A stretch of DNA of 64,000 nucleotides from Murinocardiopsis flavida (GTDB taxonomy: Bacteria; Actinomycetota; Actinomycetes; Streptosporangiales; Streptosporangiaceae), in contig NZ_PYGA01000015.1 of the NCBI RefSeq assembly GCF_003014485.1, forward strand, positions 62,001-126,000. The letters are read 5' to 3'. A program made the translations under genes and the position numbers. Numbering within the stretch: position 1 is the first letter of the stretch; the number at the start of each line of letters is the position of its first letter. The notes under the pieces are model-generated. The model was not told where the DNA came from. It did no database searches and was given only the letters and a program-made list of their open reading frames with translations. Of the stretch, positions 1-64,000 are shown one piece after another.

Positions 1-893
1 CAGGCCCAGGTGTCGGCGACCGTCTCGGCGACGGGGCGGCAGCGCAGGCCGTCGGCGTGCGCCTTGGCGGTGTCGCCCTGGTGCAGCAGGTCGTAGTCGT
101 CGCCGGGGGCGAGCCAGATGGGGAGGTCCAGCCACGGCCGGATGCCCGCGGCGAGGATGCGATCGGGCCCGCTCCACCGCAGATCGGCGGCCGACCCGGT
201 GGCGCGCACGCACTCCGCCAGCAGTTCGCCCATGGTGGTGTGCCCGGGCGGGCTGACGACGTTGTAGGCGCCCCCGAGACCGCGGGCCGCGGCGTCGATG
301 GTCCACGCGGCGAAGTCGCGCGCGTCGATGTACTGGAGGTCGAGGTCGGACGGTCCGGGGGCCAGCACGGGTCCGCCGCGGGCGATCCGCAGCAGCCACC
401 ACGGCAGCCGGCCGATGTTCTCCCGCGGCCCGATGATCAGCCCGGGGCGGGCGAGCAGGGCGCGGTCGCCGAAGCTCTCGGCGGCGGCGAGCTCCCCACC
501 CCGCTTCGCCCGCGCGTACTCGACGCCGCCGCCGTCGCCGGGCTCCGCGTCCACAACGGGGCCGTCCTCGGCCATGCCCGCCGCAGCGGGGGACGCGTAC
601 ACCGAGCGGCTCGACACGTAGGCGTAGCTCCCGGCGCGGTCGGCGAGCAGGCGCGCGGTCGCGCGCACGGCCGAGGGCGCGCCGGACCAGGTGTCGACGA
701 CGACGTCCCATTCGCCGCTCCCGAGGGCAGCGAGACCGCCGGTGCCCGTGCGGTCGCCCGCCAGTACGGTCGCGCCCTGCGGCGGGGCGTGGTTCCCCCG
801 GTTGAACAGGGTCACGTCCCAGCCGCGGGACAGCGCCTCGTCGGCGGCCGCGCGCCCGACGAACTCCGTCCCGCCCAATATCAGGAGTCTCAT
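1..893 (-). CDS. NAD-dependent epimerase/dehydratase (extended SDR), 3' end beyond window
   Basis: This is an extended short-chain dehydrogenase/epimerase that should bind NAD(P) and act on a sugar or similar polyol; the substrate cannot be named. The 297 visible residues begin with a Rossmann glycine motif GGTEFVG at residues 7-13, typical of the SDR subgroup that carries GGTxFxG. A Tyr-x3-Lys pair (Y126, K130), the usual SDR catalytic pair, follows a strand ending YVSSRSVY. The ATG at 893 is the first start that keeps the nucleotide fold complete. The C-terminus runs off the left edge of the window, so the stop is not seen. Its upstream neighbour on the same strand, a DUF3105 protein, ends 90 bases away, so the two may be co-transcribed. 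Confidence 0.85.
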   Translation of the reverse strand, partial: MRLLILGGTEFVGRAAADEALSRGWDVTLFNRGNHAPPQGATVLAGDRTGTGGLAALGSGEWDVVVDTWSGAPSAVRATARLLADRAGSYAYVSSRSVYASPAAAGMAEDGPVVDAEPGDGGGVEYARAKRGGELAAAESFGDRALLARPGLIIGPRENIGRLPWWLLRIARGGPVLAPGPSDLDLQYIDARDFAAWTIDAAARGLGGAYNVVSPPGHTTMGELLAECVRATGSAADLRWSGPDRILAAGIRPWLDLPIWLAPGDDYDLLHQGDTAKAHADGLRCRPVAETVADTWA

Positions 894-983
894 GGCGCCC
901 ACTCTCCCGGTATCGGGGCGCCACCGGAAGCGCCTACTGCTCGCAGCAGAATCGCGGTGGGCGCAGGGCGTACCGGCGGCGGG

Positions 984-1874
984 TCACTCGATCGGTTCGC
1001 CGACCATGCCGGAGCAGGGCGCGCCGGGCTCGGGGGTCTGCGGCCCCTGCTGGTACTCGCGGATGAACGCGTCGACGCGGTCGTCATCGGCGGACTCCAG
1101 GATGAGCTGCTTGCCCCACGCCGACAGCACGACCGGCCCCGGAAGGTCCTCGATCGGGCTGACGACCAGGTAGTCGCCGGTGGAGTACCGGCCGCGCAGT
1201 GACTCCACGTCCTCGGCGGGCAGGTCCGGGTCGTGGCTGATCCACACCGCGCCGTGCTCCAGCGAGTGCACGGCGTTCTCGGCGGGGACCTCCTCGTCGT
1301 AGACGCCGCAGTTGAGCCACTCCTGGCGGTGCTCGCCGCCCACGGGCGGGTGCTGCGGGTAGTCCACCGGCGAGTCGGTGTGCTCGGGGGAAAGGTCGTC
1401 GAAGCTCACGACGCCGTCGAGGTCGGAGTCGGCGACGTGCCCGCCCGGCTGCGTGGGGCCGGGTTCGGTGGAATCGCCCAGGAACATGTAGGCGCCCACG
1501 GCGCCGCCGCCGATGAGGACGAACAGCGCCACCACGACACCGACGACGATCCACGGCGCCGCGCTCCCCCGCTTGGGCGGTGGCCCCTGCGGATGGGCGC
1601 CCGGGGGCCAGTGGGGCGGCTGCGGCGGACCGGGCGGGGCGCCACCCGGGTGCTGCTGCTCCCGGCCGGGCGGGGGGCCGCCCGGATACGGGTACTGGCC
1701 GGGCGGGTACGCGCCCGGGGGGTAGGGGCCGGGCGGCGGGGGCTGCTGCCCTTCGGGGGGAGCCATCGCCGGACCCGGACCGCCCTCGTACTGCCGGGGG
1801 CCGGGCCCGGGCTGCTGCGGATTCGGGGGCGGGGGCGGGGCGCCGTGCCCGTACGGGTCCTGGGGATTCACCAC
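984..1874 (-). CDS. DUF3105 family membrane-anchored protein with proline-rich N-terminus
   Basis: The 296-residue protein has three parts. Residues 1 to about 100 are a cytoplasmic tail made almost entirely of Pro, Gly, Tyr and Gln. Residues 107-132 are one hydrophobic membrane segment. The rest is an extracytoplasmic domain that matches the DUF3105 pattern, including the HPPVGGEH and WLNCGVYDE stretches, a SLEHGAVWI core and a C-terminal PCSGM. DUF3105 proteins are common in actinobacteria and their biochemical role is not established; His and Cys residues in the core could bind a metal, which is inference. The ATG at 1874 is used because the Pro-rich tail is continuous from it. The tail resembles those of actinobacterial proteins that assemble at the membrane. 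Confidence 0.85.
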   Translation of the reverse strand: MVNPQDPYGHGAPPPPPNPQQPGPGPRQYEGGPGPAMAPPEGQQPPPPGPYPPGAYPPGQYPYPGGPPPGREQQHPGGAPPGPPQPPHWPPGAHPQGPPPKRGSAAPWIVVGVVVALFVLIGGGAVGAYMFLGDSTEPGPTQPGGHVADSDLDGVVSFDDLSPEHTDSPVDYPQHPPVGGEHRQEWLNCGVYDEEVPAENAVHSLEHGAVWISHDPDLPAEDVESLRGRYSTGDYLVVSPIEDLPGPVVLSAWGKQLILESADDDRVDAFIREYQQGPQTPEPGAPCSGMVGEPIE

Positions 1875-1967
1875 AGGCGCACCTTACCGTCCGCGCGGCC
1901 GCCCACCGCGTGGTCCAGTGGTGCGAGCGACCGGGCGCCGCCGCCGGCCTGCCCGTCGCCTCCGAGG

Positions 1968-2888
1968 TCAGTGCGGGGCGCGGGCGACGACGAGGGCCAT
2001 GGCGTGCGGCGGGGTCCGCACCTCCTGCACGTCGACGTACCCCGCCATGACCAGGCGTGCCGCCAGCTCCCCCGCGTCCCACGGTGTGCTCCCCATGCGG
2101 TCGACCCGCCACCTGAGGACCGCTTCGCGCCTGGTCCCCCTTTCCTCGGGAGCGCCGCGCAGGGCGGTGGCGCTGATCAGCAGGCCGCCGGGCCGCAGCG
2201 CACCGCGGATGCGCGGCAGGGCTTCGGCGGCGGCGGCCGTCCCGATCACCGACAACGGGAGCCACGCGAGATCGTAGGCGCCGGCGTCCGTGAGTGCCGC
2301 GACGTCCTCCAGCCGCAGTTCGACGCGGTCGTCCAGCCGCCGCTCGGCGAGGTGGGCCGCTGCCAGCCGGAGGGCGCGCGGCTGCACGTCGATCCCCACC
2401 GCGCGTGCGCCGGGGACCCGGGCCGCGACCTCGGCGGCTATGGCGCCGATGCCGGTCCCGACATCGAGGAACCGGAGTCCTTCGGAGCGGAGCAGGCCGC
2501 CGACGCCGGGGAGCCGCGCGGCCAGCAGGTCCAGGTATTCACCGAATTGCGCGCCGGAGTTCCTGCCCTCCGCGGTGAAGACGGCGTCGTCGTCTCCGTC
2601 GGGGCGGGCCGGGACGCCCTCGGCCGCGTCGGCGGCCTGGCGCAGTATCCGTCCGATGCGTCCCGGGAAGGCGTCCGCATCCGGCCGCCCCGCGAGTTCC
2701 GCACGGTGGTCCGGCCGCAACCGCCATCCCTCGGAAACCCGTTCGGCGAGACCCGCGGCGCCGAGGACGGCGCCGTGCTCCTCGGAAAGCGGTTCGCCGT
2801 TGACCGCGGACGCGAACGCGGCGAGCACCCATGCGTCGGTCATCAGCGCGTCGACGCGGGCCGCCAGCCGCGGTTCCGATGTCGCCAT
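1968..2888 (-). CDS. Class I SAM-dependent methyltransferase
   Basis: The protein of 306 residues carries a short N-terminal helical, winged-helix-like part and a Rossmann-type methyltransferase domain. The SAM-binding motif LDVGTGIGAIA is clear, followed by an acidic strand end (VGIDVQP) and a motif II/III region ending in LRPGGLL. This layout is like that of small-molecule O-methyltransferases, where the N-terminal part helps dimerisation. The ATG at 2888 was chosen over an upstream ATG at 2960 because family homology begins with the helical MATSEPRL stretch. It faces away from the small ORF and YcaO gene that start 140 bases further on. A role in modifying that peptide is possible but is only suggested by position. 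Confidence 0.85.
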   Translation of the reverse strand: MATSEPRLAARVDALMTDAWVLAAFASAVNGEPLSEEHGAVLGAAGLAERVSEGWRLRPDHRAELAGRPDADAFPGRIGRILRQAADAAEGVPARPDGDDDAVFTAEGRNSGAQFGEYLDLLAARLPGVGGLLRSEGLRFLDVGTGIGAIAAEVAARVPGARAVGIDVQPRALRLAAAHLAERRLDDRVELRLEDVAALTDAGAYDLAWLPLSVIGTAAAAEALPRIRGALRPGGLLISATALRGAPEERGTRREAVLRWRVDRMGSTPWDAGELAARLVMAGYVDVQEVRTPPHAMALVVARAPH

Positions 2889-3031
2889 GGCGTGAGTGTG
2901 CCAGTCCGGACACCAGGCGCGCACCACCGCGGAAATGGGCGGCACTTCGACCCGTGACATATCGGGCGCGGTGCGTTAGAAATTTGGAGGACCGAGCACG
3001 ACGCCTATTGGGACCGATCGAGGAGTGAAGC

Positions 3032-3145
3032 ATGGCCTGTGCCGGATATGACCTGACCGTGTCGCTCGACCACGTCGACGCCGTCGAACTCGATGTCGAG
3101 GAGCTCGACGAGGAGACCGTGCGGGAGCCCGTTGCCGCGGTCTGA
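3032..3145 (+). CDS. Small acidic peptide, candidate RiPP precursor or orphan leader (37 aa)
   Basis: An AGGAG ribosome binding site at 3021-3025 lies six bases before this ATG, one of the best sites in the window, which argues that the 37-codon ORF is translated. The peptide has eleven acidic residues and only one Arg. Residues 19-29 read ELDVEELDEET, like the acidic leader segments of thiopeptide and other YcaO-modified precursor peptides. It stops after Pro-Val-Ala-Ala-Val, exactly where such leaders usually pass into a Ser/Thr/Cys-rich core, and no core is present; the only Cys is residue 3. The next gene encodes a YcaO protein and starts inside or at the end of this ORF. It could be a precursor whose modified residues are not Cys/Ser/Thr, a leader-like regulatory peptide, or a decayed precursor. 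Confidence 0.6.
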   Translation: MACAGYDLTVSLDHVDAVELDVEELDEETVREPVAAV

Positions 3146-4541
3146 GTGGTTCGACCCCGCCGACCGGGCGACCGACGGCTTCGGCCGCCCGGTCGGCGGG
3201 GGGACCGGCGACTGGCCGGGCGGCGGCGAGCGCGAGCTGCCGCTCGACGCCGCGGAGCGCCGGGTCCGGTCCGACATCGACGCCCTCGGCTGGCGGGCCC
3301 GTTCGCGGGTGCTCGACCGCGCCGACCCCACGGCGACCCAGTGCGAACTCTGGCACCAGGACGGGACCGAGGTCCCCTACGGCCTCGGCAGCGGCAAGGG
3401 GGCGCATGCGCCGGCCCACGTCGGCGCGATGTTCGAGGCGCTGGAGCACGCGTTCAGCGGCCCCTTGATCCGGGAGTCCCTGGCCGTCGAGCTCCATGAG
3501 CCCCGCGAACTCCTCACCGGGCCGGTGGGCGCCGACCGCGCCGTCCATGATCTCGCCCACCAGCCGGACGCGCGGGTGGCGTGCCTGCCGTACGCGGCTC
3601 TCGACGGCGGCCCCTCCTTCCCCGCTCCCCTGTCCCTCTGGGCACCGTGGTTCCCCATCCCCACCGACGGCATGGCGGACTACCGGTCCCGTGTCGGCGA
3701 CACCGCCGACTACCGCACCCTGCTCTCCTACACGGTCAACACGGGGTGCGCCATCGGCGCCACCCGTGAGGAAGCCCTCCTGCACGCTCTGAACGAGTGG
3801 GCGGAGCGCGACGCGTTCTCCCTGTTCCTCCTGCGCAGCGTGTACGACCGCGGCCCCATGCCCGCCCGCGTCCCCGACACCGCGCTGCCCGGGTTCCTGC
3901 ATGCGCGGCTGGACCGCGCGTCGGCACTCGTCGGCAGCCGCGTCGTCCTGCTGGACCTGACCACCGACCTGCGGGTTCCGGTGGTCATGGCCGTCGCTCC
4001 GGGGCTCGCGGGCGGATCGGCGCGCTACTACGCTCTCGGCGCGTCGTTGTCGGGCGAGACCGCAGTGGACCGTGCGGTGACCGAGTTCGTCCAAGGGGAA
4101 CTGCTCGCCAGAGTCGTCGCCGAGCACGACACGGCGTCAGCGGCCGACGGACGGCCCGCCGAGCGTCCCACGTTCGACCGGGTCGTCGCCGAGCACGACA
4201 CCGCCTCTGCGGTGCGCGATCGGCTCGCCGCACACCCGCGGTTGCTCGCCTGCGCCCACCTGGACTTCGCCGACCGGATCGGCGAGGCGCCGCTCACGGG
4301 CATGCCCGCCGAGACCGTCCCGCGCGGGACCGGCGTCCCCGCGCAGCGCGCCGCGGTGGTGGCGCGGTTCGCCGCCGCCGGCCACCGCGTGGGAGCGTAC
4401 ACCCTCACGAAGCTCCCCCATGGGACCACGGTCGTCCAGGTGCAGTGCCCCGGCCTGGAGAGGTTCCACCTGATCACCAAGGGCCATCTCGCCCTCCCCG
4501 GAGCGCGCGGCCGCCGCCTGCGCGCCGGGCGAACGGTGTGA
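3132..4541 (+). CDS. YcaO domain protein (ATP-dependent peptide backbone-modifying enzyme)
   Basis: YcaO enzymes use ATP to activate peptide amides and install azolines, thioamides or amidines. Two typical ATP-binding stretches are visible. The first, GSGKG followed by MFEALEHA, is near residues 85-107; the second, a Gly-Cys-Ala-Ile-Gly, EEALLHALNEWAERDAF stretch, is near 205-229. A third block, ALGASLSGETAVDRAVTEFVQGE, matches the later family signature. The C-terminus lacks the Pro-x-Pro-x-Pro tail of azoline-forming cyclodehydratases, and no ThiF-like E1 partner, dehydrogenase or protease gene is nearby. The start is uncertain: TTG 3132 has GGGAG four bases upstream, and ATG 3093 has no clear site. 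Either choice overlaps the small acidic ORF, implying coupled translation. An in-frame 23-residue duplication sits near residues 327-360. Confidence 0.88.
   Translation: MPRSEWFDPADRATDGFGRPVGGGTGDWPGGGERELPLDAAERRVRSDIDALGWRARSRVLDRADPTATQCELWHQDGTEVPYGLGSGKGAHAPAHVGAMFEALEHAFSGPLIRESLAVELHEPRELLTGPVGADRAVHDLAHQPDARVACLPYAALDGGPSFPAPLSLWAPWFPIPTDGMADYRSRVGDTADYRTLLSYTVNTGCAIGATREEALLHALNEWAERDAFSLFLLRSVYDRGPMPARVPDTALPGFLHARLDRASALVGSRVVLLDLTTDLRVPVVMAVAPGLAGGSARYYALGASLSGETAVDRAVTEFVQGELLARVVAEHDTASAADGRPAERPTFDRVVAEHDTASAVRDRLAAHPRLLACAHLDFADRIGEAPLTGMPAETVPRGTGVPAQRAAVVARFAAAGHRVGAYTLTKLPHGTTVVQVQCPGLERFHLITKGHLALPGARGRRLRAGRTV
4113..4201 (+). repeat. In-frame direct repeat inside the YcaO gene, period 69 bases
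   Basis: The twenty-base stretch at 4113-4132 recurs at 4182-4201, and both encode the peptide RVVAEHDTASA. The offset is 69 bases, so 23 residues are duplicated without shifting the frame. The downstream copy has diverged at third positions, so it is not a very recent event. It lies between the second ATP-binding block and the C-terminal part of the enzyme. Confidence 0.85.
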
Positions 4542-4886
4542 CGCTCGGCGCACTGCACCCGGGCCGGGAGCGCTCCCCTGACTGGGAGCACTCCCATCCG
4601 CCGCGGAATCGCACAACATTCCACCAATACTGCGAAAACCACGGGTTTCGAGCCGGTTGACCTCCGGGGAAGCATTGTTCCGCGGAATCACCGACTGAAG
4701 ACCCGAGGTCCTTATTGACCTGCGGCTACGATTTTTTATAACGGCCGCGGAACGGCAGCGCGCCCGAATCCGGGTCCGGAAACCGCGCGAATTCACGGCC
4801 TGCGGAGCAGGGCGGAGAACCCTTATCGTCTGGACGGCTCGCGATTTCCGGCGCGCCCCTTCTCCGTACTAGATCCGGGGGATCCG
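4542..4886. other. 345-base intergenic region with two tandem GGGAGC palindromes
   Basis: No gene was recognised here, and base composition is lower in GC than the flanks, with a run of six T near 4732. At 4566-4577 and 4583-4596 are two 12-14 base palindromes, GGGAGCGCTCCC and TGGGAGCACTCCCA, whose centres are about 17-18 bases apart. The second closely resembles TGGGAGCGCTCCCA, the operator of LacI-family CebR-type regulators. The two could instead fold together as a GCTCCC/GGGAGC hairpin and end the YcaO transcript. The region probably also holds the promoter for the gene starting at 4887. Confidence 0.5.
4566..4596. promoter_or_regulatory. Tandem LacI/CebR-like palindromes (or terminator)
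   Basis: Two perfect palindromes of the GGGAGCnCTCCC type lie head to tail 25 bases after the YcaO stop codon and 291 bases before the pilin-like gene. LacI-family operators are palindromes with a central CG, and the first copy fits; the second has CA at its centre. A terminator reading is equally possible because the right half of the first and the left half of the second form a six-base-pair stem with a six-base loop. Confidence 0.4.
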
Positions 4887-6326
4887 TTGTTCCGTGCGCA
4901 GCGCCGCGCCCGTGCCGATCCGGGCGCATCGACGGCGGAGTACGCGGCGGTGATCGTGTTGGCGTCGGCCCTGATGAGCGCGCTGTTGGTGGCCGGGGTG
5001 CCAACCGACGTCACCAGCAGTGTCCAAGCGGCGATCTGCCGCCTGTTCGGGACGAGTTGCGAACCGCCGCCGAAGGGCGACCCCGACGCCGCCTATCTGC
5101 CCAAGCGCTGCGAGGTCTACCAGAAACAGGAAAAGGCAGGGTACTCGACCTACATCGGAATCTTCAAGTTCGGGGACGAATTCGCGTTCATGGAACAGCA
5201 GATGGCCGATGGGACCTACCGGATGACCCTCATCCCGCACAATGCCGAAATCGGCGTAGAGGGAAAACTCTTCCAACTGAAAGGTGAAGGCGGGTCGAAC
5301 TTCCAGCTGGGCGGCGAGGCCAAGATCGGCGCGTACCTCAAGGGGTCGGTCGGCGACACCTGGGTGTTCAAGGACAAGGCCGAGGCCGATTCCTTCCGCG
5401 ACGACATCTTCGAGAACCAGGCCGCGATGGACGCCATGTCGCGCAACCCCGGAGCGGGCCTCTACTACGCGATCAACCCGCCGCCCGAGATCCCCGACCC
5501 GCAGATGACGACGGCCACCACCCGGCTCGAAGCCGGGGGCAACGCCGAACTGGGCCTCAGCGCGAAGGACTCCAAGGCCGAGAAATACTTCGACATCGGC
5601 ACGGGGATCAACGGCAGGGCGAAGGTGGGCGGCCAGGTCGCCGTCCGCACCGACAACCGCAGGCCCGACGACCCCTCGTACCCCCTCACCGCCACCACCT
5701 ACCAGCTCGACGGCCAGCTCGGAGCGGGGAGCGAGGTCGCCGGCGACGGGCTGGAGAACGCCGGCGAGTGGACCGGGGCCGTGCGCATCACCCGCAACAA
5801 GCAGGGCGAGCCCGTCGAGATCATGTACCTGACCTCGGTCGAGGAGTCGCTCGTCGGCAAGAACCGGGTCGGCGGCAAGGGGGATGGCGCCAAGGGCGGC
5901 TACAAGGGCAAGGACGGCGAGAGCTCGCTCCAGGAGTCGCGCACGGTCATCGAGCTGAAGACCCCGGAGGAGCGCCGCATCGCCGAGGAGTACATCGACG
6001 AACAGGGCCTGCTGGGGATGCCCGCTCTGGCGTTCAACCAGGTCATGGACGAGGGGGACGCGCTCCTCACCGAGCCGCCGCCGGGCGCGGGCGAGTTCGA
6101 GAAGCTCATGTACGAGAAGGCGTGGGTCTCGAGCATCGTCCAGGACAAGACCTCCAGCCAGGACACCTTCGGCGGCAGGATCGCCCTCGGCGCCGGGCTC
6201 GGCATGAAGGTCTACACCGGGTCCTCCGAGGCGCGCACGGTCGAGTCCGAGTACCTCGGGGCGCCCGGGGACGACGGCCGCCGCCGGTTCGAGGAGTTCC
6301 CCGCCTGCCTGGCGGAGCCCGGATGA
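4887..6326 (+). CDS. Surface protein with pilin-like N-terminal segment fused to a large unknown domain
   Basis: The 479-residue protein begins with a short basic tail, then Gly-Ala-Ser-Thr-Ala-Glu-Tyr at 13-19 and a hydrophobic run to about residue 37. This is the pattern of class III signal segments in Flp/TadE-type pilins, where cleavage follows Gly and a Glu lies a few residues on. Instead of a short pilin, about 430 residues follow, rich in Gly, Lys and Glu. Their short alternating strands suggest a beta-rich extracellular domain; two early Cys pairs could form disulfides. I recognise no named domain in it. The start codon is TTG with a G-rich site before it. No prepilin peptidase or Tad assembly gene is in the window. 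A surface or secreted role is inferred from the N-terminus. Confidence 0.75.
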   Translation: MFRAQRRARADPGASTAEYAAVIVLASALMSALLVAGVPTDVTSSVQAAICRLFGTSCEPPPKGDPDAAYLPKRCEVYQKQEKAGYSTYIGIFKFGDEFAFMEQQMADGTYRMTLIPHNAEIGVEGKLFQLKGEGGSNFQLGGEAKIGAYLKGSVGDTWVFKDKAEADSFRDDIFENQAAMDAMSRNPGAGLYYAINPPPEIPDPQMTTATTRLEAGGNAELGLSAKDSKAEKYFDIGTGINGRAKVGGQVAVRTDNRRPDDPSYPLTATTYQLDGQLGAGSEVAGDGLENAGEWTGAVRITRNKQGEPVEIMYLTSVEESLVGKNRVGGKGDGAKGGYKGKDGESSLQESRTVIELKTPEERRIAEEYIDEQGLLGMPALAFNQVMDEGDALLTEPPPGAGEFEKLMYEKAWVSSIVQDKTSSQDTFGGRIALGAGLGMKVYTGSSEARTVESEYLGAPGDDGRRRFEEFPACLAEPG

Positions 6327-6387
6327 CCCCCGCCGGACCGCGCACGCACCGGGGCGCGGCCCACCGCGCCGCCGAAGAGGAGCACGC

Positions 6388-6786
6388 ATGAGGACCTGGC
6401 TGTGGGCGCTCGCCGTTGCCACGGGCGGAATCCTCGCCGCCCTTGCGGGCGCCCTCCTGTCGGGGGCGCTGCTGGCGGGGCTCTACCGGACCGGGGCGGA
6501 CAGCGGTGCCGCGGACACCGCGACGGTCGCGGGGGTCGTGGGGACGGGCCTGATCGCCGCGGCGGCAGCCTGGGCGGGGATCGCGCTGCTCTCGGCCCGC
6601 ACGCGCCTGGGCCGGTGGGCGGCGGCGATCGGCGCGGTCGGCCCGTTGGCGGGAACGGCCCTGGTCCTCGTCCCGTTCGCGCTGGGCCCCGGTTCGGCGG
6701 GCATCACCGCCGCCAACGCCGCCGCCGCGCTCGCGGGCACGGCCCTCGCCGTGGTCCCCGCCCTGCGTTCCCCCGGCCCCCGCTGA
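6388..6786 (+). CDS. Small four-helix membrane protein of unknown function
   Basis: This 132-residue protein is almost wholly hydrophobic, with four predicted membrane segments at about 5-31, 45-68, 77-99 and 105-125. They are separated by short Arg/Thr/Gly loops, and the protein ends in a basic SPGPR tail. No known family signature was recognised. A GAGGAG site lies nine bases before the ATG. It starts 61 bases after the pilin-like gene on the same strand, so the two may form one transcript. It could assist membrane insertion of that protein, but nothing in the sequence tests this. It converges with the glutamate transporter gene, whose stop is only 22 bases away. Confidence 0.75.
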   Translation: MRTWLWALAVATGGILAALAGALLSGALLAGLYRTGADSGAADTATVAGVVGTGLIAAAAAWAGIALLSARTRLGRWAAAIGAVGPLAGTALVLVPFALGPGSAGITAANAAAALAGTALAVVPALRSPGPR

Positions 6787-6808
6787 CCGGCGGCGGGGGT
6801 GCCATGGG

Positions 6809-8185
6809 TCAGGTGCCGGTGCGCGCCCGTGCTGCGGGGCGCTGCCAGATCTTGAGGATCCGCGCCAGGAGGTAGACCAGCGCGGCGGCGACGACCCCGC
6901 CGACTCCCAGGGCCCACGGCCCGTAGTTCACGGCGATCAGCGGCAGCATCGCTGTGAGCAGGCCGCCGCCGACGATCGGGCTGAAGAAGGGCGCGCGCAG
7001 CGCGTAGGAGCGGGCCGCGTCGGTCTTGAGGTCGGGGTCCGCCGACCGCAGCAGCATCAGTCCGACGGAGGCCACGGCCGTCTGCGACCCGAAACTGACG
7101 ATGGAGTGCTCGAACCACGCGTCGCGGAACAATCGCGGCCCCGCCCAGTAGAAGAAGCCGACCGCGATCACCGCGGCGACGGCGACGAGGATCGCGAGCG
7201 GGACGATGTTGTCCACCACCACCGGGACCGTGATCGAGGCGACCGCGGAGACGACGAGCAGGTCGAGGGCGACACCCTGGATGGCGCGCAGGCTGCCGGG
7301 GTCGACCGCGTCCCCCAGCCGGGTCCGCGCGATGGCCGCCTGCACGATGGCGCCGCCGATCATCGCCATGGGGAACAGCGGCATGCCCGGCACGACCAGG
7401 CCGAGGAGGTACTGGAACACCCAGCCGATGAGGACCGCCGCGGCGATCAGCGCCCCGTGGAACGCCAACCCGTCCACCAGGTCCTTGTTCAGCGTGACGT
7501 TCCCGAGTACGGGCCGGGACCCCGCGGGCAGCACCTCGGGGGCATAGCCGCCACCGTCGCCGCCACCGGTCGGGGTGCTGAGGTCGCCGCGGCGGGCGGC
7601 GACGTTGATCAGCACCATCCCCACCACGATCCCGAAGATCAGCCCGGCCGTTGCACTGGCAAGGGCGAGCGCGCCGCCGTCGGCCCAACCCAGCTCGGTG
7701 TAGACCGGTCCCATGCCGGCGGCGGTGCCGTGCCCGCCCGGCCAGCCCACCTCGATGATGGTGCCGAACATCGCGCCGACGTCCCAGAACGGCATCAGCA
7801 GCGCCGCGCAGACCAGCATGGGGACCCCGATCATCAGGAAGTCGCTCATGTAGCCGAACAGGAGCTGCGGCGCGATCAGGTGGTAACTGGTGCGCGGGTT
7901 GGGGATGCGCATCCCGATGAGCATCGGAGCGAACACGATGGTGATCAGCACCCCCGGCAGCCCGGCCCATGTGGTGATCATGCTCTCGGGGAACAGTCCG
8001 GCCCCGTACGGCCCGAGGGCCGCGCCGAGGACCCCGCCGATGAGAGCGGCCGGGATGAAGAGCCTCCGCAGCGGGGCGATCAGCAGCCGCAGTACGACCC
8101 CCGCGAGCACGAGGAGGCCGAGGACGGTGCAGGCGAAGAGGAGGGTGTTGACGGCATCGCCGCTGACTTCGTCTGTCGGGAACAT
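6809..8185 (-). CDS. gltS: Sodium/glutamate symporter (GltS family)
   Basis: GltS proteins import glutamate with sodium ions through the cytoplasmic membrane. The 458 residues contain about ten to twelve hydrophobic segments arranged as two halves. Family stretches are visible, including RRLFIPAALIGGVLGAALG near the N-terminus and GWPGGHGTAAGMGPVY in the first re-entrant loop. The corresponding second-half stretch is VSFGSQTAVASVGLMLLRS. The ATG at 8185 is preferred to that at 8203 because an AGGAG site lies just upstream of it. The next gene upstream on this strand encodes a FAD-dependent amino-acid or amine oxidase, and a divergent RpiR regulator follows. The three look like one uptake and catabolism unit for glutamate or a related amine. 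Confidence 0.88.
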   Translation of the reverse strand: MFPTDEVSGDAVNTLLFACTVLGLLVLAGVVLRLLIAPLRRLFIPAALIGGVLGAALGPYGAGLFPESMITTWAGLPGVLITIVFAPMLIGMRIPNPRTSYHLIAPQLLFGYMSDFLMIGVPMLVCAALLMPFWDVGAMFGTIIEVGWPGGHGTAAGMGPVYTELGWADGGALALASATAGLIFGIVVGMVLINVAARRGDLSTPTGGGDGGGYAPEVLPAGSRPVLGNVTLNKDLVDGLAFHGALIAAAVLIGWVFQYLLGLVVPGMPLFPMAMIGGAIVQAAIARTRLGDAVDPGSLRAIQGVALDLLVVSAVASITVPVVVDNIVPLAILVAVAAVIAVGFFYWAGPRLFRDAWFEHSIVSFGSQTAVASVGLMLLRSADPDLKTDAARSYALRAPFFSPIVGGGLLTAMLPLIAVNYGPWALGVGGVVAAALVYLLARILKIWQRPAARARTGT

Positions 8186-8278
8186 GCTGCTCCTTGTGAG
8201 CAAGGACCGGTGCGGGTGCGGCGGATCCCCATGGGGTTCCGCACGCTGTTCCGCTCGGCCGGACCGCGGGGCGGCCGG

Positions 8279-9412
8279 TCAGAACCTGTCGAATGAGAAC
8301 GGGGCGAGGCTGTCCGGGCGCGCGCCGGTGCGCGCCCAGAACGTGAGGGCTTCGGCGACCGCGGGCGCGATGGCGAAGCCGTGTCCGGTCCACCCGGTGC
8401 CCACCAGGGCGTTCTCGGTGCCGGGGATGCGGTCGATGATCGGGATCTCGTCGGCGCTGCACGACTCCGGCTGGGAGGTCTCGGCGATGTCGAGTCGGGC
8501 GTCGGCGAGCCCGGCGTACACCTCGGCCGCGGCGCGCAGGTTGCCCTGCACGTTCGCCTCGATGGGCTCCCCCCGTCCGAGGTCGGCGTTCCAGCGGCCG
8601 CGCCATCCGCCGCTCACCATGACGCCGCCGTCGGGAAGGGCCTTCAATGACAGCGAGCGGTGGTCGTGCCCGATGAGATGTGACATGGGCGGCGCGGCCT
8701 TGGGGGTCACCCGCAGCGCCTGCGGCAGGATGCGCCAGACCGGCAGGTGCACGTCGAACTGGTCGCGGAGCAGGTCGACCGCTCCGGTGTTGTTCAGCAC
8801 CAGCAGCGCCTGCCCGATCTCGTAGCGCTGCCCCTGCGCCGTGCGGACGGCGGTGGCCCTGCCCTCGGAGCGCTCGACGGCGGTGACGGCGCTGTGCTCT
8901 TTGACGGTGGCGCCCCGCGCCTCGGCGGCGGCAGCGTACGCCCTGGTGGTGGCGGTGTGGTCGGCGCTTCCGTCGAGCGGGCAGTACAGCGCTGCGCGTA
9001 CCTCCGGGCCGACGCCGGGTTCGAGGGCGAGGACCCTGTCGCGCCCCAGGACCTCGGTCGGCACGCCGAGGCCCCGTTGCACCGCCGCTTGGGCGTCGGC
9101 GGCGACGAGCCCGCCTTTGGTGCCGGTGGTCTCCTGCTCGATGAGGGACATGCCGCCGGTTCGCTCGTATCCGGTCTCGGCGCCCAACTGGTCGGCGAGC
9201 GTCGGCCAGATGCGGTACGCCGCCCGCATCAGGGGCATTTCACGCAGGTCGCGCCGGTTGCCGCGGACGCCGCGCCGGCCGAAGCCGCCGGAGGCCCCTG
9301 AGGCGATCTCGCCGGCTTCGAGGAGGAGGACGTCCTCCCCCGCTGCGGCGAGCAGCCACGCGGCGGCGCATCCGTTGATGCCACCGCCGATAATCACGAA
9401 CTGGTGCTTCAT
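8279..9412 (-). CDS. FAD-dependent oxidoreductase of the DadA/sarcosine-oxidase (DAO) family
   Basis: The enzyme should oxidise the C-N bond of an amino acid or secondary amine, with FAD as cofactor. The N-terminus has a dinucleotide fold FVIIGGGINGCAAAWLLA at residues 4-21, then the acidic LLLEAG strand that binds ribose, and the SGASGGFGRRG loop. The C-terminal GTGWTGHGFAIAP stretch is typical of DAO-family flavin sites. The ATG at 9412 is used, with an AAGGA nine bases upstream; the longer reading from 9445 adds an unrelated tail. It lies 93 bases upstream of gltS, so it probably shares its transcript. A divergent RpiR-type regulator starts 76 bases away and an inverted repeat lies between them. 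Confidence 0.87.
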   Translation of the reverse strand: MKHQFVIIGGGINGCAAAWLLAAAGEDVLLLEAGEIASGASGGFGRRGVRGNRRDLREMPLMRAAYRIWPTLADQLGAETGYERTGGMSLIEQETTGTKGGLVAADAQAAVQRGLGVPTEVLGRDRVLALEPGVGPEVRAALYCPLDGSADHTATTRAYAAAAEARGATVKEHSAVTAVERSEGRATAVRTAQGQRYEIGQALLVLNNTGAVDLLRDQFDVHLPVWRILPQALRVTPKAAPPMSHLIGHDHRSLSLKALPDGGVMVSGGWRGRWNADLGRGEPIEANVQGNLRAAAEVYAGLADARLDIAETSQPESCSADEIPIIDRIPGTENALVGTGWTGHGFAIAPAVAEALTFWARTGARPDSLAPFSFDRF

Positions 9413-9457
9413 TCGAACTGGTCCTTGCTGTGTGGTCGGCCTCACAGGGGACAGTAG

Positions 9458-9474
9458 TATTCACTACATGAATA
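9458..9474. promoter_or_regulatory. Inverted repeat TATTCA-N5-TGAATA, probable RpiR operator
   Basis: The perfect six-base arms at 9458-9463 and 9469-9474 sit midway in the 75-base divergent region between the oxidase and the RpiR regulator. A second, overlapping pair GTAGT-N4-ACTAC spans 9454-9467. The site is AT-rich in a region of about 70 percent GC, and it is placed to control both promoters. Confidence 0.55.
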
Positions 9475-9487
9475 GGTCAATAACGAA

Positions 9488-10387
9488 ATGAAAGCTTCAC
9501 AACCGGAGAGCGGCGGTTTCCGCGACCGGGTGACGGCGCGGATCGACACCCTGTCCCCGCGCGAGCGCGCCGTCACCGACTTCCTGCTCAACCGCCCCGC
9601 CGAGGCCGTCACGGCCTCGGCGGCCGAACTCGCTTCGCTCACCGGGACCAGTGACGCCACCGTCGTCCGCACGGCCCGCTCACTCGGCTACAGCGGGCTC
9701 CGCGAACTCAAGCGCTCCGTCCTCGCCATGCTCACGGCGCGCCGCGACCCCGCCGTCGTCCTCGACCAGCGGCTCGAACGCCTCGGCGGGACGCGCGTAT
9801 TCGACCAGGTCCTCGCCGACAGCGTCGACCTGCTGCACCGACTGCCCGCCGTCCTCGACCCCCAGGAGTTCGACACGGCCGTCCGGCTGGTCGAGGACGC
9901 CGGTCGGACCGTCGCCTACGGCATCGGCCCCGCGTCAGCGACCGCCCGCTACTTCGCCTTGGAACTCGGCCGGATGGGCCGCCGGTGCACACCCCTGGAG
10001 GCGACCGGCTTCCGCCTCGCCGACGACCTCCTCGGCATGGGCGACGACGACGCCGTCGTGGTCTTCGCCCCGCTGCGGCTCTTCCGCGAGATCGACGCCG
10101 TGCTGTCGCGCGCGGCCGAGATCGGCGCCCCCGTCGTCGTCGTCACCGAGGCCATCGAGTCAGCCGTACGCGACCGCGTCGCCGCCGTCCTGAGCACACC
10201 GCCGTCCACCTCCGGCGCAGCGAGCGGGAACTTCGCGGGCTGGCTGGTCGCCCACGCCCTGGCCATGGAACTCGCGGCCCGCGACCGCAGCGGCTCCGTC
10301 GCCGCCCACCAGCGCCTCAACCGGCTCAGGCGCGAGATCAGCGGCACCGAGATCGACACAGAGGTCGTGGACGGAGGCGCGGGGTGA
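9488..10387 (+). CDS. MurR/RpiR family transcriptional regulator
   Basis: RpiR regulators combine an N-terminal helix-turn-helix domain with a C-terminal SIS (sugar isomerase) ligand domain. Here residues 1-80 hold the HTH_6 pattern, with LSPRERAVTDFLL and then ASLTGTSDATVVRTARSLGYSG. Residues 115-250 hold an SIS-like fold with VAYGIGPASATARYFALEL and DDAVVVFAP strands. Members near amino-acid or amino-sugar genes usually control those genes. This one is divergent from the oxidase-gltS pair and is likely to regulate it through the inverted repeat between them. The ATG at 9488 has no strong ribosome binding site. A T-tract hairpin follows the stop codon immediately. Confidence 0.88.
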   Translation: MKASQPESGGFRDRVTARIDTLSPRERAVTDFLLNRPAEAVTASAAELASLTGTSDATVVRTARSLGYSGLRELKRSVLAMLTARRDPAVVLDQRLERLGGTRVFDQVLADSVDLLHRLPAVLDPQEFDTAVRLVEDAGRTVAYGIGPASATARYFALELGRMGRRCTPLEATGFRLADDLLGMGDDDAVVVFAPLRLFREIDAVLSRAAEIGAPVVVVTEAIESAVRDRVAAVLSTPPSTSGAASGNFAGWLVAHALAMELAARDRSGSVAAHQRLNRLRREISGTEIDTEVVDGGAG

Positions 10388-10429
10388 CGGACGTGCGGAC
10401 GCTGCGCTTCGCGCCAGACGTCCGTTTTT
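10387..10429 (+). terminator. Intrinsic terminator after the RpiR gene
   Basis: Perfect eight-base arms ACGGACGT (10387-10394) and ACGTCCGT (10418-10425) enclose a GC-rich stem-loop and are followed by a run of T to 10429. It is one of the few hairpins in the window with a real T-tract. Confidence 0.75.
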
Positions 10430-10511
10430 ACCGTGATGTGACGCCCTAGGGAGAACCCTGCCGGTGCGGCCTGAGTCCCAACGGGGGGCGACCACCGTCT
10501 CTGGAGGACCG

Positions 10512-11939
10512 ATGCGCATCAGCACACTCACCGCCGCCGCGTGTACCGGCACGCTGCTCCTCAGCGCATGCGGCGCAGAGGACCCCGGCGACCGCCCAGC
10601 CGCCCGCACCTCGCCGGTCGCGACCCCGCCGGGCGAGGCCGCCCCCATCCCCGAGGGCAACGGCGGCGATCGCGCCGACGACGTCAACGGCGACGGATAC
10701 CCCGACCTCGTGTTCACCAGCGACTACAGTGCCGAGGCCGGGCAGGAGATGGAGCCGGCCGGCCACCTCGCCGTCGTCTACGGCGCCAAGAACGGGCTCG
10801 ACCCGGCCACCCGCACCGTGCTCCCCGCCACCGGGCTCGGATTCGGCCCGGCGGGCGACAGCGAGCGCCTGCGTCCCGCGGCCGCCGACCTCGACGGCGA
10901 CGGCTTCGCCGACATCCCCGCCCTCGAATCGGACAACGGGTTCGGCGCGGCCGAAGCCGACCCGCCTGAGGCCGCCGTCATCTGGGGCGGGCCCCGCGGC
11001 CCCGAACCCGACGCCGAACCGACCCCGATCGCAACGGGCGAGGGCCAACCGGTCGACCAGGCCCCCGCTGTGGGGGACTTCGACGGCGACGGCGCAGCGG
11101 ACCTGGCGGTCACCGGTACCGACAGCACCGGTACCGCGTCGTCGCTGCGGGTCCTTCGCGGACCGTTCGACCGCGACGGCACCCCTGCGGACACCGCCTC
11201 CATCGGGCTGCCGGAGGACGTGGAGCCCGGTTCCCTCCTCGCCGACGAGATCGACGGGGACCGCGCGACGAACCTGCTCGTCCAGCACATAAGCGACGGT
11301 GAACAGGCCGAGTCGACCCTGTACACCGGCGGCCCGGACGGGCTCAGCGGGCGGCCCGCCGCGACCCTCGCGGCGGGCAACATGGCCGCTTTCGGCGACT
11401 TCGACGGCGACGGGACGCGCGACATCGCCGTGGGCGACGACGGCACCCGCAACAACGAGCCCGGCTACGAGACCGAGGCGCCGGAGGTCCACCGCAAGCT
11501 CAACGTCTACTACGGCACAGAGGACGGGATCGAGGAGAAGCCGGAGGCGTCCACCCTCCCCGGTTCGAGCGACTCGGCGAGCTACGGGCTGCGCACCATG
11601 GTCGCGGGCGACTTCGACGGCGCCAAGGGCGACGAGCTCGCCGTCGGCAGGGACGCCCGCGGCGTCGAAGTCCTGACGGGGACGGAGGACGGGCTGCGGC
11701 GGAGCGCGGACTCCACGCCGTTGAAGCGGACCGGCCCCGCCAAGGGCCCCGAAGGCAAGGTGAACAAGGAGCACCGGCTGGCGCGCGCGTTCGCCGCCGG
11801 GGACTACGACGGCGACGGCACCGAGGAACTGGTCCTCGCCTACGACCCGAGCGTCACCCACGAGTCCCCGGTCCAGTGGTGGGTGACCGACGGCCGCAAC
11901 GACAAGTCCGCCTTCACCAGCGCCCCGTTCACCGAGTGA
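10512..11939 (+). CDS. FG-GAP/VCBS repeat lipoprotein
   Basis: The 475-residue product begins with a lipoprotein signal peptide. The charged start MRIS is followed by a hydrophobic run and the lipobox LLSAC with Cys at residue 18, so it should be anchored to the outer face of the membrane. The mature part has about seven FG-GAP-type repeats of the Asp-x-Asp-Gly-Asp-Gly form, for example DVNGDGYPD, DLDGDGFAD, DFDGDGAAD, DFDGDGTRD and DYDGDGTEE. Such repeats build an integrin-like beta-propeller that binds calcium. One repeat (EIDGDRATN) and one more (DFDGAKGDE) have lost acidic ligands. The ATG at 10512 has GGAGG five to six bases upstream. Its ligand is unknown. Confidence 0.9.
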   Translation: MRISTLTAAACTGTLLLSACGAEDPGDRPAARTSPVATPPGEAAPIPEGNGGDRADDVNGDGYPDLVFTSDYSAEAGQEMEPAGHLAVVYGAKNGLDPATRTVLPATGLGFGPAGDSERLRPAAADLDGDGFADIPALESDNGFGAAEADPPEAAVIWGGPRGPEPDAEPTPIATGEGQPVDQAPAVGDFDGDGAADLAVTGTDSTGTASSLRVLRGPFDRDGTPADTASIGLPEDVEPGSLLADEIDGDRATNLLVQHISDGEQAESTLYTGGPDGLSGRPAATLAAGNMAAFGDFDGDGTRDIAVGDDGTRNNEPGYETEAPEVHRKLNVYYGTEDGIEEKPEASTLPGSSDSASYGLRTMVAGDFDGAKGDELAVGRDARGVEVLTGTEDGLRRSADSTPLKRTGPAKGPEGKVNKEHRLARAFAAGDYDGDGTEELVLAYDPSVTHESPVQWWVTDGRNDKSAFTSAPFTE

Positions 11940-12183
11940 CCCCGCCCGGTCCCCCGGCCCGCATGCACGGCCGCCCGGTCGCGCACCCGGCCCCCGGCCC
12001 ACATGCACGCTCGGACCCACCCCCCATTCCGATCCGCCCTCCCGGCCCACTCCGGCAGAGCCGATTCGCCGATCAGAGTGCCGCTCGATCAGCGTGCCGC
12101 TATGCCGAATACGGCCTTTTCCCACCCGTCCCGCCGACCGTGTGGTGCTATTGACGGCATATCCAGCGGACGCGGAGGACCCG

Positions 12184-12933
12184 ATGCGCGACTCCGAGCA
12201 CAAGGACGGCGGCTCGTCGGGCGAGGCCGAACGCATGGCGGCGGTGCGCCGCTACGACATCCTCGACACCCCGCCGGACGGGTCCTACGACCGGGTCGCC
12301 GCACTGGTGGCGCGGACCTTCCAGGTGCCCATCGCGACGGTCACGATCGTGGACGAGGACCGGATCTGGTTCAAGGCCGCGCAGGGGCTGCCCGAGGGGG
12401 TCGTCGAGATCGGCCGCGACCCGGGGCTCTGCGCCTCCGCGATCCTCCAGGACGCGACCTACGTGGTCACCGACGCCCTGCGCGACTCACGGGCCCTCGC
12501 CAACCCCCTGGTCCGCGGCGAACTCGGCCTGCGCTTCTACGCCGCGGCACCCATCACCACGGCCGACGGCCACCGCCTCGGCACCGTCAACGCCATAGGC
12601 ACCGTCCCCCGCGAGGCCACCGAAGGAGAACGCGCCACCCTGCGGGACCTGGCCGCGATCGTCATGGACAACCTCGACCAGCGGTTGGCCGCGATGCGCA
12701 CCGTCCGGCTGGAACGCGAACTCCGCGAGAGCAAGGAAGCGAACCTGCACGCGGCCCTGAACTCGCGGGCGACCATCGACCAGGCCATCGGCATCATCAT
12801 GGCCCGGCGCCGGTGCTCCGCCGACGACGCCTTCGCCGTCCTGAGCCGCACCTCCCAGAACCGCAACACCAAACTCCGCGACATCGCCGCCGAAATCCTC
12901 ACCCAGACCACCACCCCGGGCCCCACCCCCTGA
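12184..12933 (+). CDS. GAF and ANTAR domain regulator
   Basis: The 249-residue protein is cytoplasmic and joins a sensory GAF domain (about residues 15-165) to an RNA-binding ANTAR domain (about 175-240). The GAF part begins with AAVRRYDILDTPPDGSYDRV, a common start for such two-domain proteins. In the ANTAR helix bundle the stretches LNSRATIDQAIGIIMAR and DAFAVLSRTSQNRNTKLRDIA match the family, with its conserved Ala, Gly and Ser/Asn positions. ANTAR proteins bind paired hairpins in nascent RNA and prevent termination. Its RNA targets are not evident here. The ATG at 12184 has GGAGG five bases upstream. Confidence 0.88.
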   Translation: MRDSEHKDGGSSGEAERMAAVRRYDILDTPPDGSYDRVAALVARTFQVPIATVTIVDEDRIWFKAAQGLPEGVVEIGRDPGLCASAILQDATYVVTDALRDSRALANPLVRGELGLRFYAAAPITTADGHRLGTVNAIGTVPREATEGERATLRDLAAIVMDNLDQRLAAMRTVRLERELRESKEANLHAALNSRATIDQAIGIIMARRRCSADDAFAVLSRTSQNRNTKLRDIAAEILTQTTTPGPTP

Positions 12934-13278
12934 CCCGACCGGACACGGCCCACCCCGCCCCCGGTCATCGGCCCGGACGCCAACGGCCACGTCCCCGTTG
13001 TCCAACTCCCAGATCTCCAAAGTCATCGTTGATTCTGCTCTTGTCGAGTTCCGCAGCCGTCTTACCGAGTCGCCGCAGATTCGGTCCATTGGGGGGTCTC
13101 CGTACGTTCAAGGAACGGGTTCCCGCGCGGGGCAGGCATCATGCGCTTGGCACGCTCGCGTGCGAGCACGGCGCACGCGCTTCGGCGCCGCCCTCACGCC
13201 CGAATTCCCCCGGGTGGGGGAAGGGGGTCCCCCTTGGGGGCGATCACCGGGGGCGGGGTGGTGGGGGAAGGTCGCGGT
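12934..13278. other. 345-base gene-free region with a GGGGG/CCCCC hairpin
   Basis: No coding sequence is convincing between the GAF-ANTAR gene and the next membrane protein. A stretch near 13010-13090 is poorer in GC and may be a decayed fragment. At 13221-13235 the arms AAGGGGG and CCCCCTT are separated by one T, which reads as palindromic DNA, but a one-base loop makes a stable RNA hairpin unlikely. The right end must hold the promoter of the gene at 13279. Confidence 0.5.
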
Positions 13279-13734
13279 ATGGACATCACACGTGCACTTG
13301 TCCGCGCCGCCGGGTGGACCGCGGCCGGGTACTGGCTGGTCTACACCGTGGGGAAGGTCTACATGGCGTCCCGCGGCGAGATCGGGATGCCGGGGCGGCC
13401 CGCGCCGCCCGAGGCGTACGCCGACATCGCCGACCCCGCGCTCGCACAGCTCGGCAACGCCGCGCTCGGCCTCGCGGCGGCCGGGCTCGCGCTCGCCGCC
13501 ATCCTGCCCGCCGCCCGCGGGATCCCCCGCCCCGTGCTGCTCGGCGCCCTCACGATCGGTGCGGTCTTCACCGTGCTCGGTCTCACCGCGACGCTCATGC
13601 ACAGCGCCCCGTGGCCCGAGACCGTCATCACCGCCATCGGCGCCTTCGCGTTCACAGCGGTCACCGTCGCCGCCTACCGGCGTGCCCCTGGCACCGCCAC
13701 CGCCGCTCCCCCGGCTGCGCGCGCTCCCGTGTGA
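13279..13734 (+). CDS. Small four-helix integral membrane protein
   Basis: The 151-residue protein has four hydrophobic segments at roughly 10-28, 55-78, 83-105 and 110-132. A Lys-Val-Tyr-Met-Ala-Ser-Arg-Gly-Glu loop lies between the first two, and an Ala/Pro tail ends the protein. I do not recognise a family. The ATG at 13279 is chosen because the hydrophobic region begins there and GGAAGG lies about seven bases upstream. Longer readings from 13141 would add a GC-driven basic tail without family support. It is followed after 86 bases by the nucleoside hydrolase gene on the same strand. Confidence 0.65.
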   Translation: MDITRALVRAAGWTAAGYWLVYTVGKVYMASRGEIGMPGRPAPPEAYADIADPALAQLGNAALGLAAAGLALAAILPAARGIPRPVLLGALTIGAVFTVLGLTATLMHSAPWPETVITAIGAFAFTAVTVAAYRRAPGTATAAPPAARAPV

Positions 13735-13820
13735 CGGTGGTGGCGGCTCCGGTGTGACGGCAGCATGGGGCGGGAACGCCCATTGGTCCCCGCCCCACCC
13801 CACCCCTCACTGGAGCACCG

Positions 13821-14798
13821 ATGCCCGTACCGCTCATCATCGACACCGACACCGCCCAGGACGACTGCGTCGCGCTGCTCGTCGGCCTGCTCGACGCAGA
13901 GGCCGACCTGCGCGCCGTGACCATGGTCGCCGGGAACGTCGGCTTCGACTACCAGGTCCGCAACGCCTTCCTCACGCTCAACGCCGCCGGTCGTCTCGGC
14001 ACGGTGCCGGTCCACCTCGGCTGCCGCCGGCCCATGGTCCGCCCGTGGGTGGGCGCCGAGGAGGTGCACGGCGACGGTGTCGGCGGGCTCGACATGGACA
14101 TGACCGGCTGCGAACCCGAGGCGGAGCACGCGGTCGACGCCCTGGTCCGGCTCGCGGCCGAGCGCCCCGGTGAGATCTCCGTCGTCGCGATCGGCCCGCT
14201 GACCAACATCGCCACAGCGGCGCTGAAGGACCCGGAGTTCGCCAACAACGTCAAGAAGCTGTACGTCATGGGCGGCTCCAACAACGGGCGCGGCAACATC
14301 ACCGCCGCCGCCGAGTTCAACTTCTTCGTGGACCCCGAGGCGGCGAAGGCCGTCTTCGCAGCGGGGTTCGACATCGTCGTCGTCCCATGGGACCCGGTGA
14401 CGTTGCGCCACGCCGTGTTCGGGCGGGAGCGGCTGGCGGAGATCGCCGCGATCGGCACGCCCTTGGCGGGCTTCTTCGACCGCGTGTGCGCCGCGACCCT
14501 GGAGTTCGACGAGAGTGTGGGGATCGCGGGGACGACGCACCCCGACTCGCTGACCGTCGCGCTGCTGCTGCACCCCGAACTGCTGGTCCGCAGCTCCGGC
14601 TACCACGTGGACGTCGAAACGGCGGGCACGCTCACCACCGGCTATGCGGCGATGTCGTGGGGCGTCCACGGGCTCGAACCCAACGCCGAGGTCGTCGAGG
14701 AGGTCGACGCCGAGGGTTTCGCCGCGCTGATCACGACGATGCTCGCCGCCCCAGCCGCCCCCGACCGGGCCTTCACCGGGGGCGCGCCGACCGGCTGA
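13821..14798 (+). CDS. Nucleoside hydrolase (inosine-uridine preferring family)
   Basis: The enzyme should cleave the N-glycosidic bond of ribonucleosides to give a free base and ribose for purine/pyrimidine salvage. Its N-terminus carries the calcium-binding signature DTDTAQDD at residues 8-15, equivalent to the DxDxxxDD of the family. Also seen are the VAIGPLTNIA stretch, VMGGSNNGRGN and the EFNFFVDPEAA segment, which holds the Asn/Glu/Asp ligands of the ribose pocket. The 325-residue length is normal. The ATG at 13821 follows a GGAG site. The downstream 390 bases contain tandem repeats and a strong hairpin rather than another gene on this strand. Confidence 0.92.
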   Translation: MPVPLIIDTDTAQDDCVALLVGLLDAEADLRAVTMVAGNVGFDYQVRNAFLTLNAAGRLGTVPVHLGCRRPMVRPWVGAEEVHGDGVGGLDMDMTGCEPEAEHAVDALVRLAAERPGEISVVAIGPLTNIATAALKDPEFANNVKKLYVMGGSNNGRGNITAAAEFNFFVDPEAAKAVFAAGFDIVVVPWDPVTLRHAVFGRERLAEIAAIGTPLAGFFDRVCAATLEFDESVGIAGTTHPDSLTVALLLHPELLVRSSGYHVDVETAGTLTTGYAAMSWGVHGLEPNAEVVEEVDAEGFAALITTMLAAPAAPDRAFTGGAPTG

Positions 14799-14880
14799 GA
14801 GCGCCGCGCGCCAAGGGCCGGGGACGCCGGTCCGGCGCGCGCCTTGTGCGCGACGGGATGCGCGTCGGCCGACGGCCGGA

Positions 14881-15000
14881 CCGGCTCCGGTGGATACCCC
14901 GACAACCGGTCCGGCTCCGACGCTTGCCCCGAAAGCCGGGCCGGCTCCGGTGGATACCCCGGCAGCCGGGCCGACTCCGGTGGAGCCCACGGCTTGCCGA
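14881..15000. repeat. 30-base tandem repeat, about four units
   Basis: Units start at 14881, 14911, 14941 and 14971. Units one and three are nearly identical over their full 30 bases, beginning CCGGCTCCGGTGGATACCCC; unit two is the most diverged and unit four is truncated by the hairpin that follows. The period is a multiple of three, so frames stay open on both strands and yield ten-residue Pro/Gly-rich repeats; there is no ribosome binding site to support translation. Confidence 0.75.
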
Positions 15001-15027
15001 GCGGCCGCCCGGCGAGCCGTGGGCTCC
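14982..15027. terminator. Bidirectional hairpin between convergent genes
   Basis: Perfect 13-base arms GGAGCCCACGGCT (14982-14994) and AGCCGTGGGCTCC (15015-15027) enclose a 20-base loop. There is no T-run, as is usual for terminators in high-GC actinomycetes. Its place between two convergent genes fits transcription termination in both directions. Confidence 0.6.
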
Positions 15028-15188
15028 CATCCGGCAAAGGGGGGCTTGGGCGGCGCGGCGGCGGTCCCGGGGTCCGCCCCGACCCCTCCCCGGACGGCGG
15101 GACGCCCCGCTCTCCGGGACTCCGCTGTCCGCCCAAGCCCCGTGGATCCCGAGAGCCCCTCAACCCGCGGGATCCGTCTGGGGGTGTG

Positions 15189-16025
15189 TCAGTCGCCCAC
15201 GGAGATGTCGGCCGTGCGCACGCCGTCGGCAACGTTGCGGACGGTCTCCTGGGTGTCGGGGGCCACGTCGATGTCGGCGACCTCGCCGGACTGGTGGTGG
15301 ACGTCGCCGCCGGTGGCGTCGCGGACGACGCTCTCGGCGGTGCCGCCCTCGGTGGCGCCGCGCACCGCGGCGAGGCCGCCGTCGACCCCGCCGGCCGGCG
15401 CCTCGGGCAGTGCGGCGCGCTGCGGCAGGGTCTTGTGCTGCGGCGGGGTCTTGTGCTGCCGCAGCTCCGAGGTGACCCCGTCGGCGGCACCGGCGGGCAC
15501 GGCGCCCTCGACCTTGTCGCGCAGGGGCTGGACGGCGTCACCCGGCTTCTCGGCCGCGCCGGCGAGGCCGCGCGCCTCTCCGCCGGCCGCGCCGACGGTC
15601 TTCTTCGCGGTTCCGCCGGTCGAGCCGACCGTGTCCTTCGCCGTCCCGCCGGTGCGGCGCACCTTGTCGGTCACGGGGGCGGTCTGCGGCACCGCGCCCA
15701 GGAGCCCTTCGGTCTTCGAGGCGGCGCCGAGGACGCGGCCGCCGGCGTCGCTCAGCAGCGGCTCGGTCCGCGGGACCGAGACGGACTGGAGGGCGCCGTT
15801 GGCGTCCTCCCACTGGAGCTGCGTCGGCACCATGCCGATGACCTGGTCGGGCGCGCCGGCCACGAGCGGGACGACGTGGCCGGCGTCGGTCGACGGGCCG
15901 CTCAGGCCGAGGGAGCCCGAGGGCGCCTCGTCGGCGGCGGCGATCCCGGCGCCCAGGGCGAGGAACCCGGCGGTTCCGGCCGCGAGCAGGAGGGTCTTAA
16001 CGCCGGTGCGAGCGAACGCGAACAT
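15189..16025 (-). CDS. Secreted low-complexity protein of unknown function
   Basis: The 278-residue product has a classical signal peptide: a basic start, then LLLAAGTAGFLALGAGIAAA ending in Ala-Asp at about residues 31-32. The mature protein contains a short hydrophobic HVVPLVAGAPDQVIGM region. It is otherwise rich in Gly, Ala, Thr, Glu and Lys, with a TGGTAKxTVG motif repeated twice near residues 125-145 and a Gln-His-Lys-Thr repeat near 190-200. No enzyme domain was recognised. The ATG at 16025 is well supported by AAAGGA seven bases upstream. A second secreted low-complexity protein is encoded just upstream on the same strand, with a strong hairpin between. A cell-surface role is plausible but unproved. 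Confidence 0.75.
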   Translation of the reverse strand: MFAFARTGVKTLLLAAGTAGFLALGAGIAAADEAPSGSLGLSGPSTDAGHVVPLVAGAPDQVIGMVPTQLQWEDANGALQSVSVPRTEPLLSDAGGRVLGAASKTEGLLGAVPQTAPVTDKVRRTGGTAKDTVGSTGGTAKKTVGAAGGEARGLAGAAEKPGDAVQPLRDKVEGAVPAGAADGVTSELRQHKTPPQHKTLPQRAALPEAPAGGVDGGLAAVRGATEGGTAESVVRDATGGDVHHQSGEVADIDVAPDTQETVRNVADGVRTADISVGD

Positions 16026-16375
16026 TGATGGTCCTTTCGGAGCGTGAACGTCTGTGCTGGTCGCATCGGGCGACGCTGGTCGCCCGATTCCGCGGTTCGT
16101 CCTGGCCGGGGACGCGTCCGCGTCGTTCTCGGGATCCGGCGGTCCCGGCCGTGCGCGTGGCGGGCGCTGCGGCGCGGTGCCGGATTCAGTCGTGGGGTCT
16201 GGCGGACCGCCGACTGACGTGAACCCCGTGGTTCGGGGGCGCGGGGCTCACGTCAGCCCCCAGTACGCGTGGTGCTGGGACGGGCGGTGCGGTGTCGCCT
16301 GGGCCTGGCGGCGGAGGTGCCGGGCCGGCCTGCGGAGCGGCCCGCGACGACGCGCGGGCGCAGAGGTCCCCTGTG
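16026..16375. other. 350-base intergenic region with a terminator hairpin
   Basis: The region separates the two secreted-protein genes. It holds the hairpin at 16214-16256 that should end the upstream transcript. The stretch between the hairpin and 16025 probably holds the promoter of the downstream gene. No additional coding region could be supported. Confidence 0.5.
16214..16256 (-). terminator. Hairpin CTGACGTGA / TCACGTCAG
   Basis: Nine-base perfect arms at 16214-16222 and 16248-16256 continue inward, after a one-base bulge, as a CCCCG/CGGGG stem. It lies 120 bases beyond the stop of the minus-strand gene at 16376-17227 and upstream of the next gene, so it probably ends that transcript. 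Confidence 0.6.
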
Positions 16376-17227
16376 TTAGTCGGGGGAGAACGAGCGGTCG
16401 GCGACCGGCACCTGCGGCACAACGGCCGACTCGATGTGCCGCGCCTGGGCCGCGCCGCCGGAGCGGCGCGGGCCGGTGAAACGGGTGAGGTCGGCGACCA
16501 GGGTCAGCGGGCCGCCGCCCTGCGCCTGGGCCGGGAGCGCCGCGGAACCGGACGACGGCGCGCCGTCGGAATCGGAGCGGGCGCCGGGGTCGTGCGCGGA
16601 GACGTCCGGGCCGTGCTGCGCCGCGGCGTCGTAGCGGTCGGTCGGACCGGTGCGGACGTCCGGGGTGCCGGCGTCGGAGCGGGGCGCCGGCTCGGCGTCC
16701 GCGGCATCGTCGGCGGGTTCGGGGCGGTGCTGCTCGGGTTCCGGCGCCGGGTTGCGCCCGTGCCCGGCGGGGTCGCCGCCGGGAAGGGGGTCGGCGGACC
16801 GGTCGATCGCCTCGCGGACCTGCCCGCCGGCGTCATCGGCCGCGTCGGCGACAACGTCGCTCGCCGAGGGCCCCGGGGGTTCCGGCGCCGGGTCGACAGC
16901 GGGCATGTCAGGTTCGGGGACGTCGGGCTCGGGCGCGGCCTTCGCCGCGTCGGGCACCGCGGCGGGGGCTTCGGCGGGCGCGGCCGGGTCGGCGGCGCCG
17001 CGGGCCTTCGCCGCGGGGGCGTCGCCCTGCTCCGCCGCGCCGCGCACAGCGGACTGCGCCGGATCGTCGGGGACGCCCAAGGTGTCGGCGCTCGCCACCG
17101 CGGTGCCGAGCAGCCACGCCGCCGCGGCGAGCCCGCCGAGCAGCAGTGCCCTGCGCAGGGGGCCGCCCAGTGCGCGCACCACCGCGGCGGCGCGACGGGC
17201 GCGCGCACTGCGGTCGGTACGGATCAC
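16376..17227 (-). CDS. Secreted acidic Pro/Ala/Asp-rich protein of unknown function
   Basis: The protein (283 residues from this start) has a basic N-terminus and a hydrophobic stretch LLLGGLAAAAWLLGTAVASA that fits a signal peptide cleaved before Asp-Thr. The remainder is low in complexity, dominated by Asp, Glu, Pro and Ala, and likely disordered. It closes with a more ordered tail containing LTLVADLTRF and HIESAVVPQVPV. The GTG at 17227 is preferred because GGGGAG lies eight bases upstream; an ATG at 17293 is in frame but lacks such a site. Like its downstream neighbour it carries no recognisable enzyme domain. It is divergent from the sigma factor gene that starts at 17549. Confidence 0.65.
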   Translation of the reverse strand: MIRTDRSARARRAAAVVRALGGPLRRALLLGGLAAAAWLLGTAVASADTLGVPDDPAQSAVRGAAEQGDAPAAKARGAADPAAPAEAPAAVPDAAKAAPEPDVPEPDMPAVDPAPEPPGPSASDVVADAADDAGGQVREAIDRSADPLPGGDPAGHGRNPAPEPEQHRPEPADDAADAEPAPRSDAGTPDVRTGPTDRYDAAAQHGPDVSAHDPGARSDSDGAPSSGSAALPAQAQGGGPLTLVADLTRFTGPRRSGGAAQARHIESAVVPQVPVADRSFSPD

Positions 17228-17548
17228 GGAGGAGGCTCCCCTGCTCGGCGGTGCGGAGACGGCGGATCGCGGGCGGGGCGCACGGACACGCATGGGTCAC
17301 GAACAGCGCCAACCCGCCAACGGAACGTGACCGTAGCACGGTTCGCGGTTTCGGCTCCACACATTCCGCGAATTCGTGCCGAGTCCACCGGATCCCCGCG
17401 GACGGCGGCGATCCGGCGCGGCCGCGGCGGCGCGGCCCGGCCGCGCTCCCGGCGGATGTCGTACCCGCCGCCTACCGTGGAGCTCCAGGGACCGATCGCG
17501 CGCAGTGGCCGCGACCGGCTCGATCCATCGATCGAAAGGCAGCGACCG
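17228..17548. other. 321-base divergent promoter region, no gene
   Basis: This stretch lies between the secreted acidic protein (minus strand) and the SigX5-type sigma factor (plus strand) and must hold both promoters. A GGAAC at 17322-17326 followed by GTT at 17341 recalls extracytoplasmic-function sigma promoters, but the 14-base spacing is shorter than usual, so I do not call it. Nothing else stands out. Confidence 0.4.
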
Positions 17549-18616
17549 ATGCCCGAAGGCACGGCGATCGCCACGCCGCCGGCGGCCCACGACTTCGCCC
17601 GGCTCACCGATCCGTACCGGCGCGAACTGCTCGTGCACTGCTACCGCATGGTCGGCTCGATGCACGACGCCGAGGACCTCGTCCAGGACGTCTACCTCCG
17701 CGCGTGGCGCGGGTTCGGCGGGTTCGAGGGCCGCGCGTCACTGCGCACCTGGCTGTACCGCATCGCCACCCGCACCTGCCTGACCGCCTTGGAGTCCCGG
17801 GGCAGGCGCCCCCTCCCGTCGGGTCTCGGTGCGCCCAGCGACTCCCCCGAGGTCCCCGTGGTCGCGTCGGGCCCCGAGGTGTCCTGGCTCGAACCGCTGC
17901 CCGACGACCCCGCCGAGATCGTCGCCGCCCGGCAGAGCACCCGCTTGGCGCTCATCGCCGCCCTCCAGCACCTGCCGCCCCGCCAGCGCGCCGTCCTGAT
18001 CCTGCGCGACGTCCTGCGCTGGCGGGCCGCCGAGGTCGCCGCCCTGCTCGACACCACGACCGCTGCCGTCAACAGCGCGCTCCAGCGCGCCCGCGCCCAG
18101 TTGGACGCCGCCGCGCCGGCCGAGGACCAGCTCGTCGAGCCCGCCGACCCCAGGCTGCGCTCGCTCCTCGACCGCTACGCCGCTGCGTTCGAGACCTCCG
18201 ACATCCCGGCCCTCATGCTGCTGCTGGCCGAGGAGGCCGGGTGGGAGATGCCGCCGTTTCCGCAGTGGTTCGTCGGCCGCGGCGACATCGCCCGGCTCAT
18301 CTCGACCCAGTGCCCCGCTGGCCCCGGCGATCTCCGCATGATCCCCCTCACCGCCAACGGCCAGCCGGCGTTCGCCGTCTACCTGCGCTCCGACGACCAC
18401 GTCTTCCGCGCGTTCCAGCTCCAGGTGCTCACCGCCACCCCGGCCGAGGTCACGCACGTCACCACGTTCTTCGACGTCACCCTGTTCCCGAAGTTCGGCC
18501 TGCCCACCGAGCTGGCCGGCGCCCGCGGCCCCTTGGGCACCCGCGCCGCTCCCGCTCCCGCCGCGTCCCGTGCCGCACCGGCGCCGCCCACGGCCCGGAA
18601 GGCGGGAGGACGCTGA
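17549..18616 (+). CDS. SigX5-type RNA polymerase sigma-70 factor with C-terminal NTF2-like domain
   Basis: This 355-residue protein is an ECF-like sigma factor of the TIGR02960 (SigX5) type. Sigma region 2 (residues about 15-85) has LLVHCYRMVGSMHDAEDLVQ followed by FEGRASLRTWLYRIATRTC. Region 4 (about 125-185) has LQHLPPRQRAVLILRDVL and a TTTAAVNSALQRARAQLD recognition helix. Residues 190-320 form a SnoaL/NTF2-like extension, which in related ECF groups controls activity in place of an anti-sigma factor; none is encoded nearby. The tail is a Pro/Ala run. The ATG at 17549 follows AAAGG. Its stop codon overlaps the likely start of a small-molecule kinase gene, so the two should be co-translated. 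Its promoters are unknown. Confidence 0.9.
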   Translation: MPEGTAIATPPAAHDFARLTDPYRRELLVHCYRMVGSMHDAEDLVQDVYLRAWRGFGGFEGRASLRTWLYRIATRTCLTALESRGRRPLPSGLGAPSDSPEVPVVASGPEVSWLEPLPDDPAEIVAARQSTRLALIAALQHLPPRQRAVLILRDVLRWRAAEVAALLDTTTAAVNSALQRARAQLDAAAPAEDQLVEPADPRLRSLLDRYAAAFETSDIPALMLLLAEEAGWEMPPFPQWFVGRGDIARLISTQCPAGPGDLRMIPLTANGQPAFAVYLRSDDHVFRAFQLQVLTATPAEVTHVTTFFDVTLFPKFGLPTELAGARGPLGTRAAPAPAASRAAPAPPTARKAGGR

Positions 18617-19491
18617 CCCCGCCCGATCCGCACCCCGCGCGGGAGGCGCTCACCGCCGCGGCCGCCCGCTGCGGGTTCGACTCCGCCGGGGCCGAACCGG
18701 TGTCGTCCGGCGAGAACACCGTGTTCGCCCTGCCGGGCGGGCAGGCGGTCGCCAAGGTCGGCCGCTCCGCCGCGTCCACCGCCCGGGCCGCGCGCGAGGT
18801 GCGGGCGGCCCGGTGGCTGCTCGAACGCGGTGTCCCCGCCGTGCGCCCCCTCGCCGGGCCGGTGGCCGCCCTCGGCCGCCCGGTCACCTTCTGGGAGCGG
18901 CTGCCGCCCGCGGAGCGCCCGCCGTCGGGGGCCGACCTGGGGTCGCTGCTGCGCCGCCTGCACGCGCTGGGCCCGGCCCCGTTCCCGCTCCCGGCCCGCT
19001 CCCTCCTCGCGGGTGTTGATCGGTGGCTCCGCGCCGCCGAGGGTGGCATCGACCCCGCCGATGCCGCCTACCTGCGCGAGCGCGCCGAGACGTGCGCCGC
19101 GCAGATCGCCGCGCTGCGCCCGCGCCTGCCGCCCGGCCCCATTCATGGCGACGCGCTGCTCCGCAACGTCGTCGTGGGCCCCGACGGCCCCGTCCTCACC
19201 GACCTCGAGTACGTCTCCCATGACCTCCGCGAGCACGACCTCGTGGTGATGGCGCTGGCACGCGACCGCTACGGCATGCCCGAGCGCGAGTACCAGGGGT
19301 TCACCGGCGCCTACGGGTGGGACGTCGCCGAGTGGCCGGGCTGCGCCGCCCTGCGCGGCGCCAGGGAGACCGCCAGTGCCGCCTGGGTCGCCCAGCACGC
19401 GCCCGCCTCGCCCGGCGCCCGCGCGGAGTTCCGCCGCAGGGTCGCCTCGCTGCGCGCCGGCGATCCGCTGGTGCGCTGGCACGCCTGGTAG
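18613..19491 (+). CDS. Aminoglycoside/choline-kinase-like phosphotransferase (APH family), probable CTG start
   Basis: The product of about 292 residues has the kinase-like fold of APH enzymes, which transfer phosphate to hydroxyls of small molecules. It contains an N-lobe with SGENTVFALPGGQAVAKVG and the catalytic loop IHGDALLRNVVV with the HxD...N triad. The metal-binding LTDLEYVS segment also fits. No ATG, GTG or TTG codon is well placed for a full N-lobe. GGGAGGA at 18604-18610 sits just ahead of a CTG at 18613, whose last two bases begin the TGA of the sigma factor gene. This CTGA overlap is the most likely start. The substrate is unknown; resistance to an aminoglycoside cannot be concluded. 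A GC-rich hairpin follows the stop. Confidence 0.78.
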   Translation: MTPPDPHPAREALTAAAARCGFDSAGAEPVSSGENTVFALPGGQAVAKVGRSAASTARAAREVRAARWLLERGVPAVRPLAGPVAALGRPVTFWERLPPAERPPSGADLGSLLRRLHALGPAPFPLPARSLLAGVDRWLRAAEGGIDPADAAYLRERAETCAAQIAALRPRLPPGPIHGDALLRNVVVGPDGPVLTDLEYVSHDLREHDLVVMALARDRYGMPEREYQGFTGAYGWDVAEWPGCAALRGARETASAAWVAQHAPASPGARAEFRRRVASLRAGDPLVRWHAW

Positions 19492-19493
19492 CG

Positions 19494-19519
19494 GCGGCCC
19501 CGATCCGGGGAGGGGCCGC
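19494..19519. terminator. Hairpin between convergent kinase and LacI genes
   Basis: Perfect eight-base arms GCGGCCCC and GGGGCCGC enclose a ten-base loop. The hairpin lies within the 57 bases that separate the two convergent stop codons, so it may terminate both transcripts. Confidence 0.55.
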
Positions 19520-19548
19520 CCCCGTTCGGGGCCGCGGGAGCCTCCCGG

Positions 19549-20607
19549 CTACGGCCCGGTCCGCCGGGGCGGGGCCATGGTGCGGCCCTCGACCGGCGCG
19601 CAGTCGAGCAGCCGCGGCCCGGGGGCGTCCGCGCCGTCGAGGATGGCGCTCAGCAGCCCGACCGCCGCCCGGCCCATCGCCGCGCGCGGGTCGGCCGACC
19701 CGCTGAACGCGACCCCGCCCGCTCCCTGGCCGGTGTCCGGCGGCAGGCCGGGGACGACGACGGACAGGTCGCCGGGGATGCCCACCCCCCTCTCCGCTGC
19801 GATCGCCGCCAGGGCCGCCGCGTCGGCCGGCTCGTCGACGAAGGCGACCGTGCGCCTGCTCCCGGCGAGCGCGTCGAGCAGGGCGCCCGGCGCCGCGGCG
19901 GGGATCAGAGCGCCGTCCGCGCCCGCCGCCGCGACCGCCGCGCGGAACCCGCGCAGCAGACCGGTACGGGCCTCCGGGCCCTGGCCGGTACCGGCCGCCG
20001 CCGGGCCGCCGGGGCCGATGTAGGCGAGCCGGGTGTGGCCGAGCCGCACGGCCCGGCGGACCAGTGCCGCGGCCGCCGCGGGGTAGTCGGCCCCGATACT
20101 CGGCACGGGCCCGCCGGGGTCGCCGCCGGGTCCGACCGACACGCACGGGTGCTCCTCGTCGGCCAGCCGGACCAGCTCGGAGCGGTCGACCTCGCCGCCG
20201 AGCACCAGGAGTCCGTCGGCGAGCCGGAACCGCTCGTCGCCCCGGAAGATCCGGCGCCGCCCGTCGGACACCGGTGCGCTGCTCAGCAGCAGCAGGTCGG
20301 AGCCGGTGCGTTCGGCGCCGGCCTCGACACCCGCGAGCAACTGGCGGTACCGGTCGTGGTGGGGAAAGGCCCCCTCGGCGGTGAACACGGCCAGGATGCG
20401 GTTGCGGCGCGCGACCAGGCTGCGCGCCGCCGGGTCGGCGACGTAGCCGGTATCGCGGATGGCGCGGAGCACCCGCGCCCGGGTCTCGGGGGCGATGCGG
20501 ACCCCGGTGTCGGTGCGGTTGTTGAGCACCAGCGAGACCACCGCCTGGCTGACGCCGGTCATGCGGGCGATGTCCTTCTGGGTGACGCGCCTGCGGGGTC
20601 TGGTCAC
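19549..20607 (-). CDS. LacI family transcriptional regulator
   Basis: The 352-residue protein has an N-terminal LacI helix-turn-helix (residues about 6-55): VTQKDIARMTGVSQAVVSLVLNN, then a hinge with VLRAIRDTGYVADPAARSL. A periplasmic-binding-protein-like sugar domain follows, with strands such as ILAVFTAEGAF and HTRLAYIGPGG. The GTG at 20607 is preferred over the ATG at 20646: GAGGA lies about nine bases upstream of it, and a palindromic operator at 20631-20642 would otherwise be inside the reading frame. Neighbours are a kinase gene (convergent) and a small protein and PAP2 gene, none a sugar gene, so its ligand and main targets are not shown by context. Confidence 0.88.
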   Translation of the reverse strand: MTRPRRRVTQKDIARMTGVSQAVVSLVLNNRTDTGVRIAPETRARVLRAIRDTGYVADPAARSLVARRNRILAVFTAEGAFPHHDRYRQLLAGVEAGAERTGSDLLLLSSAPVSDGRRRIFRGDERFRLADGLLVLGGEVDRSELVRLADEEHPCVSVGPGGDPGGPVPSIGADYPAAAAALVRRAVRLGHTRLAYIGPGGPAAAGTGQGPEARTGLLRGFRAAVAAAGADGALIPAAAPGALLDALAGSRRTVAFVDEPADAAALAAIAAERGVGIPGDLSVVVPGLPPDTGQGAGGVAFSGSADPRAAMGRAAVGLLSAILDGADAPGPRLLDCAPVEGRTMAPPRRTGP

Positions 20608-20630
20608 GGTGCGTGGTCCTCGTCCGGCGA

Positions 20631-20642
20631 TGATACGTATCA
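20631..20642. promoter_or_regulatory. Perfect palindrome TGATACGTATCA, probable LacI autoregulatory operator
   Basis: A 12-base perfect palindrome with the central CG typical of LacI-family operators lies 24 bases before the GTG start of the LacI gene. No second copy was noticed in the window. Confidence 0.6.
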
Positions 20643-20723
20643 TCAACGAGCGGTGACCAGGATCACCCGTTCAAGCCGGGGCCGTCAAGGAACCGGCGCC
20701 GGAACCCGGTGCGCGCCGCGGGC

Positions 20724-20954
20724 TCAGTCGTTGACGGCGACCGCCGCGAAGACCTGGACGGTCGCGCCGTCGTGCTCGACGGACTCGCCGGTGGCCTCGA
20801 ACTCGAACGACCGGCCGCCCCGCTTGAAGCGGTACTGGCCCTTGGGGTCGGCGACCTCGGTGAACGTGCCGTCGAGGTCGCTGATCGCGGCGAACTCCCG
20901 GCTTGCGGGGACGGCCAGCTTGATGCGTTTCATGTCCGGCTGAAGGATCGACAC
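20724..20954 (-). CDS. Small conserved-looking hypothetical protein (76 aa)
   Basis: The small protein has a mixed hydrophilic sequence. A central region with DLDGTFTEVADPKGQYRF is followed by GRSFEFEATGESVEHDGA and a hydrophobic VQVFAAVAVND end, suggesting a compact beta-rich fold. I do not recognise a family. The GTG at 20954 is chosen because AGGAG lies four bases upstream. An internal ATG at 20933 lacks a site, and an ATG at 20972 begins before the AGGAG. It lies between the PAP2 gene and LacI gene, all on the minus strand, and could share the PAP2 transcript. Confidence 0.55.
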   Translation of the reverse strand: MSILQPDMKRIKLAVPASREFAAISDLDGTFTEVADPKGQYRFKRGGRSFEFEATGESVEHDGATVQVFAAVAVND

Positions 20955-21055
20955 CGTTCTCCTCGGATGCATGTTCGTCACGGGGCCGTCCCGCGCAGCG
21001 GCGCCGGTCGACCGGAGGCCCCAATCTAGCCGCGGATCCGGCGTTCCGGGACCGA

Positions 21056-21946
21056 TCAGGCGGACGCGGTGTCGGCCGCCGCGCGGTGCTCGCCGCTCCA
21101 GAGCCGGCGGCCGCGCCACGGCCACCACCAGTGCGTTGTGTAGCCCTCGGGGATCATCTGGTCGAGGCGGATGACGAGGCGGAGCGCGAACCCGCCGGCG
21201 ACCATGCCCGTGGCGAGGTCGGAGAACCAGTGGAAGTGCAGGTAGGTCGAGATCATCGACTGGAGGATCGCGATGACGACGATGGTCCAGGCGAGTCGGT
21301 GCACGATGTGCGGGCGCACCGCCTTGTAGCGGATGATCAAGAACAGCGCGATGCCGTAGATGAGGATGGCGTTGGCGCCGTGGCCCGACGGGAAGGACAC
21401 CCCGCCGCCGTCGGAGAAGAACGCGGGGTTGAAGGTGCGCGGGTGGCCCCGGGTGAGCAGGAACTTCATGGTGCCCACGAGGCCGATCATGCCCACCAGT
21501 CCGGCACCGCTGAGGATGATGGGGCGCCACGACTGGTACTGATAGGCGAAGTGCAGCGCCACCACACCGAGCACCGGGCCGGCGACACCACGCGAGGCGA
21601 TGGTGTCGGGCCACAGGATGAGGAACATCCTGATCTCGTCGTAGAAGGGGCGCGGCGCGGTGTTCACCCAGTTGTCGACGATGTGCAGCGGCCCCGCCGA
21701 CAGTACGGTCATCACGATGAGCGCCACCAGCATGAAGATGGCGCTCTTGTCCGATGCCATGCCCCAGGCGATCTCGCCCCAACTCGGCCACACGACGGTG
21801 GGATCCTCGTTGTTGCGCCGTCGGCCGGGAAGGGCCTGGCGCAGCCGGGAAGGGTCGATTCGGAGGGCTCTGGGTCTGTAGAAAGCGGGGAACGGGCTCT
21901 CGGCGCCTGCGTTAGGCCTGCGCCGGGGCCGCATCGTGTGGTTCAT
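21056..21946 (-). CDS. PAP2 family membrane phosphatase
   Basis: PAP2 enzymes remove phosphate from lipids such as phosphatidate or undecaprenyl pyrophosphate at the outer membrane face. The 296-residue protein has five to six membrane segments. The three family motifs are present: KFLLTRGHPR for motif 1, SFPSGHG for motif 2, and a Ser-Thr-x-Leu-His-Phe-His-Trp-Phe-Ser-Asp run for motif 3, with the catalytic His. A cytoplasmic, basic N-terminal tail of about 60 residues precedes the first membrane segment. The ATG at 21946 is weakly supported; an in-frame ATG at 21934 is also possible. The gene has a long, strongly structured upstream region of 541 bases shared with a divergent GntR regulator. 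Confidence 0.88.
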   Translation of the reverse strand: MNHTMRPRRRPNAGAESPFPAFYRPRALRIDPSRLRQALPGRRRNNEDPTVVWPSWGEIAWGMASDKSAIFMLVALIVMTVLSAGPLHIVDNWVNTAPRPFYDEIRMFLILWPDTIASRGVAGPVLGVVALHFAYQYQSWRPIILSGAGLVGMIGLVGTMKFLLTRGHPRTFNPAFFSDGGGVSFPSGHGANAILIYGIALFLIIRYKAVRPHIVHRLAWTIVVIAILQSMISTYLHFHWFSDLATGMVAGGFALRLVIRLDQMIPEGYTTHWWWPWRGRRLWSGEHRAAADTASA

Positions 21947-22487
21947 GTGCTCAGTGCTGTCTCACGGATCGTGGGCTGGCCTGCGGCACGGTCGTGCGTA
22001 TGGATGAGACGTTCTTGCCGCCGGATCGGTTGCCAAGTGGATGGTCGGAAAGTGTGAACGCGGCGGATTCGTCCGCCGCTGCCCCGGTACAAGGGGGCTT
22101 GCGCTCTCGGGGCGGTGCCCGCAGTGGGGATCCTCCCCTGTGCGGGAGGAGTACACCTGACCCCTGGGTGACGACGGGGTATGCACAAGGTGTCCGACTG
22201 GACAGCATAGCGCCCGGTTTGGTCACACACTGTTGCACGCCTTTGACTACGATCGTCCGATATCGCCCCATCCCGTCCAGTAACGCATCGCGCTCGCGCC
22301 GTCCACCGGAGTGACACGGGAACGTGAGCCATTCGTTAGCAAATGCCGACCGCGCCATGCCCGGCGCAACGCCGTGGAGCGTCCGCGCGGCCGGGGCCCG
22401 CCGGTGCGGGCACGTGTCCGGCCGCAGGGGTGTGGCACCCTTCAATGTGCCTCTGCCTCCGCTCGCGACCCATCGGAAGGGATGTCG
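21947..22487. other. 541-base divergent leader region with two stable hairpins
   Basis: No gene could be supported between the PAP2 and GntR genes. Two hairpins stand out: GCGGCGGA-TTCG-TCCGCCGC at 22060-22079, an eight-base-pair stem with a UUCG/CGAA tetraloop, and TCCTCCC-N6-GGGAGGA at 22131-22150. Read on the minus strand both would lie in a long PAP2 leader. I compared this leader with the c-di-AMP, cobalamin and SAM riboswitch cores as I remember them and saw no match. Confidence 0.45.
22060..22079. other. Eight-base-pair stem with a UUCG-type tetraloop
   Basis: GCGGCGGA (22060-22067), TTCG (22068-22071) and TCCGCCGC (22072-22079) form a perfect stem closed by an extra-stable UUCG loop in a plus-strand transcript; the minus-strand copy has a CGAA loop. 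It could stabilise a leader RNA or end a plus-strand transcript. Confidence 0.5.
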
Positions 22488-23165
22488 ATGACCGAACTCC
22501 CCGCGCCGCCCGGCGACACGTCGCGCCTGGCACGCAACCCGCTCCGGGAGCAGATCCGCCGCATGCTGGTCGACGGTCTGCTGTCCGGTCGTTGGCAACC
22601 GGGGGAGCGGATCGTGGAGCGGCGCATCGCCGCGGAGTTCAACGTGAGCCAGGCGCCCGTGCGCGAGGCGCTGCGCGAACTCGAGGCGCTGCGGCTGATC
22701 GAGTCGGTTCCGAACAAGGGGGCCAGGGTGCGCGATTTCGGTGTCGCGGACATGGCTGAGATCTATCCCGTTCGGGCCGGTCTTGAACTCGTCGCGGCCG
22801 AACTCGCCGCCGAACGCCTCGCCGCCGACCTCGGTCCGCTGCACGCCGAGGTCGAGGCGCTGAAGCGGGCGACCGCCACCGGCGACGTCGACGGCCAGAT
22901 CCGGCACAGTGTCGAGTTCCACCGGGTGATCGTGCGCCAGGCGCGCAACAGCGTCCTGCTGCACACCTGGGAGTCGCTGGGGGTCGAGGTCTGGACCGCG
23001 CTGTCGGTGCGCTGGCTCGACATGGAACTGCACGCCAAGGCCGCCGACCACGCCCAGATCATCGAGGCGTTCGCCGCGCGCGACCCCAGCGTGGGCCGGC
23101 TGCTCAGCGACCATGTGCTGAACTACGTCGACGCGGCGCTGAAGTCGCGGAACATCGTCGGCTGA
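22488..23165 (+). CDS. GntR/FadR-type (FCD domain) transcriptional regulator, probable pdh regulator
   Basis: The 225-residue protein has a GntR winged helix at residues 10-75, with LREQIRRMLVDGLLSGRWQPG and the recognition segment VSQAPVREALRELEA. An all-helical FCD ligand domain fills the rest. The FCD metal/ligand residues are plausible in SVEFHRVIV, DHAQIIEAF and LSDHVLNYV. Such regulators often respond to small carboxylic acids. The ATG at 22488 has GGAAGG seven bases upstream. The next genes, 298 bases on in the same direction, are pdhABC, and a 17-base palindrome overlaps their likely promoter. Control of pyruvate dehydrogenase by this protein, as by PdhR elsewhere, is therefore likely but inferred. 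Confidence 0.88.
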   Translation: MTELPAPPGDTSRLARNPLREQIRRMLVDGLLSGRWQPGERIVERRIAAEFNVSQAPVREALRELEALRLIESVPNKGARVRDFGVADMAEIYPVRAGLELVAAELAAERLAADLGPLHAEVEALKRATATGDVDGQIRHSVEFHRVIVRQARNSVLLHTWESLGVEVWTALSVRWLDMELHAKAADHAQIIEAFAARDPSVGRLLSDHVLNYVDAALKSRNIVG

Positions 23166-23258
23166 CAGGTTCGGACCTCCGCGCCGACCGCCCGTGAGCG
23201 CGGTCGGCCCCGACCGGGACCCCGAGCGAAAAAGTCCGAGATATCCCGTAAAGTCTTA

Positions 23259-23287
23259 TTGATCGATCATCGATCAGTACGTAGAGT
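23259..23287 (+). promoter_or_regulatory. Promoter of pdhABC
   Basis: TTGATC at 23259-23264 and TAGAGT at 23282-23287 are separated by exactly 17 bases, fitting a housekeeping sigma-70-type promoter directed at pdhA. The leader to the ATG at 23464 would then be about 170 bases. The operator-like palindrome at 23260-23276 overlaps the -35 element and spacer. Confidence 0.6.
23260..23276. promoter_or_regulatory. Palindrome TGATCGATCATCGATCA, probable GntR operator
   Basis: The arms TGATCGAT and ATCGATCA are perfect and flank a single central C. The site is AT-richer than its surroundings and overlaps the -35 and spacer of the pdh promoter, so binding of the neighbouring GntR protein would repress it. 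Confidence 0.65.
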
Positions 23288-23463
23288 GTGCGCGACGAAC
23301 TTCACACAAATGTATCTACAGCCACTCTCAGCGCGCCCACCGCCCCGCACGGCACCGGGCGCGCCCGTCATGACCGTGCTCGACAGCGCGGGATCATGGC
23401 AGCAGGTCTCGCCCGGCCACCCGCACGGTCCGAGGCCGCCTCAGCACGAAGAAAGGCATCACG

Positions 23464-24564
23464 ATGGCTGAAACGGCCAAGTCGAAAGGCGGCGGCGCCA
23501 AGACCTCCGGCGGCCGCAAACGCGGCCGGAAGGACTCCCCTTCGGGTATCGGCGCCGAGCCGCCCAAGGACCTGCTGGACTACTACCGGCAGATGCTGCT
23601 GATCCGGCGCTTCGAGGAGCGGACCGCGCAGGCGTACACCCAGGCCCGCATCGGCGGGTACTGCCACCTCAACCTGGGTGAGGAGGCCACGGTCGTCGGC
23701 CTGATGACCGCACTCCAGGAACGCGACTACCTGTTCACGAACTACCGCGAACACGGCTACGCCCTCGGCAAGGGCATCAGCAGCCGCCGGGTCATGGCCG
23801 AGCTCTACGGGCGCACCGACGGCGTGTCCAAGGGCTGGGGCGGCTCCATGCACATGTTCGACACCCAGGTGCGCCTGCTGGGCGGCTACGGCATCGTCGG
23901 CGGCCAGCTCCCCCTCGCCACCGGCGCGGCGCTCGCCGTCACCTACAAGGGCGGCGACGAGGTCGTCATGTGCCAGATGGGCGACGGGACGACCAACATC
24001 GGCGCCTGGCACGAGTCGCTGAACATCGCGGCGCTGTGGAACCTCCCCGTCGTCTACGTCGTGGTCAACAACTACACCGGCATGGGGACGACGGTGGAGC
24101 GGTCCTCCGCGGAGCCCGAGCTGTACAAGCGCGGCTCGGCGTTCCGGATCGAGGGCGAGCGCGTCGACGGCCAGGACGTCCTGGCGGTCCGCGACGCGGC
24201 GACCGACCTCGTCGAGCGCGCCCGCGCGGAGCAGCGCCCCTTCCTGCTCGAGACCATGAGCCACCGCATGAAGGGCCACTCCGTGGTCGACCCCGCCAAG
24301 TACCGCACCGAGGAGCAGGCCGAGGAGGCCAAGGGCAACGACCCGCTCGCGGCGTTCGAGCGGCAGCTCACCGAGGCCGGCGTCCTCGACGACGCCACGA
24401 AGAAGGAGATCGCGGACTCCGTCAAGGACGAGGTCGCCGACGCGGCCGACTTCGCCGAGAACAGCCCGCACCCCGACGTCTCCACGCTGTTCGACTACAC
24501 CTACGCCACCCCCGTGGCGAACGAATCGACTCGCATGCCCGCCGACCCGGTGTTCGCCGAGTAG
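23464..24564 (+). CDS. pdhA: Pyruvate dehydrogenase E1 component subunit alpha
   Basis: With the beta subunit this thiamine-diphosphate enzyme decarboxylates pyruvate and passes the acetyl group to the lipoyl arm of E2. The 366-residue protein has a 30-residue basic tail, then the E1-alpha core: YYRQMLLIRRFEE at about 40-52, the NYREHGYALGKG loop, and GWGGSMHMF. The ThDP motif begins GDGTTNIGAWHESLN near residue 175, and NNYTGMGT follows. The phosphorylation-loop-like YRTEEQAEE is also present. It differs from branched-chain keto-acid E1 alpha in these loops, and acetoin dehydrogenase is the main alternative. It is the first gene of a three-gene operon, with 16 bases to the next start. The ATG has AAAGG eight bases upstream. 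Confidence 0.92.
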   Translation: MAETAKSKGGGAKTSGGRKRGRKDSPSGIGAEPPKDLLDYYRQMLLIRRFEERTAQAYTQARIGGYCHLNLGEEATVVGLMTALQERDYLFTNYREHGYALGKGISSRRVMAELYGRTDGVSKGWGGSMHMFDTQVRLLGGYGIVGGQLPLATGAALAVTYKGGDEVVMCQMGDGTTNIGAWHESLNIAALWNLPVVYVVVNNYTGMGTTVERSSAEPELYKRGSAFRIEGERVDGQDVLAVRDAATDLVERARAEQRPFLLETMSHRMKGHSVVDPAKYRTEEQAEEAKGNDPLAAFERQLTEAGVLDDATKKEIADSVKDEVADAADFAENSPHPDVSTLFDYTYATPVANESTRMPADPVFAE

Positions 24565-24580
24565 AGATTAGGAGCGGGTC

Positions 24581-25579
24581 ATGTCCGTCATCACTTACCG
24601 CCAGGCGCTGCGCGAGACCATCCGCGCCGAGATGCACCGCGACGAGAACGTCTTCCTCATCGGCGAGGAGATCGGCGTCTTCGAAGGGTCCTACAAGATC
24701 ACCGAGGGCCTGCTGAAGGAGTTCGGCGAGCGCAGGGTGCGCGACACCCCCATTGCCGAAGAGGGCTTCGTCGGCGCCGCGGTCGGCGCCGCGATGCTGG
24801 GCCTGCGCCCGGTCGTCGAGCTCATGACGATCAACTTCTCGCTGATCGCCATCGACCAGATCATCAACCACGCCGCCAAGATCTACGGCATGTTCGGCGG
24901 CCAGAACAGCGTGCCGATGGTCATCCGCACACCGGGCGGCGGCGGCCAGCAGCTCGGCGCGACCCACTCGCAGAACATCGAGCTGTTCTACTCCTTCATC
25001 CCCGGCCTGAAGGTCCTCGCGCCGAGCACCCCCGCCGAGGCGGCGTCGATGATGCGCGCGGCGATCCGCGACGACGACCCCGTGCTGTTCCTGGAGAACC
25101 TCGGCCTGTACAACTCCAAGGGCGAGGTCCCCGAGGAGGACGACACCGTCGCCGAGATCGGCCGGGCCGCCGTCACCCGCGAAGGGTCCGACATCACCCT
25201 CATCGGCTACTCCCGGATGGCCACCGTCGCCACCAGGGTCGCCGAGTCGCTCGCCGAGGACGGGATCAGCGTCGAGGTCGTCGACCTGCGGAGCCTGCGC
25301 CCGCTCGACCGTGAGACGATCGTCGCGTCGGTCCGCAAGACGGGCTGCGCGGTCGTCGCCGAAGACGACTGGCTGACCTACGGCATCGGCGCCGAGATCG
25401 CCGCCTCCATCCAGGAGGGCGCGTTCGACTTCCTCGACGCCCCCGTGCGCCGGGTGGCCATGGCCGAGGTCCCGATGCCGTACGCGAAGCCGCTGGAGAC
25501 GGCGGCCCTTCCGTCGGTCGACTCGATCACCACCGCGATCCACGAGACCCTGGCCGCTGTCGGCCGGCGGGTCGGTTAA
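24581..25579 (+). CDS. pdhB: Pyruvate dehydrogenase E1 component subunit beta
   Basis: This 332-residue subunit completes the E1 heterotetramer and supplies the part of the active site that activates thiamine diphosphate. The N-terminal stretch YRQALRETIRAEMHRDENVF and the IGEEIG motif at residues 26-31 with its catalytic Glu match the E1-beta family. So do RVRDTPIAEEGFVGAAVGAA, GGGGQQLGATHSQ and the C-terminal VVAEDDWLTYGIGAEI stretch, all in the usual order. The length is standard. A GGAG site lies before the ATG at 24581. The intergenic distances on either side are only 16 and 14 bases, so it must be co-transcribed with pdhA and pdhC. Confidence 0.94.
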   Translation: MSVITYRQALRETIRAEMHRDENVFLIGEEIGVFEGSYKITEGLLKEFGERRVRDTPIAEEGFVGAAVGAAMLGLRPVVELMTINFSLIAIDQIINHAAKIYGMFGGQNSVPMVIRTPGGGGQQLGATHSQNIELFYSFIPGLKVLAPSTPAEAASMMRAAIRDDDPVLFLENLGLYNSKGEVPEEDDTVAEIGRAAVTREGSDITLIGYSRMATVATRVAESLAEDGISVEVVDLRSLRPLDRETIVASVRKTGCAVVAEDDWLTYGIGAEIAASIQEGAFDFLDAPVRRVAMAEVPMPYAKPLETAALPSVDSITTAIHETLAAVGRRVG

Positions 25580-25593
25580 ACAGGGGAACGACC

Positions 25594-26898
25594 ATGACTG
25601 AGATCTACATGCCGCGCCTCTCCGACACCATGGAGGAAGGCGTCATCAGCTCCTGGGTCAAGCAGGTCGGCGAGAAGGTGGCGCCCGGCGACGTCCTGGT
25701 CGAGATCGAGACCGACAAGGCCGTCATGGAGTACGAGGCGTACGAGGAGGGTTACCTCGTCAAGCAGTCGGTGAGCGAGGGCGACACCGTCCCCATCGGC
25801 TCGGTGATCGGCGTGCTCGGCGAGAGCGCCGACTCCTCGCCCGAGGAGTCGGGCGGCGGTTCGGCGGCGCCCGCCCCCGAGACCGCGGCGCCCGAGGCCG
25901 CGGCACCGGCGCAGGAGTCCGCGCAGAGCGGCGGCGGCGCCGAAGCCCCGCCGGCCGCGCCGGGCGGATCGTCCGACGGCCCGCGCCCGCGCAGCTCCCC
26001 GCTGGCGCGGCGGCTCGCGCGCGAGTACGGGCTGAACATCGAGGAGATCGACGGCTCGGGGCCCAAGGGCCGCGTGGTGCGCGCCGACATCGAGGCCGCA
26101 CGCGGCAACGGCACGGCGCAGGCGCAGGCCCCCCAGGCGCCCGCCGCGCGGCAGCCGGCCGCCGCGGCACCGGCGAAGGGCGGCCCGCAGGACGCCTACG
26201 ACGACGGCCGCGCGTCCGAGGAGGTCCCGCTCTCCCAGATGCGCAAGGTCATCGCGCGCCGGCTGACGCAGAGCAAGCAGGAGGTCCCGCACTTCTACCT
26301 GCGCCGCGCCATCGACGCCGAGGCGCTGAAGGCGTTCCGCACCGACATCAACGCCCGGCTCGCCGAGGACGGCGTCAAGATCAGCTTCAACGACCTGATC
26401 GTCAAGGCCGTGGCCACCACGCTGAAGCGGCACCCGAAGGTCAACTCCTCCTGGGTGGACGACAAGCTCCTCCAGCACGGCCGCATCAACGTCGGCGTCG
26501 CCGTCGCCGTGGACGAGGGCCTGCTCGTCCCGGTGCTGCACGACACCGACAAGACCACGCTGTCCGAGATCGCCGCGAACACCCGCGAGCTCGCCGGGCG
26601 GGCACGCGACGGCAAGCTGAAGCCGCAGGAGATGAGCGGCGGCACGTTCAGCATCTCCAACCTGGGGATGTTCGGCGTCGACAGCTTCTCCGCCGTCATC
26701 AACCCACCCGAGGCCGCGATCCTGGCGATCGGCGCCATGCGGCAGGAGGCGGTCGTGCGCGACGGCGAGGTCGCCGTCCGCAACACGATCGCGCTGGAGC
26801 TGTCGGTCGACCACAGGGCCGTCGACGGCGCCGTGGGCGCCGCGTTCCTCAAGGACCTCGCCGAGACCCTGGAGGAGCCGCTGCGCATCCTCGTCTGA
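25594..26898 (+). CDS. pdhC: Pyruvate dehydrogenase E2, dihydrolipoamide acetyltransferase
   Basis: E2 transfers the acetyl group from its lipoyl arm to CoA and forms the core of the complex. The 434 residues show one lipoyl domain at 1-75, with the lipoylated Lys in ETDKAVMEYEA. A Pro/Ala/Ser/Gly linker follows, then a peripheral-subunit-binding domain near 130-170 (SSPLARRLAREYGLNIEEI and GSGPKGRVVRADIE). The catalytic domain from about 205 ends with the active-site HRAVDGAVGAAFL. A single lipoyl domain is common in this operon type. E3 (dihydrolipoamide dehydrogenase) is not encoded here and must come from elsewhere. A long hairpin follows the stop codon. Confidence 0.94.
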   Translation: MTEIYMPRLSDTMEEGVISSWVKQVGEKVAPGDVLVEIETDKAVMEYEAYEEGYLVKQSVSEGDTVPIGSVIGVLGESADSSPEESGGGSAAPAPETAAPEAAAPAQESAQSGGGAEAPPAAPGGSSDGPRPRSSPLARRLAREYGLNIEEIDGSGPKGRVVRADIEAARGNGTAQAQAPQAPAARQPAAAAPAKGGPQDAYDDGRASEEVPLSQMRKVIARRLTQSKQEVPHFYLRRAIDAEALKAFRTDINARLAEDGVKISFNDLIVKAVATTLKRHPKVNSSWVDDKLLQHGRINVGVAVAVDEGLLVPVLHDTDKTTLSEIAANTRELAGRARDGKLKPQEMSGGTFSISNLGMFGVDSFSAVINPPEAAILAIGAMRQEAVVRDGEVAVRNTIALELSVDHRAVDGAVGAAFLKDLAETLEEPLRILV

Positions 26899-26929
26899 GG
26901 ACGGCACGCGCACAGCGGCGCACGCACGT

Positions 26930-26967
26930 GAACGGGCCGCCGGGGCAACAGCCCGGGCGGCCCGTTC
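26930..26967. terminator. Terminator hairpin after pdhC, shared with the convergent TetR gene
   Basis: Perfect 12-base arms GAACGGGCCGCC (26930-26941) and GGCGGCCCGTTC (26956-26967) continue inward after one mismatch as GGG/CCC. It begins 32 bases after the pdhC stop and ends 19 bases before the TetR stop, fitting a bidirectional terminator. Confidence 0.7.
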
Positions 26968-26985
26968 GCGTGCGCCGGCCCGGTC

Positions 26986-27759
26986 TCAGCCGGCGGGGTC
27001 GGCGGCGGCGTCAGGGCCGGCGGGGCCGGCGCTCCGTTCGATGTGCGCCTCGATGCCGTCGAGGATGCGGCGCAGGCCGAACTCGAAGTGCGCCTCGTGG
27101 TCGCCGAGGTGGCCGCCCACCGCCGCCTCGGCCCACAAGGGGTACTGGTCGAAATCGACGACGCTGTTCACGAAGCGCACGTGGGCGGCCTCCCATGCGG
27201 CGTCGGCCCCGGCGGAGTCGACGGCGGCGCGGGCGCTGCCGTGGACGTAGCCGTCGATGGTCTCCACGGCCGCGACCCGCTCGGCGGTGGTGAGGGGGGT
27301 GCGGGCGAGGACGCGCAGCGCCGACTCGTACCACCGCAGCAGGTTGGGCCCCAGAAGCGGGCGGACCGTCGCCAGGCGCAGCAGCCACGGCCGGGAGCGG
27401 AACGACGCCCAGTCGGCCCTGGCCCACACCTCGATCTGCGCGCGCCACGTGCCCGGGACGGTGTGCGGCAGGGGCGCGTCGGCGATGAAGGTGTCGAGCA
27501 TGAGCGCGAGCAGCGCCGAACGTCCGGGCACGTAGGTGTAGAGCGAGGCGACGCCGACGCCGAGGCGGGCGGCGACCTTGCGCATCGACAGCGCGTCGAG
27601 CCCGTCGGCCTCGGCGGTCGCGGCCGCCGCCGTGGTGATCTGGACGAGGGTCAGCCCGCGATCGGGGCCGCGGGCCGGCTTGGGCAGCCGCCCGGACCAG
27701 AGTAGTTCCAGCGCACGCGTTGGATCGGGCTCGGACTTGGCGGGTTCTTCCGTATCCAT
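26986..27759 (-). CDS. TetR/AcrR family regulator with TetR_C-type ligand domain
   Basis: The 257-residue protein has a longer N-terminal tail than most TetR proteins, so the DNA-binding region lies at about 40-85. Its helix-turn-helix contains LDALSMRKVAARLGVGVASLYTYV. The C-terminal part begins WRAQIEVWARADWASF and resembles the tetracycline-repressor C-terminal type. The ATG at 27759 is preferred, with AGGA about eleven bases upstream; an ATG at 27771 is in frame but sits directly on that site. It is divergent from a DUF418 membrane protein gene, and perfect palindromes lie between, so it probably represses that gene and itself. The ligand is unknown. Confidence 0.87.
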   Translation of the reverse strand: MDTEEPAKSEPDPTRALELLWSGRLPKPARGPDRGLTLVQITTAAAATAEADGLDALSMRKVAARLGVGVASLYTYVPGRSALLALMLDTFIADAPLPHTVPGTWRAQIEVWARADWASFRSRPWLLRLATVRPLLGPNLLRWYESALRVLARTPLTTAERVAAVETIDGYVHGSARAAVDSAGADAAWEAAHVRFVNSVVDFDQYPLWAEAAVGGHLGDHEAHFEFGLRRILDGIEAHIERSAGPAGPDAAADPAG

Positions 27760-27775
27760 GATTGCGATCATCCTA

Positions 27776-27814
27776 GAACAGCGAATAGTGTTCGGAGTAA
27801 TCCGAACATTGTTC
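27776..27814. promoter_or_regulatory. Overlapping GAACA/TGTTC palindromes, probable TetR operator
   Basis: The core is TGTTCGGA-N4-TCCGAACA at 27789-27808, with perfect eight-base arms. Extra half-sites GAACA at 27776-27780 and GTTC at 27811-27814 extend the pattern so that two sets of inverted half-sites overlap. It lies in the 81-base divergent region between the TetR and DUF418 genes. Confidence 0.7.
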
Positions 27815-27840
27815 GTAGTTTTTGGAATGGAGCCACCGGA

Positions 27841-29070
27841 ATGTCCGCGATCTCCCGTCCGCCGACCCGCCGCGGCCCGGCGACCCCACTGGAACGGTCA
27901 CCGGCCCCCGACCTCGCACGGGGCGTGATGCTGTTGCTGATCGTCCTGTCCAACACCGGCTTCTACCTGTGGGCGGCCGAGCACGGCCCCACCGGATGGC
28001 ACCCGGTCGACGGCTCCGCGATCGACGGCGCCGTCCAGTTCGCCATGATCACAGCGCTCGACCTGCGCGTGTATCCGATGTTCGCCTTCCTGTTCGGCTA
28101 CGGGATGATGCAGCTCTTCCGCCGCCAGGTCGCGGCAGGCCGCACCGAGCGGTCCGCCCTCGTCCTGCTCAGCAAGCGGCACCTGTGCCTCATCGCCATC
28201 GGCGCACTGCACGCCGGGCTGCTCATGGCCGGCGACATCGTGGGCCTCTACGGGCTGGTCGGCCTGGCCCTGAGCTGGCTTTTCATCCGCCGCACCAACC
28301 GGACGCTGCTGATCGCCGCCGGGGCCGCCGTCTCCCTGCTGCTGCTCCTGACCGCCCTGACGGTCCTCGACGCCGTCTCCGGAGCCGCCACGGCCGCGAC
28401 CACCCCCTCCACCGTGTACTACGCCGCGGGCACCGCCGACTGGGGCGCCGCCGCCGTCACCCGGCTGACGACCTGGCTGTTCAGCACGACCCTTGTCGGC
28501 GGGTTCCTGGGGTTCACCTTCCACGCGGCGATGCTCCTCGGGTTCTGGGCCGCCCGGCGGCGCGTCTTGGAGCGCCCCGGCGCGCACCTCGGGCTCCTCA
28601 GGGCGACCGCCGCCATCGGCATCCCGATCGGCTTGCTCGGCGGGCTCCCCGTGGCGCTCGCCCAGGTCGGCGTGCTCGACATCGCGCCGAACCACCTGGG
28701 CGACCAGGGTCCGTGGTTCATGGTGCAGATGGCCACCGGGCTGCCCGCCGGACTGGGCTACGCCGCCCTCTTCGGCCTGCTGGCGCACCACCTGTCCGAG
28801 CGCGCGCTCCGCGGCACAGCGGCGACCGTCGTCGCCGCGGTCGGCAAGCGCTCGCTGTCCTGCTACCTCGCCCACTCGCTGCTGTTCGCGCCGCTGCTCG
28901 CAGCGTGGGGCCTCGGCCTGGGCGCGCACTTCGGCAGCGCGAGCATGGCGCTGTTCGCCATCGGCGTGTGGCTGGTCGTCGCCATCGGCGCCTACGCACT
29001 GGAGCGGGCCCACCGCAAGGGCCCCGCTGAAGCGGTTCTGCGCAGGGCCGTCTACGGCCCGGCCGCCTGA
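27841..29070 (+). CDS. DUF418 family integral membrane protein
   Basis: The 409-residue protein has about nine to ten hydrophobic segments and the DUF418 pattern. Near the start is PDLARGVMLLLIVLSN, then YPMFAFLFGYGMMQLF and a GLYGLVGLAL segment. At the C-terminus are VGKRSLSCYLAHSLLF and a short cytosolic tail. DUF418 proteins are related to the acyltransferase-3/OpgC group, and some may move or modify small molecules at the membrane; no substrate is known for this one. The ATG at 27841 has GGAG nine bases upstream. It is controlled, by position, by the divergent TetR regulator, the usual arrangement for a gene induced by a small ligand. Confidence 0.87.
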   Translation: MSAISRPPTRRGPATPLERSPAPDLARGVMLLLIVLSNTGFYLWAAEHGPTGWHPVDGSAIDGAVQFAMITALDLRVYPMFAFLFGYGMMQLFRRQVAAGRTERSALVLLSKRHLCLIAIGALHAGLLMAGDIVGLYGLVGLALSWLFIRRTNRTLLIAAGAAVSLLLLLTALTVLDAVSGAATAATTPSTVYYAAGTADWGAAAVTRLTTWLFSTTLVGGFLGFTFHAAMLLGFWAARRRVLERPGAHLGLLRATAAIGIPIGLLGGLPVALAQVGVLDIAPNHLGDQGPWFMVQMATGLPAGLGYAALFGLLAHHLSERALRGTAATVVAAVGKRSLSCYLAHSLLFAPLLAAWGLGLGAHFGSASMALFAIGVWLVVAIGAYALERAHRKGPAEAVLRRAVYGPAA

Positions 29071-29152
29071 TCCCCGGCCGCGGGCGGCGGACCCCCTCGA
29101 GACCCGGGCCGGTGCCCCGCCCGCCGCCGGGCCCGCAGCGGCGGGGCCGCGC

Positions 29153-29179
29153 GGGTACTCAGGCCGGAACTGAGTACCC
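29153..29179. promoter_or_regulatory. Inverted repeat GGGTACTCAG-N7-CTGAGTACCC
   Basis: Perfect ten-base arms at 29153-29162 and 29170-29179 lie 43 bases before the start of the next gene and 83 bases after the DUF418 stop. It could be a terminator hairpin for DUF418 or an operator for the following gene; the lack of a T-run and its closeness to the start favour an operator. Confidence 0.45.
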
Positions 29180-29221
29180 GGACCGTGGCGTACCCCCGGG
29201 TGCCCCGGGGAGTATCGGTGC

Positions 29222-29725
29222 ATGAGCGAGAACCACGGCACAGCAGTCCGAGACCACGACAGCTCCCCCATGCCCGCACTGGGGCTGTGGGCGGCGGGGG
29301 CGGCGGTCGTCCTCGGCGGGTCATTCGCGCTCTTCTGGGCCCGCGGCCTCTACCTGGTCCCCCCGAAGAGCGTCACGAACCTCGACGACCCCGACTACCT
29401 GTACCGCGTCCCCTTCTCCCCCTTGGTCGAGAACGTCATCGGCGTCGCGGCCGTCGTCCTGTTCTGCGTCGGCGTCGTCGTGCTCGCCCGTGCGACCGCG
29501 CGGAACCGGCTCGACGCCGCCTGGTGGATCGTCGTGGGCCTGGCCGCCGCCGCGGGGCTGATCACCGGCTTCACCTGGGCGGTCTACACCGCACCGACGA
29601 TCGGCGCCAACATCGGCGCCGGGTTCATGAGCCTGGTCGGCACCCCGGTAGCGGTGGCGCTGCTGCTCGGGGCGGCGGGCACCGCCCTGTACCTGCGGCG
29701 GCGCGCCCGCCGCCACCGGAGCTGA
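29222..29725 (+). CDS. Four-helix membrane protein of unknown function
   Basis: The 167-residue protein has a hydrophilic N-terminus and hydrophobic segments at about 20-42, 70-90, 99-122 and 130-155. An exposed loop between the first two contains SVTNLDDPDYLYRVPF, and a strongly basic RRRARRHRS tail should stay in the cytosol. No family was recognised. GGGGAG lies nine bases before the ATG. An inverted repeat just upstream may control it. The next gene in the same direction, an acetyltransferase, begins 127 bases later and need not share its transcript. Confidence 0.72.
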   Translation: MSENHGTAVRDHDSSPMPALGLWAAGAAVVLGGSFALFWARGLYLVPPKSVTNLDDPDYLYRVPFSPLVENVIGVAAVVLFCVGVVVLARATARNRLDAAWWIVVGLAAAAGLITGFTWAVYTAPTIGANIGAGFMSLVGTPVAVALLLGAAGTALYLRRRARRHRS

Positions 29726-29852
29726 GCCGGGACGCGGGGAGCACCGGCGGCGGGCCGCGGAACCACGCGCGGCCCGTCGTCCGTTGTCAGCGCAGGGCCG
29801 GGCCGTCGACCCGGCCCCGCTGAACCATCACCGACTTCCCGAAAGGCGGCGC

Positions 29853-30461
29853 ATGTCATCTGCCCGCACCGCGGCCGGCGGCGTCCGGCCCGCCACAGCG
29901 GCCGACCTCCCCGCGATCGCCGACACCCTGGCGGCGGCGTTCGCCGACTACCGGTGGACGCGGTGGTGCCTCCCGCAGGAACGGCACCTCGAACGGCTGC
30001 GCGCCATGCAGCTGTACTTCACCGAACGGATCGGCCTGCCCTACGGCAGCGTCTGGACGTCGGACGACGCCGCCGCCGTTGCGGTGTGGACCCGGCCCGA
30101 CACAGCGGTGCCGCCCGAACTCTTCGCGGGGCCCGAACTGGCGCGCGCCTACGGCGACCGCCTGGAGCCGATGCTCGCCGCCGACGCCGTCCTCGCCGAG
30201 CACCGGCCCGCGGAGCCCGCCTGGTTCCTCGCGACGGTCGGCGTCCGCCCGCACTCGCAGGGCCGCGGGCTGGGCCGCGCCGTCATCGAACCGGGCCTGC
30301 GCGCCGCCGACGCCTCCGGGCACCCGTGCTTCCTGGAGACCTCCGAGGAGGCGAACGTCGAGCTGTACCGCCGCTTCGGCTTCGAGGTCACGGCGGTCGA
30401 GGACGCCCTCCCCGGCGCGGCCCCCACTACCTGGTCCATGCTCCGCGCGCCCCAGGTGTGA
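29853..30461 (+). CDS. GNAT family N-acetyltransferase
   Basis: GNAT enzymes transfer an acetyl group from acetyl-CoA to an amine on a small molecule or protein. The 202-residue protein starts with VRPATAADLPAIADTLAAAF, a common GNAT opening. It has the acetyl-CoA binding loop VGVRPHSQGRGLGRAVI with the Gln/Arg-x2-Gly-x-Gly/Ala pattern near residues 128-144. The late CFLETSEEANVELYRRFGFE segment is also typical. The ATG at 29853 has AAAGG about seven to eight bases upstream; the longer reading from 29784 lacks support. The substrate is not known. Confidence 0.87.
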   Translation: MSSARTAAGGVRPATAADLPAIADTLAAAFADYRWTRWCLPQERHLERLRAMQLYFTERIGLPYGSVWTSDDAAAVAVWTRPDTAVPPELFAGPELARAYGDRLEPMLAADAVLAEHRPAEPAWFLATVGVRPHSQGRGLGRAVIEPGLRAADASGHPCFLETSEEANVELYRRFGFEVTAVEDALPGAAPTTWSMLRAPQV

Positions 30462-30727
30462 GCCGCAGCGGGCCGGTGCGGCGCCCGCGCGGACGCGTGC
30501 GCCCTGCCGCGGCGGCGCGCCCCCGGGACCGCCCGCACACCTGGCGTTGCGCCGGCTCCGCGGTGCCGCCAGTGACACCACGTCATGCCTCGACCGCAAA
30601 GGACGTCATGCCGGACCGGTGACGCGGTCCCACTGCCGCACAGGCGCTGCTCCCGATGGAATGAGGGACATGAGCAGGCGGGCCGGGACCTTCGGCCCAC
30701 CCCCCGCGGCAGAACGAGGAGAACGAC

Positions 30728-31402
30728 ATGGCACCGCTCGAAGAGACAGCGAACGACCGCAACGGCGAGACCGCCCGGGCAGCGCAGCCCGTGGACGTGC
30801 AGCAGACGGTGCTCGACCAGGTGGGCGGCCCCATGGGCATGGTGTACTCCACCATCCCCGTCGTGCTCTTCGCGGCGGCCGTGCCCTTCGCCTCGCTCCC
30901 CGTCGCGATCGGCGGCTCCATCGCCGTCGCCCTTGCGCTGGCGGTGTTCCGGATGTGGCGCGGTGAGAAGTTCATGGCCGCGATGGGCGGCGTGTTCGGC
31001 GTCGCCGCCGCCGGCGGCGTCTCCGCGGTGACCGGTGAAGCGGCCGACTTCTTCCTCATCGGCATCGTGGCCGCCGGGCTCGCCTTCGTCGGCAGCCTCA
31101 TCTCGCAGATCGCGCGCCGCCCGGTGACCGGAATGATCTGGAACGCCGTGCACGGCGGCAAGTACGCCTGGCGCGAGGACCGACCCACGCTGCTCGCCCA
31201 CGACATCGCGACCACTGCGGTGACGCTCATGTTCGCCGCTCGGTACGGCGTGCAGCAGTGGCTCTACCTGGCCGACTCCACCACCGGCCTGGCCATCGCC
31301 GACACCGTGACCGGCTTCCCGCTCACCGCCGTCGCGGCACTGCCTGTGATCTGGGCCTTCCGTCGCTCCACCAAGCGCCTCATCAAGCCCGCCACCGCGT
31401 AG
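30728..31402 (+). CDS. DUF3159 family membrane protein
   Basis: The 224-residue protein belongs to DUF3159, an actinobacterial family of integral membrane proteins without assigned function. The features seen are a hydrophilic N-terminal 30 residues and five to six membrane segments. Family-typical stretches include VLDQVGGPMGMVYSTIPVVL, ISQIARRPVTGMIWN and a late ARYGVQQWLYLAD. The ATG at 30728 has GAGGAG six bases upstream. A 12-base-pair hairpin at 31435-31462 ends the transcript. Its neighbours are unrelated in function. Confidence 0.87.
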   Translation: MAPLEETANDRNGETARAAQPVDVQQTVLDQVGGPMGMVYSTIPVVLFAAAVPFASLPVAIGGSIAVALALAVFRMWRGEKFMAAMGGVFGVAAAGGVSAVTGEAADFFLIGIVAAGLAFVGSLISQIARRPVTGMIWNAVHGGKYAWREDRPTLLAHDIATTAVTLMFAARYGVQQWLYLADSTTGLAIADTVTGFPLTAVAALPVIWAFRRSTKRLIKPATA

Positions 31403-31434
31403 TTCGCGCAGTACGGCCGACCGGCCACTCGACA

Positions 31435-31462
31435 ACGGCCCCCGCCGCACGGCGGGGGCCGT
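31435..31462 (+). terminator. Terminator hairpin after the DUF3159 gene
   Basis: Perfect twelve-base arms ACGGCCCCCGCC and GGCGGGGGCCGT enclose a GCAC loop, 32 bases after the stop codon. It lacks a T-run. Confidence 0.65.
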
Positions 31463-31559
31463 CGGCATGCCGCGGGACGGCCGCGTGCCGGGCGCCGACC
31501 CCGCCCGTTGATCGCCGCCACCGCTGGAGACCCGAATGATGTTCATGTTCTAATTCAGC

Positions 31560-32957
31560 ATGGCCGGACCTCCCCCACCGCCGACCGCCGCCCTGCCCCG
31601 CGCGGTGCAGGTGGGGTACGGCCTGGGGTCGATCGCCACCGGGACCTTCGGCACGGTGCCCGGGCTGATCCTGCTGTACTACCTCACCGACGTCCTCAGC
31701 GTGTCGGCGGGGATCGCCGCCCTGGTGGTGTTCCTGCCCAAGGCGTGGGACGTCCTCCTCAACCCCTGGATCGGCAGCCTGTCCGACCGGACCCGGTCGG
31801 CCATGGGGCCGCGCCGACCCTGGCTGCTCGCCGGCGCCCTCACGCTGCCGGTGACCTTCGCGGCGATCTTCATGGCGCCGTCCCTCAGCGGGACGGCCGC
31901 CGCCCTCTACGTCGCCGTCGCCTTCCTGCTCGCGGCGACCGCCTTCGCCGTGTTCCAGGTGCCCTACGTGGCGATGCCGGCGGAGATGACCGGCGACACC
32001 GCCGAACGGTCACTGCTGATGTCGTGGCGGATCGCTTTCCTGGGCGTGGCGATCCTGCTCTCGGGCGGGCTCGCCCCCGCCATCGCGCAGGGCCAGGACG
32101 ACGCCGCCACCGGGTACCGACTGATGGGGCTGGCCGTCGCCGGGCTGCTGCTCGTGGGCACGCTCGCCGCGTTCCTCGGGACCCGGCGGGCCCCGCGCGC
32201 CGTCCGGACCGACGCCGAGGGGTCGCTGCGCGCCCAGATCGCGGTGGCCCGGACCAACCGGCCGTTCCTGCTGCTCTTCGGGGCGTTCGTGCTCCAGGCG
32301 GTCCCCGCCGGGATCATGCTGGCCGGGGCGCCTTACCTGGCCGGCTACCTGCTGGGGTCCCCCGCCGCGGTCACGCCCCTCTTCGTCTGCCTGGTCGGCC
32401 CGCTCGTGCTGACCATGCCGCTGTGGCTGCGGGCGGCGCGGCGGTACGGCAAGCGGTCGTGCCTGCTCGCGGCCGCCGCCCTCTTCCTCGCGGGCGCCCT
32501 GGCCCTGGTGGCGGTGCCGCTGCTGCCCCCGACGCTCGCGGCGCCGTACTCCTTCGCGTGCGTGGCGGTGGTCGGTGTCGGATACGCAGGGACGCAGATG
32601 CTCCCGTTCGCCATGCTCACCGACGTCATCGCATTGGACGCCGCGGTCTCCGGCAAGCGCCGTGCCGGAATCTTCACCGGCCTGTGGACAGCAGGTGAGA
32701 CGCTGGCGATGGCGGCAGGGGCCGGGGCCTATGCGCTTGTTCTCGAATTCAGCGGGTTCATCCCCTCGGATGCCACCAGTGACGTCGCGCAGCCCGCCGG
32801 CGCCCTCTGGGGGATCGTCGCGGGAATGAGCGTCCTCCCCGCTCTGCTCATCGCGCTCAGCTTCGTCTTCGTCCGGCGCTACGACGTGACGGAGGCGCGG
32901 CTCGATGCAATGCTCGCCGACCCCGAAAGTTTCACGTGGAACAACCGGAGTGCCTGA
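31560..32957 (+). CDS. MFS transporter of the glycoside-pentoside-hexuronide (MelB-like) type
   Basis: The 465-residue protein has twelve predicted membrane segments. It begins with VGYGLGSIATGTFGTVPGLI, where GPH symporters carry their cation-binding helix. The Asp-x-x-x-Asp-Arg-Thr-Arg loop follows in LSDRTRSAMGPRRPWLL, and Gln-Val-Pro-Tyr-Val-Ala-Met sits in helix IV. It should import or export a sugar or similar solute with a cation. No convincing ribosome binding site precedes the ATG at 31560, so the transcript may be leaderless. Its stop codon lies just ahead of the start of a PLP-dependent decarboxylase-like enzyme, and a NUDIX gene overlaps that in turn. The three form one tight operon. 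Confidence 0.87.
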   Translation: MAGPPPPPTAALPRAVQVGYGLGSIATGTFGTVPGLILLYYLTDVLSVSAGIAALVVFLPKAWDVLLNPWIGSLSDRTRSAMGPRRPWLLAGALTLPVTFAAIFMAPSLSGTAAALYVAVAFLLAATAFAVFQVPYVAMPAEMTGDTAERSLLMSWRIAFLGVAILLSGGLAPAIAQGQDDAATGYRLMGLAVAGLLLVGTLAAFLGTRRAPRAVRTDAEGSLRAQIAVARTNRPFLLLFGAFVLQAVPAGIMLAGAPYLAGYLLGSPAAVTPLFVCLVGPLVLTMPLWLRAARRYGKRSCLLAAAALFLAGALALVAVPLLPPTLAAPYSFACVAVVGVGYAGTQMLPFAMLTDVIALDAAVSGKRRAGIFTGLWTAGETLAMAAGAGAYALVLEFSGFIPSDATSDVAQPAGALWGIVAGMSVLPALLIALSFVFVRRYDVTEARLDAMLADPESFTWNNRSA

Positions 32958-32959
32958 AC

Positions 32960-34405
32960 GTGCCTGATTCCGACCGCAACAGCGGCATCCTCGCCGAACT
33001 CGACGCCCTCCGCGCGGACGACATGCCGACCCGCGGCGGACACACCTTCGCCTACGTCTACGAAGCCGGAATCCCCGGCCTGGACGCATTGGCCGCCGAC
33101 GCCTACGCGCGCTGCGCGACCGTCAACGGCCTCGACATGACGGTATTCCCGAGCGTGCTGCGGCTGGAGAACGACGTGGTCGGCTTCGCCGCCCGCCTCC
33201 TCGGCGGCGGGCCGGACACCCGCGGCTCGTTCACCAGCGGCGGGACGGAATCCATCCTGCTGGCCGTCAAGTCGGCCCGCGACTACGCGCGCGAGGTCCG
33301 GGGGATCGCGGATCCGGAACTGGTGCTGCCGGTGACGGCGCACGTCGCGTTCCGCAAGGCGGCACGCTACCTGGGGCTGGGCGTCGTCACGGTCCCGGTC
33401 GACCCCCGCACGCTCGTCCCCGACCCCGACGCCGTCGCCGCCGCACTCACCGACCGCACCGCGATGGTGGTCGCCTCGGCACCGTCCTACGCCCACGGCG
33501 TCGTGGACCCCGTTCCGCGGATCGCGGCCCGCGCCCGCGAACGGGGCGTCTGGTGCCATGTGGACGCCTGCGTCGGCGGGATGGTGCTGCCCTACCTGCG
33601 CCGCATCGGGCGCGCGGCCGAGCCGTTCGACCTCTCCGTGCCCGGCGTCTCCTCGCTCTCCGTCGACCTGCACAAGTACGGGTACACCGACAAGGGCGCC
33701 TCGGTGGTGCTGTACCGCGACGCGGAACTGCGCCGCCGCCAGTACTTCGCCTCGGCCGACTGGCCGGGCTACCCCGTGGTGAATCCCACGATGCAGGGCA
33801 GCAGGTCGGCCGGGCTGCTCGCGGCGGCATGGGCGGTGCTGCGCCGGGTCGGCGACGACGGCTACGCCGAGCTGGCGGCCGCCGCGCTGCGCGCCACCGA
33901 CGACGTCGTCGCCGGGATCGGCGCCATCGACGGGGTACGCGTCCTCGGCTCCCCCGGCGCCACCCTCGTCTGCATCGCCGTGGACGCCGCCGACCCGCTG
34001 CACGTCGCCGACGAGATGCGCGCCCGCGGCTGGTTCCTGCAAGCCCAGCTCGGCTACGACGGCATCCCCAGGAACCTGCACCTCACCATCACGCCCGCCA
34101 CCGGACCGCAGGCCGCGGCCATGCTCGCCGACCTCGCCGCGTCGGTGCGCGCGGCCGCACTGCTGCCGTCGCCCGAACCCGATCCCGGCCTCGTGGAGGC
34201 GGTCGCCGCGCTCGCGCCCGAGACGCTGACCGGAGCCGACATCGCCCGGGTCATGGCCTCGGCGGGGCTGGGCGCCGGCGGCGCGGCACCGAAGCGCATG
34301 GCACCCGTCCTCGCCCTGCTCGACGCCGCCCCGGCCGCACTCAAGGAACGCTTCCTGACCGAGTTCATCGGGTCGCTGTACAACGCGAGCGGGGTCCCGG
34401 CATGA
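32960..34405 (+). CDS. PLP-dependent group II decarboxylase / sphingosine-phosphate-lyase-like enzyme
   Basis: The 481-residue enzyme has the fold-type I PLP core. FTSGGTESILLAVKSARDYA binds the phosphate, HVAFRKAARYLGL stacks on the ring, and the HVDACVGGMVLPYL strand has the Asp that pairs with pyridine nitrogen. SVDLHKYGYTDKG carries the Schiff-base Lys at residue 239. This pattern is closest to sphingosine-1-phosphate lyase-like members of the group II decarboxylase family, which act on amino acids or phosphoamino alcohols. The GTG at 32960 is preferred because GGAG lies nine bases upstream; an earlier GTG at 32936 would lie inside the transporter gene. It ends with a four-base ATGA overlap with the NUDIX gene. 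The substrate is unknown. Confidence 0.85.
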   Translation: MPDSDRNSGILAELDALRADDMPTRGGHTFAYVYEAGIPGLDALAADAYARCATVNGLDMTVFPSVLRLENDVVGFAARLLGGGPDTRGSFTSGGTESILLAVKSARDYAREVRGIADPELVLPVTAHVAFRKAARYLGLGVVTVPVDPRTLVPDPDAVAAALTDRTAMVVASAPSYAHGVVDPVPRIAARARERGVWCHVDACVGGMVLPYLRRIGRAAEPFDLSVPGVSSLSVDLHKYGYTDKGASVVLYRDAELRRRQYFASADWPGYPVVNPTMQGSRSAGLLAAAWAVLRRVGDDGYAELAAAALRATDDVVAGIGAIDGVRVLGSPGATLVCIAVDAADPLHVADEMRARGWFLQAQLGYDGIPRNLHLTITPATGPQAAAMLADLAASVRAAALLPSPEPDPGLVEAVAALAPETLTGADIARVMASAGLGAGGAAPKRMAPVLALLDAAPAALKERFLTEFIGSLYNASGVPA

Positions 34406-34950
34406 CCGCGCCGGACCCGTCCCGCCGTCCCGCACCCCTGTGGGAGGGGCACTACCTGACCGGCGGCGCGCCCGACCGCGAGCGGGTGCGCGCGGTCCTC
34501 GTCACCCCGGACGGCGCCGTGGTCCTGTTCCGCCGCACCGTGCCGGGCCGCGACCTGTACTGGACGACCCCCGGCGGCAAGGTCGAGGACGGCGAGACAC
34601 TGCTCCAGGCGCTCGCGCGCGAACTCGACGAGGAGCTGCGCGCCACCGCCGACCGGTTCGTGCTGCTCACCGCGGTCGACCGCGTGCACGGGCCGGACGA
34701 GCGGCTGAACCGGCACTACATCTTCGGCTGCCGCCTGCTGCGCATGCGGCCCGAGGAGCGCTACGGCCCCGAGTTCCACCCCGGCAACGGGCTGCACGAG
34801 GTCGACCTGATCCCCCTCGACGCCGAATCGCTCGCCGCGGTCGACCTCGTCCCCCCGGAACTCCGCACCCTGCTGATCGCCAACGCCCCAGCCCTCCGCG
34901 CCCGCTATGTGACCCGATCCGGCCAAAGCCGCCGCGCCCGACCGAAATAG
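34402..34950 (+). CDS. NUDIX hydrolase
   Basis: NUDIX enzymes hydrolyse nucleoside diphosphates linked to other groups. The 182-residue protein contains the Nudix box from about residue 57, with GGKVEDGET then ARELDEEL, matching G-x5-E-x7-REUxEE. Two central strands before it, VRAVLVTPDGAVVLFRR, and a NRHYIFGCRL strand after it complete the fold. Its ATG overlaps the stop of the PLP enzyme as ATGA, so translation is coupled. Together with the transporter this suggests a single pathway, but the pathway cannot be named. The tail ends with basic residues close to the convergent NADAR gene. Confidence 0.9.
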   Translation: MTAPDPSRRPAPLWEGHYLTGGAPDRERVRAVLVTPDGAVVLFRRTVPGRDLYWTTPGGKVEDGETLLQALARELDEELRATADRFVLLTAVDRVHGPDERLNRHYIFGCRLLRMRPEERYGPEFHPGNGLHEVDLIPLDAESLAAVDLVPPELRTLLIANAPALRARYVTRSGQSRRARPK

Positions 34951-34972
34951 TCACCGCGGGTCGCACGGACGC

Positions 34973-35539
34973 TCAGGTGAGTTCGGTGCGGGCGCGCATG
35001 AGGGCGAAGCCGAGGAGGTTCAGGCCCTTCCACCGCGCCGGGTTCCGGGCCCGCTCGTCGTCCGCCACCAGGCCGATGCCCCAGACCCGGTCGTGCGGGC
35101 TCGCCTCGACCAGCACCCGGTTCGCCGTGCCGAGCAGATAGGCGCGCAGGTCGGGGTGGTGCCCGAACTCGTGCACCGACCCCCGCACGACGATGTCGGA
35201 CCGCCGCTCCTCCCACACCGCGGCGTCGAACCCGCGCACCCTGCGGCCGAGGTGCTTGGCCGCGCCGGGGCTCGCTGCGGCGGTGATCGCTTCGGCCGCG
35301 TCGGCGTCCTCGAACAGCCGCGCCTTCTCCGCCATCATCCAGTGCTCGGCCGTGGCGTAGGCGACGCCGTCGACCGTGAACGGCGACGGCCACCACTGGC
35401 TCAGGCAGCCCGCGCCGATACTGCCGTCGCGGTTGGGGCGGTGCCCCCAGAAGTACAGGTATTTGAACCGCGTATCGCGGGCGGCCGCTGCGCGCAGCTC
35501 GTCGACCGACAGCGGGAGATCAGGGGGCGTGCCGTCCAT
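34973..35539 (-). CDS. NADAR family protein (YbiA-like N-glycosidase)
   Basis: NADAR proteins such as YbiA cleave N-glycosidic bonds in damaged riboflavin intermediates, and some remove ADP-ribose from guanine. The 188-residue protein contains FKYLYFWGHRPNRDG, CLSQWWPSPF and VDGVAYATAEHWMMAEKARLF, the central family block. It then has KHLGRRVRGFD and VWGIGLVADDERARNP near the end, again in family order. The conserved Glu in the TAEHWMM motif and the Trp/Asp residues of the C-terminal block are intact, so activity is likely. The ATG at 35539 is used. It is convergent with the NUDIX gene, and its minus-strand upstream neighbour is lysC, 99 bases away. Confidence 0.9.
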   Translation of the reverse strand: MDGTPPDLPLSVDELRAAAARDTRFKYLYFWGHRPNRDGSIGAGCLSQWWPSPFTVDGVAYATAEHWMMAEKARLFEDADAAEAITAAASPGAAKHLGRRVRGFDAAVWEERRSDIVVRGSVHEFGHHPDLRAYLLGTANRVLVEASPHDRVWGIGLVADDERARNPARWKGLNLLGFALMRARTELT

Positions 35540-35638
35540 GCGGTCGATGGTCGCACAGAAGAGGCGCCCCGACCCGACCGATTTTTCGGGACGAAGCGCC
35601 CTCGGACGGCGCTCGGCGCACCGGGCGCCGCCCCAGTG

Positions 35639-36910
35639 TCAGCGCCCGCTGCCGCCGTAGACGACGGCCTCGACCTGCTCGGCGTCGAGCGCGAACTCGG
35701 AGTGCGCGGCGCCCACGGCGGTGTCGACGTCGTCCAGCGCGACGATCACCGAGATGCGGATCTCGGAGGTGGAGATCATCTCGATGTTGACCCCGGCCCC
35801 GGCGATGGAGTCGAAGAACCGGGCCGTGACCCCGGGGTACGAACGCATGCCGGCGCCGATGAGCGACACCTTGCCGATCTGGTCGTCGTAGCGCAGCGAC
35901 TCGAACCCGACCTTCTCCTGCACCTTCTTCAGCGCGGTCAGGGCGGTCTGCCCGGAGTCGGCCGGCAGCGTGAACGAGATGTCGGTACGGGCGGTGGAGG
36001 CCGCCGACACGTTCTGCACGATCATGTCGACGTTGATCTCGGCGTCGGCGAGGACCTTGAAGATCGTCGCCGCCTCGCCGACCCGGTCGGGCACCCCCAC
36101 GACCGTGATCTTGGCTTCGCTGCGGTCGTGTGCGACACCGGAGATGATCGGCTGTTCCATGCCTTCGGTTTCCTCAACTTCCGAGACGACCCATGTGCCG
36201 GGCTTCTGACTGAAGGACGAGCGGACGTGCAGCGGGATGCCGTAGCGGCGGGCGTACTCGACGCAGCGCAGGTGCAGGATCTTGGTGCCGCAGGCGGCCA
36301 TCTCCAGCATCTCCTCGTAGGAGATGACCGGGATGCGCCGCGCGGTGGGCACGATGCGGGGGTCGGCGGTGAACACGCCGTCGACGTCGGAGTAGATCTC
36401 GCAGGCGTCGGCGTTGAGCGCGGCGGCGAGCGCCACCGCCGTGGTGTCGGAGCCGCCCCGCCCCAGCGTGGTGATGTCCTTGCTGTCCTGCGAGACGCCC
36501 TGGAACCCGGCGACGATGCAGATGGACCCTTCGTCCAGCGCCTCCTGGATGCGCCCCGGCGTGACGTCGATGATCTTGGCGTTGCCGTGCAGGGACGTGG
36601 TGATGACCCCGGCCTGCGACCCGGTGAACGACCGCGCCTCGTACCCGAGGTTGCCGATGGCCATGGCCACGAGCGCCATGGACATGCGCTCGCCCGCGGT
36701 CATGAGCATGTCGAGCTCTCGGCCCGGCGGCAGCGGGCTGACCTTCTTCGCGAGGTCGAGGAGCTCGTCGGTGGTGTCGCCCATGGCCGAGACCACGACA
36801 ACGACGTCGTATCCCGCTTTCTTCTGGGCGACGATCCGCTGGGCCACTCGCTTGATGGCTTCCGCGTCGGACACGGAAGAGCCACCGTACTTCTGCACGA
36901 TCAAAGCCAC
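35639..36910 (-). CDS. lysC: Aspartate kinase
   Basis: This enzyme phosphorylates L-aspartate, the first step toward lysine, threonine, methionine and diaminopimelate. The 423-residue monofunctional form opens with VQKYGGSSV. It also has [16 protein letters not shown], the [19 protein letters not shown] segment and [14 protein letters not shown]. Two C-terminal ACT domains (about residues 265-415) bind the feedback inhibitor. An internal start for a separate beta subunit, as in some actinobacteria, is possible near the ACT region but was not resolved. In many actinobacteria asd follows directly; here the following gene is a NADAR protein and asd is not in the window. recR lies upstream on the same strand. 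Confidence 0.95.
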
Positions 36911-37098
36911 GATCGGCGCTCCTGAGGAGTTGGGATCAAGGTAACCAGTTGAGAAGTCTACCGATTCGTCCGGAGCGCCACCCCGCCGACCTGCGTCGGT
37001 GTCCCGCGCACCGGTCGCGGCCCGCGCGGCGCCGACCGGGAACCGGGCCGGGGCCGGTCGGGGCCGGGATGGGTTCGGTTCGGGTCGGGGCCGGGACG

Positions 37099-37698
37099 CT
37101 AGAACTCCAGGCTCCGGCGCCCTTCGAACGCCCGGCCGAGGGTGACCTCGTCGGCGTATTCGAGGTCGCCGCCCACCGGCAGCCCGCTCGCCAGCCGGGT
37201 GACCTTCAACCCCATGGGTTTGACGAGCCGGGCGAGGTAGGTGGCGGTGGCCTCGCCTTCGAGGTTGGGGTCGGTGGCGAGGATCAGCTCGGTGATCTGG
37301 CCGTCGGACAGCCGGGTCATGAGTTCACGGATGCGCAGGTCGTCGGGGCCGACACCCTCGATGGGGCTGATCGCGCCGCCGAGGACGTGGTACCGGCCGC
37401 GGAACTCGCGGGTGCGCTCGATGGCGACGACGTCCTTGGACTCCTCGACCACGCAGATGACGGCGGCGTCGCGGCGGGTGTCGCGGCAGATGCGGCACTG
37501 CGTCTCCTCGGCGACGTTGCCGCAGATCTCGCAGAACCTGACCCGCTCCTTGACCTCGACGAGGGCGTTCACCAGGCGTTTGACGTCGGCGTGCTCGGCG
37601 GCGAGCAGGTGGAAGGCGATGCGCTGCGCGCTCTTCGGACCGACGCCGGGCAACCGCCCCAACTCGTCGATCAGCCCCTGGACCGCACCCTCGTACAT
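37099..37698 (-). CDS. recR: Recombination protein RecR
   Basis: RecR works with RecF and RecO to load RecA at gaps during repair. The 199-residue protein starts [20 protein letters not shown], which contains the helix-hairpin-helix, followed by [11 protein letters not shown]. The Cys4 zinc finger is complete (CEICGN near residue 55 and CRIC near 68). A TOPRIM domain follows, with [15 protein letters not shown] and the late [14 protein letters not shown] acidic motif. The ATG at 37698 is chosen by family alignment; a GTG six bases earlier would add two residues. It is transcribed in the direction ybaB to recR to lysC, but a gene on the plus strand lies between it and ybaB. Confidence 0.95.
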
Positions 37699-37841
37699 CG
37701 CCACCCACTAGCGTTCTCGCGTTGCCCCAACGGTAGTCGAGGCGGACGCGGGCTCGTGCCACAACAGCGGACCGCCCCGCGCGACCGGCACCGGTGCGGC
37801 GGAGCGGAACACACCACCATCGACAGGAGGAAGCGGCGCGG

Positions 37842-38582
37842 ATGAACGAATCGAGCGGAGGATCGGGGACGCGCGAGTGGTTCGGCCCCGGCCTGGAAAG
37901 GCTGGGAGCCGCCTATGCGGCGGTCGTGCTCGAACAGGTCCCCGTGTTCAACGAGCACCAGCCCATGGGCGACTGGCACGTCGACGTGAACGCGTCCACC
38001 TTCCGCCAGGGCGATGTCACGGTGTCGATGGCGCCGCTGGGCACCTTCGGTACGGACGGCAGCTGGCTGTGGGCCTGGGCGAACGAGCACATGCACCCGC
38101 CGGGGTCGCCGCGCCTCGCCCCGGTGCTCGCACTGCGCGACCTGGGCGACCGGGACGGGATCCCGGAACTGGTGACCCCGCGACTCGAACTGGCGGAGTT
38201 CGCCGACCCGCGGAGGGCCGCCGAACGGCTCTCGCTCGCCGCCATGGGGGCGCTCGGCGCCCGCGGCTACGGCGGCGTGACCGCCGGCACGGGCGCGCGC
38301 TTCTACATGGTCATCAACGATCCGGCGGTCCCCGTGGCGGCATTCGACGCGATCGCCCTGCCGCGCATGCTCGTGCAGGCATTGGAGGTCTTCCCGCACG
38401 ACCACCGCGCGATGGCGACCGGCTACCTCGACCGGCACGGGTTCCGGATCGCCGCCACGGAAACGGGCGGGATCGCCGCCGAGCGCCCGGACTGCACGGT
38501 CGCACTGGAGTTCGACGAGCACGCGCGGCTCGGCGACATCTCGGTCCGGCCGACGCCCGGCCGAGAGCTGCCGATGCGCTGA
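37842..38582 (+). CDS. DUF6882-like hypothetical protein
   Basis: The 246-residue protein has the pattern of the DUF6882 group, with a central LGTFGTDGSWLWAWAN motif at about residues 65-80 and a later GARFYMVIND strand. Function is unknown; the Trp-rich motif suggests a soluble, globular protein that may sense or bind something. The ATG at 37842 has AGGAGG eleven bases upstream, slightly further than ideal. It lies on the plus strand between the recR and ybaB genes on the minus strand, so it interrupts a gene order that is usually compact. No sign of a mobile element is seen around it. Confidence 0.7.
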   Translation: MNESSGGSGTREWFGPGLERLGAAYAAVVLEQVPVFNEHQPMGDWHVDVNASTFRQGDVTVSMAPLGTFGTDGSWLWAWANEHMHPPGSPRLAPVLALRDLGDRDGIPELVTPRLELAEFADPRRAAERLSLAAMGALGARGYGGVTAGTGARFYMVINDPAVPVAAFDAIALPRMLVQALEVFPHDHRAMATGYLDRHGFRIAATETGGIAAERPDCTVALEFDEHARLGDISVRPTPGRELPMR

Positions 38583-38665
38583 GCCGCCGGGGTGGCGACC
38601 CGCCGCACCCGACCGGCAGCGGCCGCCCGTACGCGGCCGGGGCCGCGCCGGGGTGGGGTTCCCGG

Positions 38666-39034
38666 CTAGAAGCCGGGGAGGCCGGGCATTCCGCCGCCCG
38701 GCATGCCGCCGCCGGGCATGCCCTCGGCGAGGGGGCCCATCTTCTCCTGCTGGAGCTCCTCGACCGCGGTCTCGGCGTCGCGGACCGCGGCGAGGACCAG
38801 GTCGGCGATCGTCTGGGCGGTCTCGGCGGTGTCCTCGGGGTCGATCGCCGAGGGGTCGATCTTGATGTCCTCGATCTGACCGCGCCCGCTCACGGTCACG
38901 GTCACCAGACCGCCGCCGGAGGTGCCCTCGACCTTCGCGTCGTCGAGCTCCTCCTGAGCCGACATCAACTGCTGCTGCATCTGCTGGGCCTGCTGGAGCA
39001 GCGCCTGCATGTCCATACCGCCGCCAGGGTTCAC
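38666..39034 (-). CDS. ybaB: YbaB/EbfC family nucleoid-associated protein
   Basis: YbaB proteins are small dimeric DNA-binding proteins associated with the nucleoid, often encoded between dnaX and recR. The 122-residue product has the family core [20 protein letters not shown], then a strand region [20 protein letters not shown] and a helix [15 protein letters not shown]. The C-terminal tail is an unusual repeat, MPGGG twice and MPGLPGF. The GTG at 39034 is preferred because AAGGAGAG lies five to six bases upstream. In this window dnaX is not adjacent but begins about 15.5 kb further upstream, with accessory genes between. Confidence 0.92.
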
Positions 39035-39115
39035 TGGATCTCTCCTTGCACGCGTCATCCGTGCCTGCGAGCGTATCCGTTCGTTCGGCCGCCCGCGCTG
39101 CGACGCCCGGCAGGG

Positions 39116-39484
39116 TCAGGCCGCGCCGCCGGGCGCGGATTCGACGGCCGAGACGATGACGCCGTCGAGGATGTCGCGGGACGCCAGCAGGCGGTCGATC
39201 ATCCCGTCGATGCGCGCCCGTTCCACCTGGAGGTCGCCGACCAGTTCGGGGGTCGGCAGGCCGCGGTCGGAGTCGCGCATGCACGGGAGCAGCTCGACGA
39301 TCTTGGCGCTGCACAGGCCGGCGGAGTACAGGCACTGGATGCGGTCGACCGCGGCCACGGCGTCGTCGGCGTACTCGCGGTGCCCGCCGGGGGTGCGCCG
39401 GGCGCTCAGCAGCCCCTGCTGCTCGTAGTAGCGGAGCGACCGCTCACTCACCCCGGTGCGCCGGGCCAGCTCGCCGATCCGCAT
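39116..39484 (-). CDS. MerR family transcriptional regulator
   Basis: The 122-residue protein has the N-terminal MerR winged helix, with MRIGELARRTGVSERSLRYY followed by GHREYADDAVAAVDRIQCL. A dimerisation helix and short C-terminal part complete it. Three Cys residues (in IQCLYSAGLC and LPCM) could sense a metal, thiol or electrophile; this is inferred from position only. The ATG at 39484 has GGAGG five to six bases upstream. It is divergent from an Old Yellow Enzyme gene 60 bases away, and MerR proteins commonly control such oxidoreductases in response to electrophiles. Confidence 0.88.
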   Translation of the reverse strand: MRIGELARRTGVSERSLRYYEQQGLLSARRTPGGHREYADDAVAAVDRIQCLYSAGLCSAKIVELLPCMRDSDRGLPTPELVGDLQVERARIDGMIDRLLASRDILDGVIVSAVESAPGGAA

Positions 39485-39505
39485 GGTGACCTCCACCACA
39501 AAGGG

Positions 39506-39537
39506 TTGAACCTGCCATGGATGTCAGATTCTACCGT
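39506..39537 (+). promoter_or_regulatory. Possible long-spacer promoter for the Old Yellow Enzyme gene
   Basis: TTGAAC at 39506-39511 and TACCGT at 39532-39537 are 20 bases apart, near the 19-20-base spacing of MerR-activated promoters. A more normal reading uses TTCTAC at 39529-39534 with a 17-base spacer. No clean inverted repeat was seen, so confidence is low. Confidence 0.3.
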
Positions 39538-39543
39538 TGCCCC

Positions 39544-40668
39544 ATGAGCATCGAAAGCCGCGGTTCCGACCCCTTGCTGTCCACCTATTCCCTCCCCATG
39601 ACCGCGCTGCCGAACCGCGTGGTCATGGCCCCGATGACCCGCTTGCGCGCCGACCTGGAGGGGGTCCCGAGCGAGCTCATGGCGACCTACTACGCCCAGC
39701 GCGCGGGCGCCGGGCTCATCGTCTCCGAAGGCATCGCGCCGAGCGTGCGCGGCCAGCAGTACCTGAACGAGCCGGGCCTGTTCACCGAGGAGCAGGTCGC
39801 CGCGTGGCGGCGGGTGACCGACGCCGTGCACGCCGCGGGCGGGCGCATCTTCGCCCAGCTCATGCACTCCGGGCGGAACGGGCACCCGCTGAACCGGCTG
39901 GACGGCGGCCGGCCCGAGGCGCCGTCGGCGGTCGCGCTCACCGCCCCCCTGCACACCGTTGACTCCAAGGTCGCCCCGGTCGTGCCGCTGGCGATGACCC
40001 GCGCGGGGATCCGCACCACGGTCGCGGAGCACGCGCGGGCCGCCCGCAACGCGGTGCGCGCCGGGTTCGACGGCGTCGAGATCCACGGCGCCAACAGCTA
40101 CCTCGTCCACCAGTTCCTCGCCGACAACACCAACCTGCGCACCGACCGCTACGGCGGTTCGACCGCCAACAGGATCCGGTTCGCCGTCGAACTGACGGAG
40201 GCGGTCGCCGACGCCGTCGGGGCCGGGCGGGTCGGGCTGCGCCTGTCGCCGGGCAACCCCGAGAACGAGATGGCAGAGGCCGATCCCGCCCCCGTCTACC
40301 GGCGGCTCCTCGCCGCGCTCGACCCGCTCGGCCTGGCCTACCTGCACCTCACCGACGACCCCGTGTACCCGGCGCTGGCCGACCTGCGTCCGTTCTGGAG
40401 CGGAACGCTCGTCGGCAACACCGGGGAACACGAGGAGACCACCCGGGACTCCGCGGCGCGCCTGCTGCGCGCGCGCCGCGCCGACCTGGTCTCCATCGGC
40501 CGCCCCTACATGGCAAACCCCGACCTGGTCGAACGCATCGCCGCCGACGCGCCGTGGGCCCCGCTCCGGTCGAGTTCGCACTACGACAGCGGCCCGGCCG
40601 GGTACACCGACTACCCGGCCCACCCCGCGTCGCTGCCGGCGGGGACGCCGGTGTCCGCGGCGGCCTGA
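39544..40668 (+). CDS. Alkene reductase of the Old Yellow Enzyme family
   Basis: These FMN enzymes reduce activated double bonds of enones and similar electrophiles with NAD(P)H. The 374-residue protein has LPNRVVMAPMTRLRAD, YYAQRAGAGLIVSEG, a RIFAQLMHSGR segment and the GFDGVEIHGANSYL motif with the His/Asn pair that binds substrate carbonyl. RTDRYGGSTANRIRF and a late VSIGRPYMANPDL follow. The ATG at 39544 starts a normal-length protein, without an obvious ribosome binding site. The divergent MerR gene is its probable regulator. Detoxification of reactive electrophiles is the likely role. Confidence 0.92.
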   Translation: MSIESRGSDPLLSTYSLPMTALPNRVVMAPMTRLRADLEGVPSELMATYYAQRAGAGLIVSEGIAPSVRGQQYLNEPGLFTEEQVAAWRRVTDAVHAAGGRIFAQLMHSGRNGHPLNRLDGGRPEAPSAVALTAPLHTVDSKVAPVVPLAMTRAGIRTTVAEHARAARNAVRAGFDGVEIHGANSYLVHQFLADNTNLRTDRYGGSTANRIRFAVELTEAVADAVGAGRVGLRLSPGNPENEMAEADPAPVYRRLLAALDPLGLAYLHLTDDPVYPALADLRPFWSGTLVGNTGEHEETTRDSAARLLRARRADLVSIGRPYMANPDLVERIAADAPWAPLRSSSHYDSGPAGYTDYPAHPASLPAGTPVSAAA

Positions 40669-40746
40669 ACGGCACCGGCCGGGCGTGCGAACCCGGGCCG
40701 CTCGCCGCGTCTTCCGGATCGCGGCCGCGCGCCGTACTTTGGCAGC

Positions 40747-41934
40747 GTGACGGACCACGGTTCGCAGGCGTTCGCGCAATCCGCTGCCCAACGGCACGCG
40801 GCGCTGGCCGACGCGCTGGTCCGCAGCGGGGAACTCGCCGACGACCGCCTCGCCGCAGCGTTCCGCGTCACGCCCCGCCACCTGTTCATCCCGGCGACCG
40901 GCGCCCACAGCCTCGACGGCGCGGCGCTCGACGCCGGGGCCGACGCCGAGGGCTGGCTGTCGGCGGTGTACTCCGACGAAGTCGTGATCACCCGGCTCGG
41001 CGCCGGCGGCACGCCCGCCCATCCGGGCCTCGCCGCGACGTCGTCCAGTTCGGCGCCGACCATCGTGGCCCGCATGCTGAGCACCGCCGACCTGCGCGAG
41101 GGGCACCGGGTCCTGGAGATCGGGGCGGGCACCGGCTGGAACGCCGCCCTGCTCGCGGTGCTCCTCGGCGACGACGCGGTGACCTCGGTCGACATCGATC
41201 CCGACGCGGTCGCCGCGGCGCGGGCCGCCCTCGCGCGCCTCGGCCGGTCGCCGACCGTCCTGCACCGCGACGGCGAGGCCGGGTACCCGCCGAACGCCCC
41301 CTACGACCGGGTGATCGCCACGTGCAACGCGGCGCGGGTGCCGCTCCCGTGGATCGAGCAGACCGCGACGGGCGGCCTCGTCGTCACCCCGTGGTCGACG
41401 GTCGACGGGTTCGGCGGCGCGCTGGCCCGGCTCACGAAGGCCGCCGACGGCTCGGCCGCGGGTCCGCTGCTGGGCCGGCTGGGGTTCATCTGGCTGCGCG
41501 GCCAGCGCCCCCCGCCGGTCGACCCCGGCGGGCTCATGGGGCCGCCCGAGCACCGGTCGCGGACCACCGTCGACCCCATCCCGTGGTTGAGCGACTGGGA
41601 CGCCACCTTCCCGCTGTCGTTCATGGTGCGCTCGTGGCGGGGCGGGCTGCGGCGCACCGAGCACGGCCCGGCGGCCTGGCTGACCGCCACCGGCGGCGAC
41701 GGGTCGTGGGCGCGCATCATCCCGGAGGAGACCGGGTGGACGATCGAGCAGGCCGGCCCGCGGCGGCTCTGGGACGAACTGCGCGCGGCGCTGGAGCAGT
41801 GGCGCGACCAGGGGCGTCCCGGCGCCGACCGCTACGGCCTCACCGTGGCGCCCGACGGGGTGCACCGCGCCTGGCTCGACAGCCCGGACGGCCCCGGGTG
41901 GACGCTCCCGGCCTGGTCCGGCGCCAAGGGCTGA
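40747..41934 (+). CDS. Protein-L-isoaspartate methyltransferase-like protein with long C-terminal extension
   Basis: The 395-residue protein has a PIMT-type methyltransferase domain in the first 230 residues. FRVTPRHLFIP precedes the fold, the SAM loop reads HRVLEIGAGTGWNAALLAVLL, and a GEAGYPPNAPYDRVIATCNA segment follows. About 165 residues of extra sequence follow, as in the larger PIMT-like proteins of actinomycetes, some of which sit in lanthipeptide or graspetide gene clusters and methylate aspartate in the peptide. No precursor or ATP-grasp gene was seen next to it, so it may equally act in repair or on a small molecule. The start is GTG at 40747. It converges with the GntR gene of the malonate-type locus. 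Confidence 0.8.
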   Translation: MTDHGSQAFAQSAAQRHAALADALVRSGELADDRLAAAFRVTPRHLFIPATGAHSLDGAALDAGADAEGWLSAVYSDEVVITRLGAGGTPAHPGLAATSSSSAPTIVARMLSTADLREGHRVLEIGAGTGWNAALLAVLLGDDAVTSVDIDPDAVAAARAALARLGRSPTVLHRDGEAGYPPNAPYDRVIATCNAARVPLPWIEQTATGGLVVTPWSTVDGFGGALARLTKAADGSAAGPLLGRLGFIWLRGQRPPPVDPGGLMGPPEHRSRTTVDPIPWLSDWDATFPLSFMVRSWRGGLRRTEHGPAAWLTATGGDGSWARIIPEETGWTIEQAGPRRLWDELRAALEQWRDQGRPGADRYGLTVAPDGVHRAWLDSPDGPGWTLPAWSGAKG

Positions 41935-42051
41935 CCGGGGCCGCTCATGCGCGAACGGGAGTGGGACCAGGGCCGACGCCCCGTCCGACTCAGCGCGGGA
42001 AGCGGCCGCCGGCGCGGTCCCGGCGCGCGGTGCCCGCCGCCCCTGCGGCGC

Positions 42052-42753
42052 TCACTCCGGCAGCGAGGGGACGTCGGAGACCATGTGCAGGTGTTCGCGC
42101 ATGGCCTCGGCCGCCTCCTTGGGGTCGCCGGCGCGGATGGCGTCGGCGATGCGGCGGTGCCCCGCCAGCGAGGCGGCGGGCCGCTCGGGCTGGGACAGCG
42201 ACTCGACCCGGGTTTGCAGGATCATCGGCGAGATCTCCTCCATCATCCGCGCCAGCAGGCCGGACCGCGCGGCCCGGGTGATGGCGAGGTGGAAGCGCTC
42301 GTCGCCGGTGACGCCGCGCTCGCCGGACTCGACCTCCGCGCCCATGGCGGCGATGGCGTCGTCGATCTCGGCGATGTCGGCCTTGCTGCGGCGCCGAGCG
42401 GCGAGTTCGGCGAGTTTCACCTCCAGCGCCTGGCGGGCCTCGATGATCTCGGCGCGGCGGTTGTCGCGGTCGCGGAGCACCCGGAGGACCTGCTCCTCGG
42501 TGGGGGTGAAGCGGACGACGGCGCCGTCGCCGTGCCGAACGTCGATGATGCCCTGGACCTCCAGGGCGACCAGTGCCTGACCGAGCGAGACCCGGCTGAC
42601 GCCGAGCGCGGCGGCGAACTCGCGCTCGGAGGGGAGTCGGTCGCCGGGGCCCAGTCCGGCTTCGCGGATGTACTCGCACAGCCGCTCCACGAGCTGTTCG
42701 TACAGGCGGGGACGGGCGAGGGGGCGTGGGCGCGGCGTCGGCTTGGCGGTCAT
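42052..42753 (-). CDS. FadR/GntR-type (FCD domain) transcriptional regulator
   Basis: The 233-residue protein has a GntR winged helix near residues 15-80, with LYEQLVERLCEYIREAGLG and the recognition part SEREFAAALGVSRVSLGQAL. An FCD helical domain follows, with ligand His/Asp residues in RFHLAITRA, GHRRIADAI and REHLHMVSD. The ATG at 42753 has AAGGA five to six bases upstream. It is divergent from a MatC-like permease gene. Sites of TGG-N5-CCA type, the classic FadR half-site pattern, lie in the divergent region and again before the carboxyltransferase gene at 44340. This is strong positional evidence that it controls the locus in response to a carboxylate or its CoA ester. Confidence 0.9.
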   Translation of the reverse strand: MTAKPTPRPRPLARPRLYEQLVERLCEYIREAGLGPGDRLPSEREFAAALGVSRVSLGQALVALEVQGIIDVRHGDGAVVRFTPTEEQVLRVLRDRDNRRAEIIEARQALEVKLAELAARRRSKADIAEIDDAIAAMGAEVESGERGVTGDERFHLAITRAARSGLLARMMEEISPMILQTRVESLSQPERPAASLAGHRRIADAIRAGDPKEAAEAMREHLHMVSDVPSLPE

Positions 42754-42806
42754 GGGTTCCTTCGGGAATTCCCCGGACTCGGGGGAGGGACCTCGTGGGG
42801 GAGGAC

Positions 42807-42841
42807 TTGACAGGATGATATCCGGCATATTGGCTAGGCCA
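42807..42841 (+). promoter_or_regulatory. Promoter with TGG-N5-CCA operator ahead of the permease gene
   Basis: TTGACA at 42807-42812 is followed after 17 bases by TTGGCT at 42830-42835, a weak -10 element, and TGGCTAGGCCA at 42831-42841 overlaps it. The same order and spacing recur at 44272-44306, which supports both as regulated promoters for plus-strand genes. Confidence 0.6.
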
Positions 42842-42905
42842 CTGATCCAAATGAGCTGCATCACAGCTCACCTACATCACCATTTGCCCCCTTGATCGGT
42901 CCACC

Positions 42906-44216
42906 ATGTCTCCACAACTCCTCACCATCGTCGTCCTCGTGGCGATGTTCGTGATCGCCACCGCCCTCCCCGTCAACATCGGCGCCCTGGCGTTCGTCGC
43001 CGCGTTCCTCGTGGGCACGCTCGCGCTCGCCATGGACGCCGAGACCATCCTCGGCGGGTTCCCCGCCGACCTGTTCCTCACCCTCGTCGGCGTCACCTAC
43101 CTGTTCGCGATCGCGAAGAACAACGGCACGGTGGACCTGCTGGTACGCGGGGCGGTGCGGCTCGTCGGCGGGTACGTCATCGCCATCCCGTGGATCATGT
43201 TCGCCATCACCGCCCTGCTCACGGCGGTGGGTGCGCTCAGCCCCGCTGCGGTCGCCATCATCGCCCCCATCGCCCTCGGGTTCGCCGCGAAGTACAGGAT
43301 CCACCCCCTGCTCATGGGCATGATGGTGGTCCACGGCGCGCAGGGCGGCGGGTTCTCTCCGGCGAGCGTCTACGGCGTGACCGTGAACGGCATCGTCGCG
43401 CAGAGCGACCTCACCCTCGCCCCGCTCACCCTGTTCTTCGGCAGCCTGCTGTTCAACATCGCGATCTCGCTCGTGCTGTTCTTCGCGCTGGGCGGGCACC
43501 GCCTCATCGGTGTCCACGCCAGGGAGTTCGAGACGGCGGCCGTCGGCGCCGGCGGCGGGACGGCGAACGGCGACGGCCCTCCCGACGGGACCGCCGCCGG
43601 GGACGCGCCGGCGGCCGGGTTCCGGTGGGACCAGGCCGCGACCATCGTCGGCATCATCGCGCTCGGCGTGCTCGCCCTCGGGTTCGGCATCGACGTCGGC
43701 TTCGTCGCCATCACGGTGACCGTGGTCCTGGCGCTGCTGTCCCCCAGGGCGCAGAAGGGCGCGATCAACCAGATCAGCTGGTCGACGGTGCTGCTGATCA
43801 CCGGGATGCTCACCTTCGTCGGCGTGATGGAGGAGGCGGGCACGATCGAGTACGTCGGCAACGGCGCGGCGAGCCTGGGCGCGCCGATGCTCGTCGCCCT
43901 GCTGCTCTGCTACATCGGCGCGATCGTGTCCGCGTTCGCCTCGTCCACGGCGATCCTCGGCGCGACCATCCCGCTGGCGGTGCCGTTCCTGCTCCAGGGT
44001 GAGATCGGCGTGGTCGGCCTGATCACGGCGCTCGCGGTGTCCTCGACCATCGTCGACGTCAGCCCGTTCTCCACCAACGGCGCGCTGGTCCTGGCGAACG
44101 CGTCCGGTGTCGACCCGGACCGGTTCTACCGGCAGATCCTGATCTACAGCGCCATCGTTGTGCTGGTCGGACCGCTGATCGCGTGGGGCGTCCTGGTCGT
44201 GCCCGGCTGGCTGTGA
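42906..44216 (+). CDS. SLC13/MatC-type dicarboxylate permease
   Basis: The 436-residue protein has eleven to twelve membrane segments in two similar halves. Its first half resembles the N-terminal domain of MatC, a malonate carrier. Visible stretches include LPVNIGALAFVAAFLVGTLA, ETILGGFPADLFLTLVGVTYL and SPAAVAIIAPIALGFAAKY. The second half has ISWSTVLLITGMLTFVGVM and DVSPFSTNGALVLANA, typical of the SLC13/ion-transporter superfamily. A Gly/Asp/Pro-rich cytosolic loop lies at about 215-240. The substrate is probably malonate or another short dicarboxylate. The ATG at 42906 lacks a clear ribosome binding site. A strong hairpin follows the stop, before the carboxyltransferase promoter. Confidence 0.83.
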   Translation: MSPQLLTIVVLVAMFVIATALPVNIGALAFVAAFLVGTLALAMDAETILGGFPADLFLTLVGVTYLFAIAKNNGTVDLLVRGAVRLVGGYVIAIPWIMFAITALLTAVGALSPAAVAIIAPIALGFAAKYRIHPLLMGMMVVHGAQGGGFSPASVYGVTVNGIVAQSDLTLAPLTLFFGSLLFNIAISLVLFFALGGHRLIGVHAREFETAAVGAGGGTANGDGPPDGTAAGDAPAAGFRWDQAATIVGIIALGVLALGFGIDVGFVAITVTVVLALLSPRAQKGAINQISWSTVLLITGMLTFVGVMEEAGTIEYVGNGAASLGAPMLVALLLCYIGAIVSAFASSTAILGATIPLAVPFLLQGEIGVVGLITALAVSSTIVDVSPFSTNGALVLANASGVDPDRFYRQILIYSAIVVLVGPLIAWGVLVVPGWL

Positions 44217-44229
44217 ACCGGCGCCCGTG

Positions 44230-44264
44230 CCGGCGCCGCAGGGGTGCGCGCCCCGCGGCGCCGG
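44230..44264 (+). terminator. Strong hairpin after the permease gene
   Basis: Ten-base arms CCGGCGCCGC and GCGGCGCCGG, with a one-base bulge and an inner GGGG/CCCC stem, enclose a six-base loop, starting 14 bases after the stop codon. It separates the permease transcript from the second regulated promoter just downstream. Confidence 0.7.
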
Positions 44265-44271
44265 CGCGGGC

Positions 44272-44306
44272 TTGACTTTGACCAAATTGGATTATTGGCT
44301 AGTCCA
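44272..44306 (+). promoter_or_regulatory. Promoter with TGG-N5-CCA operator ahead of the carboxyltransferase gene
   Basis: TTGACT at 44272-44277, then 17 bases, then TTGGCT at 44295-44300, with TGGCTAGTCCA at 44296-44306 across the -10 region. Over about 20 bases starting TATTGGCTAG it matches the site at 42828 with only a few changes, so one regulator probably binds both. Confidence 0.62.
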
Positions 44307-44339
44307 GTAATCCGATCGAGCCTCCGGGAGGAGACCGCC

Positions 44340-45860
44340 ATGGCGCGTCCGAGCGAGCGTCCCCGCCGTCTGGGCGCCCACGAACTCCTCACCGCGACAC
44401 TCGACCCCGGCACCTTCCGCTCCTGGGACACCGAGCCGATCGACGTGCACCCCGGCCCCGAGTACGCAGCCGAACTCGCCGCCGCCCGCGAACGCAGCGG
44501 CTGCGACGAGGCCGTGATCACCGGCGAGGGGCTCCTCCGCGGCCGCAGGGTCGCCGTCGTCGCCTGCGAGTTCCGCTTCCTCGCCGGGTCGATCGGCATC
44601 GCGGCGGCCGAGCGCCTGGTCGAGGCCGTCGAGCACGCCACAGCGGAGCGGCTGCCCCTCCTCGCCGCGCCCGCCTCCGGCGGCACCCGTATGCAGGAGG
44701 GCACCCTCGCGTTCCTGTCCATGGTGAAGATCTCGGCCGCGATCGCCGCGCACAAGAGCGCCGGACTCCCCTACCTCGTCTACCTCCGCCACCCCACGAC
44801 GGGCGGGGTCCTCGCCTCATGGGGCTCCCAAGGGCACCTCACCGTCGCCGAACCGGGCGCGCTGATCGGCTTCCTCGGCCCGCGCGTCTACGAGGCGCTG
44901 TACGACCGGCCCTTCCCCGAAGGGGTCCAGACCGCGGAGAACCTGTACCGCAGCGGCCTGATCGACGCGGTCATGCAGCCCGGCGACGTCCCGGCCATCG
45001 CCGACCGCGCCCTCAACGTCCTGCTCGCGCGGCCGTCCGCCCCAAGCGGGGCACCGGCGGAGGAGGCAGCGGACGAGGCGGTCCCCGACATCCCCGCCTG
45101 GGACTCCATCACCCGCTCCCGCCGCATCGACCGGCCCGGCGTGCGCAGGGTGCTGCGGCACGCCGCGACGGACGTCGTCCCGCTCAACGGCACCGGCGAC
45201 GGCGAGTCCGACCCGGGGCTGCTGCTCGCCCTCGCCCGGTTCGGCGACGCCCCCTGCGTCGTCCTGGGCCAGGACCGCGACCGCCAGTCCGTGGAGCGCC
45301 CGCTCGGCCCGGCCGCGCTGCGCGAGGCGCGGCGCGGCATGCGCATCGCCCGCGAACTGCGCCTGCCGCTGGTCACCGTCATCGACACCCCCGGCGCGGC
45401 GCTGTCCAAGGACGCCGAGGAGCGCGGCATGGCCGGGCAGATCGCCCGCTGCCTCGCGGAGCTGGTGACCCTGGAGGCGCCCACGGTCGCCGTGCTGCTG
45501 GGCCAGGGCACCGGCGGCGGCGCGCTCGCACTCGCACCGGCCGACCGGGTGATCGCCGCCCAGCACGCCTGGCTGTCCCCGCTGCCGCCCGAAGGCGCGA
45601 GCGCGATCGTGCACCGCACGGTCGACCGCGCACCGGAGCTCGCCGCGGCCCAAGGCGTGCGGTCGGTGGACCTGCGCGCCAACGGGGTCGTGGACCGGAT
45701 CGTCGCCGAACACGACGACGCCGCCGACGAACCCGAGGCGTTCTGCCTGCGGCTCGGCGCGGCCGTGCACACGGAACTCGCGGGCCTGATCGGCGCCGAC
45801 CCCGCCGCCAGGACCCGGGCGCGGTGGGCGCGCTACCGCCGCCTCGGACTCCCCCAGTAG
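44340..45860 (+). CDS. Acyl-CoA carboxylase carboxyltransferase, fused beta-alpha (malonate-type) subunit
   Basis: The 506-residue protein joins the two crotonase-fold halves of a carboxyltransferase. The beta-like half contains GSIGIAAAERLVEAVEHA and LPLLAAPASGGTRMQEG, then TTGGVLASWGSQGH. The alpha-like half contains RELRLPLVTVIDTPGA, then RGMAGQIARCLAEL and GQGTGGGALALAPADRV. The fold moves CO2 between a carboxybiotin and an acyl-CoA, but no biotin carrier or carboxylase gene is nearby. Malonate decarboxylases use related subunits. The ATG at 44340 has GGAGGAG seven bases upstream. Regulation by the TGG-N5-CCA site and closeness to the permease and CoA-transferase suggest decarboxylation or handling of malonyl-CoA, which is inference. 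Confidence 0.85.
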   Translation: MARPSERPRRLGAHELLTATLDPGTFRSWDTEPIDVHPGPEYAAELAAARERSGCDEAVITGEGLLRGRRVAVVACEFRFLAGSIGIAAAERLVEAVEHATAERLPLLAAPASGGTRMQEGTLAFLSMVKISAAIAAHKSAGLPYLVYLRHPTTGGVLASWGSQGHLTVAEPGALIGFLGPRVYEALYDRPFPEGVQTAENLYRSGLIDAVMQPGDVPAIADRALNVLLARPSAPSGAPAEEAADEAVPDIPAWDSITRSRRIDRPGVRRVLRHAATDVVPLNGTGDGESDPGLLLALARFGDAPCVVLGQDRDRQSVERPLGPAALREARRGMRIARELRLPLVTVIDTPGAALSKDAEERGMAGQIARCLAELVTLEAPTVAVLLGQGTGGGALALAPADRVIAAQHAWLSPLPPEGASAIVHRTVDRAPELAAAQGVRSVDLRANGVVDRIVAEHDDAADEPEAFCLRLGAAVHTELAGLIGADPAARTRARWARYRRLGLPQ

Positions 45861-45955
45861 GCGCCCGGCGGACGTCGGCGGCCCCGCCGACGCGCCGCGC
45901 ACACCCAGCCGGAAGGATGGAGCCGACCGGGATGTATCGAGAGGAGAGCACCAGC

Positions 45956-47194
45956 ATGGCGCGACTCGACGGACCACTGGCAGAGACCGTTGTGGTGGAC
46001 CTGTCCCGAGCGTTGGCGGGACCGCACGCGGCGATGCTGCTGGGCGACCTGGGCGCGCGGGTCATCAAGGTGGAGCAGCCCGGCACCGGCGACGACACCC
46101 GCGGGTGGGGGCCGCCGTTCGTCGGCCCCGACGAGGACCCGGTCAGCACCTACTTCCTCTCCTGCAACCGCAACAAGGAGTCCATCGAGCTGGACCTGAA
46201 GTCCGACGACGGGCGCAGCCGGCTCACGCAACTCGTGCGCGCGGCCGACGTCCTCGTCGAGAACTTCCGCCCGGGCGTGCTCGACCGGCTCGGCTTCGAC
46301 GTGGACCGGCTGCACGAGCTCAACCCGCGCCTGGTCGTCTGCTCCATCACCGGGTTCGGCCACGACGGCCCCGAGGGCGGCAGGGCCGGCTACGACCAGA
46401 TCGCCCAGGGCGAGGCGGGGCTCATGGGCCTGACCGGCCCCGGCCCCGACGAGCCCACCAAGGTCGGCGTCCCGATCGGCGACCTGCTGGCGGGGATGAA
46501 CGCCGCACAGGGCGTCCTCGCCGCACTGTACGAGCGGGAGAAGACCGGCGCCGGTCGCGTGGTGCGCACCTCCCTGCTGTCGTCCATCGTCGGCGTCCAC
46601 GCCTTCCAGGGCACCCGGTGGACGGTCGCGGGCGAGGTGCCGGGCCCCATCGGCAACCAGCACCCCTCGATCGCGCCCTACGGCGCGTTCGCCTGCGCGG
46701 ACGGCCAACTCCAGGTCGCCGTCGCCAGCGAGGTGCAGTGGGCGCGGTTCGCCGAACTCCTCGGTCTCGACACCGGCGACCCCCGGTTCGCCCGCAACGC
46801 CGACCGCGTCACCAACCGGCCGGAGCTGACCGCGCAGATCGAGGCCGTCCTGGCAACGGGCGGCCGCGACGAGTGGCTGGAGCGCATCGGCGCCATCGGG
46901 ATCCCGTGCGGCGCCATCCGCAGCATCGACCAGGTCTACGAGTGGCCGCAGGCGCGCTCCCAGGGCCTGGTCATCGACGTCGACCACCCGGTACTCGGCT
47001 CCATCGAACTCCCCGGCTCGGCGCTCCGCTTCGACCCGCCCCGGCCCGCCGGGGACGCCGCGCCCGCGGACGGCACGCCGGGGACCGCCGCTGCCGGGTC
47101 GGGAGCCGCGCAGCAGGCGGGCCACCTCCCCCCGCCCGGACTCGGCGAGCACAACAAGAAGGTCCGCGCCTGGCTGGACTCCCTCGACGCCTGA
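45956..47194 (+). CDS. CaiB/BaiF family CoA-transferase
   Basis: Class III CoA-transferases move CoA between carboxylic acids through an aspartyl intermediate. The 412-residue protein has VVVDLSRALAGPHAAMLLGD at the N-terminus, GARVIKVEQPGTGDDTRGW, the SCNRNKESIELDLKSDDG segment and ADVLVENFRPG. GRAGYDQIAQGEAGLM follows and should hold the catalytic Asp after the Tyr. The C-terminal tail has an Ala/Gly/Pro linker at about 365-390. The ATG at 45956 has GAGGAG about nine bases upstream. It lies 95 bases after the carboxyltransferase gene, and the two probably share a promoter. A malonate or similar acid is a plausible CoA acceptor given the neighbouring permease. Confidence 0.9.
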   Translation: MARLDGPLAETVVVDLSRALAGPHAAMLLGDLGARVIKVEQPGTGDDTRGWGPPFVGPDEDPVSTYFLSCNRNKESIELDLKSDDGRSRLTQLVRAADVLVENFRPGVLDRLGFDVDRLHELNPRLVVCSITGFGHDGPEGGRAGYDQIAQGEAGLMGLTGPGPDEPTKVGVPIGDLLAGMNAAQGVLAALYEREKTGAGRVVRTSLLSSIVGVHAFQGTRWTVAGEVPGPIGNQHPSIAPYGAFACADGQLQVAVASEVQWARFAELLGLDTGDPRFARNADRVTNRPELTAQIEAVLATGGRDEWLERIGAIGIPCGAIRSIDQVYEWPQARSQGLVIDVDHPVLGSIELPGSALRFDPPRPAGDAAPADGTPGTAAAGSGAAQQAGHLPPPGLGEHNKKVRAWLDSLDA

Positions 47195-47207
47195 TCCCCG
47201 CCCGCAC

Positions 47208-47237
47208 GGCGCCGGAGCGGTGGACCGCTCCGGCGCC
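47208..47237 (+). terminator. Terminator hairpin after the CoA-transferase gene
   Basis: GGCGCCGGAGCGG and CCGCTCCGGCGCC form a 13-base-pair stem with a TGGA loop, beginning 14 bases after the stop codon. No T-run follows. Confidence 0.7.
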
Positions 47238-47321
47238 GAAGCGGCGCCCGCCTTCAGTGGCCGAGCAGGTCAACGGTGCGCCGCTCGGGCCCGGGCCAGG
47301 CGCTCAGAGATCACGATGCAC

Positions 47322-47620
47322 TTCGGCCGTCGCTGCTGCGCAGGCTTTCCGGCAGCCTCGCCCCCGACTCCAGTGGGACCGGCGATCTCGGCCCGCACCC
47401 TCCGGTCAGGGTTCCGCGCCGCCCTGGGCCTGGTGCACAACCACGAACCGCGACGTTTCACATCGCTCCAATGCACCGCGGTCCCCGCAGCGCCCACACG
47501 AGCAGCGGGACCCGCGCGCGCAAGGCCACCCGCCCTCCACACGTTCAACTGCCAGATTTCGCTCACCACAGCCGACAGAGGCAAGGCTGCCGGTGAGCCT
47601 GCGCAGCAGCGACGGCCGAA
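47322..47620. mobile_element. MITE-like element, 299 bases with 41-base terminal inverted repeats
   Basis: The left end (47322-47362, beginning TTCGGCCGTCGCTGCTGCGC) and the right end (47580-47620, ending GCGCAGCAGCGACGGCCGAA) are inverted copies that match at 38 of 41 positions. The 217 bases between share no repeat and hold no credible gene. The dinucleotide AC flanks both sides and could be a target duplication, although two bases may match by chance. A small non-autonomous element mobilised by a transposase elsewhere is the simplest reading; a very long terminator-like hairpin is the alternative. Confidence 0.6.
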
Positions 47621-47742
47621 ACACAACCGGCCCGTTCCCACCTGTCGCCGGCCCCACTCGGGGAGGGGCACCCGCGCGCCGTGGTCCGGTACCCCGCGCC
47701 GGCAGCCGGCCGGACGACGCCGCTTTTCCGGGAATTGAACAG

Positions 47743-47809
47743 TTAGAGAACGTTGCGTTTTCTACCGGTGTCGCTTACTCTCGCAATTAGAGAACTCAAC
47801 GTACTCTAA
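47743..47809. promoter_or_regulatory. Two TTAGAG-N11 inverted repeats upstream of the efflux gene
   Basis: TTAGAG (47787-47792) and CTCTAA (47804-47809) are perfect arms separated by eleven bases. A degenerate copy, TTAGAG (47743-47748), eleven bases, TTCTAC (47760-47765), lies 44 bases upstream. The likely ligand-responsive binder is the TetR protein encoded at the end of this gene group. Confidence 0.6.
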
Positions 47810-47850
47810 TGGGCGTGCAGGCGCGCGCTCCCCTGCCAGGAGGAGGCCGC

Positions 47851-49419
47851 ATGCCGTCCAGCACCGCAGCGGATCGCCGGGCGCGCCGCCCGCGCGGCGT
47901 CGGCGCCATCCTCCCCGGAGTCCTGCTGGCCATGCTGCTCGCGGCGCTCGACCAGACCATCATGGCGCCGGCCCTCCCCACGATCGCCGGGGAACTCGGC
48001 GGGCTGGGGCTGCTCTCCACGGTGGTCACCGCCTACCTCGTGGCCGCGACGGTCGCCATGCCGCTGTACGGCAAGCTCGGCGACGCGTTCGGCCGCAAGC
48101 GGGTCATGCAGGCCGCGATCCTGGTGTTCCTGCTCGGCGCCGCGCTCTGCGCACAGGCCGACACGATGACGGAGCTGGTGGTGTTCCGCGCGGTGCAGGG
48201 CGCCGGGGGCGGCGGGCTCATGATCGGCGCCCAGGCGATCATCGGCGAGGTGGTCAGCCCGCGCGAGCGCGGCCGCTACCTCGGCCTGATCGGCGGCGCC
48301 TACATCCTCGCCGCGGTCGCCGGGCCGCTGCTCGGCGGCGTCCTGATCGACCACCTCTCGTGGCGCTGGATCTTCTACCTCTACCTGCCCCTGGGCGTGC
48401 TGGCGTTCGCCGTTCTCACCGCCACCCTGCGCCTGCCCGCGCCGCCGGAGCGGCGGCCCGTCGACTACGGCGGCGCCCTGGCCCTCGGTGCCACCGTTGT
48501 CTGCCTGGTGCTGCTCACCTCGGGCGCGGGCACCGCCGGCCCCTGGCCGCCGTGGGCGACCCCCGCCCTTGTCGCGGCGCTGGTCCTCTCCGGTGCCGGG
48601 TGGCTGTGCACGGCGCGGTTCGCACGCGACCCGGTGCTGCCCCTCGGCCTGTTCCGCGACCCGGCCTTCGCCATCCCCGGCGCCATCGGCTTCCTCATCG
48701 GGTTCGCGATGTTCACCGCGCTCAGCTACCTGCCGGCCTTCTTCCAGATCGCCATGGGCACCTCTGCAACGGGATCCGGCGGGCTGCTCATCGCGCTGAT
48801 GGTCGGCATCCTCAGCACCACGGCGCTCTCGGGGTGGCTCATCACACGCACCGGCCGCTACAAGCCGTTCCCCGTCATCGGCACCGCGACCGCCGCCGTG
48901 GGCATGGCGCTGCTCGCCACACTGGACGCCCGCAGCAGCCCCGCCGCCGCCGCAGCGATCATGCTGCTCCTCGGCGCGGGAATCGGCCTGGTCATGCAGG
49001 TCACGATGCTCGCGGTGCAGAACAGCGTCGCCCACCGCGACCTCGGCACCGCCACCTCCACCGTGACCTTCCTCCGCCAGATCGGCAGCTCGGTCGGCGT
49101 CGCCGTCATGGGCGCGCTGATCACCGACCGGTTCGCCGAACGGGTGCCCGCGACAGTCATCGACCGGCTCGGTGGCGACCTCGACCGCCTCACACCCGGG
49201 TTCGTGCGCACCCTGCCCGCGGGGCTGCGCACATCGGTCGGCGACGCGTTCGGAGCGGCGCTCCCCCCGGTGTTCGGGTACGCGGTGCCGCTGCTGGCAC
49301 TCGCGTTCCTGCTCGCCGTCCTGCTCCCCGCCCGGCCGCTGCGCACCGAGGCGCACGTCGACATCGCCGCCCCTGAACCCGAGCACGCCCCCGACCCCGC
49401 CACGACCAGAGACGCATAG
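47851..49419 (+). CDS. DHA2-type (14-helix) MFS multidrug efflux transporter
   Basis: The 522-residue membrane protein belongs to the drug:proton antiporter family 2. It begins with a basic tail and VLLAMLLAALDQTIMAPALP, the DHA2 motif D1 with LDxTIxxxALP. Motif A is in the LYGKLGDAFGRKRVM loop, followed by VFRAVQGAGGGGLMIGAQAI and the antiporter motif C in YILAAVAGPLLGG. About fourteen helices fit the sequence. The ATG at 47851 has AGGAGG five bases upstream; a reading from 47809 would start inside the operator. The stop precedes the next ATG by ten bases. Export of an antibiotic that the following enzyme also inactivates is plausible. Confidence 0.9.
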   Translation: MPSSTAADRRARRPRGVGAILPGVLLAMLLAALDQTIMAPALPTIAGELGGLGLLSTVVTAYLVAATVAMPLYGKLGDAFGRKRVMQAAILVFLLGAALCAQADTMTELVVFRAVQGAGGGGLMIGAQAIIGEVVSPRERGRYLGLIGGAYILAAVAGPLLGGVLIDHLSWRWIFYLYLPLGVLAFAVLTATLRLPAPPERRPVDYGGALALGATVVCLVLLTSGAGTAGPWPPWATPALVAALVLSGAGWLCTARFARDPVLPLGLFRDPAFAIPGAIGFLIGFAMFTALSYLPAFFQIAMGTSATGSGGLLIALMVGILSTTALSGWLITRTGRYKPFPVIGTATAAVGMALLATLDARSSPAAAAAIMLLLGAGIGLVMQVTMLAVQNSVAHRDLGTATSTVTFLRQIGSSVGVAVMGALITDRFAERVPATVIDRLGGDLDRLTPGFVRTLPAGLRTSVGDAFGAALPPVFGYAVPLLALAFLLAVLLPARPLRTEAHVDIAAPEPEHAPDPATTRDA

Positions 49420-49429
49420 GAGCGCCGCC

Positions 49430-52069
49430 ATGATCGGACCCGACACCGGTACCTCCACCCGGCCCCAGCCCGCGGCGGCCGACCGCCTCACCGCACCGCT
49501 GCGCGACGTCGGCGCGCACGACCTCGCCACTGCGGGCGGCAAGGGCGCGAACCTCGGCGAGCTGGTGCGCCGCGGCTTCCCCGTCCCCGCCGGCTTCGTC
49601 GTCACGACCGCCGCCTACACCGCGCTGGTCGAACGCGCCGGTCTCGCCGCGCCCATCGCCGCGGCGCTCGCCGGTGCCGGCACGGCGGGCGGTGCCGGCG
49701 CGGATGGCGGCGCGGACCCCGGCGGCGCCGCCATCCGCGCCGCGTTCGCCGCGGCGGAGATCCCCGCCGACCTGCGCGCCGCCGTCCTCAGCGGGTACCG
49801 GGACCTCGGCGGCGGGCCGGTGGCCGTGCGCTCCAGCGCAACAGCGGAGGACCTGCCCGGGGCGGCGTTCGCAGGCCAGCAGGACACCTTCCTCAACGTC
49901 GAGGGCGACGGCCCCGTACTCGACGCCGTCGCCCGCTGCTGGGCGTCGCTGTGGACCGACCGCGCCATCGCCTACCGCCGCGCCAGGGGCATCCCGTCGG
50001 ACGACGTCCGCATCGCCGTCGTCGTCCAACGCATGGTGCCCGCCGCGGCGGCGGGGGTGCTCTTCACCGCCAACCCCGTCACGGGCGCACGCGGCGATGT
50101 CGTCGTCGACGCCGGGGTCGGCCTGGGCGAGGCGGTGGTGTCCGGACTCGTCACCCCCGACCACTACGTACTCGGCCGCGACGGGCGGGTCCGCGACTAC
50201 CGGCCCGGCGGCGGCGAGGTCGTCGTGCGCGGCGCCGCGGGCGGCGGCACGGAGGAGGTGGCGGGCGACGGCACGGCGCGGCGGCTGCCAGACCCCGTGC
50301 TGCGCGAACTGGTGCGGCTCGCGGTCGCCGCCGCCGAGCACTTCGGGCGGCCGCAGGACATCGAATGGGCGTACGCGCCCGACGCCGCCCCCGACACCGC
50401 GGCACCCGGAACGGCCGCCGCTGCCCGCGGCGCCGTCCACCTGCTCCAGGCCCGCCCGATGACGGCGCTGCCGCCGCCCCCGCTGCGGCTCAACCCGATC
50501 CAGCGCAGGGTCGCCCCGTTCCTCGTCGAGATGCTCCCGACCCGCCCCTACCCGCTGGACCGCACCAGCTGGATGGAGCACGGCCCGCTGGAGATGGTCC
50601 GGCGCATGATGGCCAGCGTGGGCGTCCGCTTCCCCCGGCTCGACCGGATCTTCCCCGAGGAGGACGGCGTGGTGGCCGGATTCGTCCCGCCGGCCCCGCG
50701 TCCCACGGTGAAGCTGCTCGCGGCGCCTGCCCTGCTCGGCTACCGGGCGTGGCGGTTCTCCCCCGCCCGGTGGACGGCGGACCCGCGCTTCGCCGCGTTC
50801 CAGCGCGTCGCCGAGGAGCGGACGGCCCGCGACCTCCACGAGACCCCCTGGTCGGAGCTGCGCCGGTACCCCCGCGCGGACCTGGAGCTGATGGACGCGA
50901 TCTCCGCCCTGCGCATCGACTACTTCCCCCGGGGCGCGCTCTCCCTGCTGCGGCTCCGGCTGCTGCTCGTCCGCCTCCGCAGGCGCGACCTGATGGCCGA
51001 CCTGATGGCGGGCGCCCCGACCCGGACCCGCGACGCCAACAGCGCTCTGGCCGAACTCGCGCGGTCGGTCCGCGACGACCCCGCCCTGCTCGCGGCGTTC
51101 ACCGGGGCCGAGGCCGCCGACGTCCTCGCGTCGGTGCGCACCGACGCGCGGTTCCGCGGCTTCGCCGACCGCCTGACGGACTTCCTCGCCGAGTACGGGC
51201 ACCGCGAGACCGCGAGCCCGCTGCTCATCTCCGCACCCACCTGGGTCGAGGCGCCCGAGGTGGTGATCGGCCTGGTCAAGGTCCTCGCCGAGGAGCGGGT
51301 CGCCGAGGCGGCCGACGGCCGCAACGGCGCCGCCGAGGAACGGCTGCTCGACCACCCCTCCCTGCGCTCGGCGGCGCGCCGTTCCCGCGCGCTGCGCACC
51401 GTCCGCGCCGCGCAGAGCTTCGTCGCCATCCGCGAGGACACCCACTTCCACGGCACCAGGCTGCTGCCCGCCATCCGCCGCAGCCTCCTGGAGATGGGGC
51501 GCCGCCTGCACGGGGCCGGCGTGCTCGACACCCCGCAGGACGTCTTCCACCTGCGGCTCGCCGAACTGGAGGCCATCGGCGACGCCGGGCGGCTGCCCGC
51601 CGCCGACGCCGAGCGGCTGCGCCGCACCGTCCTCGCCCGGTCGGCGAAGCGCGCCGAACTCGCCGGGGTCCGGCTGATCGACCTCACCGCCGTGTTCCCC
51701 GCCTCCGGCGACTCGGCGGACACGCTGGCCAACGGCACCCCCGCGAGCGGGGGCACCGCGACCGGCAGGGTCCGCGTCATCGCCCGCGCGGCCGACTTCG
51801 GCACGCTGCGCAGCGGCGAGGTCCTGGTCTGTCCCTACAACAACCCCGCGTGGACGCCCTTGTTCCAGCGGGCCGCCGCCGTCGTCGTCGACACCGGGGG
51901 GCTCGCCTCGCACGCGGCGATCGTCGCCCGCGAGTACGGCATCCCCGCCGTCATGGGCACCCGCGAAGGCACCGCCGCGCTCGCCGACGGCCTGCTCGTC
52001 ACCGTCGACGGCGACCGCGGCACCGTGACCGCCGCCGATACCGGAACCGGTGCCACCGGTGCTCCGTAG
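49430..52069 (+). CDS. PEP-utilising phosphotransferase, rifampicin phosphotransferase-like
   Basis: The 879-residue protein has the three-part layout of Rph and PEP synthase. An ATP-grasp domain spans about 1-340, with ATAGGKGANLGELVRRGFPV and GPVAVRSSATAEDLPGAAFA. It continues with QDTFLNVEG and VLFTANPVTGARGDVVV. A helical middle domain of about 400 residues follows, where Rph proteins hold their antibiotic-binding part. The C-terminal swivelling domain carries the phosphohistidine motif GGLASHAAIVAREYGIPAV. Rph transfers phosphate from ATP to rifamycins; other members act on unrelated substrates, so the substrate is not proven. It is between the efflux gene (ten bases) and a TetR gene (42 bases), the arrangement of an inducible resistance group. 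Confidence 0.87.
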   Translation: MIGPDTGTSTRPQPAAADRLTAPLRDVGAHDLATAGGKGANLGELVRRGFPVPAGFVVTTAAYTALVERAGLAAPIAAALAGAGTAGGAGADGGADPGGAAIRAAFAAAEIPADLRAAVLSGYRDLGGGPVAVRSSATAEDLPGAAFAGQQDTFLNVEGDGPVLDAVARCWASLWTDRAIAYRRARGIPSDDVRIAVVVQRMVPAAAAGVLFTANPVTGARGDVVVDAGVGLGEAVVSGLVTPDHYVLGRDGRVRDYRPGGGEVVVRGAAGGGTEEVAGDGTARRLPDPVLRELVRLAVAAAEHFGRPQDIEWAYAPDAAPDTAAPGTAAAARGAVHLLQARPMTALPPPPLRLNPIQRRVAPFLVEMLPTRPYPLDRTSWMEHGPLEMVRRMMASVGVRFPRLDRIFPEEDGVVAGFVPPAPRPTVKLLAAPALLGYRAWRFSPARWTADPRFAAFQRVAEERTARDLHETPWSELRRYPRADLELMDAISALRIDYFPRGALSLLRLRLLLVRLRRRDLMADLMAGAPTRTRDANSALAELARSVRDDPALLAAFTGAEAADVLASVRTDARFRGFADRLTDFLAEYGHRETASPLLISAPTWVEAPEVVIGLVKVLAEERVAEAADGRNGAAEERLLDHPSLRSAARRSRALRTVRAAQSFVAIREDTHFHGTRLLPAIRRSLLEMGRRLHGAGVLDTPQDVFHLRLAELEAIGDAGRLPAADAERLRRTVLARSAKRAELAGVRLIDLTAVFPASGDSADTLANGTPASGGTATGRVRVIARAADFGTLRSGEVLVCPYNNPAWTPLFQRAAAVVVDTGGLASHAAIVAREYGIPAVMGTREGTAALADGLLVTVDGDRGTVTAADTGTGATGAP

Positions 52070-52111
52070 AATCGACCCGACCCGCCGCCAATCCCGTGAG
52101 GCCCTTCCGCT

Positions 52112-52741
52112 GTGACGAACCCTGGGATCGCAGGGCGCCGACCACCGCCCACCGACCACCGCAAGGGGCCCCGGCGGCGCGGTGAGGAGCTGCACGCCGC
52201 CATCCGCTCGGCGGCGCTCGCCGAACTCGCCGAGGTGGGGTACGCCCGGTTCACCATGGACGCCGTCGCCGTGCGCGCCAAGGCGAGCAAGGCGTCGCTG
52301 TACCGGCGCTGGCCCCAGCGGATCGACCTGATCATGGACGCCATCTACGAGAACCTGCCCGACCCCGACACGCTGCCCGACACCGGCAGCTTCCGCGAGG
52401 ACGCGCTCAGCGTCCTGCGCGAGACGGGCGCCCTGCTCGACGGGCCTGCGGGCGAGGCGATGCGCGGGCTGCTCACCGACGTCCTCACCGACAAGGAGCG
52501 CGCGGCCGAGGTCCGCGAACGGGTCCGCGGCAACGGGGCGAACGTCATGGGCGTCCTGGTGCGCCGGGCGGTCGAGCGCGGCGAGTGCGCGCCGGGGTCG
52601 GCCACCCCGCGCCGCCTGGAGACCGGGTCGGCCCTGCTCCGCTACCACTTCCTCTTCAACGGAGCACCGGTCCCCGACCACGTGATCGTCGGGATCGTCG
52701 ACGAGGTCATCGTCCCCCTCTTCGCCGCCCCCGCCGACTAG
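52112..52741 (+). CDS. TetR/AcrR family regulator
   Basis: The 209-residue protein has a TetR helix-turn-helix at about residues 25-70 (ALAELAEVGYARFTMDAVAV followed by ASLYRRWPQ). The ligand domain beginning DTGSFREDALSVLRETG resembles the TetR_C_11-like group. The start is GTG 52112 by alignment; no clear ribosome binding site is seen, so it may depend on translation of the upstream gene. It lies 42 bases after the Rph-like gene in the same direction and is likely to sense the compound that the efflux pump and enzyme handle. The paired TTAGAG repeats before the efflux gene are the obvious candidate operator. Confidence 0.88.
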   Translation: MTNPGIAGRRPPPTDHRKGPRRRGEELHAAIRSAALAELAEVGYARFTMDAVAVRAKASKASLYRRWPQRIDLIMDAIYENLPDPDTLPDTGSFREDALSVLRETGALLDGPAGEAMRGLLTDVLTDKERAAEVRERVRGNGANVMGVLVRRAVERGECAPGSATPRRLETGSALLRYHFLFNGAPVPDHVIVGIVDEVIVPLFAAPAD

Positions 52742-53116
52742 TACCGCTACAACAGCGGTGGTCAACGCGGCCCCGAGGAACCCTGCGACAACGGGGGTCG
52801 GCTGCCGTCGCGGGTCCCCGCTGCGCGACAATCCGCGAAGCGGGCGCAGTAGGGGCATGCAAAGCACCCGGCGGCACGAAGCACCACGCCGCGGTGTTCC
52901 CGCCAGACCCGGGCCACCGCGGGCGGCGGCCTTGCGCCCGCCGGGCCCTGGCGGCCATGGCATGCCATGGCGCCGCGCGCCCTGCGCCGGCGGCAGTGGC
53001 TTCGCTCGAACCGCCGTGGGCCTCTCACCCCGGCGAACCGGCCTCGGGTAACTTGGGACGGTATCCGCGACCGCCGGGTATCGCATCAGCACCGCCGACG
53101 AGACGAGAGCGCACGC
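52742..53116. other. 375-base intergenic region with a 16-base palindrome
   Basis: No gene could be supported between the TetR gene and the methyltransferase gene. The only distinctive element is the perfect palindrome CCATGGCATGCCATGG at 52955-52970. The region near 53020-53100 probably carries the promoter for the following pair of genes. Confidence 0.5.
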
Positions 53117-53776
53117 ATGCCTGAGCAGCCCGGCCGTGAACGCCCCGCGTCCGGGGCACCGCTGCGCGACCGGCTGGCCTCGCTCGCGGGCGAGTACGCC
53201 GCCTTCGTCCGCGTCGCGGCCGGGCGGCCGCGCCGCGTCGGCGCCGTCCTCCCCACCTCCGCGTGGGGCGGCCGGGCGCTCGCCCAGGTGGTCCCGGCGT
53301 CCCGCCCGGCGACCGTCGTGGAGCTCGGCCCGGGAACGGGATCCGTCAGCGACGTCGTGCACCAACGGCTCGCACCGGGATCCACCCACATCGCCATCGA
53401 GCTCGACGCCGACATGGTGCGGCACCTGCGCGAGGCGAAGCCGTGGCTCGACGTCGTGCACGGCGACGCCGCCGACCTGCGCGCCCTCCTCGCCGAGCAC
53501 GATGTCGGCGAACTCGACGCCGTGGTCAGCGCGCTGCCGTGGACGCTCATGACCGGCGAGCAGCAGAGCCGGGTCCTCGCCGAGGTCGCGCGGGCCCTCC
53601 GCCCCGGCGCGCCGTTCACCACCATCGTGTACAACCACGGCATCTCCACCCTCCAGGGACGGCTGTTCCGCCGCCGGTTGGAGCGGGTCTTCGACGAAGT
53701 CCTCCTCACCCGCACCGTCTGGCGCAACATGCCCCCGGCGCGAACCTACGTCTGCCGCACCAGCCCGGCCCGGTGA
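53117..53776 (+). CDS. Phospholipid N-methyltransferase-like SAM methyltransferase
   Basis: The 219-residue protein resembles PmtA-type phospholipid methyltransferases and the related rRNA dimethylases. VGAVLPTSAWGGRALAQVVP leads to the SAM site VVELGPGTGSVSDVV. An IAIELDADMVRHLREA acidic strand, VVHGDAADLRALL, then VVSALPWTLM, where the NPPY-like motif of RNA/DNA dimethylases is replaced, follow. The last point favours a lipid substrate. The C-terminus ends with FTTIVYNHGIS and RTVWRNMPPARTYVCR, as in PmtA-like proteins. It overlaps the following DedA gene by four bases, so both act together at the membrane, possibly on lipids. Confidence 0.82.
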   Translation: MPEQPGRERPASGAPLRDRLASLAGEYAAFVRVAAGRPRRVGAVLPTSAWGGRALAQVVPASRPATVVELGPGTGSVSDVVHQRLAPGSTHIAIELDADMVRHLREAKPWLDVVHGDAADLRALLAEHDVGELDAVVSALPWTLMTGEQQSRVLAEVARALRPGAPFTTIVYNHGISTLQGRLFRRRLERVFDEVLLTRTVWRNMPPARTYVCRTSPAR

Positions 53777-54423
53777 AGGACCTCCTGGAGGCGCTGCCGC
53801 CCGGCCTCCTGCTCCCGGTCGCGGCGCTGCTCCTTGTCTTGGAGGCGGGCACCCTGCTCCCGGGGATGCTCATCCCCGGCACAGCGGTGCTGCTCGCCCT
53901 GGGGTTCTTCGCGCAGTCGGGGTTCGTGACGCTCGCCGCGGCGCTCACCGCGGCGATCCTCGGTGCGGTCGTCGGCGCGCAATTCGGCTACGGCAACGGA
54001 CGGCGGTGGCGGCGCCGCTCCGCTCCCCCGGTCATCCCCCCGATCATCGCGGCGGGGTGGGCGCGGGCGGGGGGCTTCGTGGAACGCCACGGGGTCCCCG
54101 CCGTCGCCGCCGGGCAGTGGCTGTTCGCCGCGCGGGCGCTGACACCGCGGCTGGCCGGCTGGTCCGGCGTCGGCTACCCGGCGTTCAGCCTCGCGAACAC
54201 GCCTTCGGCGGTCGTGTGGGCCGCGACCCTGACCACCGGCGGCTACGTCCTCGGCGCCCAGGCGCAGCAGCTGTTCGCCAACGGGGTCAACATCGCCGCG
54301 GCGGTCCTGGTGGTCGCGGCCTTCGCGGCCCTGCACCTGTACCGCCGCGCCCGCCGCCCCGCCGCATCCGCGCCGAACACCGAACCCGCCCCCGAACCGG
54401 CCGCCGAACCCGCGGAACCATAG
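53773..54423 (+). CDS. DedA family membrane protein
   Basis: The 216-residue protein starts with GTG at 53773, overlapping the methyltransferase stop as GTGA. It has four to five hydrophobic segments and the DedA core LVLEAGTLLPGMLIPGTAVL, with the conserved Glu before a Pro/Gly turn. Next come AQFGYGNGRRWRRR, where DedA proteins have GYxxGRxxG, and an FAARALTPRLAGWSGVGY loop with an Arg and Pro. DedA proteins flip lipid carriers such as undecaprenyl phosphate or phosphatidylethanolamine. Its coupling to a lipid-type methyltransferase fits a role in membrane lipid handling. It ends with an Ala/Pro/Glu tail, then a hairpin. Confidence 0.88.
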   Translation: MKDLLEALPPGLLLPVAALLLVLEAGTLLPGMLIPGTAVLLALGFFAQSGFVTLAAALTAAILGAVVGAQFGYGNGRRWRRRSAPPVIPPIIAAGWARAGGFVERHGVPAVAAGQWLFAARALTPRLAGWSGVGYPAFSLANTPSAVVWAATLTTGGYVLGAQAQQLFANGVNIAAAVLVVAAFAALHLYRRARRPAASAPNTEPAPEPAAEPAEP

Positions 54424-54432
54424 CCCCCGGGT

Positions 54433-54459
54433 CCCGACCACCACCGCCAGGTGGTCGGG
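54433..54459. terminator. Hairpin between convergent DedA and dnaX genes
   Basis: Perfect ten-base arms CCCGACCACC (54433-54442) and GGTGGTCGGG (54450-54459) with a seven-base loop lie ten bases after the DedA stop and 44 bases before the dnaX stop. Confidence 0.65.
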
Positions 54460-54502
54460 CTCACCTGACACCGGGACCGGGTCGGCCGGCCCTTGGCGGG
54501 GA

Positions 54503-56653
54503 TCACGCCTGGTGGTCGATCTCCTCGATGACCGTGCCGCCCAGTTCGCTCTGGAGCAGGGCGATGCCCGACATCCCCGGCGCTTCCTCCTCGGCGTTGG
54601 GCGCGGCGGGCGGCGCGGAGCCGCTCGGGGCGGCGGTGCCGCGGTCGGGCGGGAGGTCGTCGGGCGGGCCGAAGTCCTCGGGCGGCGGCCCGAAATCGTC
54701 GGGCGGCTCGATGTCCGGCGGGCGCTCGGGCGCGGGCGGCCGCTGCTCGTGCCCGGTGTTCGCGGACTGATCGGGACGCCGGGACTGCTGGGGTTCGGGC
54801 TGCCGCGGCTCCGCGTCCCACCGGACGGGCTCCTCGGCAGGCGGCGGGGAGGCCGGGCGCTGCGCGGGAGGCGGCGGCATGGGACCGGACGCGGCCGCCG
54901 CGGTCACCCGGACCTCGGCACCGAGGACCTGCCTGATGGCCTCGGCGACCACCTTGTCGCTGCCGCTGTTGGAGAAGCCCCGGGCGTCGTTGGGACGCTC
55001 GAAGCCGAGTTGGACCTGGTTGCCCTCGACACCCATGACGGTGACGTTGTTGGCGGTGAGGATCATCCAGGTGAACCGCCGCCCCTGCTTGACGGCTTCC
55101 ATGATGCGGCCCCACGCGCTCTGGACGGTGCCGAGGTTGAGCGCACCGCCGCCCGTGGCGGCCTGCCGCGGGGCGGCCTGCCCGCCGCCCGAAGCGGACG
55201 GCGCGTCCCAATCATCGGCGGACGGGCGCTGCGGCCCCGAGGATTCCGGGCGCTGCGGCTGCTGCGGGCGGTCGTCCTGCGCGACACCCGACGGCCGCGG
55301 GGCGGCATCAGCAGGGGTTTCACGGGAAACATCGGCCCGGCTCGGCTGGGGCGCATCGGGCTCGGGCTGCGGGACGGGTTGCGAGGCGGCCTGCGGAGCG
55401 GGCTGCTCCGATGCGCGCCGCTGGGGCGCGGGCGGCACCGCTGCGGGTGGCGGGGCTGCCGTGGGTTGCGGGGCCGCGACCGCTCCGCTCGCGACCCGGT
55501 GCTCGACCTGCTCCAATCGGGTGAGCAGGGCCGAGGTGTCGCCGCCGGACTCCGCGCCCGGCAGCAGGACCCGCGCGCACAGCAGCTCCAGCAGGAGCCG
55601 CGGCGAGGTGGCGCCGCGCATCTCGGTGAGGCCGGTGTTGAGCACCTCGGCCGCGCGGGTGAGCGCGGCCGGGCCGAGCCGCGCGGCCTGCTCGCGCATG
55701 GTCTCGACGTCGTCGGGCGGGACGTTGATGAGCCCTTTCTGCAAGGCGTCGGGCACCGCGGCGAGCACGACGAGGTCGCGCGTGCGCTCCAGGAGGTCGG
55801 CGGTGAACCTGCGGGGGTCGTGGCCGCCCTCGACCATGCGGTCGATCAGCTCGAAGGCCGCCGCGCCGTCGCGCGCGCCGAGGGCGTCGACCATCGCGCC
55901 GAGCAGCCCGGAATCGGTGTAGCCGAGCAGCGCCACGGCGCCCTCGCGGGTGATGCCGTCGTCGCCGGAGCCCGCGAGCAACTGGTCGAGGATCGACAGG
56001 GAGTCGCGCGCGGACCCCGCACCGGCGCGCACCACCAGCGGCAGCGCAGCGGGGTCGAACGTCACCCCTTCGTCGGTGAGGACCTGCTCCATGAGCTCCC
56101 GCAGGGTGCTCGGCGGGATGAGCCGGAACGGGTAGTGGTGGGTGCGCGACCGGATGGTCCCGATGACCTTCTCGGGCTCGGTGGTGGCGAAGACGAACTT
56201 GAGGTGCGGCGGCGGCTCCTCGACGAGTTTCAGCAGCGCGTTGAACCCTTCGCGGGTCACCATGTGCGCCTCGTCGATGATGTAGACCTTGTAGCGCGAG
56301 CCGACGGGCGAGAAGAACGCGCGCTCGCGGAGGTCGCGGGCGTCGTCGACACCGCCGTGCGACGCGGCGTCGATCTCGATGACGTCGATACTGCCCCCGC
56401 CGTCGGGCGCGAGCGCCACGCAGGAGTCGCACTGCCCGCACGGGTCGGGCGTGGGGCCCTGCTCGCAGTTGAGGGAGCGCGCCAGGATGCGGGCGCTGGA
56501 GGTCTTGCCGCACCCGCGCGGCCCACTGAACAAATAGGCGTGGTTGATGCGGCCGTTGCGCAGCGCCTGCCGGAGCGGGTCGGTGACGTGCTCCTGGCCC
56601 CGGACCTCGCCGAAGGTCGCCGGCCGGTACTTGCGATACAGCGCGATGCTCAC
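54503..56653 (-). CDS. dnaX: DNA polymerase III subunit gamma/tau
   Basis: DnaX is the motor of the clamp loader, placing the beta clamp on DNA. The 716-residue protein begins VSIALYRKYRPATFGEVRGQ at a GTG start. The Walker A motif GPRGCGKTSSARILAR lies near residues 44-59, a zinc site has four Cys (two in CGQCDSC), and Walker B IIDEAHM and the sensor-1 stretch FVFATTEPEKV follow. The clamp-loader core ends near 370. A Pro/Gln/Ala-rich linker and a C-terminal tau-like domain (WGRIMEAVKQGRRFTWMIL) follow. The SRP RNA gene lies upstream on the same strand. ybaB and recR, usual dnaX neighbours, are 15.5 kb further downstream. Confidence 0.95.
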   Translation of the reverse strand: MSIALYRKYRPATFGEVRGQEHVTDPLRQALRNGRINHAYLFSGPRGCGKTSSARILARSLNCEQGPTPDPCGQCDSCVALAPDGGGSIDVIEIDAASHGGVDDARDLRERAFFSPVGSRYKVYIIDEAHMVTREGFNALLKLVEEPPPHLKFVFATTEPEKVIGTIRSRTHHYPFRLIPPSTLRELMEQVLTDEGVTFDPAALPLVVRAGAGSARDSLSILDQLLAGSGDDGITREGAVALLGYTDSGLLGAMVDALGARDGAAAFELIDRMVEGGHDPRRFTADLLERTRDLVVLAAVPDALQKGLINVPPDDVETMREQAARLGPAALTRAAEVLNTGLTEMRGATSPRLLLELLCARVLLPGAESGGDTSALLTRLEQVEHRVASGAVAAPQPTAAPPPAAVPPAPQRRASEQPAPQAASQPVPQPEPDAPQPSRADVSRETPADAAPRPSGVAQDDRPQQPQRPESSGPQRPSADDWDAPSASGGGQAAPRQAATGGGALNLGTVQSAWGRIMEAVKQGRRFTWMILTANNVTVMGVEGNQVQLGFERPNDARGFSNSGSDKVVAEAIRQVLGAEVRVTAAAASGPMPPPPAQRPASPPPAEEPVRWDAEPRQPEPQQSRRPDQSANTGHEQRPPAPERPPDIEPPDDFGPPPEDFGPPDDLPPDRGTAAPSGSAPPAAPNAEEEAPGMSGIALLQSELGGTVIEEIDHQA

Positions 56654-56819
56654 GGTGCGCTCACTGCTCCCTCCGCGGACCGGCCCTGCTCGGGCACACG
56701 ACGCGATCAGCCCACTGGTTGGCGTCAACGCACCCTATTGAACCGCGTACCGGCGACAGTCCGCACCGCAACGCGGCAGAGCCGGGGCGGCTGCGGCAGC
56801 GAATGAGGTGCGAGGACGC

Positions 56820-56917
56820 AAAAAGGACCCCCCGCGCACCCGCCAGAGCTTACTTATCCTTGCTGCCTTCCGGCCCTGGGGAGGTTCATAAGGTGACGCC
56901 ACACGAGGGGTCTGCCC
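56820..56917 (-). ncRNA. ffs: Signal recognition particle RNA, small bacterial type
   Basis: Read on the minus strand, the sequence holds the conserved SRP domain IV hairpin, with GGGCCGGAAGGCAGCAAGG around 56850-56878. It contains the GGAA-type tetraloop and the asymmetric internal loop that binds Ffh. The outer helix pairs the 5' region GACCCCTCGTGTG with the 3' region ending near GGGGGGTCC. A run of T follows the 3' end (five A on the plus strand at 56820-56824), acting as terminator. This RNA guides membrane-protein ribosomes to the translocon. The exact ends are estimated to within a few bases. The gene lies between dnaX and tRNA-Ser. Confidence 0.9.
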
Positions 56918-57028
56918 CTGAGTCTATACGCTTCCGGCCCCCACTGCGCCACCGCGCCCGGCGTCCACCGGTCGACCGGCAGGAAAACCCGTACGGACCA
57001 CTGCCGCCCTCCCTGTAGAGTTGTCGGC

Positions 57029-57116
57029 GGAGGATTCGCCTAGTGGCCTAGGGCGCACGCTTGGAAAGCGTGTTGGGGGCAACCCCTCACGAGTTCGAAT
57101 CTCGTATCCTCCGCCA
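57029..57116 (+). tRNA. tRNA-Ser (anticodon GGA), CCA encoded
   Basis: The cloverleaf is complete. Acceptor arms GGAGGAT (57029-57035) and ATCCTCC (57106-57112) pair, with discriminator G at 57113 and CCA at 57114-57116. The anticodon stem CACGC/GCGTG encloses the loop TTGGAAA, with anticodon GGA at 57063-57065. A long variable arm with GGGGGCAACCCC, as in serine tRNAs, follows, then the T-arm with GTTCGAATC. The tRNA reads UCC and UCU codons. Its 3' side is a common integration site for mobile islands, and the genes to the right are of the variable kind. Confidence 0.96.
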
Positions 57117-57134
57117 GCCTTCACCGGGCTGTTC

Positions 57135-57168
57135 GAAGGCCCCGACCGGGAAACCGGCCGGGGCCTTC
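57135..57168 (+). terminator. Terminator hairpin after tRNA-Ser
   Basis: GAAGGCCCCG and CGGGGCCTTC arms with an inner CCGG pair and an AAA loop lie 18 bases after the tRNA, a normal place for a tRNA terminator. Confidence 0.75.
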
Positions 57169-57229
57169 GTCGTGCGTGGTCTCAGTTTTGGTCTCAGTCG
57201 GCCGCCGGGGCGATCCCGATCGCGGCCGG

Positions 57230-58069
57230 TCAGACGGCGGCGTGGTCGACGTGCCGCGCGGCCGGGATGCTGGCCGGGCGGTGCGCGGCCAGCAGGGCGA
57301 GCACGAGGACGATCTCGAGGGTGAAGACGTAGGCCATCGCCACGGGCGCCTGGACGCCCACCAGCACCATGGTCGTGTTGACGGCGAAGTGCACCGCGAC
57401 GGCGGCGAACGTCCCCGCGCGGTCGTAGGCGTGGTTGATCAGCAGTGTCATCGGGATGAAGCTGAGTGCGAACAGCAGGCCGCTCAGGCTGTCGATACCC
57501 AGATCGGCCTGCACGGTCCCGTTGATGAAGAACAGCGGCAGGTGCCACACCCCCCAGACGGCGCCCAGCACCAGGCCGGCGCGCACACGGCCCGCGGTCG
57601 CCCGCATGCGCGGGTACGCGGTGCCGCGCCACCCGGCCTCCTCGGACAGCGGGCCGATGAGCAGCATGCTGATGAGGAACGGCACCGGGCCGCCGGCCAT
57701 CCGGAACAGCTCCTGTGCGTTCGCCGTGGTGACGGCGGGCGCGCCCAGCTCGTGCCCGATCAGCGCGCCGCCCACGACGCTCGCCGACGCCAGCGCCATC
57801 AGCAGCGGCGCCCAGAGCAGGATCTTCGGGCGAAGCCGGACGACGTGGTCCGGGGCCGGCTCGCCGCGGCGGCCGCGGCGCACCCGGACCGCGAGCGCGC
57901 CGACCATCGGGCCGAATGCGCCGAACACATAGGGGATGGCCACGGGGGCGGACATCGCGGGCCCGCCGAGCCAGATCGCGAGGAGCCAGGACGCCCAACT
58001 CGTGCCGAAGGTGACTGCGAAGAAGAGGACGAGGCCGCTCGGTCGGCGCGCGGGGGTCGTCGTAGGCAT
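57230..58069 (-). CDS. CPBP family intramembrane metalloprotease
   Basis: CPBP (Abi/CAAX-like) proteins are membrane glutamate/histidine proteases; in bacteria some act in bacteriocin immunity or processing. The 279-residue protein has about eight membrane segments and the three motifs. EEAGWRG at about residues 145-151 has the catalytic Glu pair and Arg, VWHLPLFF has the first metal-binding His, and HFAVNTTMVL has the second His and Asn. The ATG at 58069 has AAAGGA nine bases upstream. It is the first protein gene to the right of tRNA-Ser and is oriented back toward it. Its substrate is not known. Confidence 0.88.
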   Translation of the reverse strand: MPTTTPARRPSGLVLFFAVTFGTSWASWLLAIWLGGPAMSAPVAIPYVFGAFGPMVGALAVRVRRGRRGEPAPDHVVRLRPKILLWAPLLMALASASVVGGALIGHELGAPAVTTANAQELFRMAGGPVPFLISMLLIGPLSEEAGWRGTAYPRMRATAGRVRAGLVLGAVWGVWHLPLFFINGTVQADLGIDSLSGLLFALSFIPMTLLINHAYDRAGTFAAVAVHFAVNTTMVLVGVQAPVAMAYVFTLEIVLVLALLAAHRPASIPAARHVDHAAV

Positions 58070-58227
58070 GGTGTGTGTCCTTTGCGGGGTTCGCGTGGCG
58101 GAACGCGGTGTTCCCGCCACAGGGGGTGATCAGTGGTGGTCGTCGTGCGGCCGGGGCCGCGCGGTGGGCCGGAGGCGGTGCGGGCGCCGCCGCGGGGCGG
58201 CGGGGGCGGCGGGGCCTCCGCCCGCCC

Positions 58228-59175
58228 TCAGGGCGACGCCGGGTGCTCCGCGGCGCCCGGCTCGCGCGGCGCGTCCCGGAGGCGGGGGCCGAGCCACCCG
58301 GCGACCAGCGCCAGCAGGTCGGGGTCGACGGGGTCGCGCAGCAGCCGGCGGTAGGACCGCACCGAGTGCGGCCGGGGGTCGAGGCGCAGCACGTGGGTGA
58401 GGTCGGGGACCCGGTGGACCTCGGCCCCGCCGGGCACCAGGCGGCGGATCTCGTCCAGGTCGGCGGGGTCGACCTGGATGTCCTTGGCGCCGGTGACGGC
58501 AAGCACGGGTACCTCGACGGCGGTCAGGTCCGCACGGGTGTCGTGGCGGAGCATCTCCCGCATCCACCGGGCGTTCACCGGCAGCCCGGCGACGCGCGCC
58601 ACGTCCGTGGTGGTGTTCTTGACGCGGGTGAGCAGCCGTTCGGCAAGGGGGCGCAGGACCGGCAGCAGGATCCGCACGGGAGCGGGGAGGCCGCGGGAGA
58701 TCGACCGGGCCTGCCGGCGGAAGGCGTCCTCCCCGACGCGGGCGAACCCGGCCAGCAGCACCAGTGCCTTGACGCCCGGCTGCGCGCCGAGGGCCATGGC
58801 GTGGAGGGCGCCCTCGCTGTGGCCGACCACGCCGACGGCGTCCGCCCGGATGCCGGGGTGTGCCGCGAGGGCGCGGACCGCGGCCGCGGCGTCGCGGCGG
58901 TTGCCGGTGAATCCGGCGGCCCGCCAGTCGCCGGGGGTGTCGCCCGCCCCGCGCCGGTCGTAGCGCAGTACGGCGATCCCTTCGGCCGCCATGGCGGCGG
59001 CGACCGGCGCGCCCAGGTCCATGCGGAGCCCGGCGGCGTTGCCGTCGCGGTCCATCGGTCCGGACCCGTGCAGCAGGAGGACCGCCGGATGCGGGCCGGG
59101 GCCCTCGGGGAGGGTCAGCGTTCCGGCCAGGGTCACCGCGTCGTCCGCGCCGACCGGCATGTCGATGTGCCGCAC
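58228..59175 (-). CDS. Alpha/beta hydrolase
   Basis: The 315-residue protein has the alpha/beta hydrolase fold of dienelactone-hydrolase-like or esterase-type proteins. The oxyanion region HPAVLLLHGSGPMDRDGN comes first, then YDRRGAGDT and the nucleophile elbow GHSEG with Ser at residue 120. An Asp in VTGAKDIQVDP and a His in LTHVLRLD complete the triad. It has no signal peptide. GTG at 59175 is used, with GGAG three bases upstream, which is tight; ATG at 59160 is the alternative. It is divergent from a small HTH regulator, and a doubled inverted repeat lies between, so its expression is probably controlled by that protein. Confidence 0.88.
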   Translation of the reverse strand: MRHIDMPVGADDAVTLAGTLTLPEGPGPHPAVLLLHGSGPMDRDGNAAGLRMDLGAPVAAAMAAEGIAVLRYDRRGAGDTPGDWRAAGFTGNRRDAAAAVRALAAHPGIRADAVGVVGHSEGALHAMALGAQPGVKALVLLAGFARVGEDAFRRQARSISRGLPAPVRILLPVLRPLAERLLTRVKNTTTDVARVAGLPVNARWMREMLRHDTRADLTAVEVPVLAVTGAKDIQVDPADLDEIRRLVPGGAEVHRVPDLTHVLRLDPRPHSVRSYRRLLRDPVDPDLLALVAGWLGPRLRDAPREPGAAEHPASP

Positions 59176-59194
59176 AAGCTCCGCCTTCCCATTG

Positions 59195-59228
59195 TTCTCA
59201 ATATCGAGAACGTTCTCAAATATGAGAC
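59195..59228. promoter_or_regulatory. Two TTCTC-N6-GAGA inverted repeats, probable HTH-regulator operator
   Basis: TTCTC-N6-GAGAA at 59195-59210 is followed 18 bases later by TTCTC-N6-GAGAC at 59213-59228. The two copies lie on the same face of the helix within the 62-base divergent region between hydrolase and regulator. Confidence 0.7.
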
Positions 59229-59237
59229 CATAGAGTC

Positions 59238-59822
59238 ATGGCAACCGCAAATCTCCTTCTGCACCCCGTCCGGATGCGCATCATGCAGACGCTGCTCGGC
59301 GCCGAGCCGCTGACCACCGCGCAGCTCCGCGAGCGCCTCCCCGACATCGCCCCGGCGACGATGTACCGGCACATCGCCGTGCTCGCCGACGCGGAGGTGC
59401 TGGAGGTGGTGGGCGAGAAGCGCGTCCGCGGCACGATCGAGCGCAGCTACCAGGTACGCCAGGAAAGGGCGCTGGTCGGCGAGGACGACCGGACGACGAT
59501 GACGCGCGACGACCACCGGCAAGCGGTCACCGCGTTCTCGGGAACGCTGCTCGCGGACTTCGGCCGCTACCTCGCCCGCGACGACGCCGACCCCGCGGCC
59601 GACGGCCTGGTCTACCGCCAGGGCGCCGCATGGCTGACCAGCGAGGAGTTCGCCGAACTGGTCGAAGAGTTCGAGAGGGCGGTCACCACGCGCGCCGCGA
59701 GCACCCCGGACGACGGACGCACCCGCCACATCGTCAGCTTCGCCGTCGTCCCCGACACCCCCGGAAAAGCCTCCCGCGAGGTCCCCGGCGCGAACGCCGA
59801 TACCGACCAGGCCACCGATTGA
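59238..59822 (+). CDS. ArsR-like helix-turn-helix regulator
   Basis: The 194-residue protein has a winged-helix domain in the first 75 residues (LLLHPVRMRIMQTLLGAEPL, then APATMYRHIAVLADAEVL and a wing with VRGTIERSYQV). It is followed by a helical region of about 100 residues. This layout is seen in ArsR-like regulators with an extended dimerisation/ligand part; no Cys cluster is present, so it is not a metal sensor. It is divergent from the alpha/beta hydrolase, and the doubled inverted repeat between the genes is its likely operator. The ATG at 59238 lies only ten bases after the last repeat, so autoregulation is likely. Confidence 0.85.
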   Translation: MATANLLLHPVRMRIMQTLLGAEPLTTAQLRERLPDIAPATMYRHIAVLADAEVLEVVGEKRVRGTIERSYQVRQERALVGEDDRTTMTRDDHRQAVTAFSGTLLADFGRYLARDDADPAADGLVYRQGAAWLTSEEFAELVEEFERAVTTRAASTPDDGRTRHIVSFAVVPDTPGKASREVPGANADTDQATD

Positions 59823-59902
59823 TCGGTTCGTTCGCCGTCAGACGGTTCCTTTCCTGATCACCCCATCCGCCGCCGGAATGGCCCATGCGGAGGATCGGCG
59901 GC

Positions 59903-61522
59903 TCATCGGCCCGCCTGGTACTCGCGTACCCGCTGCTGGTGCGCCTCGTCCCACCGACGGGCTCGTCCCGCCCACAGGGGCGCCAGGACGAACACGGCCA
60001 CCGAGACCAGGACGAAGCACAGGGCCGACAGCCCTTCGCCGAGGGCCATCTGCGAGCCGACGTCGCGGAGGCTGATCACGTTGCCGAACGGGGAGATGTC
60101 GGTGAACGCAACGGCGCCCATTTGGCCTCTGGGCAGGCCGGACTTCTCGATCGCGGCCAGGAAGTCGTGCGTCAGCGCCCCGGCGAGGTAGGCCATTCCG
60201 AGGAAAAGGGCGAGTCGGACCACCAGCCGCACGGCATCCGGGCGCCGGGTGGGAAGCCACTGCGCCGGCCGCAGGATCGGAGGACGGTAGGTACCGCCGA
60301 GCGCGGACGCCGCAATGGCGCGGAAGCACACCGCGGGCACCGCGGCAAGGGCGATGTGCGTACCCGCCAGCCACAGCGCGGACGCCGTCCCCGAACCCCA
60401 CTGCCACGTCCAATCCCACATCGCGACCCATAGGAGGGATACGGCCGCGAACGCAAGGCAGCTCCACAGGGAGACCCACACCGCGGCACGGCCGATTGAG
60501 AGCAAACGGGCAGCAGGCGTGTGCAGGCCGGACTCGTAATCGGCCCATTCCCGCTGGAGCCGAGCGCGCTCCTCGCCGGCCTCGCGCCGCTGCCGGTCGG
60601 CCTCACGGTCCTGCCGCGCGCGTTCGCCGTCGGCCCGCTGCCGACTCGCGTACGCCGAGGCAAGCTCGCCGGTGACGAACTGCGCCACCATGCCGAACGG
60701 GCTCCGAGCCCCGCCGGCCTTGGAGATCAGTTCGTCGAACCACGCGACGGAACCAGCCGAGGGTTGTGCCAACACATCGGCGGGCCGCAAGCTCTTCGCG
60801 GGCGGGGGCAGTACGGTGGCGAGCAGCGGGCGACGGGCGTCCCTGTCTGCCGTACGCCGCACGTCGCGCGGCATGTGGCTGCACTGCTCAAGGATGATGT
60901 GCCAGCGCTTGCGAGCGTCGTCCCAGTCCCGCTGTTTGCCTTTCAGTCCGCGCAGCCGCGCGAACCCGGCGAAGACGTCGAGCAGCCGGTGCTTGTGCAG
61001 GTCCTCGTAGAGGCGCGCGTCAGCCCCATCGGGGGCGAGGCGGCGGCGCAGCGCCACCTCGGCCAGCCGCTCGACGGTCACGGAATGCCCTCGGTACACC
61101 GCCTCACCGTTCGGGTCGAGCCAGCGGAGCAGGTAGAGCAGTTTCACGTCCGGGGGGAGCGTGCCTCCGGTCAACCGGCGGTCGATCAGTTCGATCCGGC
61201 CCTCGATATCGTCGGCCTCGGGATCGTCGAAGCTCCGCAGCCATGTGGCGAGGTCCCGCCATCCTTCGGAGGGCGCCCCCGATGTGCCCATGTTCGCAAC
61301 GAACCGCCGCCGGGCTGTGCTCCAGTTGGCACGGACGGTCGCGGCCAGTTCAACGGGGTTAGTGTGCACGGCCCCCGCCAGGACCAGCGGGCGCGGGTCG
61401 GCGCCTTCACGCGGGGCCGCCGCGTGGAATACGACATCGCCGTGGATGTCGCGCGCCTGGACCACGGAGTGGGCGTCGCCCGTGATCTCGTTGTGGACAC
61501 CATCCGCAGGATCGTCCTTCAT
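59903..61522 (-). CDS. Membrane protein with N-terminal VVQA-type motif, coiled coil and four C-terminal helices
   Basis: The 539-residue protein opens with a short strand-rich motif, NEITGDAHSVVQARDIHGDV at about residues 11-30. The pattern N-x-Ile-x-Gly...Val-Val-Gln-Ala-x-x-Ile-x-Gly-x-Val recurs at the N-termini of many actinobacterial STAND-type, kinase-like and other conflict-related proteins. About 250 residues of helical sequence follow, then a charged coiled coil (RQRADGERARQDREADRQRR region). Four membrane helices occur between about 345 and 530. No enzyme domain was recognised. The ATG at 61522 has no convincing ribosome binding site. A truncated IS110 transposase begins about 30 bases upstream, so the original promoter may be lost. 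A role in defence is inference from the motif and place. Confidence 0.7.
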   Translation of the reverse strand: MKDDPADGVHNEITGDAHSVVQARDIHGDVVFHAAAPREGADPRPLVLAGAVHTNPVELAATVRANWSTARRRFVANMGTSGAPSEGWRDLATWLRSFDDPEADDIEGRIELIDRRLTGGTLPPDVKLLYLLRWLDPNGEAVYRGHSVTVERLAEVALRRRLAPDGADARLYEDLHKHRLLDVFAGFARLRGLKGKQRDWDDARKRWHIILEQCSHMPRDVRRTADRDARRPLLATVLPPPAKSLRPADVLAQPSAGSVAWFDELISKAGGARSPFGMVAQFVTGELASAYASRQRADGERARQDREADRQRREAGEERARLQREWADYESGLHTPAARLLSIGRAAVWVSLWSCLAFAAVSLLWVAMWDWTWQWGSGTASALWLAGTHIALAAVPAVCFRAIAASALGGTYRPPILRPAQWLPTRRPDAVRLVVRLALFLGMAYLAGALTHDFLAAIEKSGLPRGQMGAVAFTDISPFGNVISLRDVGSQMALGEGLSALCFVLVSVAVFVLAPLWAGRARRWDEAHQQRVREYQAGR

Positions 61523-61552
61523 GCCGTCACAGTTTTGCCGAACGGTCCCTGC

Positions 61553-62335
61553 GGGACAAGAGTCCACCCGGTGGACGCCTACGCCGCCGCTACCGCGGTG
61601 CTCTCGGGGCGGGCCAGTGGCACGCCCAAGACCCGTGACGGTGTTGTGGAGGCCATCCGTGCCCTGCGGGTGGCGCGCTCCTCGGCGATCAAGGCCCGTA
61701 CTCAGGCCATCAACCAGATCCGCACCCTGATCGTCACCGCCCCCGAAGCGGTGCGTGAGAAGGTGCGCGGCCTGCCTGCCAGCGGGCTGATCAGCACGCT
61801 GGCCCGGTCTCGTCCGAGCGGGGATCTGGCCCGTCCCGCCCCGGCGGCTCTGGTCGCGCTGCGCCGTCCGGCCCGCCGCCATCAAGCGCTGAGCACCGAG
61901 ATCGCCGAGGCCGACACCGATCTGGCCGACCTGGTGTGCCGGACGGCTCCGGATCTGGTCGTCCTGAAGGGAGTAGGGCCCGAGACCGCCGGGCAGCTGC
62001 TGGTCAGCGCCGGGGACAACCCCGAACGGCTGCGTGGTGAGTCCTCGTTCGCGCATCTGTGCGCGGCGGCTCCGGTCCCGGCGTCCTCGGGGCGCACGCA
62101 CCGGCACCGGCTCAACCGCGGCGGTGACCGCCAGGCCAACAAGGCCTTGCACACGATCGTGCTGGTGCGGATGCGTTATGACGCCCGTACCCGTGCCTAC
62201 GTCGCCCGGCGCACCGCCGAGGGAATGTCCAAGAAGGACGTCATCCGATGCCTCAAACGCTACGTGGCCCGTGAGACCTACCAGCATCTACCGCGCCAGC
62301 ATCTGACCGAAGAACAGCTCCTGCAAGCCGCTTGA
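61553..62335 (+). pseudogene. IS110 family transposase, 5'-truncated
   Basis: The frame ending at 62335 encodes the C-terminal two thirds of an IS110-type transposase. It has DAYAAATAVLSGRASG, then AIRALRVARSSAIKARTQAI and a helix-rich middle. The Transposase_20 region follows with LKGVGPETAGQLLVSAG, FAHLCAAAPVPASSG and the RLNRGGDRQANKALH segment. The N-terminal DEDD RuvC-like part, with the first catalytic Asp residues, is missing; the sequence before about 61553 belongs to the neighbouring minus-strand gene. Without it the protein cannot be active. The right end of the element probably lies near 62350, after TTGACATCTATAGGAGC, as in related elements. A deletion removed the left end. Confidence 0.85.
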
Positions 62336-62454
62336 CATCTATAGGAGCTTCCCCACCCGGCCGGACATGCCGGCCATGCCCCGGCCCGGAGTTCGCGTCC
62401 GGTTCGCCTGCGCCGATGAGAGCAGGCGACCACGCGGAACACACTCGCTCGAAC

Positions 62455-62488
62455 ATAGAAGTACAATTTATAGAAACGTACTTCTATA
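62455..62488. promoter_or_regulatory. AT-rich interlocked inverted repeats ahead of the AAA ATPase gene
   Basis: ATAGAAGTAC (62455-62464) and GTACTTCTAT (62478-62487) are perfect ten-base arms around a 13-base spacer. Inside, TATAGAA (62469-62475) and TTCTATA (62482-62488) form a second perfect pair that shares the right arm. The TAGAA half-site thus occurs three times. The stretch is far poorer in GC than its surroundings and lies 16 bases before the GTG start. Confidence 0.65.
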
Positions 62489-62503
62489 CAAGGAGACGAC
62501 CCT

Positions 62504-63979
62504 GTGGACAAGCCCGTCGAGATGTTCGACCGCGGCTACGAATGGGCCGCCTTGGACCGGTTCATCAATGACCCGCAGCCGGGCGCCACTCTCGGAGTCG
62601 TCTCCGGTCGGCGCCGCCAAGGCAAGACCTACCTGCTCGACGCCGCCTGCCGCGTCGCGGGAGGCTTCTACTTCGGCGCGACCGAGGCAACCGACGCCGA
62701 GTCCCTGCGCAGGGTCAGCACCGCGCTCACCGAACACGTCCGGCCCGCCAGCCCGTACCATTTCGCCGACTGGGCGGAAGCCGTCGACGCCCTCCTCGCT
62801 CTCGGTGCCGAACGGCCTGTGCCCGTGGTGATCGACGAGTTCCCCTACCTCGCCAGAGCCAATCCGGAGCTGCCGTCCCTCATCCAGGAGGCGTTCCGGC
62901 CGCAGCGCGAGCAGCGCACGGGTTCCCGCAGCCGACTGCTGCTGTGCGGCTCGGCCCTGTCCTTCATGGGCAGGCTTCTCTCCGGCAATGCCCCGCTGCG
63001 TGGCCGGGCCGGGCTGGAACTGGTGGTCAGGCCGCTGGACCACCGCCTCGCCGCCGAATTCTGGAACATCGCGGACCCCCGCCTGGCATTGAAGGTCAAC
63101 GCGATCGTCGGCGGCACTCCCGCCTATCGGCGCGAGTTCGCCCGAGGCGACAGCCCGACCGGTCCCGAGGACTTCGACGCCTGGGTCATCCGCACCGTCC
63201 TCAATCCCGAGACACCCCTGTTCCGTGAGGCCCGGTACCTCCTTGCCGAGGAACCCGACCTGCGCGACACGGCTCTGTACCTTTCGGTCTTGGCAGCGGT
63301 CGCCGACGGCAACGCCACCCGCGGTGGAATCGCCGGCTACCTGGAACGCAAGGCGACCGACGTCGCGCACCCCATCAACGTCCTCGAAGACGCCGGACTG
63401 CTGCAACGAGACTCAGACGCCTTTCGCAACAACCGCCCCACCTACCGCATCGCAGAGCCGCTGGTCGGCTTCTACCACGCCATCATGCGCCCGGTCTGGG
63501 ACCAGCTGGAACGCCCCGGAAGCGCCGCACGCGTCTGGCAGGCCAGCCGCCGACGCTTTACCAACAACGTCCTCGGCCCCCACTTCGAGCAGGTCTGCCG
63601 CGAATGGGCGCTGCACCACGCGGACCCCGAACTCCTCGGCGGCCTGCCCGCCCGCGTCGGACACGGTGTCGTCCACGACCCCAGTGCCCGCACCGGCCAC
63701 GAGGTCGACGCTGCTGTCATCGGAGTCGCCGACGGCGCCAAACCCCCGCTGCTGGCGATCGGAGAGGCCAAGTGGAACGACACCATGGGCATCGCCCACA
63801 TCGAGCGCCTCCAGCACATCCGTGAACTCATCGCCCGCGCGGGGAAATACGACACCGGCCGCACTCGGCTCATCTGCTTCAGTGGAGCAGGCTTCAACGA
63901 CAAGGCACGCTCCGCTGCCGATGCCTCCTCTGACATCCTGCTGGTCGATCTGCCGACCCTGTACGGCCAGGGGAGCTGA
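62504..63979 (+). CDS. AAA-type ATPase with C-terminal DUF234 nuclease-like domain
   Basis: The 491-residue protein belongs to the archaeal-type ATPase group (MNS STAND-like clade) that ends in DUF234. The P-loop GRRRQGKT lies at residues 35-42, Walker B VPVVIDEFPYL near 107-117, and sensor-1-like LLLCGSALSFM near 145. A winged-helix part follows near 270-310. The C-terminal DUF234 region has the PD-(D/E)xK nuclease pattern in GHEVDAAVIG and LAIGEAKWN, with Asp and Glu-x-Lys in place, so nuclease activity is possible. GTG at 62504 has AGGAG nine bases upstream. Its AT-rich repeat promoter, GC-poor upstream and the adjacent IS110 remnant suggest recent acquisition. The role of this family is not settled; mobile or defence functions are proposed. 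Confidence 0.88.
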   Translation: MDKPVEMFDRGYEWAALDRFINDPQPGATLGVVSGRRRQGKTYLLDAACRVAGGFYFGATEATDAESLRRVSTALTEHVRPASPYHFADWAEAVDALLALGAERPVPVVIDEFPYLARANPELPSLIQEAFRPQREQRTGSRSRLLLCGSALSFMGRLLSGNAPLRGRAGLELVVRPLDHRLAAEFWNIADPRLALKVNAIVGGTPAYRREFARGDSPTGPEDFDAWVIRTVLNPETPLFREARYLLAEEPDLRDTALYLSVLAAVADGNATRGGIAGYLERKATDVAHPINVLEDAGLLQRDSDAFRNNRPTYRIAEPLVGFYHAIMRPVWDQLERPGSAARVWQASRRRFTNNVLGPHFEQVCREWALHHADPELLGGLPARVGHGVVHDPSARTGHEVDAAVIGVADGAKPPLLAIGEAKWNDTMGIAHIERLQHIRELIARAGKYDTGRTRLICFSGAGFNDKARSAADASSDILLVDLPTLYGQGS

Positions 63980-64000
63980 GAACGAACCCTCCGGCGCACC

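Follow-up and report, generated by a model that had tools for sequence, protein, structure and literature searches.

The locus considered here raises the question of what a standalone YcaO enzyme would act on when the small open reading frame (ORF) overlapping its gene seems to encode a leader with no core behind it. The window, that is, the whole stretch of 64,000 nucleotides of Murinocardiopsis flavida DNA that was analysed, carries a 37-codon ORF at 3032-3145 on the plus strand, whose product, MACAGYDLTVSLDHVDAVELDVEELDEETVREPVAAV, was read in an earlier note as an acidic leader ending where a Ser/Thr/Cys core should begin. In the reading developed below, this small ORF would be a RiPP precursor gene, and the standalone YcaO encoded by the overlapping gene would modify its peptide. 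The features of the window on which the argument draws are the following.

1968-2960, minus strand: class I SAM methyltransferase gene, divergent from the pair; ORF start at 2960, with the ATG at 2888 as the other possible start.
2954-2982, plus strand: candidate promoter GTGACA-N17-TAGAAA, 49 bases before the ATG of the peptide gene.
3021-3025, plus strand: AGGAG, Shine-Dalgarno (SD) sequence of the peptide gene, with the ATG six bases further on.
3032-3145, plus strand: proposed precursor peptide gene (core plus follower), kept at each of the 22 loci in its clade, 20 of them aligned.
3035-3070, plus strand: proposed core, residues 2-13, ACAGYDLTVSLD, its C-terminal limit being provisional; Ala2 and Cys3 are invariant in 20 of 20 MAC-type peptides.
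3071-3142, plus strand: proposed acidic follower, consisting of the motif ELDVEELDEET and the tail VREPVAAV, from the alignment of 20 MAC-type peptides.
3123-3127, plus strand: GGGAG, SD-like sequence of the YcaO gene, lying within the terminal part of the peptide gene.
3132-4541, plus strand (start about 3132, inferred TTG): standalone YcaO of 469 aa, bottromycin-type clade.
6809-8203: 464-aa ORF with no Pfam match, by eye membrane-protein-like, not adjacent to the pair.
8279-9445: FAD-dependent oxidoreductase (DAO), within the Pfam-scanned stretch, not adjacent to the pair.

The arrangement first described for this locus, a small SD-preceded ORF overlapping a standalone YcaO gene beside a divergent methyltransferase, was confirmed from sequence coordinates and Pfam matches, as was the AGGAG placed six bases ahead of the ATG. 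The two genes of the pair are interlocked in the window: the likeliest start of the YcaO gene is the TTG at 3132, which gives a 14-base overlap, the tail VREPVAAV of the peptide runs over this start, and the GTC-TGA end of the peptide gene lies within the YcaO reading frame. In many relatives, peptide gene and YcaO gene do not overlap. Upstream of the pair, a GTGACA or ATGACA box with a 16-18 base spacer, located at a distance of 48-60 bases, was the best-scoring element in 17 of the 22 loci of the window's clade, a count made with no shuffled control. A strict sigma-70 promoter scan of 2850-4900 returned no match, GTGACA-N17-TAGAAA included, and a terminator scan of the same interval found none.

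The YcaO of the window matches PF02624 over the full profile (113.6 bits, profile positions 1-325), and when 34 YcaO sequences of the family were aligned, E222, E225, D227, E318, and Q321 proved invariant. An AlphaFold2 model of the enzyme built from 11 sequences (pLDDT 81.8, pTM 0.86) was compared with the PDB, and all 41 chains matched at E up to 0.001 were YcaO enzymes, among them 4v1v (3.8e-14), 4bs9 (7.5e-11), and 6gos (2.4e-8). With Pfam, the seven ORFs examined in the window (984 to 9445) gave no match to any family of the E1/ThiF-like, TfuA, FMN-dehydrogenase, or protease kind, in agreement with the earlier observation that E1, dehydrogenase, and protease genes are absent beside the pair. 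Downstream of the YcaO gene, the protein encoded at 4887-6326 matched DUF4244 weakly, below the cutoff, in its N-terminal part and did not cluster with neighbours of the pair in other loci. When seven proteins were submitted to PADLOC, the YcaOs remained without a match, and the methyltransferase of the window gave a generic methyltransferase match (mad2, 59 bits). The window peptide matched no NCBIfam model at E up to 0.1, and hence not the bottromycin precursor model NF033414; 10 relatives of this peptide gave no NCBIfam match at E up to 10.

When 341 genomes of the window organism's family were searched at the protein level, 73 returned YcaO matches at E up to 1e-15. Together with Goodfellowiella and Actinosynnema, these make up the 75 loci considered here; both belong to a group of 10 named-genome loci, which also included Actinomadura rudentiformis, several Nocardiopsis, and Streptomonospora, and whose other eight members were taken as already counted. 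A class-wide search at E up to 1e-30, with at most four candidates scored per genome, yielded the enzyme in at least 11 of 394 genomes, mostly of the window's family. A small SD-preceded ORF starting with Met-Gly or Met-Ala was found at the YcaO start in 74 of the 75 loci, so that both the peptide and its ribosome-binding site, whose conservation had been proposed as a check, are kept in relatives. The first set contributed 58 peptides from 59 loci, 55 of them with ATG starts (54 chosen beforehand plus L054) and three with GTG starts that were identified by eye (L072, L073, and L091); no peptide was found at the YcaO start of L059. In the second set, all 16 loci had a peptide, picked by eye from the listed ORFs, that of L163 beginning with GTG.

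An automatic rule (ATG, SD, Gly or Ala as second residue, 28-62 codons, end near the start of the downstream gene) was satisfied at 56 of the 59 YcaO loci of the first set, through another ORF in the case of L091, versus 19 of the 703 further genes at these loci. The initial ORF listing was restricted to Met-Ala or Met-Gly starts, and a separate check was made with this filter dropped. Without it, Gly or Ala occupied the second position in 19 of 124 small SD-ATG ORFs ahead of other genes, and in 57 of 259 ordinary called genes; at the YcaO loci, 17 further small ORFs appeared, including the L054 peptide and several longer versions of the same peptides. The pairing of peptide and YcaO is above chance, with 74 of 75 loci set against 19 of 703 control genes. 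Judged by this conservation, which supports the original impression of a stripped-down RiPP-type locus made of a peptide and a standalone YcaO, the locus is a real, conserved, minimal RiPP-type pair.

Three loci deserve separate mention. The YcaO match of L079 (genome G133) falls into two overlapping pieces in different frames, and on the evidence of its sequence this gene is either frame-broken or affected by a sequencing error. L147 (G063) contains a YcaO relative whose sequence is split between frames and has no visible peptide gene ahead of it; this copy appears to be decaying. The most distant member of the YcaO clade described below, L146 (G969), stands outside the family, and a Met-Gly small ORF (MGITRTERVVRPVVVV...) is located just upstream of its YcaO gene.

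The layout of the peptide was approached through its close relatives. In the 20 MAC-type peptides, the Met-Ala-Cys start is invariant, the middle stretch is variable, and the EELDEET motif is again conserved, with alignment columns 25 (E) and 26 (L) invariant and columns 27 (D) and 28 (E) kept in 19 of 20. The conserved blocks are therefore the N-terminus (MACAGYD...) and the acidic C-terminal motif, and 13 of the 20 peptides stop at 31 residues, with DEETAE or one of its variants immediately before the end, so that a C-terminal core would have no place. A conserved N-terminus, a conserved acidic end, and peptides that finish right after the motif suggest that the core is N-terminal and that the acidic part is a follower, a layout that we regard as very probable. 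This was not how the locus had first been read: the notion of a leader lacking its core is at odds with peptides whose conserved parts are the N-terminus and the acidic motif and most of which end right there, a lost core does not fit a peptide that every one of the 22 loci in its clade has kept intact, and the suggested modification of the C-terminal Val would concern a tail that is absent in 13 of 20 peptides and overlaps the inferred YcaO start in the other seven. Substitution patterns back the layout only within one core type: among the 14 MACxGY-type peptides, pN/pS was 0.26 in columns 2-13 versus 0.76 in columns 14-33, whereas over all 20 MAC-type peptides, including the switch to MACASLMMSSP, regional values were alike (0.55, 0.65, and 0.59).

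More distant loci encode other N-termini, such as MGNVVDYVPVESLDR, MGNSNSNGQSLL, MGIRTWDSVGGG, MGAAYEPAF, and more, mostly followed by a stretch of the LTxAExxxLEEL type. Core types are strongly conserved within clades and sharply different between them, and the enzyme belongs to one family throughout. The precursor families themselves are poorly alike: with an HMM of 30 MG-type peptides, the score of the bottromycin precursor was reached by 10 of 3000 shuffles, that of the window peptide by 176 of 3000, and that of the L074 peptide by 2441 of the 2521 shuffles reported. A common origin of all precursor peptides, considered on sequence grounds, is not established.

Further clues to the function of the pair came from the relationship between the family YcaOs and the two YcaOs of bottromycin clusters. 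In a maximum-likelihood tree that included the enzymes of 34 of the 59 loci of the first set and left out the split YcaO of G063, the 34 family members, four bottromycin YcaOs, and the G969 enzyme formed one clade (100/100), apart from 13 other YcaOs, with a poorly supported branching order inside the clade. An HMM built from the 34 family sequences gave 266 and 258 bits for the second bottromycin YcaO of two clusters and 63 and 69 bits for the first, compared with 181 for the split YcaO of G063, 142 for that of G969, and 129 or less for other reference YcaOs. All 34 family enzymes score higher against the second than against the first bottromycin YcaO; for the window enzyme the values were 82.4 and 44.3 bits, the blastp match to the second one covering residues 190-464 only. 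Since the branch of the first bottromycin YcaO is long (3.35 versus 1.15 for the second), this nearer score may reflect divergence and not shared function. The genome of the window carries two more PF02624 matches, which are neighbours on a different contig and whose open frames measure 747 and 1065 aa:

G000:C2:47247-50068 (locus L149): the two other YcaO-domain matches of the genome.

Their scores against the family HMM were low (57.8 and 7 bits), and in the tree the first of them falls among the other YcaOs.

By gene order and by name, the second bottromycin YcaO would be the macroamidine-forming BtmF. In passages of Crone 2016 (PMC5103208), macroamidine formation in vivo needs BtmF together with BtmI, and BtmE is implied in thiazoline formation; the same passages make cyclisation contingent on removal of the Met and describe Met-Gly-Pro as poorly handled by host enzymes. 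Pro at residue 3 occurs in none of 57 family peptides, and no conserved amidohydrolase that could be the counterpart of BtmI was found at the family loci. Both bottromycin YcaOs function without a partner protein, as stated in a passage of PMC8442711. The bottromycin precursor was found in 0 of 396 genomes of a phylum-wide sample and in two of 392 genomes of one genus.

With these elements, the following route can be proposed. The follower would dock on the YcaO, and the host methionine aminopeptidase would take off Met1, a removal proposed because residue 2 is small (Gly or Ala). The YcaO, with ATP, would then activate a backbone amide within the first few residues, the free N-terminal amine would close on the activated amide to give an amidine, the methyltransferase would methylate the product, and an unlinked protease would cut off the follower. 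We lean, with slightly better than even confidence, towards a minimal follower-guided RiPP in which the YcaO would form a ring near the N-terminus once this has been freed, with an amidine as the likeliest closure; for the amidine as the product of the YcaO taken by itself, our confidence falls a little short of even. Both this confidence and that in the reading as a whole are limited by the length of the branch that carries the first bottromycin YcaO, and by the presence of a Cys, Ser, or Thr by residue 12 in 54 of 57 peptides. Indeed, in these 57 peptides, which include neither L054 nor the 16 peptides of the second set, residues 2-8 are free of Cys, Ser, and Thr in 24 and of Cys in 35, so that an azoline within the first eight residues cannot be the shared reaction; over residues 2-10, only 14 peptides lack all three, and within residues 2-12, the 54 mentioned above have at least one. 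Thus, the longer the core is taken to be, the weaker this argument becomes, and an azoline situated slightly further in would still be compatible with this count.

The main alternative, rather unlikely in our estimate, is that the YcaO of the window's clade would make a thiazoline at the invariant Cys (Ala-Cys), with the layout still core first and follower last. Residue 3 is Cys in 22 of the 22 MAC/MGC peptides of this clade, which would suit a thiazoline there, and the YcaO taken as the bottromycin thiazoline enzyme falls in the same clade as the family and, like it, has no Pro-rich C-terminus. A Pro-rich C-terminus is known from azoline-forming YcaOs. As judged by eye, it is absent from the family and also from both bottromycin YcaOs, and it was dropped as a test of azoline versus amidine because neither bottromycin enzyme has one. 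Azolines are, moreover, common YcaO products (a passage of PMC8442711). Against a thiazoline stand the 24 peptides with no Cys, Ser, or Thr in residues 2-8, which exclude a family-wide azoline in that stretch but not one in this clade, and the closeness of all 34 enzymes to the other bottromycin YcaO, subject to the caveat of branch length.

The partner genes differ between clades. All 22 MAC/MGC loci have the divergent methyltransferase beside the pair, and it was seen in none of the remaining 53; it probably tailors the modified peptide, and it had no homologue among the ORFs of two bottromycin loci (best phmmer E 0.28). Peptides of the MGxxxDY/F type occur in 31 loci (22 of the first set and nine of the second), and in 29 of these, the exceptions being L062 and L013, a NACHT ATPase gene directly follows the YcaO gene, versus none of the 44 others. 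Examples of these genes, found also in 26 further loci, are:

L053:9575-11770: NACHT NTPase gene.
L056:5250-7451: NACHT NTPase gene.
L044:5715-8033: NACHT NTPase gene.

In 12 of the 29 NACHT loci, a protein of the Trypsin_2 plus Endonuclease_NS type is also present (seven of the first 20 NACHT loci versus 0 of 39 others, hypergeometric p 2.3e-4, and five of the nine later ones). These assignments are based on Pfam scans of three NACHT proteins and one trypsin-nuclease protein, and PADLOC gave weak ATPase matches for the NACHT proteins and a weak protease match for the trypsin-nuclease protein. The NACHT loci have the look of immune-type islands with a YcaO-modified peptide at their base. Peptides of the MGNSNSN/D type accompany the same YcaO family in L074-L077 and L163-L165, with an MFS-type gene after the YcaO gene in L074, L075, and L077 (one of them Pfam-scanned).

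The association with NACHT genes bears on another reading, according to which the peptide would be an N-terminally modified carrier, signal, or regulator acting in the cell, with no released product, and working perhaps with the adjacent methyltransferase or, where the sister clade is concerned, with its NACHT ATPase. This appears unlikely, more so than a thiazoline. The position of the NACHT ATPase as the next gene in 29 of 31 MGxxxDY/F loci is consistent with it, as are the strong conservation of cores within clades and the absence of known families of proteases or exporters from the seven window ORFs scanned. However, cores that differ sharply between clades while the enzyme stays within one family are what RiPP precursors display, and the MFS-type gene that follows the YcaO gene in three loci of one group also argues against a peptide that would never be released.

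Formation of a thioamide near the N-terminus by the YcaO is very unlikely. Standalone YcaOs are capable of it together with TfuA (a passage of PMC8442711), but no TfuA family was detected among the seven neighbours scanned, and the methyltransferase is the only neighbour that clustered in most loci of the window's clade. Thioamidation and E1-dependent azole formation were accordingly set aside, their partner genes being absent among the seven ORFs scanned. Finally, a leader that has lost its core, or a leader-YcaO fusion produced by +1 frameshifting as the earlier note had suggested, can be dismissed as highly improbable. The acidic motif does look leader-like, and the YcaO frame runs open through the peptide stop codon, both in the window and at 43 of 55 loci. 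However, the position of the YcaO frame with respect to the peptide frame is not conserved (+1 in 27 of these 55 loci, +2 in 20, and identical in eight), the YcaO gene of the window has its own SD and start, and the N-terminus of the peptide is conserved in close relatives.

If the amidine-forming reading is extended to all loci, a broader picture emerges that is offered as speculation and that we consider doubtful: a large one-enzyme macroamidine RiPP family, more extensive than bottromycin and perhaps its origin, in which the YcaO would seal the freed Met-Gly or Met-Ala N-terminus, a methyltransferase would finish the product in one clade, and a NACHT ATPase, often with a trypsin-nuclease nearby, would be wired in within the sister clade, where the modified peptide would act as the signal or trigger of an immune-type system. 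With a single family of enzymes serving widely differing short N-termini, a minimal set of genes, and a presence in 73 of the 341 genomes searched, the family would offer a simple system to test follower recognition by unfused YcaOs and the choice between azoline and amidine. It also suggests why the expectation of a leader followed by a C-terminal Ser/Thr/Cys core, whether held by a reader or by a mining tool, makes precursors of this kind seem coreless. In the literature, as far as titles, the beginnings of abstracts, and passages go, no description of this pair was found, and the networks in the supplement of PMC8442711 may include the family. Before streptamidine, bottromycin and klebsazolicin were the only amidine RiPPs counted, according to a passage of that paper.

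Compared with known systems, the window enzyme has the YcaO fold and the ATP site in common with the azoline-forming LynD, TruD, and McbD but, unlike these, has no other Pfam domain and no adjoining partner gene, and YcaOs other than the second bottromycin enzyme score far below it with the family HMM. Streptamidine (ami clusters; Russell et al., 2021, PMC8442711), which passages of that paper describe as found by mining small ORFs near unfused YcaOs, is an actinobacterial amidine RiPP made with an unfused YcaO, as is proposed here. Its precursor, however, is described there as consisting of leader, core, and follower, whereas a core and a follower are proposed for the window peptide; in the same passages, streptamidine needs genes for AmiB (with an E1-like fold), a hydrolase, a dehydrogenase, and a Fec-type transporter, and AmiD has a Pro-rich C-terminus. 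None of these partner families was found among the seven window ORFs, motifs A/B and AmiB being without a model for comparison. As for bottromycin (btm/bot/bmb; NF033414), the window locus is not one: NF033414 is unmatched, the cores differ from those of the window family, a single YcaO takes the place of two standalone ones, and the tailoring genes are missing, with no radical SAM methyltransferase, P450, amidohydrolase, or M17 aminopeptidase detected by Pfam among the seven window ORFs. The likeness lies in the Met-Gly start, in standalone YcaOs without an E1 partner that fall in one clade with the family, and in a precursor that, in the passages seen in PMC7136475 and PMC10885120, has an N-terminal core and a C-terminal follower, the order proposed here. 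The window pair probably works in the manner of the follower-guided YcaO chemistry of bottromycin.
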